Source: Candidatus Zipacnadia bacterium
GTDB lineage: Bacteria > Armatimonadota > Zipacnadia > Zipacnadales > UBA5352
Direction: 5' to 3'
DNA: 43,342 nucleotides
Assembly: GCA_029820295.1 (NCBI GenBank)
Contig: JALGVA010000024.1
Span: 1 to 43,342, forward strand
Shown: piece by piece, positions 1-43,342 of the stretch
Numbering within the stretch: the stretch's first letter is position 1
Layout of the letters: each line of letters begins with the position of its first letter
Notes under the pieces: model-generated
What the model was told of the DNA's origin: nothing
Database searches by the model: none
The model's input: only the letters and a program-made list of their open reading frames with translations
Position numbers and translations under genes: made by a program

Positions 1-720
1 ACGCTCATCGCGGCGGAGAACACGCGCATGACCCCCGCGGAGTGCATCGAGCAGGGCGTGACCGATGTCGTCCCGTGCTGGCGCGCCGACCAGCCGCCGA
101 TCCAGTACCTCACGCACGACCTCGGGCCGCTGCTGGAGGTGCTTGACGACCGCGTGGTGTCCGTGGTGTGCCGCGAGGGCCCGTGGTGGCAGGACCAGGC
201 GCCGCTGCGCGCCGACGGCCAGATCGCGCTCTTCCACACCGCGAAAGGCCGGCTCATCAAGATCACCGTGACGCTCAACACACGTCGACCGGGCGCGCAC
301 AACTACCGCCTGTTCGGCACGCGCGGCAGCGCCGAGTGGTACTCGCACGAGGGCTTCTGCCGCCTGCTCGACCGCGACCGCGAGGAGCGCGAGGGCTGGG
401 AGATCGTGCCCATCGGCACCGCCGCGCCCGATGCCGACAGGACCGTCGGCCACGGCGGGACGGACATCTGGACCGCCTATTACTTCACCAAGGCGATCCT
501 CGAGGGCCGCACCGTGCCCATCGACGTCTACCGCATGTGCGACTACGCCGTGCCGGGCATCCTCGCGGCGCGCTCGGCCGAGCTGGGCGGGCAGCCCATC
601 AGCGTGCCCGACATCCGCACCGGCCCGCGCGGCGTGACCGAGTTCTGGGAGCACGTGGCCCTGCCCGAGAGCGAGCCCGAGCGCGTGGACTACAAGTCGG
701 AGATGGGGACGCCGTTCTGA
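1..720 (+). CDS. Gfo/Idh/MocA family oxidoreductase, C-terminal part
   Basis: The reading frame is open from the first base of the window, so the N-terminal NAD(P)-binding domain lies upstream and only about 239 residues are visible. What remains looks like the C-terminal alpha/beta substrate-binding domain of this sugar or polyol dehydrogenase family. It has a beta-sheet region ending in FGTRGSAEW, the usual position of the 'fGt.Gs' strand, and a C-terminal helix region (TDIWTAYYFTKAILEG, then VYRMCDYAVPGILAARSAELGG) typical of family members ending after an 'a..Sae.gg..v.vp' segment. The substrate is not predictable. An internal ATG at 28 is the first Met, but nothing suggests it is the start. 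A G-rich repeat follows the stop codon. Confidence 0.8.
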   Translation, partial: TLIAAENTRMTPAECIEQGVTDVVPCWRADQPPIQYLTHDLGPLLEVLDDRVVSVVCREGPWWQDQAPLRADGQIALFHTAKGRLIKITVTLNTRRPGAHNYRLFGTRGSAEWYSHEGFCRLLDRDREEREGWEIVPIGTAAPDADRTVGHGGTDIWTAYYFTKAILEGRTVPIDVYRMCDYAVPGILAARSAELGGQPISVPDIRTGPRGVTEFWEHVALPESEPERVDYKSEMGTPF

Positions 721-732
721 CGGCGGGCAATC

Positions 733-756
733 GGGAATGGGGAATGGGCAATCGGG
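733..756 (+). repeat. G-rich intergenic repeat with G-quadruplex pattern
   Basis: The stretch has four runs of three or more G separated by short AAT or CAATC spacers (GGG-AAT-GGGG-AAT-GGG-CAATC-GGG). That is the classical intramolecular G-quadruplex pattern on the plus strand. Related tracts lie at 1237-1274 and 8298-8320, always in the short gaps between plus-strand genes, so it looks like an interspersed element rather than chance. Its function is unknown. Confidence 0.55.
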
Positions 757-899
757 TAACGACAACGGCGGGGGGGAAGCGGGAACCGGGGACGGCTGTG
801 TGGCTGCTTCCCATGATGCAGCGCGGGCCCGGCAGGATTCGTGCGGCCGCAGGGCAATACTGACGCACAGGCGTACATCGCACACAGCGAGGTGGCTCG

Positions 900-1232
900 A
901 TGGCAGATGACGCGCAGGACCTGATCGGGAAGACGCTGGACATGGCCGGGCTGGTGGACTACCAGGCGGGCGCGGTCGTCAGCCGCACCATCATCGAGAA
1001 GGACACGGGCACCGTGACGCTCTTCGCCTTCGGCGAGGGCCAGGGCCTGAGTGAGCACACGACGCCCTACGACGCGCTGGTGCACGTGATCGACGGTGCG
1101 GCCAAGGTCACCATCGGCGGGCAGGCCAACACCGTCCGTGCAGGCGAGATGATCATCATGCCCGCGGACGTGCCCCACGCCGTGGACGCGGCTGAGAACT
1201 TCAAGATGCTGCTGGTGATGATCCGGTCGTAG
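900..1232 (+). CDS. Cupin domain protein (single-domain, 110 aa)
   Basis: This small single-domain cupin has a beta-barrel pattern. The HTTPYDALVHVIDG region matches cupin motif 1 (with divergent metal ligands), followed by G-A-A-K-V-T-I-G-G. The VRAGEMIIMPADVPHAV segment matches motif 2, 'G....ipp..pH'. The length fits the small cupin_2 family, which binds metals and often sugars or small acids. There is no signal peptide, so it is probably cytoplasmic. The ATG is preceded by a GAGGTGG ribosome binding site. It sits between a Gfo/Idh oxidoreductase and a carboxypeptidase-like gene. The substrate cannot be inferred. Confidence 0.85.
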   Translation: MADDAQDLIGKTLDMAGLVDYQAGAVVSRTIIEKDTGTVTLFAFGEGQGLSEHTTPYDALVHVIDGAAKVTIGGQANTVRAGEMIIMPADVPHAVDAAENFKMLLVMIRS

Positions 1233-1236
1233 CGGC

Positions 1237-1274
1237 GGGGCATGGGGCATCGGGGATGGGGCATGGAGCATGGG
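1237..1274 (+). repeat. G-rich intergenic repeat (second copy, G-quadruplex pattern)
   Basis: Four G4 or G3+ runs are separated by CAT, CATC and AT spacers, starting a few bases after the cupin stop codon. Wording and location resemble the tract at 733-756 (GGGAAT and GGGCAT units). Position immediately 3' of a gene is shared by all three copies seen. Confidence 0.5.
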
Positions 1275-1396
1275 CAACGGCTCAACGATAGCCCGCCATC
1301 TTCACCGCACGAGTCGGGCTCAATGCCCGCCGCCGTCTGCTGTTGCTCTTCGACGTTGCCGTGTGCTGGTAGCTGGTAGCTTGAAAGGAGTCCGCC

Positions 1397-2377
1397 ATGA
1401 TCCCGCCCGCATGGATATCGCGGCCCGATGAGGTCAACGCGCAGGTCGCCCGCTGGCAGGAGGAGCATTCTGAGATCTTCCTCGCCGAGAGCCGCCGGCA
1501 GTTCGCCGGGTATCCCGTGTGGGCGCTGACGGTGACGGACCGGTCGATTGATGATGCCGGCAAGCGCAAGCTCACGATCTACAAGCCCCACGCGCATGAG
1601 CCCGCGCCCATCGCCGCGCAGATGAACGTGATCAACCAGCTCCTCACCGGCGAGACCTTCGACGGCCGGGCCAGCGAGTTCGACAACGAGCGCGTGCTGC
1701 GCGAGTGCCTGATCGTTTTCATGCCCGACGCCAACCCCGAGGGCACCGCGCGGGCGCCGGTCGAGGCGTGGGATGGGAGCGAGTACACCAACGATGAGTT
1801 CTGGGCGTGGATGCGCGGCCCCGACCCCGAGACCGGCCTGATGTGGAAGCGCGTGGACATCTACGATGACCGCGAGGAAGAGGTCCTGCCCACCCGCCGC
1901 GGCATCGTCTACGAGCAGATCGACGAGCACCGCTTCGTCGAGCCCAACCGCCACCACGCCTCCTCGCTCTTTCAGTGGATCTTCGAGCTGCTCCGCCGCC
2001 GTGACGACTGGTCGATGATGCTGTCGCTGCACCAGACCGAGTTCGTCAACTCACCGCACAACGCCATGATGATCCTCCCATGCCTTTACGATGAGCTGCC
2101 TGAGGATATCCAGCGTTATGAGCGCGAGTGGGCGCAGGAGATCGTGGACGCGTGGGGGCAGGTGGCGGGCGCCAACCCGATCCCGGAGATCAAGCCGCTG
2201 GGCTACTCCGACGAGCAGCGCCGGTACTTCGTGGACTGCTGGGGCGATCTCTACCAGCGCATCCCGATCGTCACCTCGGAGATCCAGAACAACAGCCCGT
2301 GCACGCCGCCGGCGCTGCAGCAGCGCCTGAATGAGGTGGCGATCCGCACCAGCATCGAGCGGTTGCTGCGCGTCTGA
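1397..2377 (+). CDS. M14-like zinc carboxypeptidase / deacylase-like protein
   Basis: The 326-residue protein has the landmarks of the M14 metallocarboxypeptidase fold. H65-x-x-E68 in the KPHAHEPAP segment is the first zinc-ligand pair. N113-P-E-G follows in a 'MPDANPEG' segment that matches the family's 'mp.lNPDG'. H212 in SLHQTEF would be the third zinc ligand, and E295 in TSEIQNN the candidate catalytic base. There is no signal peptide, so it probably acts in the cytoplasm, unlike digestive M14 enzymes. It may be an amidohydrolase or deacylase of the wider M14 clan. The start is supported by AAAGGAG seven bases upstream. The substrate is unknown, but it sits in a sugar-metabolism block. 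Confidence 0.65.
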   Translation: MIPPAWISRPDEVNAQVARWQEEHSEIFLAESRRQFAGYPVWALTVTDRSIDDAGKRKLTIYKPHAHEPAPIAAQMNVINQLLTGETFDGRASEFDNERVLRECLIVFMPDANPEGTARAPVEAWDGSEYTNDEFWAWMRGPDPETGLMWKRVDIYDDREEEVLPTRRGIVYEQIDEHRFVEPNRHHASSLFQWIFELLRRRDDWSMMLSLHQTEFVNSPHNAMMILPCLYDELPEDIQRYEREWAQEIVDAWGQVAGANPIPEIKPLGYSDEQRRYFVDCWGDLYQRIPIVTSEIQNNSPCTPPALQQRLNEVAIRTSIERLLRV

Positions 2378-2422
2378 TGGCGTTACCGGCCCACCCGTTG
2401 GGGCCGAACTGGAGGGATACTG

Positions 2423-4108
2423 ATGCGAACGCTCATCCTGATCACACTGGCGCTCGGCATGGCGGTGATGGCGGTGGCGCAGGAGGACGCAACCGTGTGG
2501 GTGGCCTCGCCCTGGCAGCGCGTGATGAAGGACACGCCGCCCGGCGACCAGGCCATGGCGCGCGTGACGGCCGCGGCCAACGAGTTCGCGCCGTTCCGGC
2601 TGATCGTGCATGCGGGCGACCGCCCGTTGCGGGGCGTGAACGTGGTCGCCAGCAGCCTCAGCGGCGGCGCAGGTTCGATCTCGGCCTACAACCTCGAGTT
2701 GTACCGCGCGCACTACGTGAACGTGACCGCACCCAGCTACCGCACGGAGAACCCGGTCGGCTGGTACCCGGACGCGCTGATCCCGTTCGTGGACCCGCAG
2801 ACCGGCGAGGACATCGAGGGCGCGACCTACGACGCGGCGCCCTTCGACGTGGAGCCGGGCGAGAACGCCGAGGTCTGGGTCGATCTGTTCGTGCCGCCGG
2901 GCACCGCGCCGGGGCGCTACGAGGGCTCGGTAACCGTGGCCGCGGGCAACTTTGAGCTGGCGCGCGTGCCGGTCGAGCTGGACGTGTGGGACTTCGAGCT
3001 GCCCGCGGAGATCGCCATGCAGTCGAGCTTCGGCAGCCTGGGCGGCCGCGTCGCCAACGGCCTGGGCCTCGACCCGGCGTCCGAGGAGTTCGCGCAGGTC
3101 GAGGACCTGTACATCGACGAGCTGCTGCGCCATCGTGCGGTGCCGGGCAGCCTGGGCGACATCTGGCCGGAGTGGACCGCCGAGGGCGGGCTGCAGGACA
3201 CCGGTCAGTCCGAGCGTCTGCGCATGCTGGTCGAAGAGAAGCACGTGAACGCGCTGCGCATCCCCTTCCGCTACCGGGACGACCCCGAGCAGGCCAAGGC
3301 CTACCTGCGCGCGACCGCCGACTGGCTGCGCGAGCTGGGCTACCTCGACATCGCCTACATGTACCTGCGCGACGAGCCCAACGATGCCGAGGAGTACGAG
3401 ACCGTGCGCCAACAGGGCGCACTGATCCACGAGGCCGACCCGGAGATCGCGCGCATGTGCACCGAGCAAACCGTGACCAGCAATCCCGAGTGGGGCGACC
3501 TGTACGGCGCGGTGGACATCTGGTGCCCGCTGTGGGGGCTGTGGGATGAGCCCACCGCGAACGAGCGGCTGGAGCTGGGTGAGCGCCTGTGGAGCTACAC
3601 CGCGCTGTGCCAGGGCCCGGAGGGCACGCCGTGGTGGCAGATCGACATGGAGCCGCTGCATTTCCGCGCCCCGTTCTGGGTGAGCTGGCACTACGACATC
3701 ACCGGCTTCCTCTACTGGTCGAGTGTCTACTGGAACTACGAGACCATGGAGGGCGCCTGGGAGCGCCCGGCATTCCGCGACAACTACTGGGGCGAGGGCA
3801 TGTTGCTCTACCCGGGCCCGCCCGCGGGCATCACGGGCCCGGTCACCTCGATCCGCCTCAAGCTCGTGCGCGAGGCGCTGGAGGACTATGAGTACATGGT
3901 CATGGCCGCGGGGCTGGGCGGCCAGGGCCGGCTCATCACCTACATGGGGCCCGAGAACATGATCCTCGAGCGCCTGCCCGACGCCGAGGCGCAGGTCGAC
4001 GGTCTGGTCGCGGATGTGGCCTCCTCGTTCCAGGACTGGAGCCACAACGCCGGTGACTACGAGCGCGCCCGCGAGCGCATGGCACAGATGATCGTGCGCG
4101 GGCGGTAG
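2423..4108 (+). CDS. Secreted DUF4091 domain protein (glycoside-hydrolase-like)
   Basis: This is a 561-residue exported protein. Its signal peptide has a hydrophobic core at about residues 3-17 and likely cleavage after AVAQ. The N-terminal half is beta-rich (AANEFAPFRLIVHAG, then a DVEPGENAEVWVDLFVPPGTAPG jelly-roll-like stretch). The C-terminal half resembles the DUF4091 TIM-barrel region: YLDIAYMYLRDEPND, VDIWCPLWGLWDE, a tryptophan-rich GFLYWSSVYWNYE segment, and RLKLVREALEDYEYM near the end. DUF4091 proteins are generally regarded as glycoside-hydrolase-like, but the reaction here is not established. GGAGGGA lies just upstream of the ATG. The DUF3604 gene follows after 31 bases, so the two are likely cotranscribed. 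Confidence 0.8.
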   Translation: MRTLILITLALGMAVMAVAQEDATVWVASPWQRVMKDTPPGDQAMARVTAAANEFAPFRLIVHAGDRPLRGVNVVASSLSGGAGSISAYNLELYRAHYVNVTAPSYRTENPVGWYPDALIPFVDPQTGEDIEGATYDAAPFDVEPGENAEVWVDLFVPPGTAPGRYEGSVTVAAGNFELARVPVELDVWDFELPAEIAMQSSFGSLGGRVANGLGLDPASEEFAQVEDLYIDELLRHRAVPGSLGDIWPEWTAEGGLQDTGQSERLRMLVEEKHVNALRIPFRYRDDPEQAKAYLRATADWLRELGYLDIAYMYLRDEPNDAEEYETVRQQGALIHEADPEIARMCTEQTVTSNPEWGDLYGAVDIWCPLWGLWDEPTANERLELGERLWSYTALCQGPEGTPWWQIDMEPLHFRAPFWVSWHYDITGFLYWSSVYWNYETMEGAWERPAFRDNYWGEGMLLYPGPPAGITGPVTSIRLKLVREALEDYEYMVMAAGLGGQGRLITYMGPENMILERLPDAEAQVDGLVADVASSFQDWSHNAGDYERARERMAQMIVRGR

Positions 4109-4139
4109 GCACCGCGCCTGCGAGAGGGAGCGCTGAGGC

Positions 4140-6107
4140 ATGAGCGATGACCGGAGCCGCGATGGCGCGCGTGCGCGCGTGTGGGACACCACGCGCGAGG
4201 CCGACCGCTACTGGTGGGAGTGCGCCAACCGCTCGATGGACCGCGAGCCGGTGCCCGCGCGCGCCGAGGTCAGGCCCGACACCGCGACCGCCGGACAACC
4301 CGGCGTCTGGCGCGTGACCATCGCGCTCGAGCAGGACGCGCTGCGCCCGGGCGCGCACCTGACCGTGCAGGTCCCCTCGTACTGGCAGCTCGACCTCGGC
4401 CGCCCCGTGCGCATCCACCCGACCGTGCTGCACCTCGCGCGCCCCGAGGACGCCACGCCCGGCTACGCCTGCGAGGCGCGGCTGGAGTTGCCCGCGGGTG
4501 TCGAGGCGGAGTACGCCGTGAGCTACGCCTCCTACGACCACGTCATCGACATCGCCATCATTGCAGGCGAAGTGCGGCCCGGGGAGGAGATCGCGCTGCA
4601 GCTCGGCAGCGAAGAGGGGTCGCTGCTGCGCGCGCAGCTCCACGCGCAGAGGGCGGTCTTTCATACCTGGGTGGACCTCGCGGGCGATGGCGAGTACCGG
4701 CCGGTGTCGAGCTTCCCGGCGGTGGAGGTCATCGGCGGCTATCCGCGCATGCTGCGGCTGACGCTGCCCTCGGCGGCGGCCCCGGGCGAGGAGTTCGAGG
4801 CGCACGTCATGGCGCTGGACCTCAAGGCCATGAACCCGGCGTCCGGCTACGCCGGGCCGGTCGAGGTCCGCGACGAGGCGGGGGAGAGCGTGGTTGCGGG
4901 GCCGGTTGAGTTCCGTGACGAGAAGCGCGCCATCGCCACCGCACGCGTGACCGCGCCCGCTGAGCGGGGCGTGCTCTACCTGACCGTCATGGATCGCGAG
5001 CGCGGGATGATGTGCCGCAGTAACCCCTGCCGCGTGGGCGGAAGCCCGGTGTACTTCGGCGACCTGCACGGCCAGAACTACTGCGGCCAGGGCACCGGCG
5101 ACATGGACGAGTACTTCGACTGGGCGCGCGCGGTCGAGCGGCTGGACTTCTGCTCGTGGGCGGGCTACGACTACCGCACGCCCCTGACCGGCGGGAAGTT
5201 CCGCGAGCGCGTGGTCGATGTCGCCAACCGGCACAACGACGAGGGCGCGTTCGTCGTCCTGCAGGCCTTCGAGTGGAGCGGCCACGGCGGCCATCGCAAC
5301 GTCTATACGCCCGCCGATGACCTGGAGCTGCACGGTGGCCCGCTGCGGCGCGTCCCGCCCGACACGATCATCGAGCCGGGCGCCAACGTCCCCAGCGGCG
5401 CGAAGCCCGAGTACCTGTGGCGCGCGCTGGAGGGCATCGAGGCCATCACCATCCCGCACCACCCCAAGTTCCTCGGGCGCGCCGACTGGGCCTACCGCAA
5501 CGACGCGATGCAGCCGGTGGTCGAGATCTGCTCGCAGTGGGGCATCTCCGAGGCGGGCGGGTCGCATTCGGTGCAGGCGGCCCTGCTCATGGGCCACCGC
5601 TTCGGCTTCATCGGCGGCACCGACACCCACAAGGGCCAGCCCGGCCACGGCCCGCACGGCCTGAACGAGGGCATCGGGCTCGCGGGCGTGCATGCGCCGG
5701 AGCTGACGCGGCGGGCGATCTTCGACGCCATCCGCGCGCGGCGCTGCTACGCCACCGACGGCCCGCGCACCCTGCTCGACTGGGAGTTGACCATCGACGG
5801 CCGCACGCTGCGCATGGGCAAGGAGGGGGCGCTGACAAGCGGGCCGCGCACCGTCAGCATCCACGCGGCTGCGCCCGAGCGCATCGCGAGGGTCGAGGTG
5901 CTGCGCAACTGCGAGGTGGTGCATACGCTCACTCCGGGCGAGCGCTGGGGCGACTGGGAGTGGACCGACACCGCCGACCTTGAGCCGCACCTGATCCGGG
6001 AGACGCCCTTCGGCGACGCGCCCTTTGCGTTCTACTACGTGCGCGTGACTCAGGATGACGGCCGGCGAGCGTGGGGCAGCCCGATCTGGCTGAGCGGAGC
6101 ACGGTGA
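4140..6107 (+). CDS. DUF3604 / PHP-like domain protein
   Basis: The 655-residue protein has an N-terminal beta-sandwich half of about 300 residues. A PHP-like metal-dependent hydrolase region begins at VYFGDLHG (about residues 304-311), which corresponds to the DUF3604 'fGdLH.Ht' signature. Candidate metal ligands continue in FEWSGHGGHRN, ITIPHHPKF and GGTDTHKGQPG, matching the His/Asp-rich order expected of PHP-type phosphoesterase folds. There is no signal peptide. The ATG follows GAGGGAG and lies 31 bases after the DUF4091 gene, so the pair is probably one operon. DUF3604 members are poorly characterised, and hydrolysis of a phosphorylated or sugar-linked substrate is only a guess. Confidence 0.75.
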   Translation: MSDDRSRDGARARVWDTTREADRYWWECANRSMDREPVPARAEVRPDTATAGQPGVWRVTIALEQDALRPGAHLTVQVPSYWQLDLGRPVRIHPTVLHLARPEDATPGYACEARLELPAGVEAEYAVSYASYDHVIDIAIIAGEVRPGEEIALQLGSEEGSLLRAQLHAQRAVFHTWVDLAGDGEYRPVSSFPAVEVIGGYPRMLRLTLPSAAAPGEEFEAHVMALDLKAMNPASGYAGPVEVRDEAGESVVAGPVEFRDEKRAIATARVTAPAERGVLYLTVMDRERGMMCRSNPCRVGGSPVYFGDLHGQNYCGQGTGDMDEYFDWARAVERLDFCSWAGYDYRTPLTGGKFRERVVDVANRHNDEGAFVVLQAFEWSGHGGHRNVYTPADDLELHGGPLRRVPPDTIIEPGANVPSGAKPEYLWRALEGIEAITIPHHPKFLGRADWAYRNDAMQPVVEICSQWGISEAGGSHSVQAALLMGHRFGFIGGTDTHKGQPGHGPHGLNEGIGLAGVHAPELTRRAIFDAIRARRCYATDGPRTLLDWELTIDGRTLRMGKEGALTSGPRTVSIHAAAPERIARVEVLRNCEVVHTLTPGERWGDWEWTDTADLEPHLIRETPFGDAPFAFYYVRVTQDDGRRAWGSPIWLSGAR

Positions 6108-6125
6108 GGCGACTATCGCCACCTC

Positions 6126-6155
6126 TGGACTTGTGCACGCCCGGTAGGATATGAT
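6126..6155 (+). promoter_or_regulatory. Candidate sigma70 promoter for the outer-membrane-like protein gene
   Basis: TGGACT at 6126-6131 matches four of six -35 positions. An 18-base spacer leads to TATGAT at 6150-6155, five of six for the -10 box. The predicted transcript would start near 6162 and leave a leader of about 90 bases before the GTG start at 6255. Placement right after the DUF3604 stop codon fits a new transcription unit. Confidence 0.5.
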
Positions 6156-6254
6156 AGGGGACACTCGCGCAGGCGAGCGGGCTGTGATACCATCGCCACC
6201 GTGCAACGCCGCCGTGCGCGCCGCATGGGCGGCACCATCGCTGGAGGGATCATC

Positions 6255-7103
6255 GTGCTCCGACATCGCAGTCTGCCGTTAATCGCAGCGTTCGTCGCGC
6301 TCACGTGCGCCCTGCCGGGTGCGTGGGCCCAGGGCCTCGCCACCGCCAACCTCCCCTGTGCCGAGCCGTGGCCGCCGGGCACCGAGCTGGTCTCCGCCGA
6401 GGCGCGCGTCTGGGACGGTGGCAACATCACCTGGGCCGTCGTGGGGCGCGCCAGCGTCGGTCAGGACCTCGAGGGCCAGGTGACCCTGTTCTACATGGAC
6501 ACCTCCGGCGATGACGCCATCGCCGGCACCGTGCGCGACTCCCGGGCCTTCCTCGCCGGACTGAACTTCAAGTGGCTGGCGCACCGCGACGAGAACGTGA
6601 CGGTCTCGGTCATCCCCGGCGTGGAGATGCCCCTCGATGACATGGAGGGCACCAACACCGACCTGCCCGCGACCGCCATCTCCGACGACATCATCCCGGT
6701 GCTGTCGGTGCCCATCGCGTGGGACAGCGGCGACGGCACCGTAGTGACGGTCGTCCCGCGCTACGTGGGCTTCGACGAGGCCCCCGAGGTCGCCGGCACT
6801 ACCATCCCCGGCTTCGGCGATGTCTTCGCCATCGGCGCGAGTGTGCGCCATCGGCAGGAGCAGTACGCGGTCCACGCCGACGCGCAGGTGGTGCTGGAGG
6901 GCGGCAACACAATCGATCCGGCCGACAACTCCATCACCGACGACCTCGTCTGGTCGGCGGGCGCGACCTGGTTCGCCCCGGAGGCCGACTGGCAGGTCGA
7001 TCTGTTCGCCACCAACGCCGCCGGGCCGACCGCGGCCACGTCGATCATCGCCGCGCCCGATCAGTCGGTGGGCATCGGCGTACGCGTGGGCGGGGCGTTC
7101 TGA
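6255..7103 (+). CDS. Secreted beta-barrel-like (outer membrane) protein, unknown function
   Basis: The GTG at 6255 was chosen because GGAGGG lies seven bases upstream and the frame then opens with a clean signal peptide (LRHRSLPLIAAFVALTCA, cleavage near AWA-QG). An ATG at 6201 in the same frame would add 18 arginine-rich residues. The mature part of about 255 residues is made of alternating short polar and hydrophobic strands with many acidic residues. It ends in GIGVRVGGAF, and a C-terminal phenylalanine after an amphipathic strand is typical of outer-membrane beta-barrels. No family was recognised. It has its own promoter and is followed by a 17-bp hairpin, so it looks monocistronic. Confidence 0.6.
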   Translation: MLRHRSLPLIAAFVALTCALPGAWAQGLATANLPCAEPWPPGTELVSAEARVWDGGNITWAVVGRASVGQDLEGQVTLFYMDTSGDDAIAGTVRDSRAFLAGLNFKWLAHRDENVTVSVIPGVEMPLDDMEGTNTDLPATAISDDIIPVLSVPIAWDSGDGTVVTVVPRYVGFDEAPEVAGTTIPGFGDVFAIGASVRHRQEQYAVHADAQVVLEGGNTIDPADNSITDDLVWSAGATWFAPEADWQVDLFATNAAGPTAATSIIAAPDQSVGIGVRVGGAF

Positions 7104-7171
7104 CCCGCGGCTCCGGATGGGGGAGATGACGCGCATGGCCTGCCGTAGACGGGCCCTGCGCCACCTCGAAC

Positions 7172-7210
7172 TGAGCACGCCCACCCTCCTTGCGGGGGTG
7201 GGCGTGCTCA
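7172..7210 (+). terminator. Long-stem terminator-like hairpin (no U-tract)
   Basis: A 17-bp stem (one G-U pair) closes a five-base loop. The left arm is 7172-7188 and the right arm 7194-7210. It lies 69 bases after the stop of the beta-barrel-like gene, and no T-run follows. The stem is far too long and perfect to be chance, so a terminator or 3'-end stabiliser is likely. Confidence 0.65.
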
Positions 7211-7315
7211 CGTTCTGCGCGGCGCCGCCGGCCCGACTCCCCGAAGGTCCGTGGCGGCCGCGCCCTCGCGGCTGGGGCCGTCGTTGCTGCTCGGCGTGAG
7301 CGCGGGGGCTGCAGG

Positions 7316-7352
7316 AACGGCGGCGCACCTGAAGATCCGCCCTCCGTACGGC
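7316..7352 (+). repeat. TGAA-loop hairpin repeat, copy A
   Basis: This 37-base element matches 9923-9959 at all but five positions. Shared parts are AACGGCGGCGCA, the TGAA loop and GCCCTCCGT-CGGC. The stem of this copy is imperfect because mismatches fall in both arms. It looks like a decayed member of an interspersed palindromic family. Confidence 0.6.
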
Positions 7353-7497
7353 CTGGGTAGACGACCGTTCATGGCCATCGGGGGCGGGGCTGCACAGTCG
7401 CCGCCGCTGCTCGCGCGTATCGCCGGAGGAGAACCGCGGCGCGGCGGCGAAGGAGCGCTCACCGACAGCCACACCACGTGAATGCGAGGGAGACACC

Positions 7498-8295
7498 ATG
7501 ATGCTTGGCCTGATCCACTACCGCGCGCCCGGCGATACCACCGAGGAGTTCGTGCGCTGGGCCGCCGGCGCCGGCTTCGAGTGCGTGGAGCTGCGCTCAA
7601 CCGACCTCGAGCCTGAGGGCTGCGAGGACACCGTCGCGAACGCCAGGGCCCTCAAGGCGCTGCTCGACGAGGTAGGCATCGTCGCCTCGGCGGTCTCGCT
7701 GGGCAACGACTTCGTGCTGCTCGACGATGACGCCATCGCCGCGCAGGTCGAGCGCACGCGTCGGCTCGCCGAGCTGACCCTGATGCTCGACTGCAACATC
7801 TTCCGCACCGAGGGCGGGGCCCGCAAGGACGCAGTGCCCCAGGACCGTGAGGCCGAGGCGATCATCCGGTCGGTCGAGGCCCATCTCGACCTGTGCGAGG
7901 AGCTGGACATCTACCTCGCCATCGACAATCACGGCGTGGTCAGCAACGACTTCGAGCTGCAGCTCGAGGTCTTCGAGACCATCGACAGCGACTACGTGGG
8001 CGCGAACCTGGATACCATGAACTACCGCTGGTACGGCTATGACGTTGACAGGCTGCCCGATATCTACGAGGCCATCGCCCCCTGGACGTTGCACACCCAC
8101 ATGAAGGACGGGCGCAACTCGCGCGCCGACTACAAGGGCGCGGCGCTCGGCGACGGCGAGATCCCGCTGGACATCGCGATCAGGGCGCTCAAGGACGCCG
8201 GCTACGATGGCGCCTACTGCGCCGAGTACGAGGGCCAGGAGAGCGGCGACGTCGGCTACAAGAAGTGCCTGGCGTGGCTGCAGGCGAACGTGTGA
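7498..8295 (+). CDS. Sugar phosphate isomerase/epimerase-like protein (xylose isomerase-like TIM barrel)
   Basis: The 265-residue protein fits the AP-endonuclease-2/xylose-isomerase-like TIM-barrel family. Its barrel strands carry the expected pattern: GFECVELRST early; IYLAIDNHG, where the usual Glu of 'ENH' is Asp; VGANLDTMN with a metal-binding Asp; WTLHTHMKD with a metal-binding His; and GAYCAEYEG with the closing Glu. Family enzymes isomerise or epimerise keto-sugars or inositol derivatives with a divalent metal. The ATG follows GAGGGAG; a second ATG follows immediately and is equally possible. Together with the Gfo/Idh genes it suggests sugar or cyclitol oxidation pathways. Confidence 0.8.
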   Translation: MMLGLIHYRAPGDTTEEFVRWAAGAGFECVELRSTDLEPEGCEDTVANARALKALLDEVGIVASAVSLGNDFVLLDDDAIAAQVERTRRLAELTLMLDCNIFRTEGGARKDAVPQDREAEAIIRSVEAHLDLCEELDIYLAIDNHGVVSNDFELQLEVFETIDSDYVGANLDTMNYRWYGYDVDRLPDIYEAIAPWTLHTHMKDGRNSRADYKGAALGDGEIPLDIAIRALKDAGYDGAYCAEYEGQESGDVGYKKCLAWLQANV

Positions 8296-8297
8296 CC

Positions 8298-8320
8298 GGG
8301 GAATGGGCAATCGGCAATGG
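8298..8320 (+). repeat. G-rich intergenic repeat (third, weaker copy)
   Basis: GGGGAATGGGCAATCGGCAATGG begins just after the isomerase stop codon. It shares the GGAATGGGCAATCGG core with 739-755, but two of its G-runs are only two long, so quadruplex formation is less likely. It supports the view that this is a dispersed element found right behind genes. Confidence 0.45.
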
Positions 8321-8376
8321 CTGACGGCGTCAACGCCAAGACAGGCATCGTCCGCGAGTGTCACGGCTCTGGCTGA

Positions 8377-9885
8377 ATGCACAACCTGATCGACCTGCTT
8401 AATCGGTCGGCTGATGAGTTCGGCGACGGGGTCGCCGCGATCTACCGCGGCGACCCCGTCTCGTTCACGCACCTGCGCGAACTCGTCGAGCGCTTTTCGC
8501 GTGCGCTGCGCAGCCATCTCGGGATCGGCCCGGGCGACCGCGTCGCGCTCATCATGCCCAACTGCCTGCACTCGGTGGTCTGCTACTTCGGCGCCATCCG
8601 CGCGGGCGCGACCGCGGTGCCGGTCAACATCCGGCTGAGCGCGGAGGAGATGCGCTTCATCCTCGGGGACGTGGGCGCGCGCGTGATCGTCGCGCACGAG
8701 CGCACCTGGCTGACGGTTTCCGAGGCGATGGAGGGCCTGGAGGGCATCGACGCGGTCTGGGGCGTGGAGCTGCAGGCTGAGGGCGTGACGCCGGTCGATG
8801 AGGTGATGGCCGAGCCGGGCCCGCAGTTCGCGCCGCCGGAGATCGCGCCCGAGGACGTCGCGGCGATCATCTACACCTCGGGCACCACCGGTCTGCCCAA
8901 GGGCGCGATGCTGACGCACGGGAACGTCCTGTTCAACGTGCAGTCCACCATCCGCGGCCACGGCTTCCGCCCCGATGACGTGCATCTGCTGATCGTGCCC
9001 CTCTTTCATGTGACCGGACTCAACACGATCATGCCCACGTCGCTGCACCTGGGCTCCACCATCATCATCAGCGCCGAGACCAACCCGCGCCGGCTGCTGG
9101 AGCTGATCGAGCGCCATCGCTGCACCACCATGTTCACCGTGCCGACCACCACGATCATGCTCACGCGCGAGCCGGGCCTGAGCGAGTTCGACCTGTCCTC
9201 GCTGCGGCTGATCGCCTACTCGGGCGCGCCCATGCCGGTGCTGGCCATCGAGCGCCTGCGCGAGCTGTTCCCGGACACGCTGCTGCACAACTTCTACGGG
9301 CTGACCGAGACCACGTCGGTGACCACGGTGCTGCCCTCGGAGTTCGCGCTCAGCCACGCCGAATCGATCGGCCACGTGGTGGCGGAGCTGGAGGCCAAGA
9401 TCGTGGACGAGGCAGGGGAGACGCTGCCGCCGGGCGAGGTGGGGGAGCTGCTCATCCGCGGGCCGAGCGTGTTCGCGGGCTACTACCGGCGCCCCGAGGC
9501 GACCGCGGAGGCGCTCGAGGACGGCTGGCTGCACACCGGCGACAGGGCGCTCATAGACGATGAGGGCTTTGTCTTCCTGCGCGGGCGCACCAAGGAGATG
9601 ATCATCGTCGCGGGGGAGAATGTGTATCCGGTCGAGGTCGAGAACGTGCTCACGCGCCACCCCGGGGTGCTGGAGGCGGCGGTGGTGGGCGTCGAGCACG
9701 CGGTGCTGGGCGAGGTCGTGAAGGCGGTCGTCGTGCCCCAGCCCGGCGCGGAACTGACCGAGCGGGAGATCAAGCGCTGGTGCGCCGAGCGCCTGGCTTC
9801 CTTCAAGGTCCCCCGGCAGGTCAAGTTCGCCGACGAGCTGCCGCGCAATCCCTCGGGCAAGGTCGTGAAGCGGCGGCTGACGTAG
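8377..9885 (+). CDS. AMP-dependent acyl-CoA synthetase/ligase
   Basis: This 502-residue class-I adenylate-forming enzyme activates a carboxylic acid as acyl-AMP and transfers it to CoA. The full motif series is present: P-loop YTSGTTGLPKG at residues 166-176, YGLTETT at 307-313, TGD at 387-389, the hinge GRTKEMI at 403-409, and catalytic K495 in PSGKVVK. The length is typical of medium- or long-chain acyl-CoA ligases. The substrate cannot be told from sequence alone. The ATG at 8377 directly follows an in-frame TGA, and its ribosome site is weak. No acyl-CoA dehydrogenase or thiolase is adjacent, so its pathway partners lie elsewhere. Confidence 0.92.
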   Translation: MHNLIDLLNRSADEFGDGVAAIYRGDPVSFTHLRELVERFSRALRSHLGIGPGDRVALIMPNCLHSVVCYFGAIRAGATAVPVNIRLSAEEMRFILGDVGARVIVAHERTWLTVSEAMEGLEGIDAVWGVELQAEGVTPVDEVMAEPGPQFAPPEIAPEDVAAIIYTSGTTGLPKGAMLTHGNVLFNVQSTIRGHGFRPDDVHLLIVPLFHVTGLNTIMPTSLHLGSTIIISAETNPRRLLELIERHRCTTMFTVPTTTIMLTREPGLSEFDLSSLRLIAYSGAPMPVLAIERLRELFPDTLLHNFYGLTETTSVTTVLPSEFALSHAESIGHVVAELEAKIVDEAGETLPPGEVGELLIRGPSVFAGYYRRPEATAEALEDGWLHTGDRALIDDEGFVFLRGRTKEMIIVAGENVYPVEVENVLTRHPGVLEAAVVGVEHAVLGEVVKAVVVPQPGAELTEREIKRWCAERLASFKVPRQVKFADELPRNPSGKVVKRRLT

Positions 9886-9922
9886 GGAGTGTGCCCGCCG
9901 TTGCCGTTGGCGTCGGCCGGGA

Positions 9923-9959
9923 AACGGCGGCGCATGTGAACATGCGCCCTCCGTGCGGC
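9923..9959 (+). repeat. TGAA-loop hairpin repeat, copy B (perfect stem)
   Basis: An 8-bp stem (9929-9936 with 9941-9948, GGCGCATG against CATGCGCC) closes a TGAA loop. It lies between the convergent ends of the acyl-CoA synthetase and SGNH hydrolase genes. It could act as a bidirectional terminator, but it resembles copies at 7316-7352 and 17045-17079 and so is probably a dispersed element. Confidence 0.6.
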
Positions 9960-9996
9960 AACGGCCCTACTCCATCCCCCCCACGCGCTCGATCAG

Positions 9997-10554
9997 TCAG
10001 TCGGCGATGGCGTTGGCGATCCACTCATGGCCCTCGGCGGTGGGGTGCGCGAGGTCGCCGAGCAGCTCGCCCCACGCCTCGCGCCCCATCGGCTTGATTC
10101 CCGCCGCCAGGTCGATGCACGTCGCGTCGCCGCGCTGCGCGCACAGCTCACGCACCTGCTGCGCGTAGTCGTCGAGCATCACGAAGCGATGGCCGGCGCC
10201 CGGCAGCGTCGCTATGGGGCAGATGGCCGCGCCGCCCCCGGTCACACTCGCGATGCGGTCAATGTAATCCTCGAGCGCGTAGCGGTAGTACTCGGCCGGC
10301 ACGGTGTTCGACTTGTCGTTGTAGCCGTAGGCGATGGTGACCAGGTCGGGCTGCACGCCCGCGAAGTCGCGGCGCCACCAGAAGCGCGCATCGTTGAGCT
10401 TGGCGCCACCCACGGCGCGCGAGTAGCAGGTCACGCCATTATAGCCGAGGCGCTCGCGCAGGATGGCCTGCAGTCGCGTGGCGTAGCGCTCGTTGTCACG
10501 GTCGGCGAGGCCCGTGCCGGCGGTGACCGAGTCGCCCATGCATTGAATGGTCAC
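9997..10554 (-). CDS. SGNH/GDSL-type hydrolase, signal peptide out of frame
   Basis: The frame encodes a compact SGNH esterase. Block I is CMGDSVTAGTG with the nucleophile Ser, the Gly block is AVGGAKLND, the Asn block is AYGYNDKSN, and the catalytic Asp/His pair is in HPTAEGHEW near the C-terminus. Such enzymes remove acetyl or other acyl groups, often from polysaccharides. The GTG at 10554 is the first start placed near block I and is not preceded by a good ribosome site. A well-placed signal peptide start lies at 10619 one frame away (see next entry), so the gene is probably interrupted by a one-base loss. In its neighbourhood it follows a small membrane protein gene on the same strand. 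Confidence 0.75.
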   Translation of the reverse strand: MTIQCMGDSVTAGTGLADRDNERYATRLQAILRERLGYNGVTCYSRAVGGAKLNDARFWWRRDFAGVQPDLVTIAYGYNDKSNTVPAEYYRYALEDYIDRIASVTGGGAAICPIATLPGAGHRFVMLDDYAQQVRELCAQRGDATCIDLAAGIKPMGREAWGELLGDLAHPTAEGHEWIANAIAD

Positions 10555-10619
10555 CCGCTCGCGCCCGCGCAGGCGCAGGCGAGCACGGCGATCAGTGCTG
10601 CGGCTGCAAGACGGTGCAT
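10551..10619 (-). other. Orphan signal peptide reading frame upstream of the SGNH hydrolase
   Basis: ATG at 10619 follows GGAGGG with a seven-base gap and encodes a 22-residue signal-peptide-like sequence (MHRLAAAALIAVLACACAG...), then TGA. The stop overlaps the hydrolase GTG as GTGA. A free signal peptide has no obvious purpose. One extra base in the GC-rich stretch 10556-10580 would join it to the hydrolase domain. This is either a real frameshift mutation, an assembly error, or less likely a coupling leader. Confidence 0.6.
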
Positions 10620-10634
10620 GGGCTGCCCTCCCGG

Positions 10635-10844
10635 CTATCCGATGCGCTTCACGGCCGTGAGGATGTCGTCGAGCGTCTCCTCGATGCGGCCGACCGCGTC
10701 CGCGATGCGGCCCACGTACATGATGATGCACACCATGGGCAGCAGCGGGAACAGGATCGGCACCACCAGCGGCACCAGCGGGAAGTGCTCGCGCATCAGG
10801 TCCATCATCGGGCAATACGCACGGCTGCGGTCACGGTTCGACAT
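10635..10844 (-). CDS. Small membrane protein, unknown function (69 aa)
   Basis: The ATG at 10844 is preceded by GGGAGGAA with ideal spacing, which favours it over an in-frame start at 10868. The protein has one long hydrophobic segment (about residues 21-44, FPLVPLVVPILFPLLPMVCIIM). A short amphipathic C-terminal helix (VGRIADAVGRIEETLDDILTAV) looks able to form a coiled coil. It lies between a pseudopilin and the SGNH hydrolase, 15 bases before the hydrolase signal-peptide start, so it is probably cotranscribed with the hydrolase. No family was recognised. Confidence 0.6.
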   Translation of the reverse strand: MSNRDRSRAYCPMMDLMREHFPLVPLVVPILFPLLPMVCIIMYVGRIADAVGRIEETLDDILTAVKRIG

Positions 10845-10875
10845 GGCGTTTCCTCCCGCGGAACTCAAGGTGAAA

Positions 10876-10910
10876 CGAGAGCACCGGGCACAATGCCCGG
10901 CGCCCTCTCG
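10876..10910 (-). terminator. Rho-independent terminator for the pseudopilin gene
   Basis: On the minus strand the outer stem CGAGAG/CTCTCG and inner stem CCGGGC/GCCCGG are separated by a small internal loop and capped by ATTGT. Three T follow directly. It lies 19 bases past the stop of the pseudopilin gene and ahead of the small membrane protein gene. Confidence 0.65.
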
Positions 10911-10928
10911 GCATATCAGCAGCGGCGC

Positions 10929-11645
10929 TCACGGATCGTCGTAGTTCCAGTTCAGGCGTCCGCCGTAGCTGCTCCACATGAACTGGGTCTGCTTCATCCA
11001 CTTGGCGTGACCGTCCACGCAGCCGACGTTGGCGCCCTCATTGTGCGGCGGATCCCACGTCGAGGTCACCGGGTTCGTCAGGCTCCCCCAGGCCCGGTAC
11101 CATGCCCACCGGGGATAGTCCCCACCGGTTGCCGGCCAGTAGCCGGCCTGATGGTCAATGATCCAGGCGTGTTCCGCCGGCCGCTTGATGTTGCTTGTGT
11201 TCACGCCCTCATACAGCGGGCCGGTGCGCGAGGGGTCGATGGCCCCGAAACCACACACGTAACCGCAGTAGACGTTGTAGCCATATCCGATCCAGTCGCT
11301 GGGCGTACTTGGGCAGCGGAAGATCTGTTCGTTCTTGACGTAGGGCATGATCTGGTCGGCCCAGATGGGGTAGTAGGACCTGCTGCCGCCGTAGTAGTTC
11401 ATGGCGAAGTAGCCCATCGTCATTGACGCCGGGTCGATGGAGGCCATGGCAAAAGGCATGAAATCATCGTTGTCGCTCGTGTACATCTTGCAGCCCAGGG
11501 TCAACTGTTTGACGTTGCTAAGACAGCTCGTCTGCTTCGCCTTCTCCCGCGCCCGCGCGAACACCGGGAACAGGATCGCCGCCAGGATGGCGATAATGGC
11601 AATCACCACCAGCAGCTCAATCAGAGTGAATCCATGACGCCTCAT
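10929..11645 (-). CDS. Pseudopilin with prepilin leader and H-X9-DG motif (DUF1559-like)
   Basis: The 238-residue protein opens with a type III (prepilin) leader MRRHG, then [24 protein letters not shown], with the conserved Glu at position +5 after cleavage. Next come [19 protein letters not shown] and a C-terminal [16 protein letters not shown], which is the H-X9-DG signature. Such proteins are probably processed by PilD-type peptidase and exported by a type II secretion or type IV pilus-like system. Individual roles are unknown. The ATG at 11645 has GGAGGTG at good distance; the GTG nine bases earlier is part of that ribosome site. The upstream gap 11655-11819 holds an AT-rich patch at about 11691-11720 but no convincing promoter hexamers. 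Confidence 0.88.
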
Positions 11646-11819
11646 CGCAGTCACCTCCAGAGACCGGTACGGCCGGCGTGCGCCCCCTTAAGATTGATTG
11701 ACAAGAAGCTTATTTTGCACCTGTTACGGGAACACCTCCCTTCGCCGCGCGTTTTTCTCACCGATTCGGCTCGGCAATACACACTCGGACGCACACTGCA
11801 GATGTGTGGGTTCGTGGGG

Positions 11820-13667
11820 TCAGGCAGAGGAGTGTTCGTCGGGGGTGTCGCGCTCGCGCTCCTCGCGCAGCGCCTGCTCATGCTCCTCCATCTTCTCCAT
11901 CGCCTGCTTGAACTGCACCTCGCACAGCATCTCGTAGATGCCGCCCGCCGTCGCCAGCTCGGCGTGCGTGCCGCGCTCGACGATCGCGCCGTAGTCGAGC
12001 ACGATGATCTCGTCGGCGTTCATGACCGTCGAGAGCCGGTGCGCGATGGTGAAGGTGGTGCGGCCCTGCATGAGGTACTCCAGCGCCTCCTGGATGGCGG
12101 CCTCGGACTCGGAGTCAAGCGCCGAGGTGGCCTCGTCGAGGATCAGGATGCGCGGGTTGCGCAGGATGGCGCGGGCGATGGAGATGCGCTGACGCTGGCC
12201 GCCGGACAGGCGGGTGCCGCGCTCGCCCACGCGCGTCTCGTATGAGTCGGGGAACTCGGTGATGAAGTCGTGGGCGTTGGCGGCGATGGCCGCCTGCACG
12301 ACCTCGGCGTCACTGGCGCTGGGCCGTCCGTACTTGATGTTGTCGCGCAGTGAACCGGGGAACAGGAAGGTGTCCTGCATCACCATGCCGATCTGCTTGC
12401 GCAGGCTGGTGATCTGCAGGTCGCGCAGATCGATGCCATCGAGCAGGATGCGACCGCGCGAGGGGTCATAGAACCGTGGGATCAGGCTCACCAGGGTGGA
12501 CTTGCCCGAGCCACTGCGGCCCACCAGCGCGGTGACCGTGCCGGGCTCGGCGGTGAAGGTCACATCCTTGAGCGCATCCTCGGTCGGATCGTAGGCGAAC
12601 CAGACGTGGTCGAACTCCACGCGGCCGGTGCAGCGCTGCAGGATTATGGGGTTGCGGCGTTCCTGGATGCTGGGCGAGGTATCGAACAGCTCAAAGATCC
12701 GCTCGATGGCGGCCATGGCGGTCTGGATCTGCTCGTTGATGGTCACCAGGGCGATGATGGGCGAGTAGAGCATGCCCATGTAGGAGCTGAACTGGATCAG
12801 CTCGCCGTAGCTCATGCGCTCATGGAACAGGATCTCGCGCCCGCCGACGTAGATGATGATGATGCTGGCGAAGCCGGTGAGGAATCCGGAGATGACCGAG
12901 AGCCAGGCGCGAGCGCGGCCGGCGCGGATGTTCAGGTCGATGATCTCGCGCACCTCGTGCACGAAGCGCCGGGTCTCGGAGCGCTCGCGCGTGAAGGCCT
13001 TGATGACGCTCATGCCCGAGATGGCGTCATTGAGCTGGCCGGAGATCTCGGAGAACTGCTCACGTGCCTCGGTGGACATGCGGCGGATGATGGGCTGCCA
13101 GGCCAGGAAGTTGATGACGTACAGTGGCAGCAACGATACCGCGATGGCGGCCAGGCGCCAGTTGATGAAGAAGATCAGGAAGAAGACGAAGAACACCGTG
13201 GCGGAATTGGTGACGATGTTCACGAGGTTGTAGGTCAGGGTCTGCTGGACCGCCTGTACGTCGTAGAGGATACGGGTCATGATGCGCCCGGTCGAGTGGG
13301 TCTCGAAGTAGCGCATGGACAGACGCTGCAGATGGCGGTAGAGCTGCTGGCGGATGTCGAAGACCACGCGGTTGCCGATGACCATCATGATCATCCGGCG
13401 CACATACTCGATGATGCCGATGGAGACGCGCAGCCCCAGCAGCCCCGCGCACACCATCAGCACCAGCGACCACAGCTCGGCGCGCACGGCCTCGCGCGCG
13501 GGAGCGCTGAGGACGTGGAAGTTGCTGAGCTGGCTGTCCACCAGCAGGCGCGTGAAGTACGGGGGCAGCATGCCCATGCCGGTGGTCACGAACACCAGGA
13601 AGATGGAGAACACCAGCCCCGCCCGGTAGCGGGTAGCGAACCTGAGCAGCCTGAAGAACAGAGCCAT
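11820..13667 (-). CDS. ABC transporter, fused permease and ATPase (exporter type)
   Basis: The 615-residue half-transporter has a six-helix membrane domain (about residues 1-320, hydrophobic spans near 17-35, 66-88, 148-168, 172-190 and 255-275). A complete nucleotide-binding domain follows: Walker [10 protein letters not shown] 383-391, Q-loop Q431, signature LSGGQ 488-492, Walker B ILILDE 507-512 and H-loop H543. The layout matches MsbA/lipid-A or multidrug exporters that work as homodimers. The C-terminus is an acidic/basic helical tail. The ATG at 13667 lies about 42 bases after a near-consensus promoter, but its ribosome site is weak. The substrate is unknown. Confidence 0.92.
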
Positions 13668-13716
13668 CGCGACGCAGACGACCTCTCGGCCGGGCGTGGG
13701 GCGCGCGGACTGGGGA

Positions 13717-13744
13717 ATTATACCTGCGCCCCTCAGCATGTCAA
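13717..13744 (-). promoter_or_regulatory. Consensus sigma70 promoter for the ABC transporter
   Basis: On the minus strand TTGACA (13739-13744) and TATAAT (13717-13722) are both perfect, with a 16-base spacer. The start would be near 13709, about 40 bases ahead of the ABC transporter ATG. It is one of the strongest promoters visible in the window and lies in the divergent gap with the aminotransferase gene. Confidence 0.85.
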
Positions 13745-13847
13745 ACCGCTGCGAGTGGCGCACCCTCGGTGTCGCGCAGGACGGCGACCTGCCGGCGGCG
13801 AACCCATCAGCGCATTTCCGGCAGCACTCGCCTGGAGGGAGATACCT

Positions 13848-15155
13848 GTGTCCGAGACACGTTCCTACGACCGATCGCTGGAGCTGTGGCGCCGCGCCAT
13901 CGAGATGATCCCGGGAGGCTCGCAGACCAACAGCAAGCGGGCCACCGCCTACGCCCTGGGCGCGTTCCCGATCTACGCGCAGAGGGCCGAGGGCGCGCGC
14001 ATCCAGGACGTTGACGGCAACTGGTACATCGACTACATCCTGGGGCTGGGGCCCATCACGCTGGGCTACTGCTACCCCGAGATCGACGCGGCCATCCGCG
14101 AGCAGCTCGAGCGCGGTATAATCTACGGCCTGCTGGCGCCGGTCGAACTGGAGGTCGCCGAGTCGGTCATCGAGATGGTGCCGTGCGCGGAGATGGTGCG
14201 CTTCCTCAAGGGCGGCGCCGAGGTGACCACCGCCGCCGCGCGTATCGCCCGCGGCTACACCGGACGCGAGGTCATCCTCAACTGCGGCTACCGCGGCTGG
14301 GCCGACGGCTGGATGGCGCAGTCCACGGGTATGGCGGGCGGCGTCCCCGACTGCCTCGGCGGCGTCATCGACGGCTTCGCCCGCCACGACCTCGACAGCC
14401 TGCGCGCCAAGCTCGAGGAGCACGCCGGCCGCGTCGCCATGGTCTCGCTCGACCCGGCCGGCGGCGGCGAGCGCGTCCCTGACGGCTACCACCAGGGCGT
14501 GCGCGAGCTGTGCGACGAGTTCGGCGCGCTGCTCATGTACGACGAGATCGTCACCGGCTTCCGCATGGCCCCCGGCGGCGGGCAGGAATACTTCGGCGTC
14601 ACGCCCGACCTGGCGTGCTTCGCCAAGGGCATCGCCAACGGCATGCCGCTGGGCGTCGTGTGCGGTCGGGCCGAGGTCATGCGCAAGGCCTGCGACGACC
14701 TGGTGATCAGCGTCACCTACGGGGGGGAGGCGCTGTCGCTGGCGGCGGCCGCGGCGGCCATGCGCGTCTACCGCGCCGAGCCGGTATTCGAGACCATCTG
14801 GGCGACCGGCGCGCGGCTCATGGCGGGCTTCGACGAGCTGGGCGAGAAGCATGGCGTGCCGCTCAAGTGCCACGGTTACGAGCCCATGAGCAGCCAGACC
14901 ATCCGCTACGAGGACCCGAAGCTGTCGCAGGACGTGTGGACGCTGCTGCTGCAGGAAATGGCGCAGCGCGGCGTGCTGCTGCGCCGTGGCGGGCTGCTCT
15001 TCGTCACCTACTCGCATGGCGAGGCCGAAGCGGAGGAGACGCTGGCGGCGCTGGACGAGAGCCTCGCGGTCATCGCCGACGCGGTGGACCGCGGAACCGT
15101 GCAGGACCTCCTGCGCGTTACCGAGGTCAAGGAGAGCTTCCGCAGCTTCACGTGA
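13848..15155 (+). CDS. Class-III aminotransferase (glutamate-1-semialdehyde aminomutase-like)
   Basis: This is a 435-residue PLP enzyme of aminotransferase class III. Asp232 in YDEIVTGFR would bind the PLP ring nitrogen, and Lys260 in CFAKGIANG would form the Schiff base; both lie in the usual order. The N-terminal MIPGGSQTNSKR region resembles HemL-type enzymes, but heme genes are absent here. The GTG at 13848 was chosen because GGAGGGAG lies seven bases upstream and the protein then begins at the usual family N-terminus. The dTDP-glucose 4,6-dehydratase starts 31 bases downstream, so the enzyme may aminate a sugar or related keto substrate. True heme use is less likely. Confidence 0.85.
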   Translation: MSETRSYDRSLELWRRAIEMIPGGSQTNSKRATAYALGAFPIYAQRAEGARIQDVDGNWYIDYILGLGPITLGYCYPEIDAAIREQLERGIIYGLLAPVELEVAESVIEMVPCAEMVRFLKGGAEVTTAAARIARGYTGREVILNCGYRGWADGWMAQSTGMAGGVPDCLGGVIDGFARHDLDSLRAKLEEHAGRVAMVSLDPAGGGERVPDGYHQGVRELCDEFGALLMYDEIVTGFRMAPGGGQEYFGVTPDLACFAKGIANGMPLGVVCGRAEVMRKACDDLVISVTYGGEALSLAAAAAAMRVYRAEPVFETIWATGARLMAGFDELGEKHGVPLKCHGYEPMSSQTIRYEDPKLSQDVWTLLLQEMAQRGVLLRRGGLLFVTYSHGEAEAEETLAALDESLAVIADAVDRGTVQDLLRVTEVKESFRSFT

Positions 15156-15186
15156 CGACCTGCGGCAGTGGTGGGAGAGGGATGCC

Positions 15187-16182
15187 ATGCGACTGCTGGT
15201 GACCGGTGGCGCGGGCTTCATCGGCTGCAACTTCGTGCGGCACGTGCTGGCGCAGCGGCGCAATGCACGCGTGCGCGTGCTCGACAAGCTGACTTACGCG
15301 GGGAGCATCGACAACCTCGAAGGCGTGCTCGACGATCCGCGTGTGGAGTTCGTCCAGGGCGACATCTGTGACCAGGCGGCCATCGAGACGGCCGCCGAGG
15401 GGGCGGACTTCATCGTGCACCTCGCGGCCGAGAGCCACGTGGACCGCTCCATCATCTCGGCCGAGGCGGCGGTGCAGACGAACTTCGTGGGCAGCTTCCG
15501 CGTGTTTGAGGCGGCGCGCGCCGCGGGCGTCTCGCGGGTGCTGCACGTCTCCACCGACGAGGTCTACGGCGCCTGCGAGGGCGAGCCCTTCGTCGAGGGC
15601 GACCCGCTGAACCCGCGCAACCCCTACTCGGCGACCAAGGCCGGCGCCGATCGCCTGGCGCACTCGTACTTCGTCACCCACGGGCTGCCGGTGGTGATCG
15701 CGCGCCCGTCGAACAACTACGGCCCGTGGCAGTACCCTGAGAAGCTCATCCCGTTCTTCGTGTGGCGCGCGCTGAGCGACGAGCACCTGCCGGTCTACGG
15801 CAGCGGCCTGCAGATCCGCGACTGGCTGCACGTGCTGGACCACTGCCGGGCGCTGCTGCTGCTGCTGGAGGCGGGAGAGCCGGGCGAGGCGTACAACATC
15901 CACGGCGGCAACGAGCGGCCGAACCTGGAGACCATCAGGCTGATCCTCGACGAACTCGGCAAGCCCGAGAGCCTCATCCGCCATGTCGAGGACCGGCCGG
16001 GCCACGATGTGCGCTACGCGATGGACGCGGCGAAGATCACGGCGCTGGGCTGGCGGCCGGAGATCGAGTGGGAGACGGGCATCCGGGCGACCGTGCGCTG
16101 GTTCGCCGAACACCGCGAGTGGATGGAGCGTTCAGTCGCGCGCGGCAAGGCGTACTTCGAGGAGTGGTATGCGGGGCGGTGA
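15187..16182 (+). CDS. rfbB: dTDP-glucose 4,6-dehydratase-like SDR enzyme
   Basis: The 331-residue extended short-chain dehydrogenase converts a nucleotide-glucose to its 4-keto-6-deoxy form. The NAD-binding motif TGGAGFIG sits at residues 6-13. STDEVYG at 122-128 carries the Thr-Asp-Glu typical of RmlB. The catalytic Tyr147 and Lys151 are in NPYSATK, and NNYGPWQYPEKLIP is a hallmark of this subfamily. The ATG follows GGAGAGGG. It is paired with an aminotransferase gene, but rmlA, rmlC and rmlD are not nearby. The exact nucleotide sugar is inferred, not proven. Confidence 0.88.
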   Translation: MRLLVTGGAGFIGCNFVRHVLAQRRNARVRVLDKLTYAGSIDNLEGVLDDPRVEFVQGDICDQAAIETAAEGADFIVHLAAESHVDRSIISAEAAVQTNFVGSFRVFEAARAAGVSRVLHVSTDEVYGACEGEPFVEGDPLNPRNPYSATKAGADRLAHSYFVTHGLPVVIARPSNNYGPWQYPEKLIPFFVWRALSDEHLPVYGSGLQIRDWLHVLDHCRALLLLLEAGEPGEAYNIHGGNERPNLETIRLILDELGKPESLIRHVEDRPGHDVRYAMDAAKITALGWRPEIEWETGIRATVRWFAEHREWMERSVARGKAYFEEWYAGR

Positions 16183-16280
16183 GACCGGTCTCACCGCCTC
16201 CGGCTGCTTCGCGGCTTCCTCTCCCTATCCTGCAGAGCCGCCGCTTGCCGCAAAGGAGAGAGGGCAGAGGGGTGAGGCCC
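16181..16280. repeat. Convergent intergenic imperfect inverted repeat (REP-like)
   Basis: Between the ends of rfbB and the pseudopilin gene there is a perfect 12-bp palindrome, GAGACCGGTCTC (16181-16192), overlapping the rfbB stop codon. Imperfect outer arms follow (GGTCTCACCGCCT near 16187 and AGGGGTGAGGCC near 16268), and the right arm carries AAAGGAGAGAGGGCAG. The wording resembles REP-type intergenic repeats of GC-rich bacteria. It may terminate transcription in both directions. Confidence 0.4.
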
Positions 16281-16286
16281 GTCTGC

Positions 16287-16946
16287 CTACCCGTTGATCG
16301 ACCACCAGCACTCGGTGTCGCTGCACTTGATTTGTGTGGGCCGCTGCCACTTCACGTGCCCGTCGCAGAACAGGTAGTTGCAGCCGTCGTTGTGGCGGGT
16401 GCCGCTGCGGTCATCGTGGACGTAGCCGTGCGCCTGCGTGCCCCAGGTGCTGATCGAGTAGTCCCCGGTGAAGTCCGTGAGCAGGATGCAGCGGACCGGG
16501 TAGCGGATGTCCTCGACCGGGTGCCCGGGCGGCGGTTCGGCGCCGGTGCCGAGGTCGTTGTCCCAGTGCACATGGTTGATGGCGTAGCCCGCGGTTTGCC
16601 CGTAGTCAGGGAAGGTGCCGTCGAAGGTGTTCTGCCGCGGCGCGGTGGGGCAGACGAAGATCTGGTCGTTGTGCACGTAGGGGAAGATCATCAGCCGCCA
16701 GGTCCAGGTGGGCGCGGTGCCCTCGGGCGCGCCGCCGATGGTCAGGTCGTCCCAGGGGATGACGCCCTTGTAGTCCTCGATGTACATGCTGAAGGCGAGG
16801 CCGAGCTGGCGGATGTTGGACATGCACGCGACCTGGCGCGCCTTCTCGCGCGCGCGGGCGAACACCGGGAAGAGGATGGCGGCCAGGATAGCGATGATGG
16901 CGATGACGACCAACAGTTCGATGAGCGTGAAGCCGCGTGTGCGCAT
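16287..16946 (-). CDS. Pseudopilin with prepilin leader and H-X9-DG motif (second)
   Basis: The 219-residue protein has leader MRTRG then [24 protein letters not shown] with Glu+5, followed by ARAREKARQVACMSNIRQLGLAFSMY. The C-terminal HNDGCNYLFCDGHVKW fits H-X9-DG exactly. Four conserved cysteines may form disulfides after export. The ATG at 16946 has an AGGTG ribosome site. It is a sister of the gene at 10929-11645, and the two share their leader and FARAREKA region almost unchanged. The upstream 248 bases contain one TGAA-loop repeat and only weak promoter-like hexamers near 16976-17004. Confidence 0.88.
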   Translation of the reverse strand: MRTRGFTLIELLVVIAIIAILAAILFPVFARAREKARQVACMSNIRQLGLAFSMYIEDYKGVIPWDDLTIGGAPEGTAPTWTWRLMIFPYVHNDQIFVCPTAPRQNTFDGTFPDYGQTAGYAINHVHWDNDLGTGAEPPPGHPVEDIRYPVRCILLTDFTGDYSISTWGTQAHGYVHDDRSGTRHNDGCNYLFCDGHVKWQRPTQIKCSDTECWWSING

Positions 16947-17044
16947 TGTGCACCTGCCTGTGAGTGATCGACCGAACAATACGTAATTCGCTGCATCGGG
17001 CCGAAGTCCTCGCGGCGGGAGCGGGGAGTGTGGCGCCATCGCAC

Positions 17045-17079
17045 GACGGCGGCTGTGAAGAGCCGCGCTGCGCACGGCC
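17045..17079 (+). repeat. TGAA-loop hairpin repeat, copy C (diverged)
   Basis: ACGGCGGCTGTGAAGAGCCG keeps the GGCGGC left edge and the TGAA loop of copies A and B. Its stem bases are different but still paired (GCGGCT/AGCCGC), and it ends in ACGGC like the others. Preserved pairing despite changed bases argues that the hairpin itself is selected. Confidence 0.4.
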
Positions 17080-17194
17080 ACACGTCCTGCAACCGAGGTC
17101 CTGGCGCGCCCGCCGTGGCCGTGCGCCGTCAGGAGCGGCGGTGCTCCGGCACCGCCCGGCCGTTCGTCTGGTCGTTGCCGAGGCGGGCACGCCT

Positions 17195-19186
17195 CTACGG
17201 CGCGGCCGCCGGCTCGATCAGCACCACCCGGAACGAGTTGGCGGGCACGCACAGCACCAGGTTTGGGCCCAGCGGCGGGCAGGGCGCGCCGGTCAGCGCA
17301 TCGGTGACCGTGACCTCACTCCCCAGCTCCGCCGCGGTCGGGCGCAGGTCCATGCGCATCGCCAGCTTGTCATCGGTCGGGTTGCCGATGGTGAGCATCA
17401 CGCGATTGTCCGCCCGCCGATACGCGCCCACCAGCAGCTCCTCGGGGCCGACCGGCAGCCACGCCGGCGTGGCCTCGGGCGTGAACCACTCGACCGGCTC
17501 GGTGCCCAGGCCGAACGCCAGGCGCGCCTGCAGCACGCGCGACAGCCGTGAGTAGTCCATCCACGTGGGCACCGACATCAGCACATTGCCGTAGGGCAGC
17601 GTGCGCGTGATCAGCCAGTCGGTGTACTCCTCGCGCAGGTTCAGCGCCGAGGGCAGGAAGCACGGCTGCGAGCCCCACTGGCGGCCGGTCGCGGTGATGT
17701 CGAGGAACAGCGGCGTGATCTGCTCGGGCGTGCCGTGAGACTTGACGCGGAAGTGCTCGCCGTCGGAGTAGATGTCGCAGAAGGTCAGGTTCAGGCTGTT
17801 GGAGTTGCGCGAGTTGTGCTCCCAGATCAGCCCGGTGTCGGGCTTGCGGCCGTGGATGACGTTCCACAGGCGCTTGTGCAGTTCGCGGGTGGCGAAGTAG
17901 GGGTAAGTCGGCCCGCGGTCGCCGCCGCACCCGTGCAGGGGGTTGGTGCAGTAGTAGGGGCCGGCGTTGTCGATGTAGACGCCGTCGAGATCGTAGTCCT
18001 CCATCACGCGGTCAACCGCCCAGATCAGCCAGTCGGTGTAGCTGCTGTTCGGGCAGGTGCTGGAGAAGCCCTCAAAGCCGCGCTCGTTGGGCTCTCCCCC
18101 GAAGAACGGTTCCCCGTCCTCGATGCTCATCATCCACTCGTCGCGATGGCGCTCATGCACCGGCGAGGGGCCCGTGCCCGAGAGCGTGATGTAGACCACG
18201 GCACTGATGCCGCGCTCGTGCCACGCCTGCACCGCGGTGCGCAGCGCCTCCGGGTCGCTGGGCGAGGGGTAGCTGAAGTACTCGGTGGCGGAGTTCCAGA
18301 CCAGGGCCACGGTCTGGCCGCGCTCGGCCAGCTCCTCGGCGCCCTCGATGGTGAAGGGGCCGGAGTTGCCCACATGACGGCCGTGCCAGCCCACCGGCAG
18401 CGGCTTGCCCGGCGAGGCCTGGAGGCCCAGCGTCCACGCGATCTCGCCCGCCACGGCGGTCGGCTCCCCGATCAGGTTCACGCGCAGTACGAGTGCATCG
18501 GCGGTGCGCTCGTACTGGATCTGGCTCTCGCTCGGGCCCATCAGGTCGCCGGGATGCTCGGTGATGAAGGTCAGGCCGCGATAGTGGTCGCCGATCCAGG
18601 TACATGCCTGCCACGGCGTCTCGCGGATCCAGCCCACCTCCTGGCCGATGGCCAGATACTCGGTCGTGCCCCACTGCGCGTACTCATGCAGGAACAGCGC
18701 GACCTCGGGGCGGATGGGAATCTCGATGGCGAGGCGATCGACGGTGGCATTGCCGGCGACCGTCAGGTTCACCTGAATCAGGCCATCGTACTCCAGCCAG
18801 CAGGCCGTGCTGACCGCCAGGTTGCCGGCCTGCGCCTGCGTGGTGAACTCGACCCGGTCGGGACGCCGCACGCCGACCGTGGCCTCCCCGCCGGAGAGCA
18901 CGTGCTCCTCGCCACCGGCCGCCAGCACCAGGCGCATGGGCGCGGCCAGCAGCGCCTCGCCCTGGCTGGTGATCTGCGCGGGCAGCGGCCCGGCCAGCGT
19001 GTAGTCGCGGCCCCAGCAGCTCACGGTCGAGCCATCGACCGTCAGCGGCTCGAAGGGCGCGGGCACGTCGGTGGTCACGCCAACGTTCGCGGTCAGCCAC
19101 GGGTCGGCGGGGTCGCTGAGATCGGTCGCGGCGATGACGGGCAATGCGGGCACGACCGCAAGCAGGATGGCTGTGGTCATGCGCAT
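17195..19186 (-). CDS. Secreted TIM-barrel glycoside-hydrolase-like protein
   Basis: The 663-residue exported protein has a signal peptide (TTAILLAVVPALPVIA, cleavage near AAT). The first half of about 260 residues is beta-rich. The second half looks like a TIM barrel: ISAVVYITLSG; DGVYIDNAGPYYC with an acidic pair where barrel hydrolases keep catalytic residues; IWEHNS; and CDIYSDGEHFR. It ends in a small beta domain (VMLTIGNPTDDKLAMRMDL) typical of alpha-galactosidase-like and GH123/DUF6067-like proteins. I could not assign a family with confidence. The ATG follows TGAGGTGA. The Gfo/Idh gene ends 29 bases upstream, suggesting one operon. Confidence 0.6.
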   Translation of the reverse strand: MRMTTAILLAVVPALPVIAATDLSDPADPWLTANVGVTTDVPAPFEPLTVDGSTVSCWGRDYTLAGPLPAQITSQGEALLAAPMRLVLAAGGEEHVLSGGEATVGVRRPDRVEFTTQAQAGNLAVSTACWLEYDGLIQVNLTVAGNATVDRLAIEIPIRPEVALFLHEYAQWGTTEYLAIGQEVGWIRETPWQACTWIGDHYRGLTFITEHPGDLMGPSESQIQYERTADALVLRVNLIGEPTAVAGEIAWTLGLQASPGKPLPVGWHGRHVGNSGPFTIEGAEELAERGQTVALVWNSATEYFSYPSPSDPEALRTAVQAWHERGISAVVYITLSGTGPSPVHERHRDEWMMSIEDGEPFFGGEPNERGFEGFSSTCPNSSYTDWLIWAVDRVMEDYDLDGVYIDNAGPYYCTNPLHGCGGDRGPTYPYFATRELHKRLWNVIHGRKPDTGLIWEHNSRNSNSLNLTFCDIYSDGEHFRVKSHGTPEQITPLFLDITATGRQWGSQPCFLPSALNLREEYTDWLITRTLPYGNVLMSVPTWMDYSRLSRVLQARLAFGLGTEPVEWFTPEATPAWLPVGPEELLVGAYRRADNRVMLTIGNPTDDKLAMRMDLRPTAAELGSEVTVTDALTGAPCPPLGPNLVLCVPANSFRVVLIEPAAAP

Positions 19187-19215
19187 GGCGTCACCTCAGT
19201 GTGCGTAGGTGTCGG

Positions 19216-20211
19216 TCAGATCTCCGGGACGGGCATATCGCGCTCGCCGGTGTCGGCGGCCTTCTGCGCCACCAGCACGGCCATCTGTGAGCGGAAGACC
19301 TCGTCCATGGGCAACACGCGTTCGGTGCCGAACTCCAGGTGGGAGACGAAGTCCTCGAAGGGTGAGCCGAAGGGCAGCTTGACTGCGGCGACCGGTACCT
19401 CCTCGTCGGCGCCGCCGATGGGGCGCATGAGGATGCGACCGTGCTCGACCGCGAGGTAGCCGTCGCTGCCGGTGATGAAGAACTGCCAGCTTCGCCCGGG
19501 CATGTAGGAGACGTCGGCCATCACGCGCGGGCCGCCGGTCATGGTCATCAGGCACTGCGCGCCCACCTGGAAGAACGGCACCTCGGGCAGGCTGGCGTTC
19601 CACGTCTCGGCGGCGACCACGGTCTCGAACTCGCGGCCGGTGCAGTAGCGCAGCATGTCGGCGCCGTGGATGAAGATGTCGTTGATGGTGCCGCCGTGCT
19701 TGCCCTCCTCGAAGTACCAGCGCGGGCGGGTGTCCGGGTAGCCCAGCGGGTGCTGCCCGAAGGTGGTGGCGGCCAGGAAGTCGCCGATGGCGCCGTCCTG
19801 CATGAGCGCGCGCATGGTCTGGTACTCGGCGCCGAAGCGCATCGAGAGCTGCATGGATACCTCGAGCCCGCTTTCGTCGCACAGGCGCCTGATCTCGCGC
19901 AGCTCCTCGATGGAGGTGCACAGTGGCTTGTCGGTGACCACGTGCTTGCCGGCCTGCAGCGCCTTGATGATGACCGAGCCGCGCTTCGCGTAGTACTCGG
20001 CGGTGGCTACCAGGTCGAAGTCCACGTCGGCCAGCAGGTCGTCGAAGGTGGGGTGGGTGCGCTCAAGTTCGGTGCGTTCGAGGATCGACAGGTCGTCGTC
20101 AGACTCCTCGACGACGCCGACGATCTCGCAGTAGTCGAGGTCGCGGATGGCGCTCACGAAGCTTGTCATGTGGCCGTGCCGGAAGCCAACGAGGGCAACG
20201 CGCAGAGGCAT
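19216..20211 (-). CDS. Gfo/Idh/MocA family oxidoreductase
   Basis: This complete 331-residue NAD(P)-dependent sugar or polyol dehydrogenase-like protein has an N-terminal Rossmann strand RVALVGFRHGHM in which the usual GxGxxG is replaced by GFRHGH. It carries the DKP motif (residues 94-96, in place of EKP) and the substrate-domain segment GGTINDIFIHGADML, where D178, H182 and D185 occupy the family's catalytic positions. The ATG at 20211 was chosen over upstream in-frame codons because it begins the Rossmann strand and GGGAG lies upstream. It is followed by a TIM-barrel hydrolase-like gene and preceded by the GNAT/nitrilase/C45 operon, about 85 bases away. Confidence 0.88.
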   Translation of the reverse strand: MPLRVALVGFRHGHMTSFVSAIRDLDYCEIVGVVEESDDDLSILERTELERTHPTFDDLLADVDFDLVATAEYYAKRGSVIIKALQAGKHVVTDKPLCTSIEELREIRRLCDESGLEVSMQLSMRFGAEYQTMRALMQDGAIGDFLAATTFGQHPLGYPDTRPRWYFEEGKHGGTINDIFIHGADMLRYCTGREFETVVAAETWNASLPEVPFFQVGAQCLMTMTGGPRVMADVSYMPGRSWQFFITGSDGYLAVEHGRILMRPIGGADEEVPVAAVKLPFGSPFEDFVSHLEFGTERVLPMDEVFRSQMAVLVAQKAADTGERDMPVPEI

Positions 20212-20296
20212 GGTGGGGGCTCCCTCCGGGAATGTCGTCTCAGTGCGGGTCGAGAGCGAGGTTCGCGCCGTGGCGCCCCGGAACCTGCCCGGAAGC

Positions 20297-21502
20297 TCAC
20301 TCCAACGCCTGCAACGCCGCCAGCGCATCATCCACGCACGCGGCCGTCAGCTCCTCCAGTGCGCCGGCATCGTCGGGAGGTACGGCCTCGGCGCGCGCGC
20401 GACACTCGGCCTGCAGCGCCGCGACCTGCTCGGCGGGCAGGCCTGGCTGGGTCGGCGGGCGACTGAGGGATCCGTCCAGCAGCGCGACCGGCAGGCGCTC
20501 GACGCCGAGGGCCAGCGGCACGAAGGGCAGCCGCCCCGGTCGCCCCACGCACACCCACGCGATGCTGCGCTCGGGGGCGCCGGCGTCGATCTCCACCGTC
20601 AGCGCGCTGATGGTGCTGTCGAAGGAGACTCCGGGCAGGCGCGCCGCCGCCATGAACGCGGCGGCGTCGAGCGTGCCTGCGTGGGCATCCATGAACTCAC
20701 GAAGCCCGGAGCGCTCAAGGCTGAGCAGGTAGCCGTCGCGCTGCCACTGCGCCTCCAGGCGATCGTTCCAGTTGACCACCCGCAGCACGTTCCCCGCGGC
20801 GTCGGCGAACATCCAGTTGGTGGCGCGGCGGCCGCCGGCGTACCAGCGCTGGTCGGTCCATTGCCGCAGGATCGCCAGCGCCTCCTCGCAGTTCTCGGCG
20901 CGTTCGGCGATGTGCCGCAGCCCCCAGGGGTTCATCAGCCCGCGGCCCCCGGGGTTGGACTCCTCCGCGCCGGTGTCCGCCGAGCCCGCCAGGCCGCGCT
21001 CGTTGACCATCATCATGCAGCCGAGGTCGCTGGCGTCCGACAGCGTGAGGAATGCACAGACGCCGGGCACGCGCGGGCGCTTGACATAGGCCACCTGCGG
21101 GCGCGCCACGTTATCGCGCGACTTGTGGAAGACGGTGTTGCCGCGCGCAGTCACACAGCCGGCGGCCGCGTATGACGTGCACTCGTCGGCGAGGAACACC
21201 AGCTCGCGGTACTTGCCGACATGGTAGGCGAGGTGCAGGTCGGTGTCGATCCCGGCGGCGTCGGCGGCTGCGTCCGCCTCTTCACGCCAATGCGGGGCGA
21301 CCCGCTCGATGATGCCGACGCCGGTCCACGCGCGGCGCAGCAGCTCATCGCGGTCGATTCCGCGCTCGCGGCCCATCTGCACGAAGGCCGCGCATTGCTC
21401 GCGCATCGCCTGCGCGTTGAGCCGCCCCCAGGTGGCGCCGATCTCGCGGGGGGTGCCGGTCAGCGAGACCATCCGCGTCGCGTCAGCCGCGTCGCGCATC
21501 AT
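20297..21502 (-). CDS. C45-type Ntn-hydrolase (acyl-CoA:6-APA acyltransferase-like)
   Basis: The 401-residue protein resembles the peptidase C45 / acyl-coenzyme A:6-aminopenicillanic-acid acyltransferase family. C108 in ECTSYAAAGCVTARG matches the family's autocatalytic nucleophile in 'gCTsfaa.g..t.dG', which becomes the N-terminus after self-cleavage. Later family segments include GLAGSADTG and TNWMFADAAGNVLRVVNW. Members transfer or hydrolyse acyl groups at amide bonds. The start at 21502 overlaps the stop of the nitrilase gene as ATGA, with GGAGATGGG just before it, so translation is probably coupled. It is the last gene of a three-gene operon. Confidence 0.75.
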   Translation of the reverse strand: MMRDAADATRMVSLTGTPREIGATWGRLNAQAMREQCAAFVQMGRERGIDRDELLRRAWTGVGIIERVAPHWREEADAAADAAGIDTDLHLAYHVGKYRELVFLADECTSYAAAGCVTARGNTVFHKSRDNVARPQVAYVKRPRVPGVCAFLTLSDASDLGCMMMVNERGLAGSADTGAEESNPGGRGLMNPWGLRHIAERAENCEEALAILRQWTDQRWYAGGRRATNWMFADAAGNVLRVVNWNDRLEAQWQRDGYLLSLERSGLREFMDAHAGTLDAAAFMAAARLPGVSFDSTISALTVEIDAGAPERSIAWVCVGRPGRLPFVPLALGVERLPVALLDGSLSRPPTQPGLPAEQVAALQAECRARAEAVPPDDAGALEELTAACVDDALAALQALE

Positions 21503-22260
21503 CCCATCTCCCATGCGAAGCCATAGACGTCCGGATGACGCTCGTCGAGCATGTTCGCGCCGCCCACCATGTCGAGGTCGCAGGCGTGCAGCAGGAACTC
21601 GGCATCGCCGACGAGGTGCGCCGCGATTTCGCCGTCCGGGCTGCAGATGAGGCTCTCCTTCGGGTGGGTGAAGCACACCCAGCAGGCGTTCTCGTAGGCG
21701 CGCGTCTGCATCCACATGGCGTTGCGTGCCCCGGACATGCCGTAGGTGGGCATGGCGATCAGTCGCGCGCCCTTGAGCCGCAGCGAGCGCATGATCTCCG
21801 GCCAGCGCCGGTCGGCGCAGATCGTGACGCCGAGGACGCCGAAGTCGGTCTCGAACACCGGCAGCGACTTCCCGTACGCATAGCGCTCGTGGGCCTGAAT
21901 CTTGTCGTACTGCCCGACGAAGCTCCCGTCGGGCGCGATCACGTGCGCGGTGTTGAAGAAGCCGTCCTCGCGGCGCTCCGACAGGCCCGCGACCAGCCAG
22001 ACGCCACACTCGGCCGCGACCTCGCGCAGGCGCGTTGCGCGTGGGCCGTCCGGGCCGGGCTCGCAGACTTCGGCGAAGCGCTCGGCGGTCCACGCCTGGT
22101 CGTGGATCACGTAGCCATCGACGAAGCACTCGGGCGTGATCACCAGGTGCGCTCCCGCGGCGGCGATCTCCGGGATGAGGCGCTCGAGGGTGGCCATGTT
22201 GGCCTCGGGCCGCCACTTCTCGGGGACGACCTTGATCATGCCGACGGTCAGCGCATTCAT
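21499..22260 (-). CDS. Carbon-nitrogen hydrolase (nitrilase superfamily)
   Basis: The 253-residue cytoplasmic enzyme has the full catalytic set of the superfamily: E44 in VITPECFVDGY, K120 in GQYDKIQ and the nucleophile C148 in VTICADRRWPE. Such enzymes hydrolyse amides, nitriles or carbamoyl groups. Because the third motif is CADRRWPE, an amidase or N-carbamoyl amidohydrolase branch is likelier than a true nitrilase. The start overlaps the GNAT stop as ATGA at 22257-22260. It stands in the middle of the GNAT, amidase and Ntn-hydrolase operon. Confidence 0.9.
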   Translation of the reverse strand: MNALTVGMIKVVPEKWRPEANMATLERLIPEIAAAGAHLVITPECFVDGYVIHDQAWTAERFAEVCEPGPDGPRATRLREVAAECGVWLVAGLSERREDGFFNTAHVIAPDGSFVGQYDKIQAHERYAYGKSLPVFETDFGVLGVTICADRRWPEIMRSLRLKGARLIAMPTYGMSGARNAMWMQTRAYENACWVCFTHPKESLICSPDGEIAAHLVGDAEFLLHACDLDMVGGANMLDERHPDVYGFAWEMG

Positions 22261-22733
22261 GCGCCGCGCACCCCCTCGACCGGCTGCTCGTAGACGATGT
22301 AGTCGGCTTCGTTCATGCCCAGGCGCTCGTAGGCCAGCCGGGCGCGTTCGTTGTCGCGGCGCACGTAGAGACGCAGGGCCGCAGCGTGCGCGTCGCGCGC
22401 CGCCTGCTCGATGTGCCGGTAGATAGCGGCGAAGACGCCGCGCCGGCGCCACTCGGGCAGTACGTAGACGCTCTGCAGCCACCAGTACTCGCAGCAGTTC
22501 CAGTCGCTCCACTCGGAGGTGACCAGCGCCTGGCCGACCAGCCCCTCGTCGGCCTCGGCCACGTAGTAGACGCCCCTGGCGCGGTCCTGGAGCGCCGCGC
22601 GCACCGCCGCCGCCACGACCTTCTCGTCCAGCACCGCGCCCTCGCTGTCGCGGGCCATGGCCACCACGAACTCGGTCACCAGCAGCGCGTCCTGTGGCTT
22701 GGCCTCGCGGACGATCACCTCTGCCTGCGCCAT
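22257..22733 (-). CDS. GNAT family N-acetyltransferase
   Basis: The 158-residue acetyltransferase has the GNAT motif A strand/loop YVLPEWRRRGVFAAIYRHIEQAA, where the acetyl-CoA pyrophosphate binds at R/QxxGxG/A-like RRRGVF, plus the later AALRLYVRRDNERARLAYERLGM segment. The substrate amine is unknown. The ATG at 22733 is preceded by GGGAGGTG; the GTG nine bases upstream lies in that ribosome site and is rejected as start. It is the first gene of the operon with a carbon-nitrogen hydrolase and a C45-type hydrolase, joined by ATGA overlaps. Confidence 0.88.
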   Translation of the reverse strand: MAQAEVIVREAKPQDALLVTEFVVAMARDSEGAVLDEKVVAAAVRAALQDRARGVYYVAEADEGLVGQALVTSEWSDWNCCEYWWLQSVYVLPEWRRRGVFAAIYRHIEQAARDAHAAALRLYVRRDNERARLAYERLGMNEADYIVYEQPVEGVRGA

Positions 22734-22795
22734 CGCGCGCACCTCCCGGGCGGGATGGTTCGCCGGGGCGGGCGCCGCTCCTGCCGGTACGCGAA

Positions 22796-22824
22796 CACGC
22801 CCCCGCAGGTGTCGCGGGGGCGTG
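22796..22824 (-). terminator. Terminator-like hairpin behind the hydroxyacid dehydrogenase (no U-tract)
   Basis: An 11-bp perfect GC-rich stem (22796-22806 with 22814-22824) closes a seven-base loop, 24 bases after the dehydrogenase stop and before the GNAT operon. The bases after the stem on the minus strand are TTCGCG, so there is no U-run. Confidence 0.55.
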
Positions 22825-22847
22825 GAAGCCTCGAGTCGGGCGGAAGC

Positions 22848-23843
22848 CTAGCCGAGGACGTCGGGGTTGACCGGCGTCGGTGGCCGCTCTCCGGCGAAGA
22901 AGCTCAGCAGGTTGGTGACCGCCAGGTCTGCCATCTCGGTGCGCGTTTCGATGGTCGCACTGCCCAGGTGGGGGAGGACGATGACGTTGTCCAGCTCCGC
23001 GAGGCCCGGCTTCATCGCCGGTTCGTCCTCGAACACATCCAGCGCGGCGCCGGCGATGACGCCCTCGCGCAGCGCCTCGACCAGCGCCTCCTCGTCCACA
23101 ACGGGCCCGCGCGAGGCGTTGATCAGATAGGCGTTCGGGCCCATCAGCTCCAGTTCGCGCCGGCCGATGAGGTGGTGGGTCTCCTCCACAAGCGGGACGT
23201 GCAGGGTGACGAAGTCCGAGCGCCGGAGCACCTCGTCGATCTCAACCTCGTCGGCATGGAGCAGGTGCTCGGCGACGGGCGGCAGATCGACGAAGACGTC
23301 GCTGTAGAGGATCTCCATGTCGAAGCCGATGGCGCGGCGGGCGACGGCCTGGCCGATCTGGCCCATGCCGATGATGCCGAGGGTCTTGCCGTAGACGTCG
23401 GAGCCGAGCAGGAGCATCGGCGCCCAGCCGACGTACTTGCCCGCGCGCATGAACTTGTCGCCCTCGACCACGCGGCGGGCGATGGCCATGATCAGGGCCC
23501 AGGTCAGGTCGGCGGTGGTCTCAGTGAGCACGCCCGGCGTGTTGGTCACCAGGATGCCGCGTTTCGTGGCCTCGTCCACGTCGATGTTGTTGTAGCCGAC
23601 GGCGTAGTTGGCGACGATCCTCAGGTTCGGCGCCGCGTCGAAGACCTCGGCGTCGATGGTATCGGTGAGCAGCGAGAGCAAACCGTCCACGTCGGCGACC
23701 GCCTCCAGCAGCTCGTCGCGCTCGAGCACGCGGTCATGGGGATTCACCGACCACTCGACCTTGCCGTCGAGTCGGTCGAGGGCGCTCTGCGGCAGTTGCC
23801 TGGTCACGTAGACCTTCTCCACGTCGGTCACATCCTTGCCCAT
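22848..23843 (-). CDS. D-2-hydroxyacid dehydrogenase (glyoxylate/hydroxypyruvate reductase-like)
   Basis: The 331-residue enzyme of the D-isomer-specific 2-hydroxyacid dehydrogenase family reduces a 2-keto acid with NAD(P)H. It has the Rossmann motif IIGMGQIG (G159, G161, G164) and the three catalytic residues R245 (NASRGPVVD), E274 (FEDEP) and H292 (LPHLGSAT). It most resembles GyaR-type glyoxylate reductase / glycerate dehydrogenases by length and the ANYAVGYNNID segment. The ATG at 23843 opens at the expected N-terminus. It is transcribed alone from its own promoter through a leader with striking hairpins and ends at a GC-rich hairpin. Confidence 0.88.
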   Translation of the reverse strand: MGKDVTDVEKVYVTRQLPQSALDRLDGKVEWSVNPHDRVLERDELLEAVADVDGLLSLLTDTIDAEVFDAAPNLRIVANYAVGYNNIDVDEATKRGILVTNTPGVLTETTADLTWALIMAIARRVVEGDKFMRAGKYVGWAPMLLLGSDVYGKTLGIIGMGQIGQAVARRAIGFDMEILYSDVFVDLPPVAEHLLHADEVEIDEVLRRSDFVTLHVPLVEETHHLIGRRELELMGPNAYLINASRGPVVDEEALVEALREGVIAGAALDVFEDEPAMKPGLAELDNVIVLPHLGSATIETRTEMADLAVTNLLSFFAGERPPTPVNPDVLG

Positions 23844-23850
23844 GATTCCC

Positions 23851-23870
23851 GCGGCCGCCGCGGCGGCCGC
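23851..23870 (-). promoter_or_regulatory. Perfect 20-base palindrome just before the dehydrogenase ribosome site
   Basis: GCGGCCGCCGCGGCGGCCGC reads identically on both strands. It ends seven bases before the ATG at 23843, touching the weak GGGA ribosome site. As RNA it would fold into an extremely stable GC hairpin that could limit ribosome access. It could also be a protein-binding site or a chance by-product of high GC. Confidence 0.4.
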
Positions 23871-23994
23871 CGTCAGTGATATCTCCGGCCCGTCACACGG
23901 TCGCGCGTCCCGTGACCACGCGACCCATGCTCGATCGCTGGGAAGCCCCCCAAAAGGAAGCCCGCACGTCTTCTCAGCCGGCCGGCGACTGCCA

Positions 23995-24011
23995 CTCCGC
24001 CGACGGCGGAG
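23995..24011 (-). promoter_or_regulatory. Hairpin at the 5' end of the dehydrogenase leader
   Basis: CTCCGCC and GGCGGAG form a seven-bp stem with a three-base loop. Given the promoter at 24017-24046, transcription should begin at about 24010, so this hairpin would be the very 5' end of the mRNA and may protect it from decay. Confidence 0.4.
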
Positions 24012-24016
24012 AGCAA

Positions 24017-24046
24017 AGTATAGCCAAGCCACGTCGCGCCGGTCAA
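24017..24046 (-). promoter_or_regulatory. Sigma70 promoter for the hydroxyacid dehydrogenase
   Basis: On the minus strand TTGACC (24041-24046) and TATACT (24017-24022) each match five of six positions, with an 18-base spacer. It lies just past the end of the amrB gene and leaves a leader of about 167 bases. Confidence 0.75.
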
Positions 24047-24050
24047 GCGC

Positions 24051-24902
24051 TCAGCGCCGGATGGCGCCGCAGTAGTAGCCGACGACCTCGCCGGCGGGCA
24101 CGACATCGCCCGAGGTCGAGTACGCCAGCGACTGCACGCGCGCGGCGCCGCAGGCCTTCGCGGCCACGATGGTCGCGGCCACCGGCCCCACGCCGCACAT
24201 GCTGATGCGGCGCGCGTCGCGTTCGCGCACCAGGCCCTCGGGGTCCAGCGCCTCGATGCGCTCGATGAGGATGCGGTCCTTGCGGCGCGCGGCCGCGTCG
24301 GACTCGTAGTGCGTCATGTCGGTGCTGGCGATGATCACGGCGTTGCGGCCGTCGAGCGCGTTGAAGACCGCCTCACCGACCGTACGCGCCGACGCGATGT
24401 CGTGCGCCGCCATCATCACCGGCACGAACAGCAGCGACTCTTCGTAGACGTACTGCAGGAAGGGAAGCTGCACCTCAATGCTGTGCTCGACGATGAAGGC
24501 GCCGGGATCGGTGGAGAACTGCGGCAGGCCCGCCGCGATGGCGCCGGCCACGTCCTCGTCGATGAGCACGTCGCCCAGGGGCGTCTGCCAGGCGCCTTCG
24601 GTCTGCACCGCGGACACCAGGCCGGCGCGGCCATGGTTGAGACCGATCACGACCACGACCTCGGGCACGCCGTCGCCGGCGAGTGCGAGGTAGCCGTGCG
24701 CGGCGGTCGCGCCCGAGAACACGTAGCCGGCGTGCGGAGCGATCAGGCCCAGGATCTCGCGCGGGCCGCTCTCGGCCGGCTCGGGCAGTGCGCCGGGCCC
24801 GAGGTCGCTCATAAAGCAGTCCTCGATCTGGCCGGTCAGTGCGGTGCGCGATGCCGGGTAGAACTGGCCCGCGACCGCGGGCTTGCGGATGCGTCCGGGC
24901 AT
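24051..24902 (-). CDS. amrB: AmmeMemoRadiSam system protein B (MEMO1 family)
   Basis: The 283-residue MEMO-like protein keeps the metal-site residues of this family: H57 in APHAGYVFSG, H90 in GLNH, D195/H198 in STDMTHYE and C236 in SMCGVGP. In bacteria MEMO proteins usually travel with an AMMECR1-domain protein and a radical SAM enzyme, but neither is in this window. The biochemical role is unsettled, with metal-dependent redox or dioxygenase-like activity proposed for the family. GGAGGTGG precedes the ATG. It follows proS by 17 bases and closes the long dxr-to-amrB gene row. Confidence 0.9.
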   Translation of the reverse strand: MPGRIRKPAVAGQFYPASRTALTGQIEDCFMSDLGPGALPEPAESGPREILGLIAPHAGYVFSGATAAHGYLALAGDGVPEVVVVIGLNHGRAGLVSAVQTEGAWQTPLGDVLIDEDVAGAIAAGLPQFSTDPGAFIVEHSIEVQLPFLQYVYEESLLFVPVMMAAHDIASARTVGEAVFNALDGRNAVIIASTDMTHYESDAAARRKDRILIERIEALDPEGLVRERDARRISMCGVGPVAATIVAAKACGAARVQSLAYSTSGDVVPAGEVVGYYCGAIRR

Positions 24903-24919
24903 GCTGCCACCTCCAGTAC

Positions 24920-26626
24920 CTACGCCTGCTCGAGCAACGCCTGCACGGCGGCCACGGCGGCCGCGCTCTCGACGAGCTGCTCGGCGCCATCGGCACGCCG
25001 GCGCAGCTCGATGAGGCCCTCCTCGCGCGTCTTGCGGCCGATGACCGCCCGCACGGGGTAGCCGATCAGGTCGGCCTCGGCGAACTTCACGCCGGGGCTG
25101 GCATCGCGCTCGTCGTAGAGCACTTCGATGCCGGCCGCCAGCAGGTCCGCATAAAGGTTGTCCGCGATGGCCCGCAACTCCTCGTCGTCGGGCGAAAGCA
25201 GCAGGATGGCGACCTCGAAGGGCGCCGCCGCGCGCGGCCAGGTGATGCCGGCGTCATCGTGGTATTGCTCGACCAGGGCGGCCACGATCCGGCTCACGCC
25301 GACGCCGTAGCAGCCCATGACGGCGGCCTGCTCGCGGCCCTCGCCGTCGGTGAAGGTGGCGTTGAGCGCCTCCGAGTAGGTCGTGCCCAGCTTGAAGACG
25401 TGCGCCAGCTCGATGCAGCGACGCGCCTGCAGCGTGCCGGTCTCGCACTGCGCGCAGGCGTCGCCGTGGCAGGCGGCGCGCAGATCGGCCCACTCATCGA
25501 CCTCGAAGTCCACGCCCACGTTCACGCCCGTGAAGTGCGCGTCATCGGCGTTGGCGCCGGTGACGAAGTCGCGCATGGCGGCGATCTCGTGGTCGGCGAT
25601 GATGGTGACGCCGTCAGGCAGGCCGACCGGGCCGGCGAAGCCCACGCGCGCGCCGGTCAGCTCCTGCACCTCGACGTCCTCGGCCATGCGCAGGTCGCCG
25701 CGGGCCACGCGGGCGAGCTTGAACTCGTTGAGCGAGCGGTCGCCGCGCACCAGGGCGGCGACGAAGCGCTCACCCGCGCGGTACACCAACGTCTTCACCA
25801 GCCGGTCGGCGCCGACGCCCAGCAGCCCGGTGACCTGCTCGACGGTCTTCGCGTTTGGGGTGGCCACCAGCTCACGCGGCCCCTCGCCGGGCTCCTCCGC
25901 GCCGGGCGGGCGCGCGGTCGCGCACTCGGCGTTGGAGGCGTAGTCGCACGAGTCGCACATGAACACGGTATCCTCGCCGTTCTCGGAGAGCAGCATGAAC
26001 TCGCGCGTGTCCGTGCCGCCGATCGAGCCCGCCTCCGCCTCGACCACCACCACGGGCAGCCCGAGGCGTTCGAAGATGCGCACATAGCCGTCGAACATGG
26101 CGTCATAGGCGACGTCGAGGTCCTCACGCGAGCGCCCGAAGCTGTAGGCGTCCTTCATGATGAACTCTTTGCAGCGGATCAGGCCGCCGCGCGGGCGAAT
26201 CTCGTCGCGGAACTTCACCTGGATCTGATAGAGCGTGACGGGCAGGTCGCGGTAGGAGCCCAGGTCCGCGGCTACGAGGTCGGTAATGACCTCCTCGTGT
26301 GTGGGGCCGAGGCAGTACCAGCGCTCGGAGCGGTCCTGCACGCGCAGCGGCGTGGGGGCGAAGGTGTCCCAGCGGCCGCTGCGCTCCCACAGCTCCTTGG
26401 GGTGGAGCACCGGCATGAGCACCTCATGTGCGCCGGCGCGGTTCATCTCCTCGCGCACCACGCGCTCGACCTTGCTGAGCACGCGCAGCCCCAGGGGCAG
26501 GAAGGTGAAGATGCCCGCGGCCAGCGGGCGGATGAAGCCGCCGCGTAGCAGCAGGCGGTGGCTGGGGATCTCGGCATCCGCGGGGGCCTCCCGCAGCGTG
26601 GGCATGTAGTACCGTGATGCCAGCAC
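24920..26626 (-). CDS. proS: Prolyl-tRNA synthetase, bacterial type
   Basis: The 568-residue class-II synthetase charges tRNA-Pro. Class-II motif 1 lies in the N-terminal third (LPLGLRVLSKVERVVREEMNRAGAHEVLMP), motif 2 in FRDEIRPRGGLIRCKEFIMKDAYSF, and motif 3 in GCYGVGVSRIVAALVEQ. Between motifs 2 and 3 there is a YbaK-like editing insertion of about 170 residues (NAKTVEQVTGLLGV onward), as in E. coli-type ProRS. An anticodon-binding domain forms the C-terminus. The start is GTG, with GAGGAGG six bases upstream. It is 11 bases behind ispG. Confidence 0.95.
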   Translation of the reverse strand: MLASRYYMPTLREAPADAEIPSHRLLLRGGFIRPLAAGIFTFLPLGLRVLSKVERVVREEMNRAGAHEVLMPVLHPKELWERSGRWDTFAPTPLRVQDRSERWYCLGPTHEEVITDLVAADLGSYRDLPVTLYQIQVKFRDEIRPRGGLIRCKEFIMKDAYSFGRSREDLDVAYDAMFDGYVRIFERLGLPVVVVEAEAGSIGGTDTREFMLLSENGEDTVFMCDSCDYASNAECATARPPGAEEPGEGPRELVATPNAKTVEQVTGLLGVGADRLVKTLVYRAGERFVAALVRGDRSLNEFKLARVARGDLRMAEDVEVQELTGARVGFAGPVGLPDGVTIIADHEIAAMRDFVTGANADDAHFTGVNVGVDFEVDEWADLRAACHGDACAQCETGTLQARRCIELAHVFKLGTTYSEALNATFTDGEGREQAAVMGCYGVGVSRIVAALVEQYHDDAGITWPRAAAPFEVAILLLSPDDEELRAIADNLYADLLAAGIEVLYDERDASPGVKFAEADLIGYPVRAVIGRKTREEGLIELRRRADGAEQLVESAAAVAAVQALLEQA

Positions 26627-26637
26627 AGCGTACCTCC

Positions 26638-27744
26638 TCAGTCGCTTGCGTTCGGGGCCATCGTCTCAGCAATGCGCCGGGCCTCGCACATGAGCGCCGC
26701 CACGGCCTCGCCGATGGGCACGGTGCGCAACTGCTCGCCGCGGGCGAAGATCACCGCGCGGCCGCGTCCTGCGGCCAGCCCGACGTCGGCCTGGCGGGCC
26801 TCGCCGGGTCCGTTGACCTCGCAGCCCATGACCGCCACGGTCAGGGGCGCGTCCAGCTCGCGCAGCGCGGCCTCGGCCTCGCGCGCCAGCGCGGCCAGGT
26901 CCACGCGGCAGCGCCCGCAGGTGGGACAGGAGATCAGCCACGGGCCGGCGCGCAGGCCCAGCGAGCGCAGCAGGTAGACGCCGACCTCGACCTCGTCCTC
27001 GGGCGGGTCGGTCATGGACACGCGGATAGTGTCGCCGATGCCCTCGGCGAGGAGGATGCCCAGGCCCGCGGCCGACTTGACGGCCGCCGCACAGCCGAAG
27101 CCGGCCTCGGTGATCCCCAGGTGCAGCGGGAGGTCACTGCGGCCGGCGAACTCGCGGTTCGCCGCCACGGTCATGGGCACCTCCGCGGCCTTGATGGACA
27201 CGACCAGCGCCTCGAAGCCCAGGCGCCGCATGCGCTCCACGGTGCGCTCGGCGCTGTCGGCGAGGGCCGCGGCGGTTACGCCGCCGTGGCGGGCGAGCAG
27301 GTCGGCCTCCAGCGAGCCGGAGTTGACGCCCACGCGGATGGGGATGCCGACCTGCTGCGCGGCCGCGGTCACCTCCGCGAGCCGGTCGTCGTCGCCGATG
27401 TTGCCGGGGTTGATGCGCAGCTTGTCGGCCCCGGCGCGGGCGCACGCCACGGCGATGCGGTGATCGAAGTGCACGTCGGCGACCAGCGGGAGCGGCGATG
27501 CGGCGCGGATGCGCTCGAAGGCGGGGACGGCCGCGAGCGAGGGCACGGCCACGCGCGCGATGTCGGCGCCGGCCGCCGCCGCGCGCTCGATCTGAGCGAC
27601 TGTCGCCGTCACGTCCAGCGTGTCGGTCTTGGTCATGGTCTGCACGGAGACGGGCGCGTCGCCGCCGATGACGACGCCACCAACGCTGACCGGGCGGGTC
27701 CGGCGGCGCGGCCACGGACAGTGCACCTGCTCGGCGCGACTCAT
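26638..27744 (-). CDS. ispG: 4-hydroxy-3-methylbut-2-en-1-yl diphosphate synthase
   Basis: This 4Fe-4S enzyme of the MEP isoprenoid pathway converts MEcPP to HMBPP. The TIM barrel begins near VSVGGVVIGG, and the C-terminal cluster domain has C273, C276, C308 and E315 (CPTCGRC and GCEVNGPGE), with the same spacing as the cluster ligands of E. coli IspG. The length (368) is normal for the short bacterial form. The ATG is preceded by GAGAGAGG. It stands between rseP and proS, as in many bacteria, and shares the pathway with dxr a gene away. Confidence 0.95.
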   Translation of the reverse strand: MSRAEQVHCPWPRRRTRPVSVGGVVIGGDAPVSVQTMTKTDTLDVTATVAQIERAAAAGADIARVAVPSLAAVPAFERIRAASPLPLVADVHFDHRIAVACARAGADKLRINPGNIGDDDRLAEVTAAAQQVGIPIRVGVNSGSLEADLLARHGGVTAAALADSAERTVERMRRLGFEALVVSIKAAEVPMTVAANREFAGRSDLPLHLGITEAGFGCAAAVKSAAGLGILLAEGIGDTIRVSMTDPPEDEVEVGVYLLRSLGLRAGPWLISCPTCGRCRVDLAALAREAEAALRELDAPLTVAVMGCEVNGPGEARQADVGLAAGRGRAVIFARGEQLRTVPIGEAVAALMCEARRIAETMAPNASD

Positions 27745-27758
27745 CGGGACGGCCTCTC

Positions 27759-29183
27759 TCAGGGTGTCTGATAGACGACGAGGTTAAGGATGTCGCGGAA
27801 GCTGATGATGAGGAAGAGCCCCAGCACGACGGCGGCGCCGGCGATGGTCACACCCACCTCGATGCGCTCGTTAACGCGGCGCCGCATGATGCCCTCGATG
27901 AACAGCAGCACGATGCGGAAGCCGTCGAAGGGCGGGATGGGCAGCAGGTTGATGACCGCCAGGTTGGCGCTGATGATGCCGCCGATGAAGGCGACCGACG
28001 TCCAGCCGATGCGGGCCCGCTCGGCGGTGAGCGCGGCGATGCCGATGGGCCCCGAGCCCTGCGGGGCGATCTCCCCGCGGATCATCTTCGCCAGGCCGTC
28101 GGCGACGGTGTAAACCGCGGTGACCGAGCTGATCGCACCGTACTTGACGGCCTCGCCGAACGAGACCGGCCGCGTCTCGCCCGCGAGCACCACGCCGATG
28201 CGCCCCACCGAGCGCACAGGCGTGGTCAGGCGGCCCTGCTCGTCCTCCTCAGCCACGCGCGCCCACTCGGCCTTGGGTACCACGGTCGTCGTGATACTCC
28301 GGCTGTCGCGCAGCACGGTCAGCTCGATGGGCTTGCCCGCGCGCTCGGAGATGTACGAGAGCGCGCTGTCGTGCCCCAGCGGCACGAAGATGACGCCGTA
28401 GGCGCGTGACAGGAACTCATCGGACTCCGCGGGGACCGGCTCCTCCGGGAGATCGGCGGGGATAGGCAGCTCCAGGGTCTCGATCGACTCGAGCGCGCCA
28501 TCCTCATTGAAGCGGCCTACGCCGACCTCCAGGGCCTGAGCGTCGGGGTCCTTTGCACGCGCTGCCGCCATGGCCTCGAGGAGCTGGTAGGGCACGCCGA
28601 TCTCGTGGCCGTCCACGCGGTAGATCTGATCGTAGTGGCGCAGGCCGGCCTCGTCGCCCAGGCCACCGGGCTTGACCCGGTCGATGAGCAGGCTGTCGGT
28701 CATGCCGTCGATGGCGATCACCTGGTCGCCGGCCTGCAGGCCCGCCGCCTGTGCCGGCGTGTCGGGCATGACCTTGCGGATCTTGACACTGTGCCCGGGG
28801 AAAACGGGCACGCCGGTGGCGATGCTGATGGCGATGAATGCCAGTGCGGCGAGAACCACGTTCATGAACGAGCCCGCGAACAGCACCGTGCCGCCCGCCC
28901 AGCGCGGGAAGCGGTAGAAGCCGCGCTCCTCGGGCGGCGCGCCGGGCTCCATGCCCGCGATGCGCACGTAGCCGCCCAGCGGGATGAGATTGATGCGGTA
29001 CTCGGTCTCCCCGCGCCGGACGCCCGCCAGCCGTCGGCCGAAGCCGATGGCGAACTCGTGCACGCGCATCCCGATGATCTTGGCCAGCGTGAAGTGGCCC
29101 AGCTCATGGAAGAAGATGCAGGCGCCCAGCACGATGACGACCGCGATGATGCCGTTTGTGGTCGTGATGATGTCCTCGAGCAT
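27759..29183 (-). CDS. rseP: RIP zinc metalloprotease RseP (site-2 protease)
   Basis: The 474-residue intramembrane protease has the zinc motif HELGH at residues 26-30 in the first membrane segment. A periplasmic PDZ region lies at about 130-240 (KIRKVMPDTPAQAAGLQAGDQV), with a second, weaker PDZ-like stretch to about 330. NLLPIPPFDG at 412-421 carries the third ligand Asp420. Site-2 proteases release membrane-bound regulators such as anti-sigma factors and clear signal peptides. The ATG at 29183 starts at the conserved N-terminus; an upstream in-frame start is unlikely. It follows dxr after 112 bases of hairpin-rich sequence. Confidence 0.95.
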   Translation of the reverse strand: MLEDIITTTNGIIAVVIVLGACIFFHELGHFTLAKIIGMRVHEFAIGFGRRLAGVRRGETEYRINLIPLGGYVRIAGMEPGAPPEERGFYRFPRWAGGTVLFAGSFMNVVLAALAFIAISIATGVPVFPGHSVKIRKVMPDTPAQAAGLQAGDQVIAIDGMTDSLLIDRVKPGGLGDEAGLRHYDQIYRVDGHEIGVPYQLLEAMAAARAKDPDAQALEVGVGRFNEDGALESIETLELPIPADLPEEPVPAESDEFLSRAYGVIFVPLGHDSALSYISERAGKPIELTVLRDSRSITTTVVPKAEWARVAEEDEQGRLTTPVRSVGRIGVVLAGETRPVSFGEAVKYGAISSVTAVYTVADGLAKMIRGEIAPQGSGPIGIAALTAERARIGWTSVAFIGGIISANLAVINLLPIPPFDGFRIVLLFIEGIMRRRVNERIEVGVTIAGAAVVLGLFLIISFRDILNLVVYQTP

Positions 29184-29205
29184 TCGGGTCTCTGCTCCGT
29201 TGGGA

Positions 29206-29286
29206 GATGCCGGGCCCGGTCCGGGGCACGTTGCCCTTGACAGTCTACCTGTCAAGGCGCCGCGGCGCAAGTCCCGAGCGGACTTG
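29206..29286 (-). other. Tandem hairpins in the dxr-rseP gap
   Basis: Read on the minus strand, four inverted repeats follow each other: CAAGTCC-CGCTCG-like 7-bp stem (29268-29286); the palindrome GCGCCGCGGCGC; a 9-bp stem CCTTGACAG/CTGTCAAGG with a five-base loop (29235-29257); and the palindrome CCGGGCCCGG near 29206-29215. They could be an RNA-processing site, an attenuator, or a stabiliser between the two genes. Confidence 0.4.
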
Positions 29287-29295
29287 GTGGCGCGT

Positions 29296-30441
29296 TCACA
29301 CCAGCCCGCGCACGTAGTCGCGCGCCCAGCGATCGGCCTCCTCGACGTCGTCCAGCGCGTGCACCTCGAAGGCCTGGTGCTCAGTCAGGGCGCGCTCAAT
29401 CAGCTCCGGGATGCGGGTGAAGCCGATGCGTCCGTCGAGGAAGAGGCCGACGGCGACCTCGTCGGCGGCGTTGAGCACCGCCGGGTAGCTGCGCCCGGCG
29501 CGCGCGGCCGAGAACGCCAGGCGCAGGCACGGAAAGCGGTCGGTGTCGGGCTCGGCGAAGGTCAGGCTGCCCACCTCGGCCAGCGACAGGCGCGGCAGGT
29601 CGTTGGCCACGCGCTCGGGGTAGAACAACGCGAAGGCGATGGGCATGCGCATGTCCGGCGGGCCCATCTGGGCGATCACCGCGCCGTCCTGGAACTGCAC
29701 CATCGAGTGAATGATGCTCTGATGGTGCACCACCACCTCGATGCGGCGCACATCCACGTCGAACATCCAGCGGACTTCAAACACCTCGAAGCCCTTGTTG
29801 GCCAGCGTCGCCGAGTCGATGGTGACCTTGCGACCCATCTTCCAGGTCGGGTGGTCGAGCGCCCGCTCGGGGGTGACGCCCGCCAGTTCTTCGGCCGAGA
29901 GCCGCGAGAACGGCCCACCCGAGGCGGTGAGCATGATCATCTCGACCTCGGAGGCCTGCTCGCCGCGCAGGCACTGGAAGATCGCCGAGATCTCGCTGTC
30001 GATGGGCAGCAGCGTGGCCCCGCTCTGCCGCGCGGCCTCGGTGACGATGCCCCCGGCGGCGACCAGCGGCTCCTTATTGGCCAGCGCGCAGTCCACGCCC
30101 GCCTCCAGCGCCACCAGCAGCGGGCGCAGGCCGGCCACGCCCGAGATGGCGCCGATGACCAGGTCGGGCTCGGCGGCGCGCACCAGCTCGCAGATGCCCT
30201 CGGCGCCCGCGAACACGCGCGCACCCGGGACCCGGAGGCCGCGGGCGCCGGCCTCGTCGGCCAGCCCCAGCACCCCCACACCGAACTCTGCGGCCTGCGC
30301 GGTGATGCGCGCGGCATTATGTCCGGCGGCGAGCGCGACCACCTGCAGACGGTCCGGGTGCGCGCGCACCATCTCCAGCGTCTGCTCGCCGATGGAGCCG
30401 GTTGAGCCGAGTACGGCGATACGCTTCGCGTCCGCGGTCAC
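29296..30441 (-). CDS. dxr: 1-deoxy-D-xylulose-5-phosphate reductoisomerase
   Basis: This NADPH- and metal-dependent enzyme makes MEP, the second step of the non-mevalonate isoprenoid pathway. The NADPH motif GSTGSIG is at residues 12-18. LANKEPLVAAG, LPIDSEISAIFQCL and LTASGGPFSR are hallmark segments, and the Asp/Glu metal ligands of LPIDSE are intact. The length of 381 is typical. The GTG at 30441 was chosen because GGAGGT lies six bases upstream and the frame then begins at the Rossmann strand. It precedes rseP, ispG and proS in conserved order. Confidence 0.95.
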   Translation of the reverse strand: MTADAKRIAVLGSTGSIGEQTLEMVRAHPDRLQVVALAAGHNAARITAQAAEFGVGVLGLADEAGARGLRVPGARVFAGAEGICELVRAAEPDLVIGAISGVAGLRPLLVALEAGVDCALANKEPLVAAGGIVTEAARQSGATLLPIDSEISAIFQCLRGEQASEVEMIMLTASGGPFSRLSAEELAGVTPERALDHPTWKMGRKVTIDSATLANKGFEVFEVRWMFDVDVRRIEVVVHHQSIIHSMVQFQDGAVIAQMGPPDMRMPIAFALFYPERVANDLPRLSLAEVGSLTFAEPDTDRFPCLRLAFSAARAGRSYPAVLNAADEVAVGLFLDGRIGFTRIPELIERALTEHQAFEVHALDDVEEADRWARDYVRGLV

Positions 30442-30507
30442 GAAATAACCTCCACCGCCGCCCGGGGCGCCGCGCACGGGGCAGGCCGGCCCGGCATGGG
30501 CGGGCGG

Positions 30508-31224
30508 TCAGAACTTGGGCCAGATGTACATCTCGGTGCGGTCCATCTCGGGGATGGGTGCCTGCGGACCCGACACCGAGCCCGGCACCGGCTCGTAGGA
30601 GAAGCTGGCCGGGTGGTCCAGATCGCGCCGGATCTCCCACTGGCGGTTGCGCCGGTGCAGCCACAGTTGCTTGTCGAGACGCTCGACGTGGCCGTCGTAG
30701 TATGCGAGCGTGACGTGCTCATGGAAGTACTCATCGACCGCCAGCGGCGTGACCGACTCATCCAGGTTGGCCTTCGAGTAACCGAGCCAGGTGCGATCGA
30801 GATAGAGGTACGAGACCGGGTAGTCGGACGGGTCGGATGCGCACTTGAGCGGGTCCAGGGGACTGCCCGGAATCACGCGCTCCTCGGCATGCGGGCTGTC
30901 GATGTAGTCGCGGATGGCCCAGTGCCAGTTGCTGCGCAGCGGGTAGGCGCCGCCGTAGTCGGCGGAGTACATGCCGATCGCGCCGGCGATCTGTCGGAGC
31001 TTGCCCATGCAGCGGACCTCGAGCCCGGGCCTGCGGGCGCGGACGATGACCGGGAAGAGCAGGGACGCCACGACGATGATGATGACGGGCGCGGCGATGA
31101 ACTTGGCCGCCGACAGCCAGCGTCGCGCCATCGACTGATGAAGCGTACCCGGCGCCCCGCCGACGTCGCCACCGGTGTGGCTGGGCTGGACGTCCTGGTG
31201 ATCGCCTGAGCGGTAGATCTGCAT
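30508..31224 (-). CDS. Pilin-like membrane protein lacking a prepilin cleavage site
   Basis: The 238-residue protein has the architecture of the window's pseudopilins, shifted by an extra N-terminal tail of about 32 polar residues. One hydrophobic segment follows (FIAAPVIIIVVASLLFPVIV, about 42-61), then RARRPGLEVRCMGKLRQIAGAIGMYSADYG, matching [18 protein letters not shown]. Near the C-terminus FHEHVTLAYYDGHVERL resembles H-X9-DG, though spacing differs. The GFTLIE leader is missing, so PilD-type processing is not expected and it is probably a fixed membrane protein. The ATG at 31224 has GGTGAG upstream. It sits between rho and dxr. Confidence 0.6.
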   Translation of the reverse strand: MQIYRSGDHQDVQPSHTGGDVGGAPGTLHQSMARRWLSAAKFIAAPVIIIVVASLLFPVIVRARRPGLEVRCMGKLRQIAGAIGMYSADYGGAYPLRSNWHWAIRDYIDSPHAEERVIPGSPLDPLKCASDPSDYPVSYLYLDRTWLGYSKANLDESVTPLAVDEYFHEHVTLAYYDGHVERLDKQLWLHRRNRQWEIRRDLDHPASFSYEPVPGSVSGPQAPIPEMDRTEMYIWPKF

Positions 31225-31340
31225 GACCACTCACCGTCCCGGACGCGCGTCTTCCCACACGCAGGACCGGCACGACTGCGTCGGTCGGTACGAGCATTTC
31301 TCCGCCGCTGCCCGCGACTCCTTGTGCCGGGAACGGAAGC

Positions 31341-31366
31341 GGCCGCGCCGACCCGGCGGCGCGGCC
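31341..31366 (-). terminator. Hairpin after rho (weak U-content)
   Basis: A 10-bp perfect stem (31341-31350 with 31357-31366, GGCCGCGCCG against CGGCGCGGCC) closes a six-base loop, 26 bases past the rho stop. The bases after it (GCTTCCGTT) contain few U. It may separate rho from the pilin-like gene. Confidence 0.5.
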
Positions 31367-31392
31367 CTGGCCGTCATCCGTGGCGGCCCTCC

Positions 31393-32658
31393 TCAGCCGT
31401 TGCGGAAGGTCTCCTTCGCCATCGCCATGAAGTCCGCGTTGGTCTTGGTCTTGCGCAGGCCCGAGATCAGCGTCTCGGTCGCCGCCTCCATGTCCATGGC
31501 GTGCAGCGCCTTGCGGAGCTGCCAGATGCTCTGCATCTCGTCGTCGTCGAACAGCAGCTCCTGGTGGCGCGTGCTGGACAGTTCGATGTTGATGGCGGGG
31601 AAGATGCCGCGGTCGGCGAGCTGGCGCGACAGCACCAGGTCCATGTTGCCGGTGGCCTTGAACTCCTCGAAGATCATGTCGTCCATGCGGCTGCCGGTCT
31701 CGACCAGGATGGTGGCCAGGATGGTCAGGCTGCCGCCGTTCTCGATGTTGCGCGCCGAGCCGAAGAAGCGCTTGGGGCGATACAGCGCGGTGGGGTCGAG
31801 CCCGCCCGACAGGGTGCGGCCGCTGGGATCGACGGTGAGGTTCGAGGCGCGCGCCAGGCGGGTGATGCTGTCGAGCAGCACGACCACGTGCTCACCGTGC
31901 TCCACCAGCCGCTTGCAGCGCGAGTGCACCAGCTCCATCACGGCCATGTGGTCCTCGGGCATGCGGTCGAAGGTCGAGGCCACGACCTCGCCCTCGACCG
32001 AGCGGTCGATGTCGGTTACCTCCTCGGGGCGCTCGTCGATGAGCAGCACGATCAGGCGCAGGTCGTCGTAGTTGGTGGTCAGCGCGTTGGCGATCTTCTT
32101 GATGATGGTAGTCTTGCCGGCCTTGGGCGGGGCGACGATCAGCCCACGCTGCCCGCGGCCGATGGGCGTGATCAGGTCCATGAAGCGCCCGGTGATGCTG
32201 TCCGGGCGCGGGCTCTCCAGGCGCAGGCGCTCGTTGGGGTAGATCGGGACCAGGTCCTCGAAGTTGGGGCGGTGCCGGGCGTCATCGGGGTCGCGCTCGT
32301 TGATGGTCTGCACGCGCAGCAGCGACCAGTAGCGCTCGTTCTCCTTGGGCGGCCGCACCGGGCCGCTGACCAGGTCGCCGGGGCGCAGGCCGAAGCGCTT
32401 GATCTGCGTGTCGGCCACGTAGATGTCGGTCAGCGGCTTCTGCTTGCGCTCGTCCACGCGCAGGAAGCCCCGCCCGTCGGGCATGACATCCAGCACGCCG
32501 TAGGCGTACTGGTGGCCGTTGTGCTCGCTCTGCGCCACCAGGATCTTGAGGCACAGATCGTGCTTCTTGAGGCCCGAGGTCTTCTCGACCCCCAGCCCAT
32601 CGGCCATGGCGCGCAGTTCCTGGACGGTCCGCTTCTTCAGTTCAGCAAGATCAAGCAT
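31393..32658 (-). CDS. rho: Transcription termination factor Rho
   Basis: The 421-residue hexameric RNA helicase ends transcription at Rho-dependent sites. The Rho N-terminal helix bundle is at about 1-45, the RNA-binding cold-shock-like domain at about 50-125 (YAYGVLDVMPDGRGFLR), and the ATPase at 150 to the end, with Walker A APPKAGKTT at 176-184, Walker B VVVLLDSITRLARA, and Q-loop segment STRHQELLFDDDE. The length is near the E. coli value. The ATG at 32658 gives the usual start MLDLAELKK; an in-frame ATG 18 bases upstream would add six odd residues. The start overlaps the end of hpt by eight bases, so coupling is likely. Confidence 0.95.
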   Translation of the reverse strand: MLDLAELKKRTVQELRAMADGLGVEKTSGLKKHDLCLKILVAQSEHNGHQYAYGVLDVMPDGRGFLRVDERKQKPLTDIYVADTQIKRFGLRPGDLVSGPVRPPKENERYWSLLRVQTINERDPDDARHRPNFEDLVPIYPNERLRLESPRPDSITGRFMDLITPIGRGQRGLIVAPPKAGKTTIIKKIANALTTNYDDLRLIVLLIDERPEEVTDIDRSVEGEVVASTFDRMPEDHMAVMELVHSRCKRLVEHGEHVVVLLDSITRLARASNLTVDPSGRTLSGGLDPTALYRPKRFFGSARNIENGGSLTILATILVETGSRMDDMIFEEFKATGNMDLVLSRQLADRGIFPAINIELSSTRHQELLFDDDEMQSIWQLRKALHAMDMEAATETLISGLRKTKTNADFMAMAKETFRNG

Positions 32659-33253
32659 CTGACGATCGCACCTCATGGCGCTGCGACGACTCCTGATGTT
32701 GGTCGCGGTACAGCTCGGGACGGAGGACACCGACGAAGGGCAGATGACGATGGTGGTGCGCGTAGTCCAGACCGTAGCCCACCACGAAGCGGTCGGGGAT
32801 GCGCACGCCCACGTAGTCTGCCTCGAACGCGACAGCGCGCCGCGCCGGCTTGTCCAGCAGGCAGCAGGTGCGCACGCTGGCCGCGCCCCGCTGCTGCAGT
32901 ATCCGTGCCAGCGCCGCCAGCGTGTGGCCGCTGTCGAGGATGTCGTCAACCAGGAGCACGTGCCGGCCGGCGATCTCGCAACTCAGGTCCATCACTATAG
33001 TCAGCTCGCCCGCCCGGGTGTCCTCGCCGTAGCTGCGTGCGCGCATGAACTCGATCTGCAGCGGGAAGTCGAGCCGGCGCACCAGATCGGCCATGAACAT
33101 GAAGGCCCCGGTCAGCACGCCGACCAGCACCGGGTCACAACCGGCGAGGTCGGCGGTGATGCTCGCCGCGAGGCGGTCGAGGACCGCGTCGAGCTGCTCC
33201 TCGGTGACGATCACGTCGCTGATGTCGTCGCGCAGCGAAGGGCCGCTGGCCAT
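32651..33253 (-). CDS. hpt: Hypoxanthine phosphoribosyltransferase
   Basis: This 200-residue purine-salvage enzyme uses PRPP to convert hypoxanthine or guanine to IMP or GMP. It has the PRPP-binding VLLVDDILDSGHT, GVLTGAFMFMADL, and FVVGYGLDYAHHHRHLPFVGVL near the C-terminus, all typical of Hpt. A short charged tail follows. The ATG follows GGGAG and lies one base after the guaA stop, so the two purine genes are one transcript. The 3' end overlaps rho. Confidence 0.94.
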   Translation of the reverse strand: MASGPSLRDDISDVIVTEEQLDAVLDRLAASITADLAGCDPVLVGVLTGAFMFMADLVRRLDFPLQIEFMRARSYGEDTRAGELTIVMDLSCEIAGRHVLLVDDILDSGHTLAALARILQQRGAASVRTCCLLDKPARRAVAFEADYVGVRIPDRFVVGYGLDYAHHHRHLPFVGVLRPELYRDQHQESSQRHEVRSSDA

Positions 33254-33254
33254 G

Positions 33255-34817
33255 CTACTCCCACTCGATAGTGCCGGGGGGCTTCGAGGTGATGTCGTAG
33301 ACGACGCGGTTGACCCCGCGCACCTCGTTCACGATGCGGTTCGAGATGCGTCCCAGCAGTTCGTGCGGCAGGTCCGCCCAGTCGGCGGTCATGAAGTCGT
33401 CGGTGGTGACCACACGCAGGATAATCGGGTGCTCGTAGGTGCGCCCGTCGCCCATGACCCCCACGCTGCGCATGGTGGCGAGCACCGCGAACCACTGCGC
33501 CAGACCGTCGATGCCCGCAGCGGCGATCTCCTCGCGCAGGATCGCGTCGGCCTCGCGCACCGTCTCCAGCCGCTCGGGCGTGACCTCGCCCACGATGCGC
33601 ACCGCCAGGCCCGGGCCCGGGAAGGGCTGGCGCCACACGATGCTCTCGGGCAGGCCCAGTTCGAGTCCGACCCGGCGCACCTCGTCCTTGAACAGCGAGC
33701 GCAGCGGCTCGATGTTTTCGAAGACCATGTCGTCGGGCAGCCCGCCCACGTTGTGGTGGGTCTTGATGGTGGCGGTCTCCCGCCCACCGCTCTCGATGAC
33801 GTCCGGGTAGAGCGTGCCGTGGGCAATGAAGCGGAACTCGCCCAGCTTCGCCGCCTCGCGCTCGAAGGTGCGGATGAAGGTCTCGCCGATGACCCGCCGC
33901 TTCTGCTCCGGGTCGGCGACGCCCTGGAGCCCGGTCAGGAAGTCCTCGGATGCGTCCACGAAGACGAAGCGCTCGCCCAGCCGCGGCGCGAACGTGTCGA
34001 TGACCTCGCGCGCCTCGCCCTTGCGCAGGAGCCCGTGGTCGAGGAACATGCAGGTGAGCTGGTCGCCGATGGCGCGGTCCATGAGCATGGCCACCACCGA
34101 CGAGTCCACGCCGCCCGAGAGCGTGCACAGCACGCGCTCGTCTCCCACCTGCGCGCGGATCTCCTCCACCGCCTGCTCGATGAACGACTCGGTGCGCCAC
34201 GTGCCGTGGCAGCCGGCGATGTCATGGAGGAAGTTGCGCAGGATGTCCATGCCCTCGGGCGTGTGCCGCACCTCGGGGTGGAACTGCACCGCGCACATCC
34301 TCCGGTCCAGATCGGCCATGGCCGCCACCGGGCTGTGCTCGGTCGAGGCGAGCACCACAAACCCCTCCGGCACGCGCTCGACGCGGTCGCCGTGGCTCAT
34401 CCAGCACACGGTATCCTCGGGCACGCCTGTCATCAGCGTATCGGGCTCGCGCACGTGCAGCTTCTGGCGGCCGAACTCGCGCGAGTCGCCGGGCTGCACC
34501 GCTCCGCCCAGCACGTGCGCCATGAGCTGGCAGCCGTAGCAGATGCCCAGGATGGGGATGCCCATCTCGAAGATGGCCGGGTCGAACTCGGGCGCATCCT
34601 CCTCGTAGACGCTGGCGGGCCCGCCCGAGAGCACCAGCGCGGTGGGCCGCTGCTCGCGCACCGCCTCGGCGCTGACGGACGACGGCACGATCTCGGCGTA
34701 GACGTTCAGCTCGCGAATGCGGCGGACGATGAGCTGTACGTATTGCGCGCCGAAGTCGAGTACGAGCACCTTCTCAAGCTGAGAGGGCAGTTGGGCGGGA
34801 CGAGGTTGGTGACTCAT
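33255..34817 (-). CDS. guaA: GMP synthase (glutamine-hydrolysing)
   Basis: This 520-residue two-domain enzyme converts XMP to GMP with glutamine and ATP. The class-I amidotransferase triad is C93 (ICYGCQ), H180 and E182 (QFHPEV). The ATP-pyrophosphatase P-loop SGGVDSS is at 234-240, and the C-terminal dimerisation domain ends IEWE, as in most GuaA proteins. The ATG at 34817 has only a weak ribosome site. A perfect -35 promoter and a leader of about 224 bases lie upstream. It heads the guaA-hpt-rho unit, so purine supply and Rho share a promoter. Confidence 0.95.
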
Positions 34818-35041
34818 GCTATGGCATGTCCCGGCGCTGGCGCTGGCCTGCAGTGTGGGGTGTGGCGGCATCCATCGGCTGTAACGGGAGGCATGTGCCG
34901 CGACCGGCTGTTCAGAGCGCTCCTGCCTGCACCGTCTGCGTGACCTCGAACAATGGTGGGCTCGGCACCGCGGGCAAAGGAAAGAGAGCGCAACACACGA
35001 CGCGCAATGGCTCGGAAGACTCGGGAGGAACCGCAACCTAC
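34818..35041 (-). promoter_or_regulatory. Long 5' leader of guaA
   Basis: If transcription starts near 35041, a leader of about 224 bases precedes the guaA ATG. It contains several inverted repeats, for example GCGGCA with TGCCGC at 34865-34901. It does not show the core motifs of purine riboswitches. One short frame in it starts with TTG and looks unlike a real peptide. A regulatory leader is possible, but the class is unknown. Confidence 0.35.
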
Positions 35042-35047
35042 CCGGCT

Positions 35048-35076
35048 ACTATAGCAACGCGGTTTGCCCTTGTCAA
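35048..35076 (-). promoter_or_regulatory. Sigma70 promoter for guaA-hpt-rho
   Basis: On the minus strand TTGACA (35071-35076) is perfect and TATAGT (35048-35053) is five of six, with a 17-base spacer. TGC directly before it makes an extended -10. It lies 27 bases past the nucleotidyltransferase stop codon. Confidence 0.85.
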
Positions 35077-35102
35077 CGCCGCCTCCGAACTTTTTTCACG
35101 GA

Positions 35103-35396
35103 TCACGCGGGCACGTCGTACTGCACCGGCGCCTCCGACAGCACGCGCTCACGGAAGTACCGGCTCAGGTCCTCCGGGATCCTGAGGTCGGCCTTCCGGC
35201 CGATGATGGCGGTCAGCTCATCCTCCATGCGCACGAGGTCGAAGAGGCGCGGTACTCGATCCGCCTCGAAGCGCACGAGGACATCAACGTCACTGTCGGG
35301 TCCGAGATCCGGTCCGGGCACCGAGCCCAACAGGGCCCGCCACCTGATGTGGTGGCGCCGGCAGAACTCAGCCAACTGAACGCGGTCGATCGCCAC
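35103..35396 (-). CDS. MNT-type nucleotidyltransferase domain protein
   Basis: The 97-residue minimal nucleotidyltransferase has the motif GSVPG...DSDVDVLV (G24-S25, with D36 and D38 as the first carboxylates) and D70 in KADLRI as the third, so the catalytic triad is intact. In many bacteria this family is the antitoxin half (MntA) of HEPN-MNT toxin-antitoxin pairs, adding AMP to the HEPN toxin. No HEPN gene is next to it here. The start is a GTG with no clear ribosome site, 18 bases behind the upstream stop codon, so translation may rely on coupling. Confidence 0.8.
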   Translation of the reverse strand: MAIDRVQLAEFCRRHHIRWRALLGSVPGPDLGPDSDVDVLVRFEADRVPRLFDLVRMEDELTAIIGRKADLRIPEDLSRYFRERVLSEAPVQYDVPA

Positions 35397-35414
35397 CGGC
35401 AGGTCGGTGGTCGC

Positions 35415-36254
35415 CTACTCCCTCTCCTTCATGCGCTCGCGCTCGCGCTCGAGGTGCTGGTCGATGCGTTCACGCGCGTCCTCGATCATCGGCTCGACAT
35501 CGGCCATCGTCCAGGTGCGCTGCTCCCAGGTGCGCACCTCGACCGTCTCCAGGAACTTCTCCATCTCCTCGAAGTAAGAGCCGTAGATGTGATACGAGTC
35601 GACGATATGGCTGTACTGGCCGACCGCGATCTCCCGCCCCAGCCGCTCGCTCAGGCGCTCGGCGACCAGGCGCTGCAGATCGGTGAAGGCGTACATGTTC
35701 ATGTACGAGGCCTTGAAGGCGTCGTTGCTGCGCATGTGGCAGGACATGACCAGGCGGTCGCCGTAGACGCGGAACCACATGCGCTGCAGGCAGGCCGGGT
35801 CGTCGATGCCCGCATCCTCCCAGCACTTCCAGATTGAGATCTGCGCGCGGCGGGTGTGCGGGGCGTTGGCGAGGGCATCGACCACGTAGTCGAGCTGGTT
35901 GATGACGCGCCCGTCGGGCAGCGAGTAGGCCTCGATGCGTTCGTGGTAGGTGTACTGCCACTTGCCCTCATCGGGGGCAATCCAGTGGTCGTGCACGCCC
36001 AGGACCACCTCCTGGCGATAGATCTCGAGGTCGTAGATCCCGCCGGGAAGCGCGCGGTGGATGCGTGGCTCGTTGAACGGATTGCGCACCGCCAGCGCCA
36101 GTGAGACGTCGCGGCTGGGCGGATCGCCCTCGCGGTCGTACTGGGTCTCGATAGCCGCCCCCTGCTCCCAGCAGGCGATGACGGCGCGCTCCCAGCCCTC
36201 GGCGAGGTTGTCGGCCTTGATGCAGATCAGCGGCAGATCGAACTGCTCTTGCAT
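35415..36254 (-). CDS. Divergent thymidylate-synthase-like protein (ThyA fold)
   Basis: The 279-residue protein has the ThyA landmarks in order: candidate nucleophile C155 in DDPACLQRMWF, R175-S-N-D178 (matching RSxD of the dUMP-phosphate site), N186, which lies 11 residues after R175 as N177 does after R166 in E. coli ThyA, and H222-I-Y224 (HIY, equivalent to H207/Y209). A dCMP hydroxymethylase would have Asp at the N186 site, so dUMP use is favoured. The spacing around these motifs and the N-terminal half differ from standard ThyA, and a charged C-terminal helix is added. The ATG at 36254 has AGGTGG upstream; an upstream GTG is part of that site. Confidence 0.6.
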   Translation of the reverse strand: MQEQFDLPLICIKADNLAEGWERAVIACWEQGAAIETQYDREGDPPSRDVSLALAVRNPFNEPRIHRALPGGIYDLEIYRQEVVLGVHDHWIAPDEGKWQYTYHERIEAYSLPDGRVINQLDYVVDALANAPHTRRAQISIWKCWEDAGIDDPACLQRMWFRVYGDRLVMSCHMRSNDAFKASYMNMYAFTDLQRLVAERLSERLGREIAVGQYSHIVDSYHIYGSYFEEMEKFLETVEVRTWEQRTWTMADVEPMIEDARERIDQHLERERERMKERE

Positions 36255-36356
36255 GGGCACCCACCTGGTGACGTGGTTGGCGGCTCCCCGCGCCGCGCGG
36301 AGAGCGGTAAGATTGCCCGGGCGCGCGCGGATTCCTCCTCGCGCCCGTCGCGCCGG

Positions 36357-38828
36357 CTACCGCGGCAGCATCAGCCGGCTGGGATCGGTCGCCAGCAGCG
36401 GGATCACCTCCGCGCCCAGGACCAGGCGGTTGTCCTCGAGCGTGCCCCGGCTCGCGCGCGTGATCTCCAGCGACCAGGCCCGGCCGGCGGACTGTGGCGG
36501 GATGTCCAGCGCCACGGTCACGGCCGCCGTCTCGCCGGTCTCGCGGTCGGCCGCGACGGCGCCGTCAGGGTCATAGATGATCAGGCGTCCCAGCTCTCCC
36601 GGCGGTGAGCTGACGAGTTGCACCTCGAAGTGCGTGGCCCCGGGCTCGGGCAGGAAGTACTGCCGCGGCGCAGGGCCGATGTAGGCGGTCTCCGTGCCAT
36701 AGAGGGCGAAGCGTGGGGCGTCGCAGGCCGCGATCAGGGCGTGGCGATCGGGATTCGCGACCAGATTGTAGAGCCCGGCTTCGGCGTCTGTGACCGGGAT
36801 CTCGACGGACCGGCCGGGCACACATGCGCCGGACGCGACCTCGGCGCCATCGGGGCCCAGCAGTACCCAGGCGCCCTGGCTCGTGCCACCGCCGACCCGA
36901 CGCGTGTCGAGCGTGATGGTGAAGTCATCGCCCCGGTCGGCGAGCACCACCCAGCCGTGCGCGCCGCGCACCCGGGGGGACGGTCCCGGGTCCTCCGGGA
37001 GGGGCTCGTCGCTCGCGGCCACCAGCGGCGGGCCGGTGTAGCGCCCGGGGCCCTCGGCCTGCACCCGCACCTCGCGCGCCACGGTATGCACGTGGCGCAC
37101 ATAGTCGATGGCCTGATCATCGGCGTGCGCGTCGGCGTAGGTCATCAGCGCCGCGCGGCGCTCCGCGCTCGGGTCGGCCACGAAGGCGCGCAGCAGCGCC
37201 ACGTAGTCGAGGAGCGTGCGTGCCATCTCCACGCGGCCGCGCTGGCGGTCGGTCTCCGCCTCGCCGGCGGCCTCATCGAGCATCGCGCGCAGCTCCGGCA
37301 GCTCTTCATCGAGCACCAGTAGGCCCTGGTGCTGGCGCTCGCGTGCGCGGGTGATGATGGTCTCGAAGTACTCGCGCATCGTGGCCGCCGCCGGGCCGTA
37401 CATGCCGCTGTACCAGTCGTCCAGCAGCGCCGCCACGTCTTCATCGGGGTTCCACATCAGCTTCGCGGCCAGCCAGAAGTTGATCGCCGCCGAGCCGTAG
37501 TCCACGTTCGCCTCGGAGCTGATGCCGACCACGTGGTGATCGCGGTACCAGGGCATGTTCTCAGCCAGCGAGTAGCCCACCGCGGCGCGCGTGATCGCCT
37601 CAGTCTCGGGCACCAGCCCGGTGAAGTACTCGCGCGCCATGACGGTGTCGCAGATCGCGGCCCAGCCCTCCAGCAGCTCGCGGAAGCGCGCTCCCGGCTC
37701 GCAGCGCGGGTCGTCGAAGGCGTGGATGCCGCAGCCCACGCGGCCGTAGGGCGCGACCGCGACCACGACGTTAGGGTGCGCGCGCACATCGGTCGGCGGC
37801 TCGACGGTGCCCGCGTAGGCGTAGAACGCGACGTAGCGGTCCGGGTGGGTCTGCGCGAGCTGTTCGGCCACCTGGTTGGCGAAGATGAGCATGCGCCGGC
37901 CCATGTACCCGCCCTGGCCGGTGCCGGCCTCAGGCGGGTCCAGCGCCCGGCAGGCGGCGCACTCGCACCAGCCGTAGCCGTCGTTGGGGCTGAGCGAGAA
38001 GCTCCACAGCTCCGGGTCCTCGTCGAAGGCGGCGCGCGCCGCCTCGACCGCGAGGTTCACGACCTCTGGGTTGCTGGTGCACGGCTGCCAGCCTGCCCCC
38101 TGGCCCGGGCGCGGGACCACGCGCCGGCCGCCGAGTTCGCGGAAGTACTCCGGGTGCGTCTCGCCGAACTCGCCGGGCGGGACGATACGCGCCAGGGCGT
38201 GTCCCATCTGCGCCTTGCGCCCGCCCATCTTGTTGCGCATGCGCCACTGGGCGTAGCCGTTCACCTGCCAGTCCGGCCGCCGGCCCCATGAGTACCACAC
38301 GTTGCGCACGATCATCGCGGGGTTCTCTGCGTTCTCCATCCAGCTCACGCGAATGGTCGGCGTCTGCGGGATCTCCTCGCCCAGCTCGCCCGGGAAGTAC
38401 CAGCGCACGCCGAGCTGCTCGAGCAGGTCGCAGACGCCGAACATGAGGCCCTGCGGGTCCTTGCCCAGCACCCCGAGCAGCGTCGAGCCATCGCACATCT
38501 GATAGAAGCCCTCGGCGCGCAGCGGCGGCACCTCAATGCCGAACTGCCACGCCGTCTCCTCGCCCACCACCAGCACCGCGAGTCGCCGGCCCTCGTAGTA
38601 GGCGGTCTCCAGCTCCCACGCCTGCATGGTCTCGATGGGCAGCTCGGCGCCGCTCATCGCGTGCAGGTAGTGCTGCAGCTCCAGTGCCGCCTCCTCGGCG
38701 CCGGGCTGGCCGAGGTGCACGATGGTCGCGACCGGCTGACCGTCCTCGACCAGCGTTACCTCAGCGGTGGCGCCACACGCGCACACCAGCAGCAGGCTGA
38801 TGACGGACACAAGCGCGAGCGGTCTCAT
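36357..38828 (-). CDS. Secreted DUF4838 domain protein (glycoside-hydrolase-like)
   Basis: The 823-residue exported protein has a signal peptide (ALVSVISLLLVCACGATA, cleavage near ATA-EV). An N-terminal domain of about 130 residues resembles the alpha-glucuronidase N-terminal (GH67-N-like) fold (AALELQHYLHAMSGAELPI). A TIM-barrel region fitting DUF4838 follows, with FSLSPNDGYGWCECAACRALDP as its best-known stretch. A C-terminal half contains helical and beta-sandwich parts. The catalytic residues are not established for this family. The start follows AGAGGAGG. The gene is divergent from the DUF6785 gene and may share its regulation. Confidence 0.8.
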   Translation of the reverse strand: MRPLALVSVISLLLVCACGATAEVTLVEDGQPVATIVHLGQPGAEEAALELQHYLHAMSGAELPIETMQAWELETAYYEGRRLAVLVVGEETAWQFGIEVPPLRAEGFYQMCDGSTLLGVLGKDPQGLMFGVCDLLEQLGVRWYFPGELGEEIPQTPTIRVSWMENAENPAMIVRNVWYSWGRRPDWQVNGYAQWRMRNKMGGRKAQMGHALARIVPPGEFGETHPEYFRELGGRRVVPRPGQGAGWQPCTSNPEVVNLAVEAARAAFDEDPELWSFSLSPNDGYGWCECAACRALDPPEAGTGQGGYMGRRMLIFANQVAEQLAQTHPDRYVAFYAYAGTVEPPTDVRAHPNVVVAVAPYGRVGCGIHAFDDPRCEPGARFRELLEGWAAICDTVMAREYFTGLVPETEAITRAAVGYSLAENMPWYRDHHVVGISSEANVDYGSAAINFWLAAKLMWNPDEDVAALLDDWYSGMYGPAAATMREYFETIITRARERQHQGLLVLDEELPELRAMLDEAAGEAETDRQRGRVEMARTLLDYVALLRAFVADPSAERRAALMTYADAHADDQAIDYVRHVHTVAREVRVQAEGPGRYTGPPLVAASDEPLPEDPGPSPRVRGAHGWVVLADRGDDFTITLDTRRVGGGTSQGAWVLLGPDGAEVASGACVPGRSVEIPVTDAEAGLYNLVANPDRHALIAACDAPRFALYGTETAYIGPAPRQYFLPEPGATHFEVQLVSSPPGELGRLIIYDPDGAVAADRETGETAAVTVALDIPPQSAGRAWSLEITRASRGTLEDNRLVLGAEVIPLLATDPSRLMLPR

Positions 38829-38895
38829 CGGCGGGGCCTCCTCTGACTCTCGACGAGATGCTGCTGATGGATGATGGCGGATCGCGGGAAAGGGC

Positions 38896-38924
38896 TACAC
38901 CGATTCGGCTCAGGCTGCTATAAT
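38896..38924 (+). promoter_or_regulatory. Extended -10 promoter for the DUF6785 gene
   Basis: TGCTATAAT (38916-38924) is a perfect extended -10, while the best -35 (TACACC at 38896-38901, 17-base spacer) matches only three of six positions. Transcription would start near 38931, giving a leader of about 105 bases before the ATG at 39035. Confidence 0.6.
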
Positions 38925-39034
38925 ACCTCCCGGTTGCCGGGCCGGCCGCCGCGCCACCGGCGACCTTGTCGTTTGCCCCGACCGCATCAACGCCAGGCGC
39001 CGCCGCCGCGGGGCCGCCCTGGAGGCAGTTGTCC

Positions 39035-41035
39035 ATGGCAAAGGACGTGCATGTCGAGACGCACTCGCTGTCGCAGGAGCCCCGGCCGGCCGAGGAGGCG
39101 CACGGTCTGTCGCTGCGCGCGGCGGTGCTGTCGCTGGGCTTCTTTATCATCTCGCTGATCTGGATGCGCCAGGCCGGGCTCATCACCCTCAGCGCCCAGA
39201 TAGGGGAGAGCGTGCCGGTGATCCCGGCGATCGCCGCCGTGCTGATTCTGGCGGTGCTCTCGCCGCTCCTGCGCAAGCTCCCGCGGCTGTTCCACCTGCC
39301 CGAGTCGCAGATCCTGCTGATCTACTCGTTCCTGGTGATCGCGGTCTCCATGCCCTCGGTGGGCGTGGTGCGCCAGATCCTCCCGCAGATCACCGTGCCC
39401 TACTACTTCCAGGGCGTCGAGAACAACTACGACGTGCTCATCAGGGAACTCCCCGACTGGCTGTCGCCCGACCAGGACGTCATCATGACCATGTACGAGG
39501 GCAGCGATGCGGGCCTCATCCCGTGGAGCGGCTGGATCACGCCGCTGGCGGCCTGGACCTTCTTCCTGCTCGCGACCTACATCACCATCTATGCGCTCAT
39601 GCTCCTCTTCCGGCGCCAGTGGATCGAGAAGGAGCACCTGACCTTCCCCATCGTGCAGCTCGTGCTCGACGTGGCCGACGACTCGGGCCGGCGCGTAGCG
39701 GGCGGGCTGATCCGCAACCCGGTCATGTGGACCGGCTTCGGCCTCGCCGCGATCTACAACCTGATGAACATGGCCAACGCCTGGAACCCCGGGGTGCCCG
39801 CGCTGGGCAAGGCCTTCAACCTCGGCGCGCTGTTCACCGAGCGCCCCTGGTCGGGGATGGGCGGGCTGCAGATCGCCTGGCGTCCTGAGAACTTCGGCAT
39901 CGGCTACCTGGTGCCCACCGACATCCTGCTCTCCGTCTGGCTCTTCGCGCTGCTCATGCGCTTCGCCAACGTCGCCCAGATCGCCATGGGCTTCGACATC
40001 GCCGGCTTCCCCTTCGAGCGCCAGCACGCCTGGGGCGGCTACATCGCCTTCGGCCTGGTGCTCTTCTGGATCGGCCGCCATCACGTCGCCGACGTCTTCC
40101 GCAAGGCCTTCACCGGCGCGCCCGACGTCGATGACAGCGGCGAGCCCTTCGGCTACCGCACCACGGTCATCGCCATGATTCTGGGCTTCGTGGGCATGGT
40201 AGTCTTCGGCGTGATGAGCGGGCTGTGGCTGTGGGTGGCGCTGCTCTACTTCGGCCTGTGCCTGTTGTTCGCGGTGGTGTACGCGCGCGCCCGCGCCGAG
40301 GGCGGTGCGGCGCTGGTCTGGCTGTTCCCCATCTCCCAGGGCTGGGAGATGCTCTTCCCGGTGCTGGGCTCGCAGATCTTCCAGAGGGGCGAAAGCTGGC
40401 GCAACATGGGCGCGCTGGGCATGCACTACTGGCTCGCCCGCGGCTACTTCCCGTCCATGGGCGCCTACCAGATGGAGGGCTTCCGCATCGCCCAGGACGC
40501 CAACATCCGTCAGCGCACCATGGTTTACTGGATGGTGGCGGCGCTGATCCTGGGCCTGGTGGGCGCCTACATTCTGCACCTCGAGGTCTACTACGGCTTC
40601 GGCGCCAACATCCTCGAGGGCGGCACCACCTCGGGCGGCTCGCGCGTGATCTCCGCCCAGCGCGCCTGGGACACCCTCTCGGGCTTCGTGTCCGCCCACC
40701 ACGTCACCGACTGGAAGCAGACCGGCGCGGGGATCTCCGGATTCGCCATCACCATCCTGCTCGTGGTGCTGCGCAGCCTCTTCCTGCGCTTCCCCCTGCA
40801 CCCGCTGGGCTTCGTCATGGTCATGTCCTACGCGGGCCCGATCTGGGGCCCGTTCTTCATCGTGTGGGTGCTCAAGAGCCTGATTCTGCGCGTCGGCGGC
40901 ATGGGTTCGTACCGCCGCGCCATCCCGTTCTTCCTCGGGCTGGTGCTGGGCCACTTCTTCACCGCCGGCGTGGTGTGGGGCAGTATCAGCATGATCAACG
41001 ACATGTACCGCCGCTACGGAGTGTGGTTCGGGTAG
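39035..41035 (+). CDS. DUF6785 family membrane protein (oligopeptide-transporter-like)
   Basis: The 666-residue integral membrane protein has at least a dozen hydrophobic segments, the first at about 31-50 (FFIISLIWMRQAGLI). Conserved stretches include WIEKEHLTFPIVQL, WRPENFGIGYL, WGGYIAFGLVLFWIGRHH, WEMLFPVLGSQIFQRG, RNMGALGMHYWLARGYFP and HPLGFVMVMSYAGPIWGP. The pattern fits DUF6785/DUF6784 proteins, which look related to OPT oligopeptide transporters, and suggests a solute importer. The substrate is unknown. The N-terminus is soluble and lacks a signal peptide. GGAGG nine bases before the ATG fixes the start. Two small membrane protein genes and a heparinase follow on the same strand. Confidence 0.78.
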   Translation: MAKDVHVETHSLSQEPRPAEEAHGLSLRAAVLSLGFFIISLIWMRQAGLITLSAQIGESVPVIPAIAAVLILAVLSPLLRKLPRLFHLPESQILLIYSFLVIAVSMPSVGVVRQILPQITVPYYFQGVENNYDVLIRELPDWLSPDQDVIMTMYEGSDAGLIPWSGWITPLAAWTFFLLATYITIYALMLLFRRQWIEKEHLTFPIVQLVLDVADDSGRRVAGGLIRNPVMWTGFGLAAIYNLMNMANAWNPGVPALGKAFNLGALFTERPWSGMGGLQIAWRPENFGIGYLVPTDILLSVWLFALLMRFANVAQIAMGFDIAGFPFERQHAWGGYIAFGLVLFWIGRHHVADVFRKAFTGAPDVDDSGEPFGYRTTVIAMILGFVGMVVFGVMSGLWLWVALLYFGLCLLFAVVYARARAEGGAALVWLFPISQGWEMLFPVLGSQIFQRGESWRNMGALGMHYWLARGYFPSMGAYQMEGFRIAQDANIRQRTMVYWMVAALILGLVGAYILHLEVYYGFGANILEGGTTSGGSRVISAQRAWDTLSGFVSAHHVTDWKQTGAGISGFAITILLVVLRSLFLRFPLHPLGFVMVMSYAGPIWGPFFIVWVLKSLILRVGGMGSYRRAIPFFLGLVLGHFFTAGVVWGSISMINDMYRRYGVWFG

Positions 41036-41136
41036 AAGGGGCGGCAACCGTGAACCGGGAACGGCGACGGGATAAAGCTTAGGCGCCTGGACGCCCGGGT
41101 AGAGAGGCGCTGGCGCAGATGTGAGGGGGAAGTCGC

Positions 41137-41439
41137 ATGGCCCTGCTGGTGTGGATCGTCGTCGGACTGCTGGTGGGCTTCATCGGGGCCTACGTGGCAG
41201 GCTGGGACCGGCGTGACATCCGCCTCTACGTCTACGCCGCCGCCGCGGCGATCTTCGGCGGTCTGCTGGGGGGCGTGTGGGTCCGGGCGCTGATCCCCGG
41301 CGCCCCCGGGCATGGCATCGCCGAAGGGCTGATGAACGTCCTCACCGATCCACTCTACGCCGTCCGCGGCGCCGCCCAGTGGGCGGTCATCGTCACCGCT
41401 GTCTACCTCTACGGCCTGCGCCGCGGCTGGTGGCGATAG
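41137..41439 (+). CDS. Small membrane protein downstream of DUF6785 (100 aa)
   Basis: Three hydrophobic stretches (about 3-21, 33-51 and 80-93) and a basic tail RRGWWR suggest a three-helix membrane protein. The ATG follows GAGGGGGAAGTCGC. It is separated from the DUF6785 gene by 101 bases and from the next small gene by 11. No family was recognised. It could be an accessory subunit of the transporter, but that is a positional guess. Confidence 0.65.
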   Translation: MALLVWIVVGLLVGFIGAYVAGWDRRDIRLYVYAAAAAIFGGLLGGVWVRALIPGAPGHGIAEGLMNVLTDPLYAVRGAAQWAVIVTAVYLYGLRRGWWR

Positions 41440-41450
41440 GAGGGCGAGGC

Positions 41451-41702
41451 ATGGCCGCGTGGGTTTTCCCGATCGTGCTCAGTGCCGTCATCGGCATCGC
41501 CGCCGGACTCATGGAGAACTGGGGGCGTGGTGATGCCATCCCGAACTTGCGCATACTCGCGGTCGGGCTGGTCGCGGCCCTCGGGTCCGCCCTGCTGTCG
41601 ATGCTGATTCTCGGCCAACTCATCATCTGGTTCCCGGTCATACTTGCGCCCGCCGCGCTGCTCATCGACCGTACCACGGCAGACGCGCGTCGCGGCCTGT
41701 GA
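41451..41702 (+). CDS. Small membrane protein (83 aa), second accessory candidate
   Basis: The 83-residue protein has three hydrophobic segments (about 4-20, 35-53 and 56-70) with a loop ENWGRGDAIPNL. The ATG at 41451 follows GGAGGGCGAGGC, and the gene begins 11 bases after its neighbour, so both are one operon. Family unknown. Its last residues (DRTTADARRGL) are probably cytoplasmic. Confidence 0.65.
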   Translation: MAAWVFPIVLSAVIGIAAGLMENWGRGDAIPNLRILAVGLVAALGSALLSMLILGQLIIWFPVILAPAALLIDRTTADARRGL

Positions 41703-41720
41703 GCGAGAGGAGCTGTCACC

Positions 41721-43202
41721 ATGGATGCGCCGCTGATCGTGCTCGGAATCGCCGTGCTGGTCGTGGTCTCGACCATGGACGCCGTCGCCGATGAGCCGCC
41801 CGACCCCGCGCGCGTGAGTGAGATCGCGCAGATGCTGCCCGAGACCGCCGAGGGCCTCGGCCGGCCCATCACCGACCGCGAGACGTGGGACGCCCTCGCC
41901 GCGACCCCCGCCTACCAGGCCGTCATCGCGCGCGCCGAGAAGCTGCTGGACGAGCCGCTCCCCGAGCAGCCGGACGACCTCTATCTGGACTTCTCGCGCA
42001 CCGGCAACCGCACGCGCTGGCAGAACGTGGCCAACCAGCGCCGGGGCCGGTTGGCGCCGCTGGTGCTGGCCGAGTGCGCCGAGAACCGGGGGCGCTTCGT
42101 CCCGGCCATCGAGGAGCTGGTCGCCGCTCTGGCCGCCGAACGCACCTGGGTGATGCCCGCGCACGACCGCAGCCTGGCCAACTTCAACCGCGAGCGCACC
42201 GACATCGACCTGGCGTCCTCGGCGCTGGGCTGGCATCTCGCGACCGCCAACTGGCTGCTGGGCGAGCGCCTCAGCGCCGAAACGCGCGCACTGATCCGCG
42301 CCAACGTCGAGGAGCGTATCCTGGCGCCCTACCGGGCCATGTACTCGGGCGAGCGCGATCCCAACTGGTGGATGCACACCACCAACAACTGGAACGCGGT
42401 CTGCCTCGCGGGCGTGACCGGGGCGGCGCTGGCGCAGATCGACGATGGGACCCTGCGCGCGGAGTTCGTGGCCGCGGCGGAACGCTACTCGCAGAACTTC
42501 CTCAACGGCTTCACCCCCGACGGCTACTGCAGCGAGGGCCTGGGCTACTGGAACTACGGCTTCGGCAACTATGTACTGCTCGCTGAGACCGTGTGGCAGG
42601 CGACCGGCGGGGGCGTGGACCTCATGGCCCGCCCCCACGTGGCCGCGCCCGCCACCTTCGGCGCGCGCATCCAGATCATGGGTGGCGTGGCGCCCGCCTT
42701 CGCCGACTGCTCCATCAACGCCCATCCCGACCGCCTGACCATGTTCTACGTGAACCGGCGCTACGGCCTGGGCCTCGCCGAGTACGACAGCGTGGATCTC
42801 TCGTGGACGACCGGCAGCCTGTCGAACGCACTCATCTTCGGCCTCCCGAACTCGGCGTCACGCGGGCAGACGATCGCGGGGGCCGAAGTTGGGTCGATGG
42901 TGCGCACCTGGTTCGGCGACGCCGGCATCCTGATCGCGCGGCCCGGCGAGGGCTCCGACGCGACCCTGGGCGTCGCGCTCAAGGGCGGGCACAATGCCGA
43001 GCACCACAACCACAATGACGTGGGCTCTTACGTGGTGGTCGTGCGCGACCGCGCCGTGCTGCTTGACCCGGGCAGCGAGGTCTACACCGCGCGCACCTTC
43101 AGCGGCCGGCGCTACGAGAGTAAGCTGCTGAACTCCTTCGGCCACCCGGTGCCGGCTCCAGCGGACCGGCCGGGACGCGCGCGCCAAGGTGCTGGTCAGT
43201 GA
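41721..43202 (+). CDS. Heparinase II/III family protein, frameshifted near its 3' end
   Basis: The exported polysaccharide-lyase-like protein has a signal peptide (LIVLGIAVLVVVSTMDAVA) and an alpha-toroid half with HTTNNWNAVC (NNW at 222-224) and PDGYCSEGLGYWNYGFGNY. The beta-sandwich half contains HNHNDVGSYVVVVRDRAVLLDPG (HNHND at 429-433). These match heparinase II/III proteins, which cleave uronic-acid polysaccharides. The frame is sound to P478 (43152-43154), then turns to nonsense and stops at 43202. The rest of the protein continues in another frame (see next entry). The start follows GAGAGGAG. It is the last visible gene of the DUF6785 operon. Confidence 0.82.
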   Translation: MDAPLIVLGIAVLVVVSTMDAVADEPPDPARVSEIAQMLPETAEGLGRPITDRETWDALAATPAYQAVIARAEKLLDEPLPEQPDDLYLDFSRTGNRTRWQNVANQRRGRLAPLVLAECAENRGRFVPAIEELVAALAAERTWVMPAHDRSLANFNRERTDIDLASSALGWHLATANWLLGERLSAETRALIRANVEERILAPYRAMYSGERDPNWWMHTTNNWNAVCLAGVTGAALAQIDDGTLRAEFVAAAERYSQNFLNGFTPDGYCSEGLGYWNYGFGNYVLLAETVWQATGGGVDLMARPHVAAPATFGARIQIMGGVAPAFADCSINAHPDRLTMFYVNRRYGLGLAEYDSVDLSWTTGSLSNALIFGLPNSASRGQTIAGAEVGSMVRTWFGDAGILIARPGEGSDATLGVALKGGHNAEHHNHNDVGSYVVVVRDRAVLLDPGSEVYTARTFSGRRYESKLLNSFGHPVPAPADRPGRARQGAGQ

Positions 43203-43342
43203 GTTCACCGATGAGCGCGACACGCTGACGCTGGACCTGCGCGCCGCCTACGCGGTCGAGGGCCTGGAGCGCCTCGAGCGCAGCTTCGTCTACGACCGCA
43301 CCGGCGCCGGGTCGCTGATCGTGACCGACATCGTGGAGTTCG
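43153..43342 (+). pseudogene. Continuation of the heparinase II/III gene in a shifted frame
   Basis: From about 43153 a different frame reads RLQRTGRDARAKVLVSEFTDERD... to the window edge, which fits the family's C-terminal beta-sandwich after GHPVP. To rejoin the frames, a loss of 2 mod 3 bases is needed, for example an 11-base loss. A short GCCGG sequence at the junction would suit slippage between direct repeats. It is not known whether the deletion is real or an assembly error, and the 3' end lies outside the window. Confidence 0.65.

Follow-up and report, generated by a model that had tools for sequence, protein, structure and literature searches.

We found that three adjacent genes encoding a GNAT acetyltransferase, a nitrilase-superfamily amidase and a C45-like Ntn hydrolase/acyltransferase are coupled on the minus strand of the window, the 43,342-nt stretch of a Candidatus Zipacnadia genome analysed here. 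Our leading, still tentative, reading is a small catabolic or salvage operon that dismantles N-carbamoyl- or N-acyl-amino compounds and is probably read through into a Gfo/Idh-family oxidoreductase gene. An earlier note had described the three enzymes as joined by two ATGA overlaps, without giving their strand. Both overlaps were confirmed, and the three open reading frames were intact and free of internal stops, all on the minus strand within 20297-22733 (Table 1). Of the 33 pairs of neighbouring codirectional genes in the window, two overlap by 4 nt, the GNAT/amidase and amidase/C45 pairs; across 16 related loci 6/132 pairs do so, and two of the six are again GNAT/amidase (G005, G009); the counts rest on a simple purpose-made gene caller, and the related genomes are not independent events. 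The coupling of the three genes is real and exceeds the local background of about 5%, and the three appear to be transcribed and translated together as a unit.

Table 1. Positions of the features described (window coordinates unless a locus is named)
Feature	Position	Strand	Basis	Remarks
GNAT acetyltransferase	22733-22257	minus	ORF, PF00583	158 aa; opens the unit
Nitrilase-superfamily amidase	22260-21499	minus	ORF, PF00795	253 aa
C45-like Ntn hydrolase/acyltransferase	21502-20297	minus	ORF, NF040521 (below cut-off)	401 aa
ATGA overlap	22257..22260	minus	sequence	GNAT stop/amidase start
ATGA overlap	21499..21502	minus	sequence	amidase stop/C45 start
GC-rich 12-pair hairpin	22796..22824	minus	folding	just past the 2-hydroxyacid dehydrogenase stop
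Gfo/Idh-family oxidoreductase	19216..20211	minus	PF01408/PF22725	331 aa; 85 nt after C45
GH123-N/GHL6-type glycoside-hydrolase-like protein	17195..19186	minus	PF19543 4.6e-17, PF14871 1.5e-10	29 nt after Gfo/Idh
Prepilin-like proteins (two stand-alone genes)	10929-11645, 16287-16946		N-terminus named by eye	
Creatininase-family cyclic amidohydrolase of G006	L050 7069-7881		PF02633 2.7e-36	between GNAT and amidase, overlapping both (called starts)
Longer CN-hydrolase-like gene	L049 3-1292			
Longer CN-hydrolase-like gene	L050 11009-12337			
Longer CN-hydrolase-like gene	L051 3720-5105			
Longer CN-hydrolase-like gene	L052 13696-15069			
Longer CN-hydrolase-like gene	L093 4019-5401			
Longer CN-hydrolase-like gene	L112 1895-3223			
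Latescibacterota gene run	L073 6836-12673			

Upstream of the GNAT gene, 114 nt away on the same strand, lies a 2-hydroxyacid dehydrogenase gene, and the hairpin past its stop is probably a terminator that sets the GNAT unit apart from it. Comparable hairpins folded in all seven family loci examined (window, L050, L051, L052, L093, L094 and L095). We graded the hairpin as no more than a probable terminator because most of the family hairpins lack the T run needed by the consensus terminator scan, which returned no terminator, the 22796-22824 hairpin included. The consensus promoter scan gave a single promoter-like site, within the C45 gene. Downstream, the Gfo/Idh oxidoreductase is probably a further member of the operon, and the GH123-N/GHL6-type gene is possibly its last. 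The earlier note had proposed looking at co-occurring genes, Gfo/Idh and transporters among them: a close Gfo/Idh ortholog was found in 9 of the 10 genomes of the GTDB family (the window's counted) and follows the locus in all nine, whereas neither a transporter nor a regulator was seen in the unit of three genes. Gfo/Idh genes are numerous, with 102 first-look candidates in the window's genome. Two prepilin-like genes also lie in the window (Table 1).

The GNAT (PF00583: 8.9e-14, 52.2 bits, cut-off 20.7) and the amidase (CN_hydrolase PF00795: 8.8e-38, 130.5 bits, cut-off 23.2) belong to their respective families, the latter to the nitrilase superfamily. In NCBIfam, no model came near its cut-off for the amidase, and all 17 GNAT matches fell far under theirs. 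The catalytic residues named in the earlier note were all seen and are invariant, namely the Glu-Lys-Cys triad E44, K120 and C148 in 10/10 aligned amidases and C108 in 13/13 aligned C45-like proteins, where T109-S110 come next. The four aligned GNAT copies share a conserved EWSDW...WWxQSVYV core.

To the amidase nucleophile belongs the motif CADRRWPE (148-155), which aligned to CNDRRWPE in the D-carbamoylase chains 2ggk and 1fo6. The amidase also has the Arg pair of the D-carbamoylases at catalytic Cys+3/+4 (Arg151/Arg152), and in those enzymes this pair binds the substrate carboxylate. The D-carbamoylase His at catalytic Lys+2 was not matched: the window amidase and the four sequences closest to it have Gln there (Q122). 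H199 is invariant in 10/10 aligned amidases. A paper on carbamoylases lists the triad together with His129, His144, Arg175, Arg176 and His215 as their substrate-recognition residues (PMC3546935). The N-carbamoyl-D-amino acid amidohydrolases (1erz, 1fo6, 2ggk) resemble the amidase in the nitrilase fold, the Glu-Lys-Cys triad, the C-x-D-R-R-W-P-E motif and the Arg pair, whereas the window amidase is about 50 residues shorter, is 22-24% identical to them in the fold alignment, carries Gln instead of His at Lys+2 and lies nearer to archaeal amidases in fold. The best overall match in fold and sequence, at similar length, was to PH0642 and the P. abyssi nitrilase (1j31, 6ypa, 3ivz), but PH0642 reads CFDWFFPE where the window amidase reads CADRRWPE. 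In the fold ranking of the predicted model (AF2, pLDDT 91.5), the archaeal PH0642/nitrilase structures came first (Z 34.9-34.2) and the D-carbamoylases scored 30-31. We rejected the structure as a guide to the substrate, as many nitrilase-superfamily amidases are about equally similar (Z 30-35). The CxDRRWPE motif points to a carboxylated substrate, and the amidase may act like a carbamoylase on such a compound; we did not file it as a D-carbamoylase because Q122 replaces the recognition His at Lys+2. Carbamoyl release, as suggested in the earlier note, thereby draws some support from the D-carbamoylase-like motif.

The window's genome contains 13 other PF00795 matches; of seven loci tried, six were alignable and none of these six carried the CxDRRWPE motif. 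In other genomes 12 of 24 loci had it, L048 and L146 being the same gene entered twice. The CADRRWPE subfamily spans Zipacnadia relatives, other Armatimonadota and Latescibacterota. A plasmid search found no relative of the GNAT or the C45-like protein, and identities to the amidase of at most 33% among the 40 matches listed, the two examined lacking the DRRWPE motif. The context of distant amidases (G041, G053, G055, G078, G127, G279, G281 and G282) was also rejected as a source for the substrate, no partner being common to the window locus.

For the C45-like protein, Pfam gave no match at E<=0.001 (AAT PF03417 stood at 0.0011, with 19.2 bits against a cut-off of 23.2), and the NCBIfam model NF040521 C45_proenzyme matched at 1.4e-20 with 73.9 bits, under its cut-off of 85. 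Because it lies below both cut-offs, we call the protein C45-like and not a family member by the curated rule. NF040521 matched all 13 aligned relatives at E<=0.001. The best structural match of the AF2 model (pLDDT 89.9; mean 58 for the block 101-110) was the isopenicillin N acyltransferase precursor 2x1c (Foldseek 3.7e-13; VIA Z 31.2, rmsd 2.7, 304 residues aligned, 16% identity). The best matches were isopenicillin N acyltransferase, as precursor and mature enzyme, followed by acid ceramidase and NAAA. The protein is thus predicted from its model to fold like a penicillin acyltransferase precursor, with which, as with the NF040521 proteins, it shares an Ntn fold, an N-terminal part of about 100 residues and a Cys-Thr nucleophile; it differs in its low identity, its sub-threshold score and the Glu or Asp that replaces Gly before the Cys. 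In a weak profile alignment (E 0.2), C108 fell opposite the nucleophile of the IAT sequence DGCTTAYC; against this, the structural alignment to mature Ntn enzymes begins at residue 110, two past C108 and beside the low-confidence stretch. C108, which follows a 107-residue N-terminal part, is expected to be the nucleophile. In a different family of this order, relatives of the C45-like protein (L055, L056) are clustered with Gfo/Idh-like genes, and at L055 Pfam named xylose-isomerase-like, RbsD/FucU, sulfatase and URO-D genes nearby; these clusters hint at sugar-linked substrates.

The nearest named relatives of the window's genome are Candidatus Zipacnadia MAGs (Armatimonadota), and the locus was readable in nine of the ten genomes of the GTDB family; in the tenth (G001), no close Gfo/Idh was found and a contig apparently starts within the locus. 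Taking as locus content the genes that lie between Gfo/Idh and the 2-hydroxyacid dehydrogenase (or the site it would occupy), we found GNAT-amidase-C45 in G000, a tightly packed GNAT-creatininase-amidase-C45 in G006, which belongs to another genus, GNAT-amidase with its overlap kept in G005 and G009, GNAT only in G003, G004 and G007, C45 only, without the 2-hydroxyacid dehydrogenase, in G002, and none of the three in G008. GNAT orthologs were present in G005, G009 and G006 as well as in G003, G004 and G007. In G006, the amidase and C45 genes share a GTGA overlap, if the GTG start is right. The trio is not confined to this genome, a restriction that the earlier note had held against its own proposal: the coupling recurs in G006. 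The gene order that it had asked to be followed across genomes was partly conserved, with GNAT-amidase coupling in G005 and G009 and the trio in G006, whereas 6/9 genomes carried one or two parts without the rest. The appearance of a single unit and the recurring coupling are in line with the note, and the one short pathway that it proposed may exist, but a fixed pathway was not supported: the trio occurs in 2/9 family genomes with the locus, and its members come and go. Wherever the genes occur together they remain coupled, yet the three do not form an obligate unit.

Among 291 genomes of the phylum, a C45 match (E<=1e-25) was found in 22 and an amidase match (E<=1e-45) in 18. Both hydrolases occurred in five (G000, G005, G006, G009 and G049), and side by side on one contig in two. 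A scan of named genomes with two peptide patterns, which miss divergent relatives, gave ten amidase loci, four corresponding to G005, G009, G035 and G006 and six from Latescibacterota at 40-43% identity. In these six (two of them short), tblastn found no GNAT and no C45, and the amidase loci of G279, G281 and G282 had no neighbour matching either. The GNAT search (E<=1e-15) gave a match in 15/151 genomes, 8 of the 15 outside the GTDB family; in six such outside loci neither an amidase nor a C45 neighbour was called, the caller being poor on the lower-GC ones. Identities to G005/G009/G006 were 80/70/63 for the amidase, 69/64/52 for the GNAT and 83/75/65 for Gfo/Idh. The amidase and GNAT identities, falling in step with those of Gfo/Idh, fit vertical descent with loss, of which the trees are no proof: the marker tree has no root and two of its inner nodes have supports of 32 and 34, and the window's C45 copy is not firmly grouped with those of G002 and G006 in the C45 tree. 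At one Latescibacterota locus (Table 1), a Cys/Met-type PLP enzyme, the amidase relative, two Gfo/Idh and an ornithine-cyclodeaminase-like gene form a run. We rejected this run as a shared system because its adjacent Gfo/Idh is not close to that of the window (31% over 146 aa) and Gfo/Idh genes are so numerous.

The salvage operon is the explanation we place first, at somewhat less than an even chance. Under it, the amidase triad Glu44-Lys120-Cys148 would hydrolyse a carbamoyl or primary amide group while Arg151/Arg152 would hold the substrate carboxylate, as in D-carbamoylases. The C45-like protein would cleave itself before Cys108, and the resulting N-terminal Cys108 would remove an acyl group from an amine, or transfer it. 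The GNAT would use acetyl-CoA to cap an amine that has been freed or is toxic. Successive action of the three enzymes on a single molecule is not required, and their patchy co-occurrence is consistent with a group of related amide functions, each of which can be lost on its own. In favour of the salvage operon are the two 4-nt overlaps against the low background, the GNAT-amidase overlap kept in G005 and G009, the hairpin before the unit in 7/7 loci, the CxDRRWPE motif common to D-carbamoylase structures, the match of the C45-like model to the IAT precursor and the creatininase inserted in G006. Hydantoin use consists of ring opening plus decarbamoylation, and the G006 creatininase beside a carbamoylase-like enzyme recalls this pairing by analogy. 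Against the salvage operon stand the trio in just 2/9 family genomes, an overall fold that does not single out D-carbamoylase, the Q122 mismatch, the unit without transporter or regulator, and the Latescibacterota amidase relatives without GNAT or C45. Synteny carries little weight at this locus, as the order of unrelated neighbours (dxr, rseP, ispG, proS and Memo) is conserved as well.

Ranking close behind, with roughly one chance in three in our estimation, is the explanation that the genes are co-transcribed but functionally separate, occupying a slot of variable content, flanked by the 2-hydroxyacid dehydrogenase and Gfo/Idh genes, where unrelated small enzymes are retained, acquired or lost, with the overlaps reflecting compact packing. 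The slot indeed holds the trio, GNAT plus amidase, GNAT only, C45 only or none, and it admits other genes: the creatininase in G006, cation-efflux-like and rubrerythrin-like genes in G002 (named by eye), a small protein of heavy-metal-associated-like type, encoded on the other strand, in G003, G007 and G009 (named by eye) and two short proteins in G004. Packing accounts less well for the rarity of 4-nt overlaps elsewhere here, for an amidase that is always with GNAT at the locus (4/4) and for amidase and C45 genes that are overlapping neighbours in 2/2 cases.

A stricter form of the salvage reading, in which the carbamoylase-like amidase and the penicillin-acyltransferase-like Ntn enzyme would act consecutively on a doubly N-substituted amino compound, with the GNAT capping the product, Gfo/Idh oxidising it and an optional creatininase-type ring opener acting first, is unlikely; candidate substrates would be an N-acylated, N-carbamoylated or ureido amino acid or amino sugar. 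Equally unlikely is metabolite repair or detoxification, in which the hydrolases would clear amides that are damaged or foreign and the GNAT would acetylate toxic amines. Nit1 and Nit2 of the nitrilase superfamily are repair enzymes, and GNATs of the window type are found beyond the family as well (8 of 15 matching genomes), with no amidase or C45 neighbours called in six loci, but no stress genes lie alongside the unit and the CADRRWPE motif is unlike the CYDIRFPE type present in L151, which we take to be Nit-like. Slightly less probable still is a biosynthetic role, with the C45-like protein as an acyl-CoA-dependent acyltransferase that decorates an amine together with the GNAT, and the amidase removing a protecting carbamoyl or acyl group: the nearest structural match is an acyltransferase and not a hydrolase, and GNATs use acyl-CoA too, but the scanned flanking genes include no synthetase, carrier protein or exporter, the downstream genes look catabolic (Gfo/Idh, glycoside-hydrolase-like), and C45-like relatives sit in sulfatase/sugar-isomerase clusters.

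Among known arrangements, fused GNAT/carbon-nitrogen hydrolase proteins of the YhcX type combine both activities in one protein, whereas the GNAT and amidase here are separate overlapping genes. The Nit1C cluster likewise brings together a nitrilase-superfamily gene and a GNAT gene, accompanied by radical SAM, AIR synthase and hypothetical genes, and no C45-type gene appears in the available part of its description (PMC1199592). Identity of the unit with Nit1C was rejected, as neither radical SAM nor AIR synthase was among the Pfam-scanned flanking genes. In a limited literature search on these enzyme combinations, the GNAT/amidase/C45 trio was not found described, and the words "amidase" and "nitrilase" do not occur in the main text of the Zipacnadia paper (PMC10290634). 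The unit is a rare, lineage-restricted set of known families, of which only the combination is novel.

Should the three enzymes have a substrate in common, the unit would define a route to N-substituted nitrogen compounds used by an uncultured Armatimonadota lineage, and a C45-like bacterial enzyme would gain a metabolic partner; if they do not, it would be an ordinary compact operon. The CADRRWPE subfamily yields a concrete and inexpensive prediction, namely that the substrate is a carboxylated amide or ureide. Near the locus, six family genomes carry another CN-hydrolase-like gene, which is absent from the window; it is longer (429-461 aa) and has an additional N-terminal region (Table 1).

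Follow-up and report, generated by a model that had tools for sequence, protein, structure and literature searches.

The window, the whole stretch of 43,342 nucleotides analysed here, corresponds to contig C285, part of a genome of 5.63 Mb that is 98.6% complete. Among the named relatives of the DUF6785 protein encoded in it, the nearest were found in Candidatus Zipacnadia MAGs, which places the host in Zipacnadia. This group is described as a class of Armatimonadota (PMC10290634), and the families of the locus are not named in the passages found in that paper. A gene for a secreted DUF4838 protein of 823 amino acids (36357-38828, minus strand; Pfam PF16126, E 1e-61) is divergent from a plus-strand row, which consists of a gene for a 666-amino-acid protein with DUF6785 and DUF6784, predicted to be an OPT-fold membrane transporter (39035-41035), the genes of two small membrane proteins, s1 with 100 amino acids (41137-41439) and s2 with 83 amino acids (41451-41702), and the gene of a secreted lyase related to PL33, with a heparinase II/III fold (41721-43202). 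An earlier note on this DNA had described the five genes, and all of them were present where it had placed them. The conserved flank on the minus strand is formed by a thymidylate synthase-like gene (thyA-like, 35415-36260) and the GMP synthase gene guaA (33255-34769), both assigned by Pfam. The thyA-like protein is divergent, is encoded beside guaA and is 74-85% conserved among family relatives.

The start of the DUF6785 gene is most likely the ATG at 39035, rather than the TTG of the 38966 ORF. Its product matched PF20581 (E 4e-113) and PF20580 (DUF6784, E 1e-24) in Pfam. The AlphaFold model, based on 42 sequences, had a pLDDT of 88.7 and a pTM of 0.89. When this model was compared using Foldseek, only two matches with E < 0.001 were obtained, 7wst and 7wsr, both barley Yellow stripe 1 (YS1), with best figures of E 9.5e-10 and TM 0.63/0.69 (TM range 0.6-0.7). 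VIA-align superimposed 559 of the 666 residues on YS1 with a Z of 24.6 and an rmsd of 3.9, and the next chain reached a Z of 5.1; the rows besides YS1 (Z about 5, MFS proteins) were read as background helical-bundle similarity. The comparison bears out the earlier description of the protein as transporter-like and OPT-like, and the model strongly supports an OPT fold. YS1 comprises a core and a scaffold domain with a TM1-H1 hairpin, a broken TM2 and a C-terminal strand, and its mechanism has been described as a proton-coupled elevator (PMC9691689). The DUF6785 model contains a helical hairpin, a broken second helix and a C-terminal strand, in agreement with this description, and we infer elevator transport and ion coupling for DUF6785.

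On the level of sequence the kinship with PF03169 (OPT) is marginal. The window protein had no PF03169 match at E<=1 in Pfam. Three other DUF6785 proteins scored above the PF03169 cut-off in the genome search, but hmmscan with the bias filter did not reproduce these matches and they were dropped as proof of sequence membership. With hhalign, DUF6785 was aligned to four OPT-like proteins of the phylum (84% probability, E 7e-6, 394 columns), whose own PF03169 match was borderline. The DUF6785 profile gave no OPT match among the PDB sequences, where the kinship became visible by fold comparison only. Thus DUF6785 resembles the OPT/YSL family (PF03169; HvYS1, 7wsr/7wst) in its overall fold, but it shares only about 10% identity, it is encoded next to secreted enzymes that degrade carbohydrates or peptides, and its paralogues are extremely expanded. 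Judged by the model it would function like an OPT transporter, yet by the sequence test it is not a PF03169 member. Neither DUF6785 nor an OPT-like match was detected in the plasmid collection, a back-translated peptide search of the genome collection returned two relatives only, and no paper on DUF6785/DUF6784 was found in the literature searched.

The lyase was called heparinase II/III-like in the earlier note. Its Pfam match fell below the curated cut-off (18.4 vs 24 bits), but a profile of nine lyase orthologues matched the PL33 structures 8r6z, 8r75, 8r70 and 8r73 with E values of 1e-50 to 1e-53 (best 1.7e-53). The catalytic residues of PL33 are N238, Y291, H444 and Y470 (PMC11848413), and N223, Y276, H429 and Y455 of the lyase, encoded by the codons at 42387, 42546, 43005 and 43083, aligned with them. 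Since PL33 enzymes are specific for GlcA at their +1 subsite (PMC11848413), the sequence relationship makes a glucuronate polysaccharide the likely target of the lyase. PL33, with its hyaluronan, heparosan, chondroitin and gellan lyases, remains a distant match. The lyase also carries an additional region at its C-terminus, which matched CBM_4_9 weakly. Moreover, the copy in the window is truncated by the contig end; near 43150 (region 43140-43342) its frame breaks and a different frame carries on up to that end, which points to a pseudogene or to an indel of the assembly. The earlier assignment stands with regard to profile and catalytic residues, with the reservation of the broken frame. Intact orthologues of 792-793 amino acids occur in relatives, one of them at L083:11865-14246, and orthologues or relatives of the lyase were found in 25 of 60 related genomes.

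For the DUF4838 protein a GH67-N-like domain had been proposed. Pfam gave no Glyco_hydro_67N match, DUF4838 being the only domain at E<=1, and no match was found among the PDB sequences. The AlphaFold model (pLDDT 89.1) showed a GH115/GH67/GH84-like fold followed by C-terminal beta domains, with Z values of 19.9 for GH115, 17 for GH84 and about 16 for GH67. The resemblance to the alpha-glucuronidases of GH115/GH67 and to GH84 thus extends over about 400-490 residues (Z 16-20) at an identity of 12-16%; the proposal was supported by the fold but not by the Pfam domain. DUF4838 was mentioned once in passing in the literature searched.

The genes s1 and s2 are 11 bases apart, and neither product had a Pfam match above the cut-off. 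Their scores per codon, 0.38 for s1 and 0.21 for s2, were positive and higher than those of 114 comparably sized ORFs that are not genes, which reached 0.17 at most. Three hydrophobic segments were seen in s2, and two clear ones, possibly with a third, in s1, so that of the two unrecognised three-helix proteins announced earlier s2 agrees with the description and the third helix of s1 is uncertain. The suggestion that both are subunits of DUF6785 was not sustained. A homologue of s1 was found neither elsewhere in the genome nor among 60 relatives; s1 was rejected as a general subunit and is a lineage-specific orphan. No such small gene pair was present in the gene calls at the other 33 DUF6785 copies of the genome. 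In a set of 46 genomes from the class, s2 was matched by homologues in G006 and G026 only (identities of 37% and 40%, 23 invariant columns, conserved motif ENWxRGxAIPxxRIL), each directly downstream of the DUF6785 orthologue. Because s2 follows DUF6785 in G006, where the lyase does not adjoin, and stands before the lyase in G026, it goes with DUF6785 and not with the lyase. Neither the 143-nt gap of G003 nor the 383 nt assembled in G005 contained s2. We therefore kept s2 as a narrow-clade accessory only, and its place directly after DUF6785 suggests that it may be a clade-specific protein associated with DUF6785.

The genome contains 34 DUF6785, 37 DUF4838 and 38 Hepar_II_III_C matches. By comparison, six ABC-importer permease domains (BPD_transp_1) were found in 5.6 Mb, forming three systems at C170, C157 and C134 (L181, L182, L183). 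The binding proteins are of the sugar type in two of these and of the phosphate type in the third; no ABC importer for peptides was found. No importer of another type stands beside DUF6785 in the cluster, whose genes contain no SusC/SusD-type Pfam domain. The earlier statement that SusC/D, ABC and PTS importers are missing is thus correct for the cluster, but not for ABC importers in the genome as a whole. With MFS, TRAP and other classes left out of the count, DUF6785 outnumbers all other candidate importers. Its direction of transport is likely import, diversified oligomer uptake would be the simplest use of 34 copies, and the cell probably takes up oligomeric nutrients mainly through these paralogues taken together.

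For the window clade we tentatively propose that DUF6785 is an OPT-fold elevator importer for glucuronate oligosaccharides. The lyase would release oligosaccharides with a terminal (unsaturated) glucuronate outside the inner membrane, and the glycosidase-like DUF4838 protein would perhaps trim them. DUF6785/DUF6784, as an OPT-fold secondary importer, probably a two-domain elevator of core and scaffold as proposed for barley YS1, would then most likely take up the glucuronate-ended products, and s2 may act as its accessory in this clade. This cargo is favoured because the lyase and the DUF4838 protein adjoin DUF6785. Import of sugars by DUF6785 is possible, and we infer both the substrate and the cooperation of the genes. 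Like PULs of the SusC/D type the locus has secreted enzymes beside a candidate importer, but the cluster lacks a SusC/D pair and the importer is a predicted inner-membrane protein of the OPT fold.

Peptide cargo would be favoured by the peptidase of the nearest clade, and the most conserved DUF6785 operons contain peptidases. One of them, TldD/TldE-DUF6785-phosphorylase, was found in 10-12 loci (L020:121-5776 and others among L141-L149, L153, L155, L160, L164 and L166); its phosphorylase gene is of the purine-nucleoside phosphorylase type, and the TldD/E protease pair suggests uptake of peptides or modified peptides. The clade nearest to that of the window is marked by an M28 cluster in 9-10 loci (L025:985-11142 and L089-L092, L094-L098), in which DUF6785 stands with a 1600-amino-acid protein combining an M28 peptidase and a MacB/FtsX permease, a zinc-ribbon four-helix membrane protein, a 330-amino-acid protein without known family and a Gfo/Idh oxidoreductase. 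DUF6785, including the copy in the window, could accordingly be an importer of peptides or modified peptides like the classical OPT transporters, with the lyase and DUF4838 as incidental neighbours; the OPT fold and the lack of a peptide system among the three ABC importers would fit this as well. However, the window DUF6785 and its orthologues have no adjoining peptidase, and in other clades the partners are large secreted proteins of carbohydrate type (DUF6259, CBM9, heparinase-fold), a third clade having a DUF6259 glycosidase-like neighbour together with a response regulator. We regard a peptide importer in the window as a serious alternative, somewhat less probable than an importer of glucuronate oligosaccharides.

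Of the 192 genes that lie no more than four genes away from one of the 34 DUF6785 copies in the genome, 8 were heparinase-fold genes, whereas none occurred among 84 genes at greater distance; about 1.5 would be expected from a base rate of some 38 per 4,900 genes, the latter figure being an estimate. Counted by copies, 5 of 34 had such a gene within 6 kb, where 2.7 were expected, and at the copies outside the window most of these neighbours were on the opposite strand. The enrichment is modest and involves several separate clades, the statistic ignoring the general clustering of such genes. DUF4838 adjoined DUF6785 in 1 of the 34 copies, which corresponds to chance level.

Orthologues of the window DUF6785 were 69-81% identical, and in six loci the thyA-like gene adjoins the orthologue, with guaA beyond. 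DUF4838 lies between the thyA-like gene and DUF6785 in G000, G001 and G003, but not in G002, G004, G005 and G006; considering also the single copy out of 34, it was rejected as a constant partner. The lyase follows the DUF6785 orthologue in G000, G003 and G026, that is in all three crown-clade genomes assembled for more than 400 nt downstream. The adjacency is possible in G004, where the contig with DUF6785 ends 46 nt past the gene and the contig with the lyase starts inside the lyase. On the other hand, the lyase occurs without a DUF6785 orthologue in G007, G008 and G009, for which reason strict co-occurrence was rejected, and apart from the orthologue in G002 and G006. The linkage to lyases is therefore partial: it was seen at the three crown-clade loci that could be judged and, with about 8 genes near the 34 copies, to some extent in the family, but neither as a strict rule nor for the most conserved operons with their peptidases. 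The contigs G001:C694, G004:C108 and G005:C139 (L080, L082, L081) end 0-383 nt downstream of DUF6785, which hints at a repeat or a strain-variable region at this place.

These arrangements could also be explained by position alone, if an ancestral order guaA-thyA-like-(DUF4838)-DUF6785-(s2)-lyase was held by vertical synteny while the genes act independently. Such an accident would agree with the lyase of G008, which adjoins the thyA-like gene although DUF6785 is lacking, with the DUF6785 genes without an adjoining lyase in G002 and G006 and with the missing DUF4838 in G004 and G005. But s2 follows DUF6785 everywhere it occurs, the moderate enrichment of heparinase-fold genes around DUF6785 extends over several separate clades, and the lyase of G005 comes after another DUF6785 gene, a paralogue (77% identical to a copy in L029). 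We consider a mere accident of position unlikely. That DUF6785 moves another cargo, such as a metal chelate, a nucleoside or an envelope-glycan precursor, possibly outward, is very improbable, even though YS1, the sole relative of DUF6785 among solved structures, is a carrier of Fe(III)-phytosiderophore (PMC9691689) and one clade is linked to the purine-nucleoside phosphorylase-type gene, since 34 copies would be a high number if the cargo were a housekeeping chelate or precursor, and since the partners differ by clade, which suggests diversified substrates.

Returning to the uptake of glucuronate oligosaccharides, a wider form of this proposal would make DUF6785/DUF6784 a new OPT-fold branch through which Zipacnadia and related Armatimonadota chiefly import the breakdown products of polysaccharides, uronate oligosaccharides among them. 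It would have taken the place of ABC and SusC/D systems and would use clade-specific small membrane accessories such as s2; in this generality we hold it to be doubtful. DUF6785 is nevertheless a concrete candidate for the route by which abundant uncultured sediment bacteria import what their numerous secreted enzymes release. The OPT superfamily is known for peptides and metal chelates, and to our knowledge no characterised OPT protein carries sugars. If DUF6785 carries sugars, a superfamily of peptide and metal-chelate transporters would be extended to carbohydrates; if it carries peptides, a function class would still be assigned to DUF6785/DUF6784.

PL33-like lyases were also observed near DUF4838 in another family. 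In G023 and G019 the lyase gene is located two genes from that of a 1162-amino-acid DUF4838 protein (L190:204-3692 and L191:9907-13395), and we read this pairing as an independent association.
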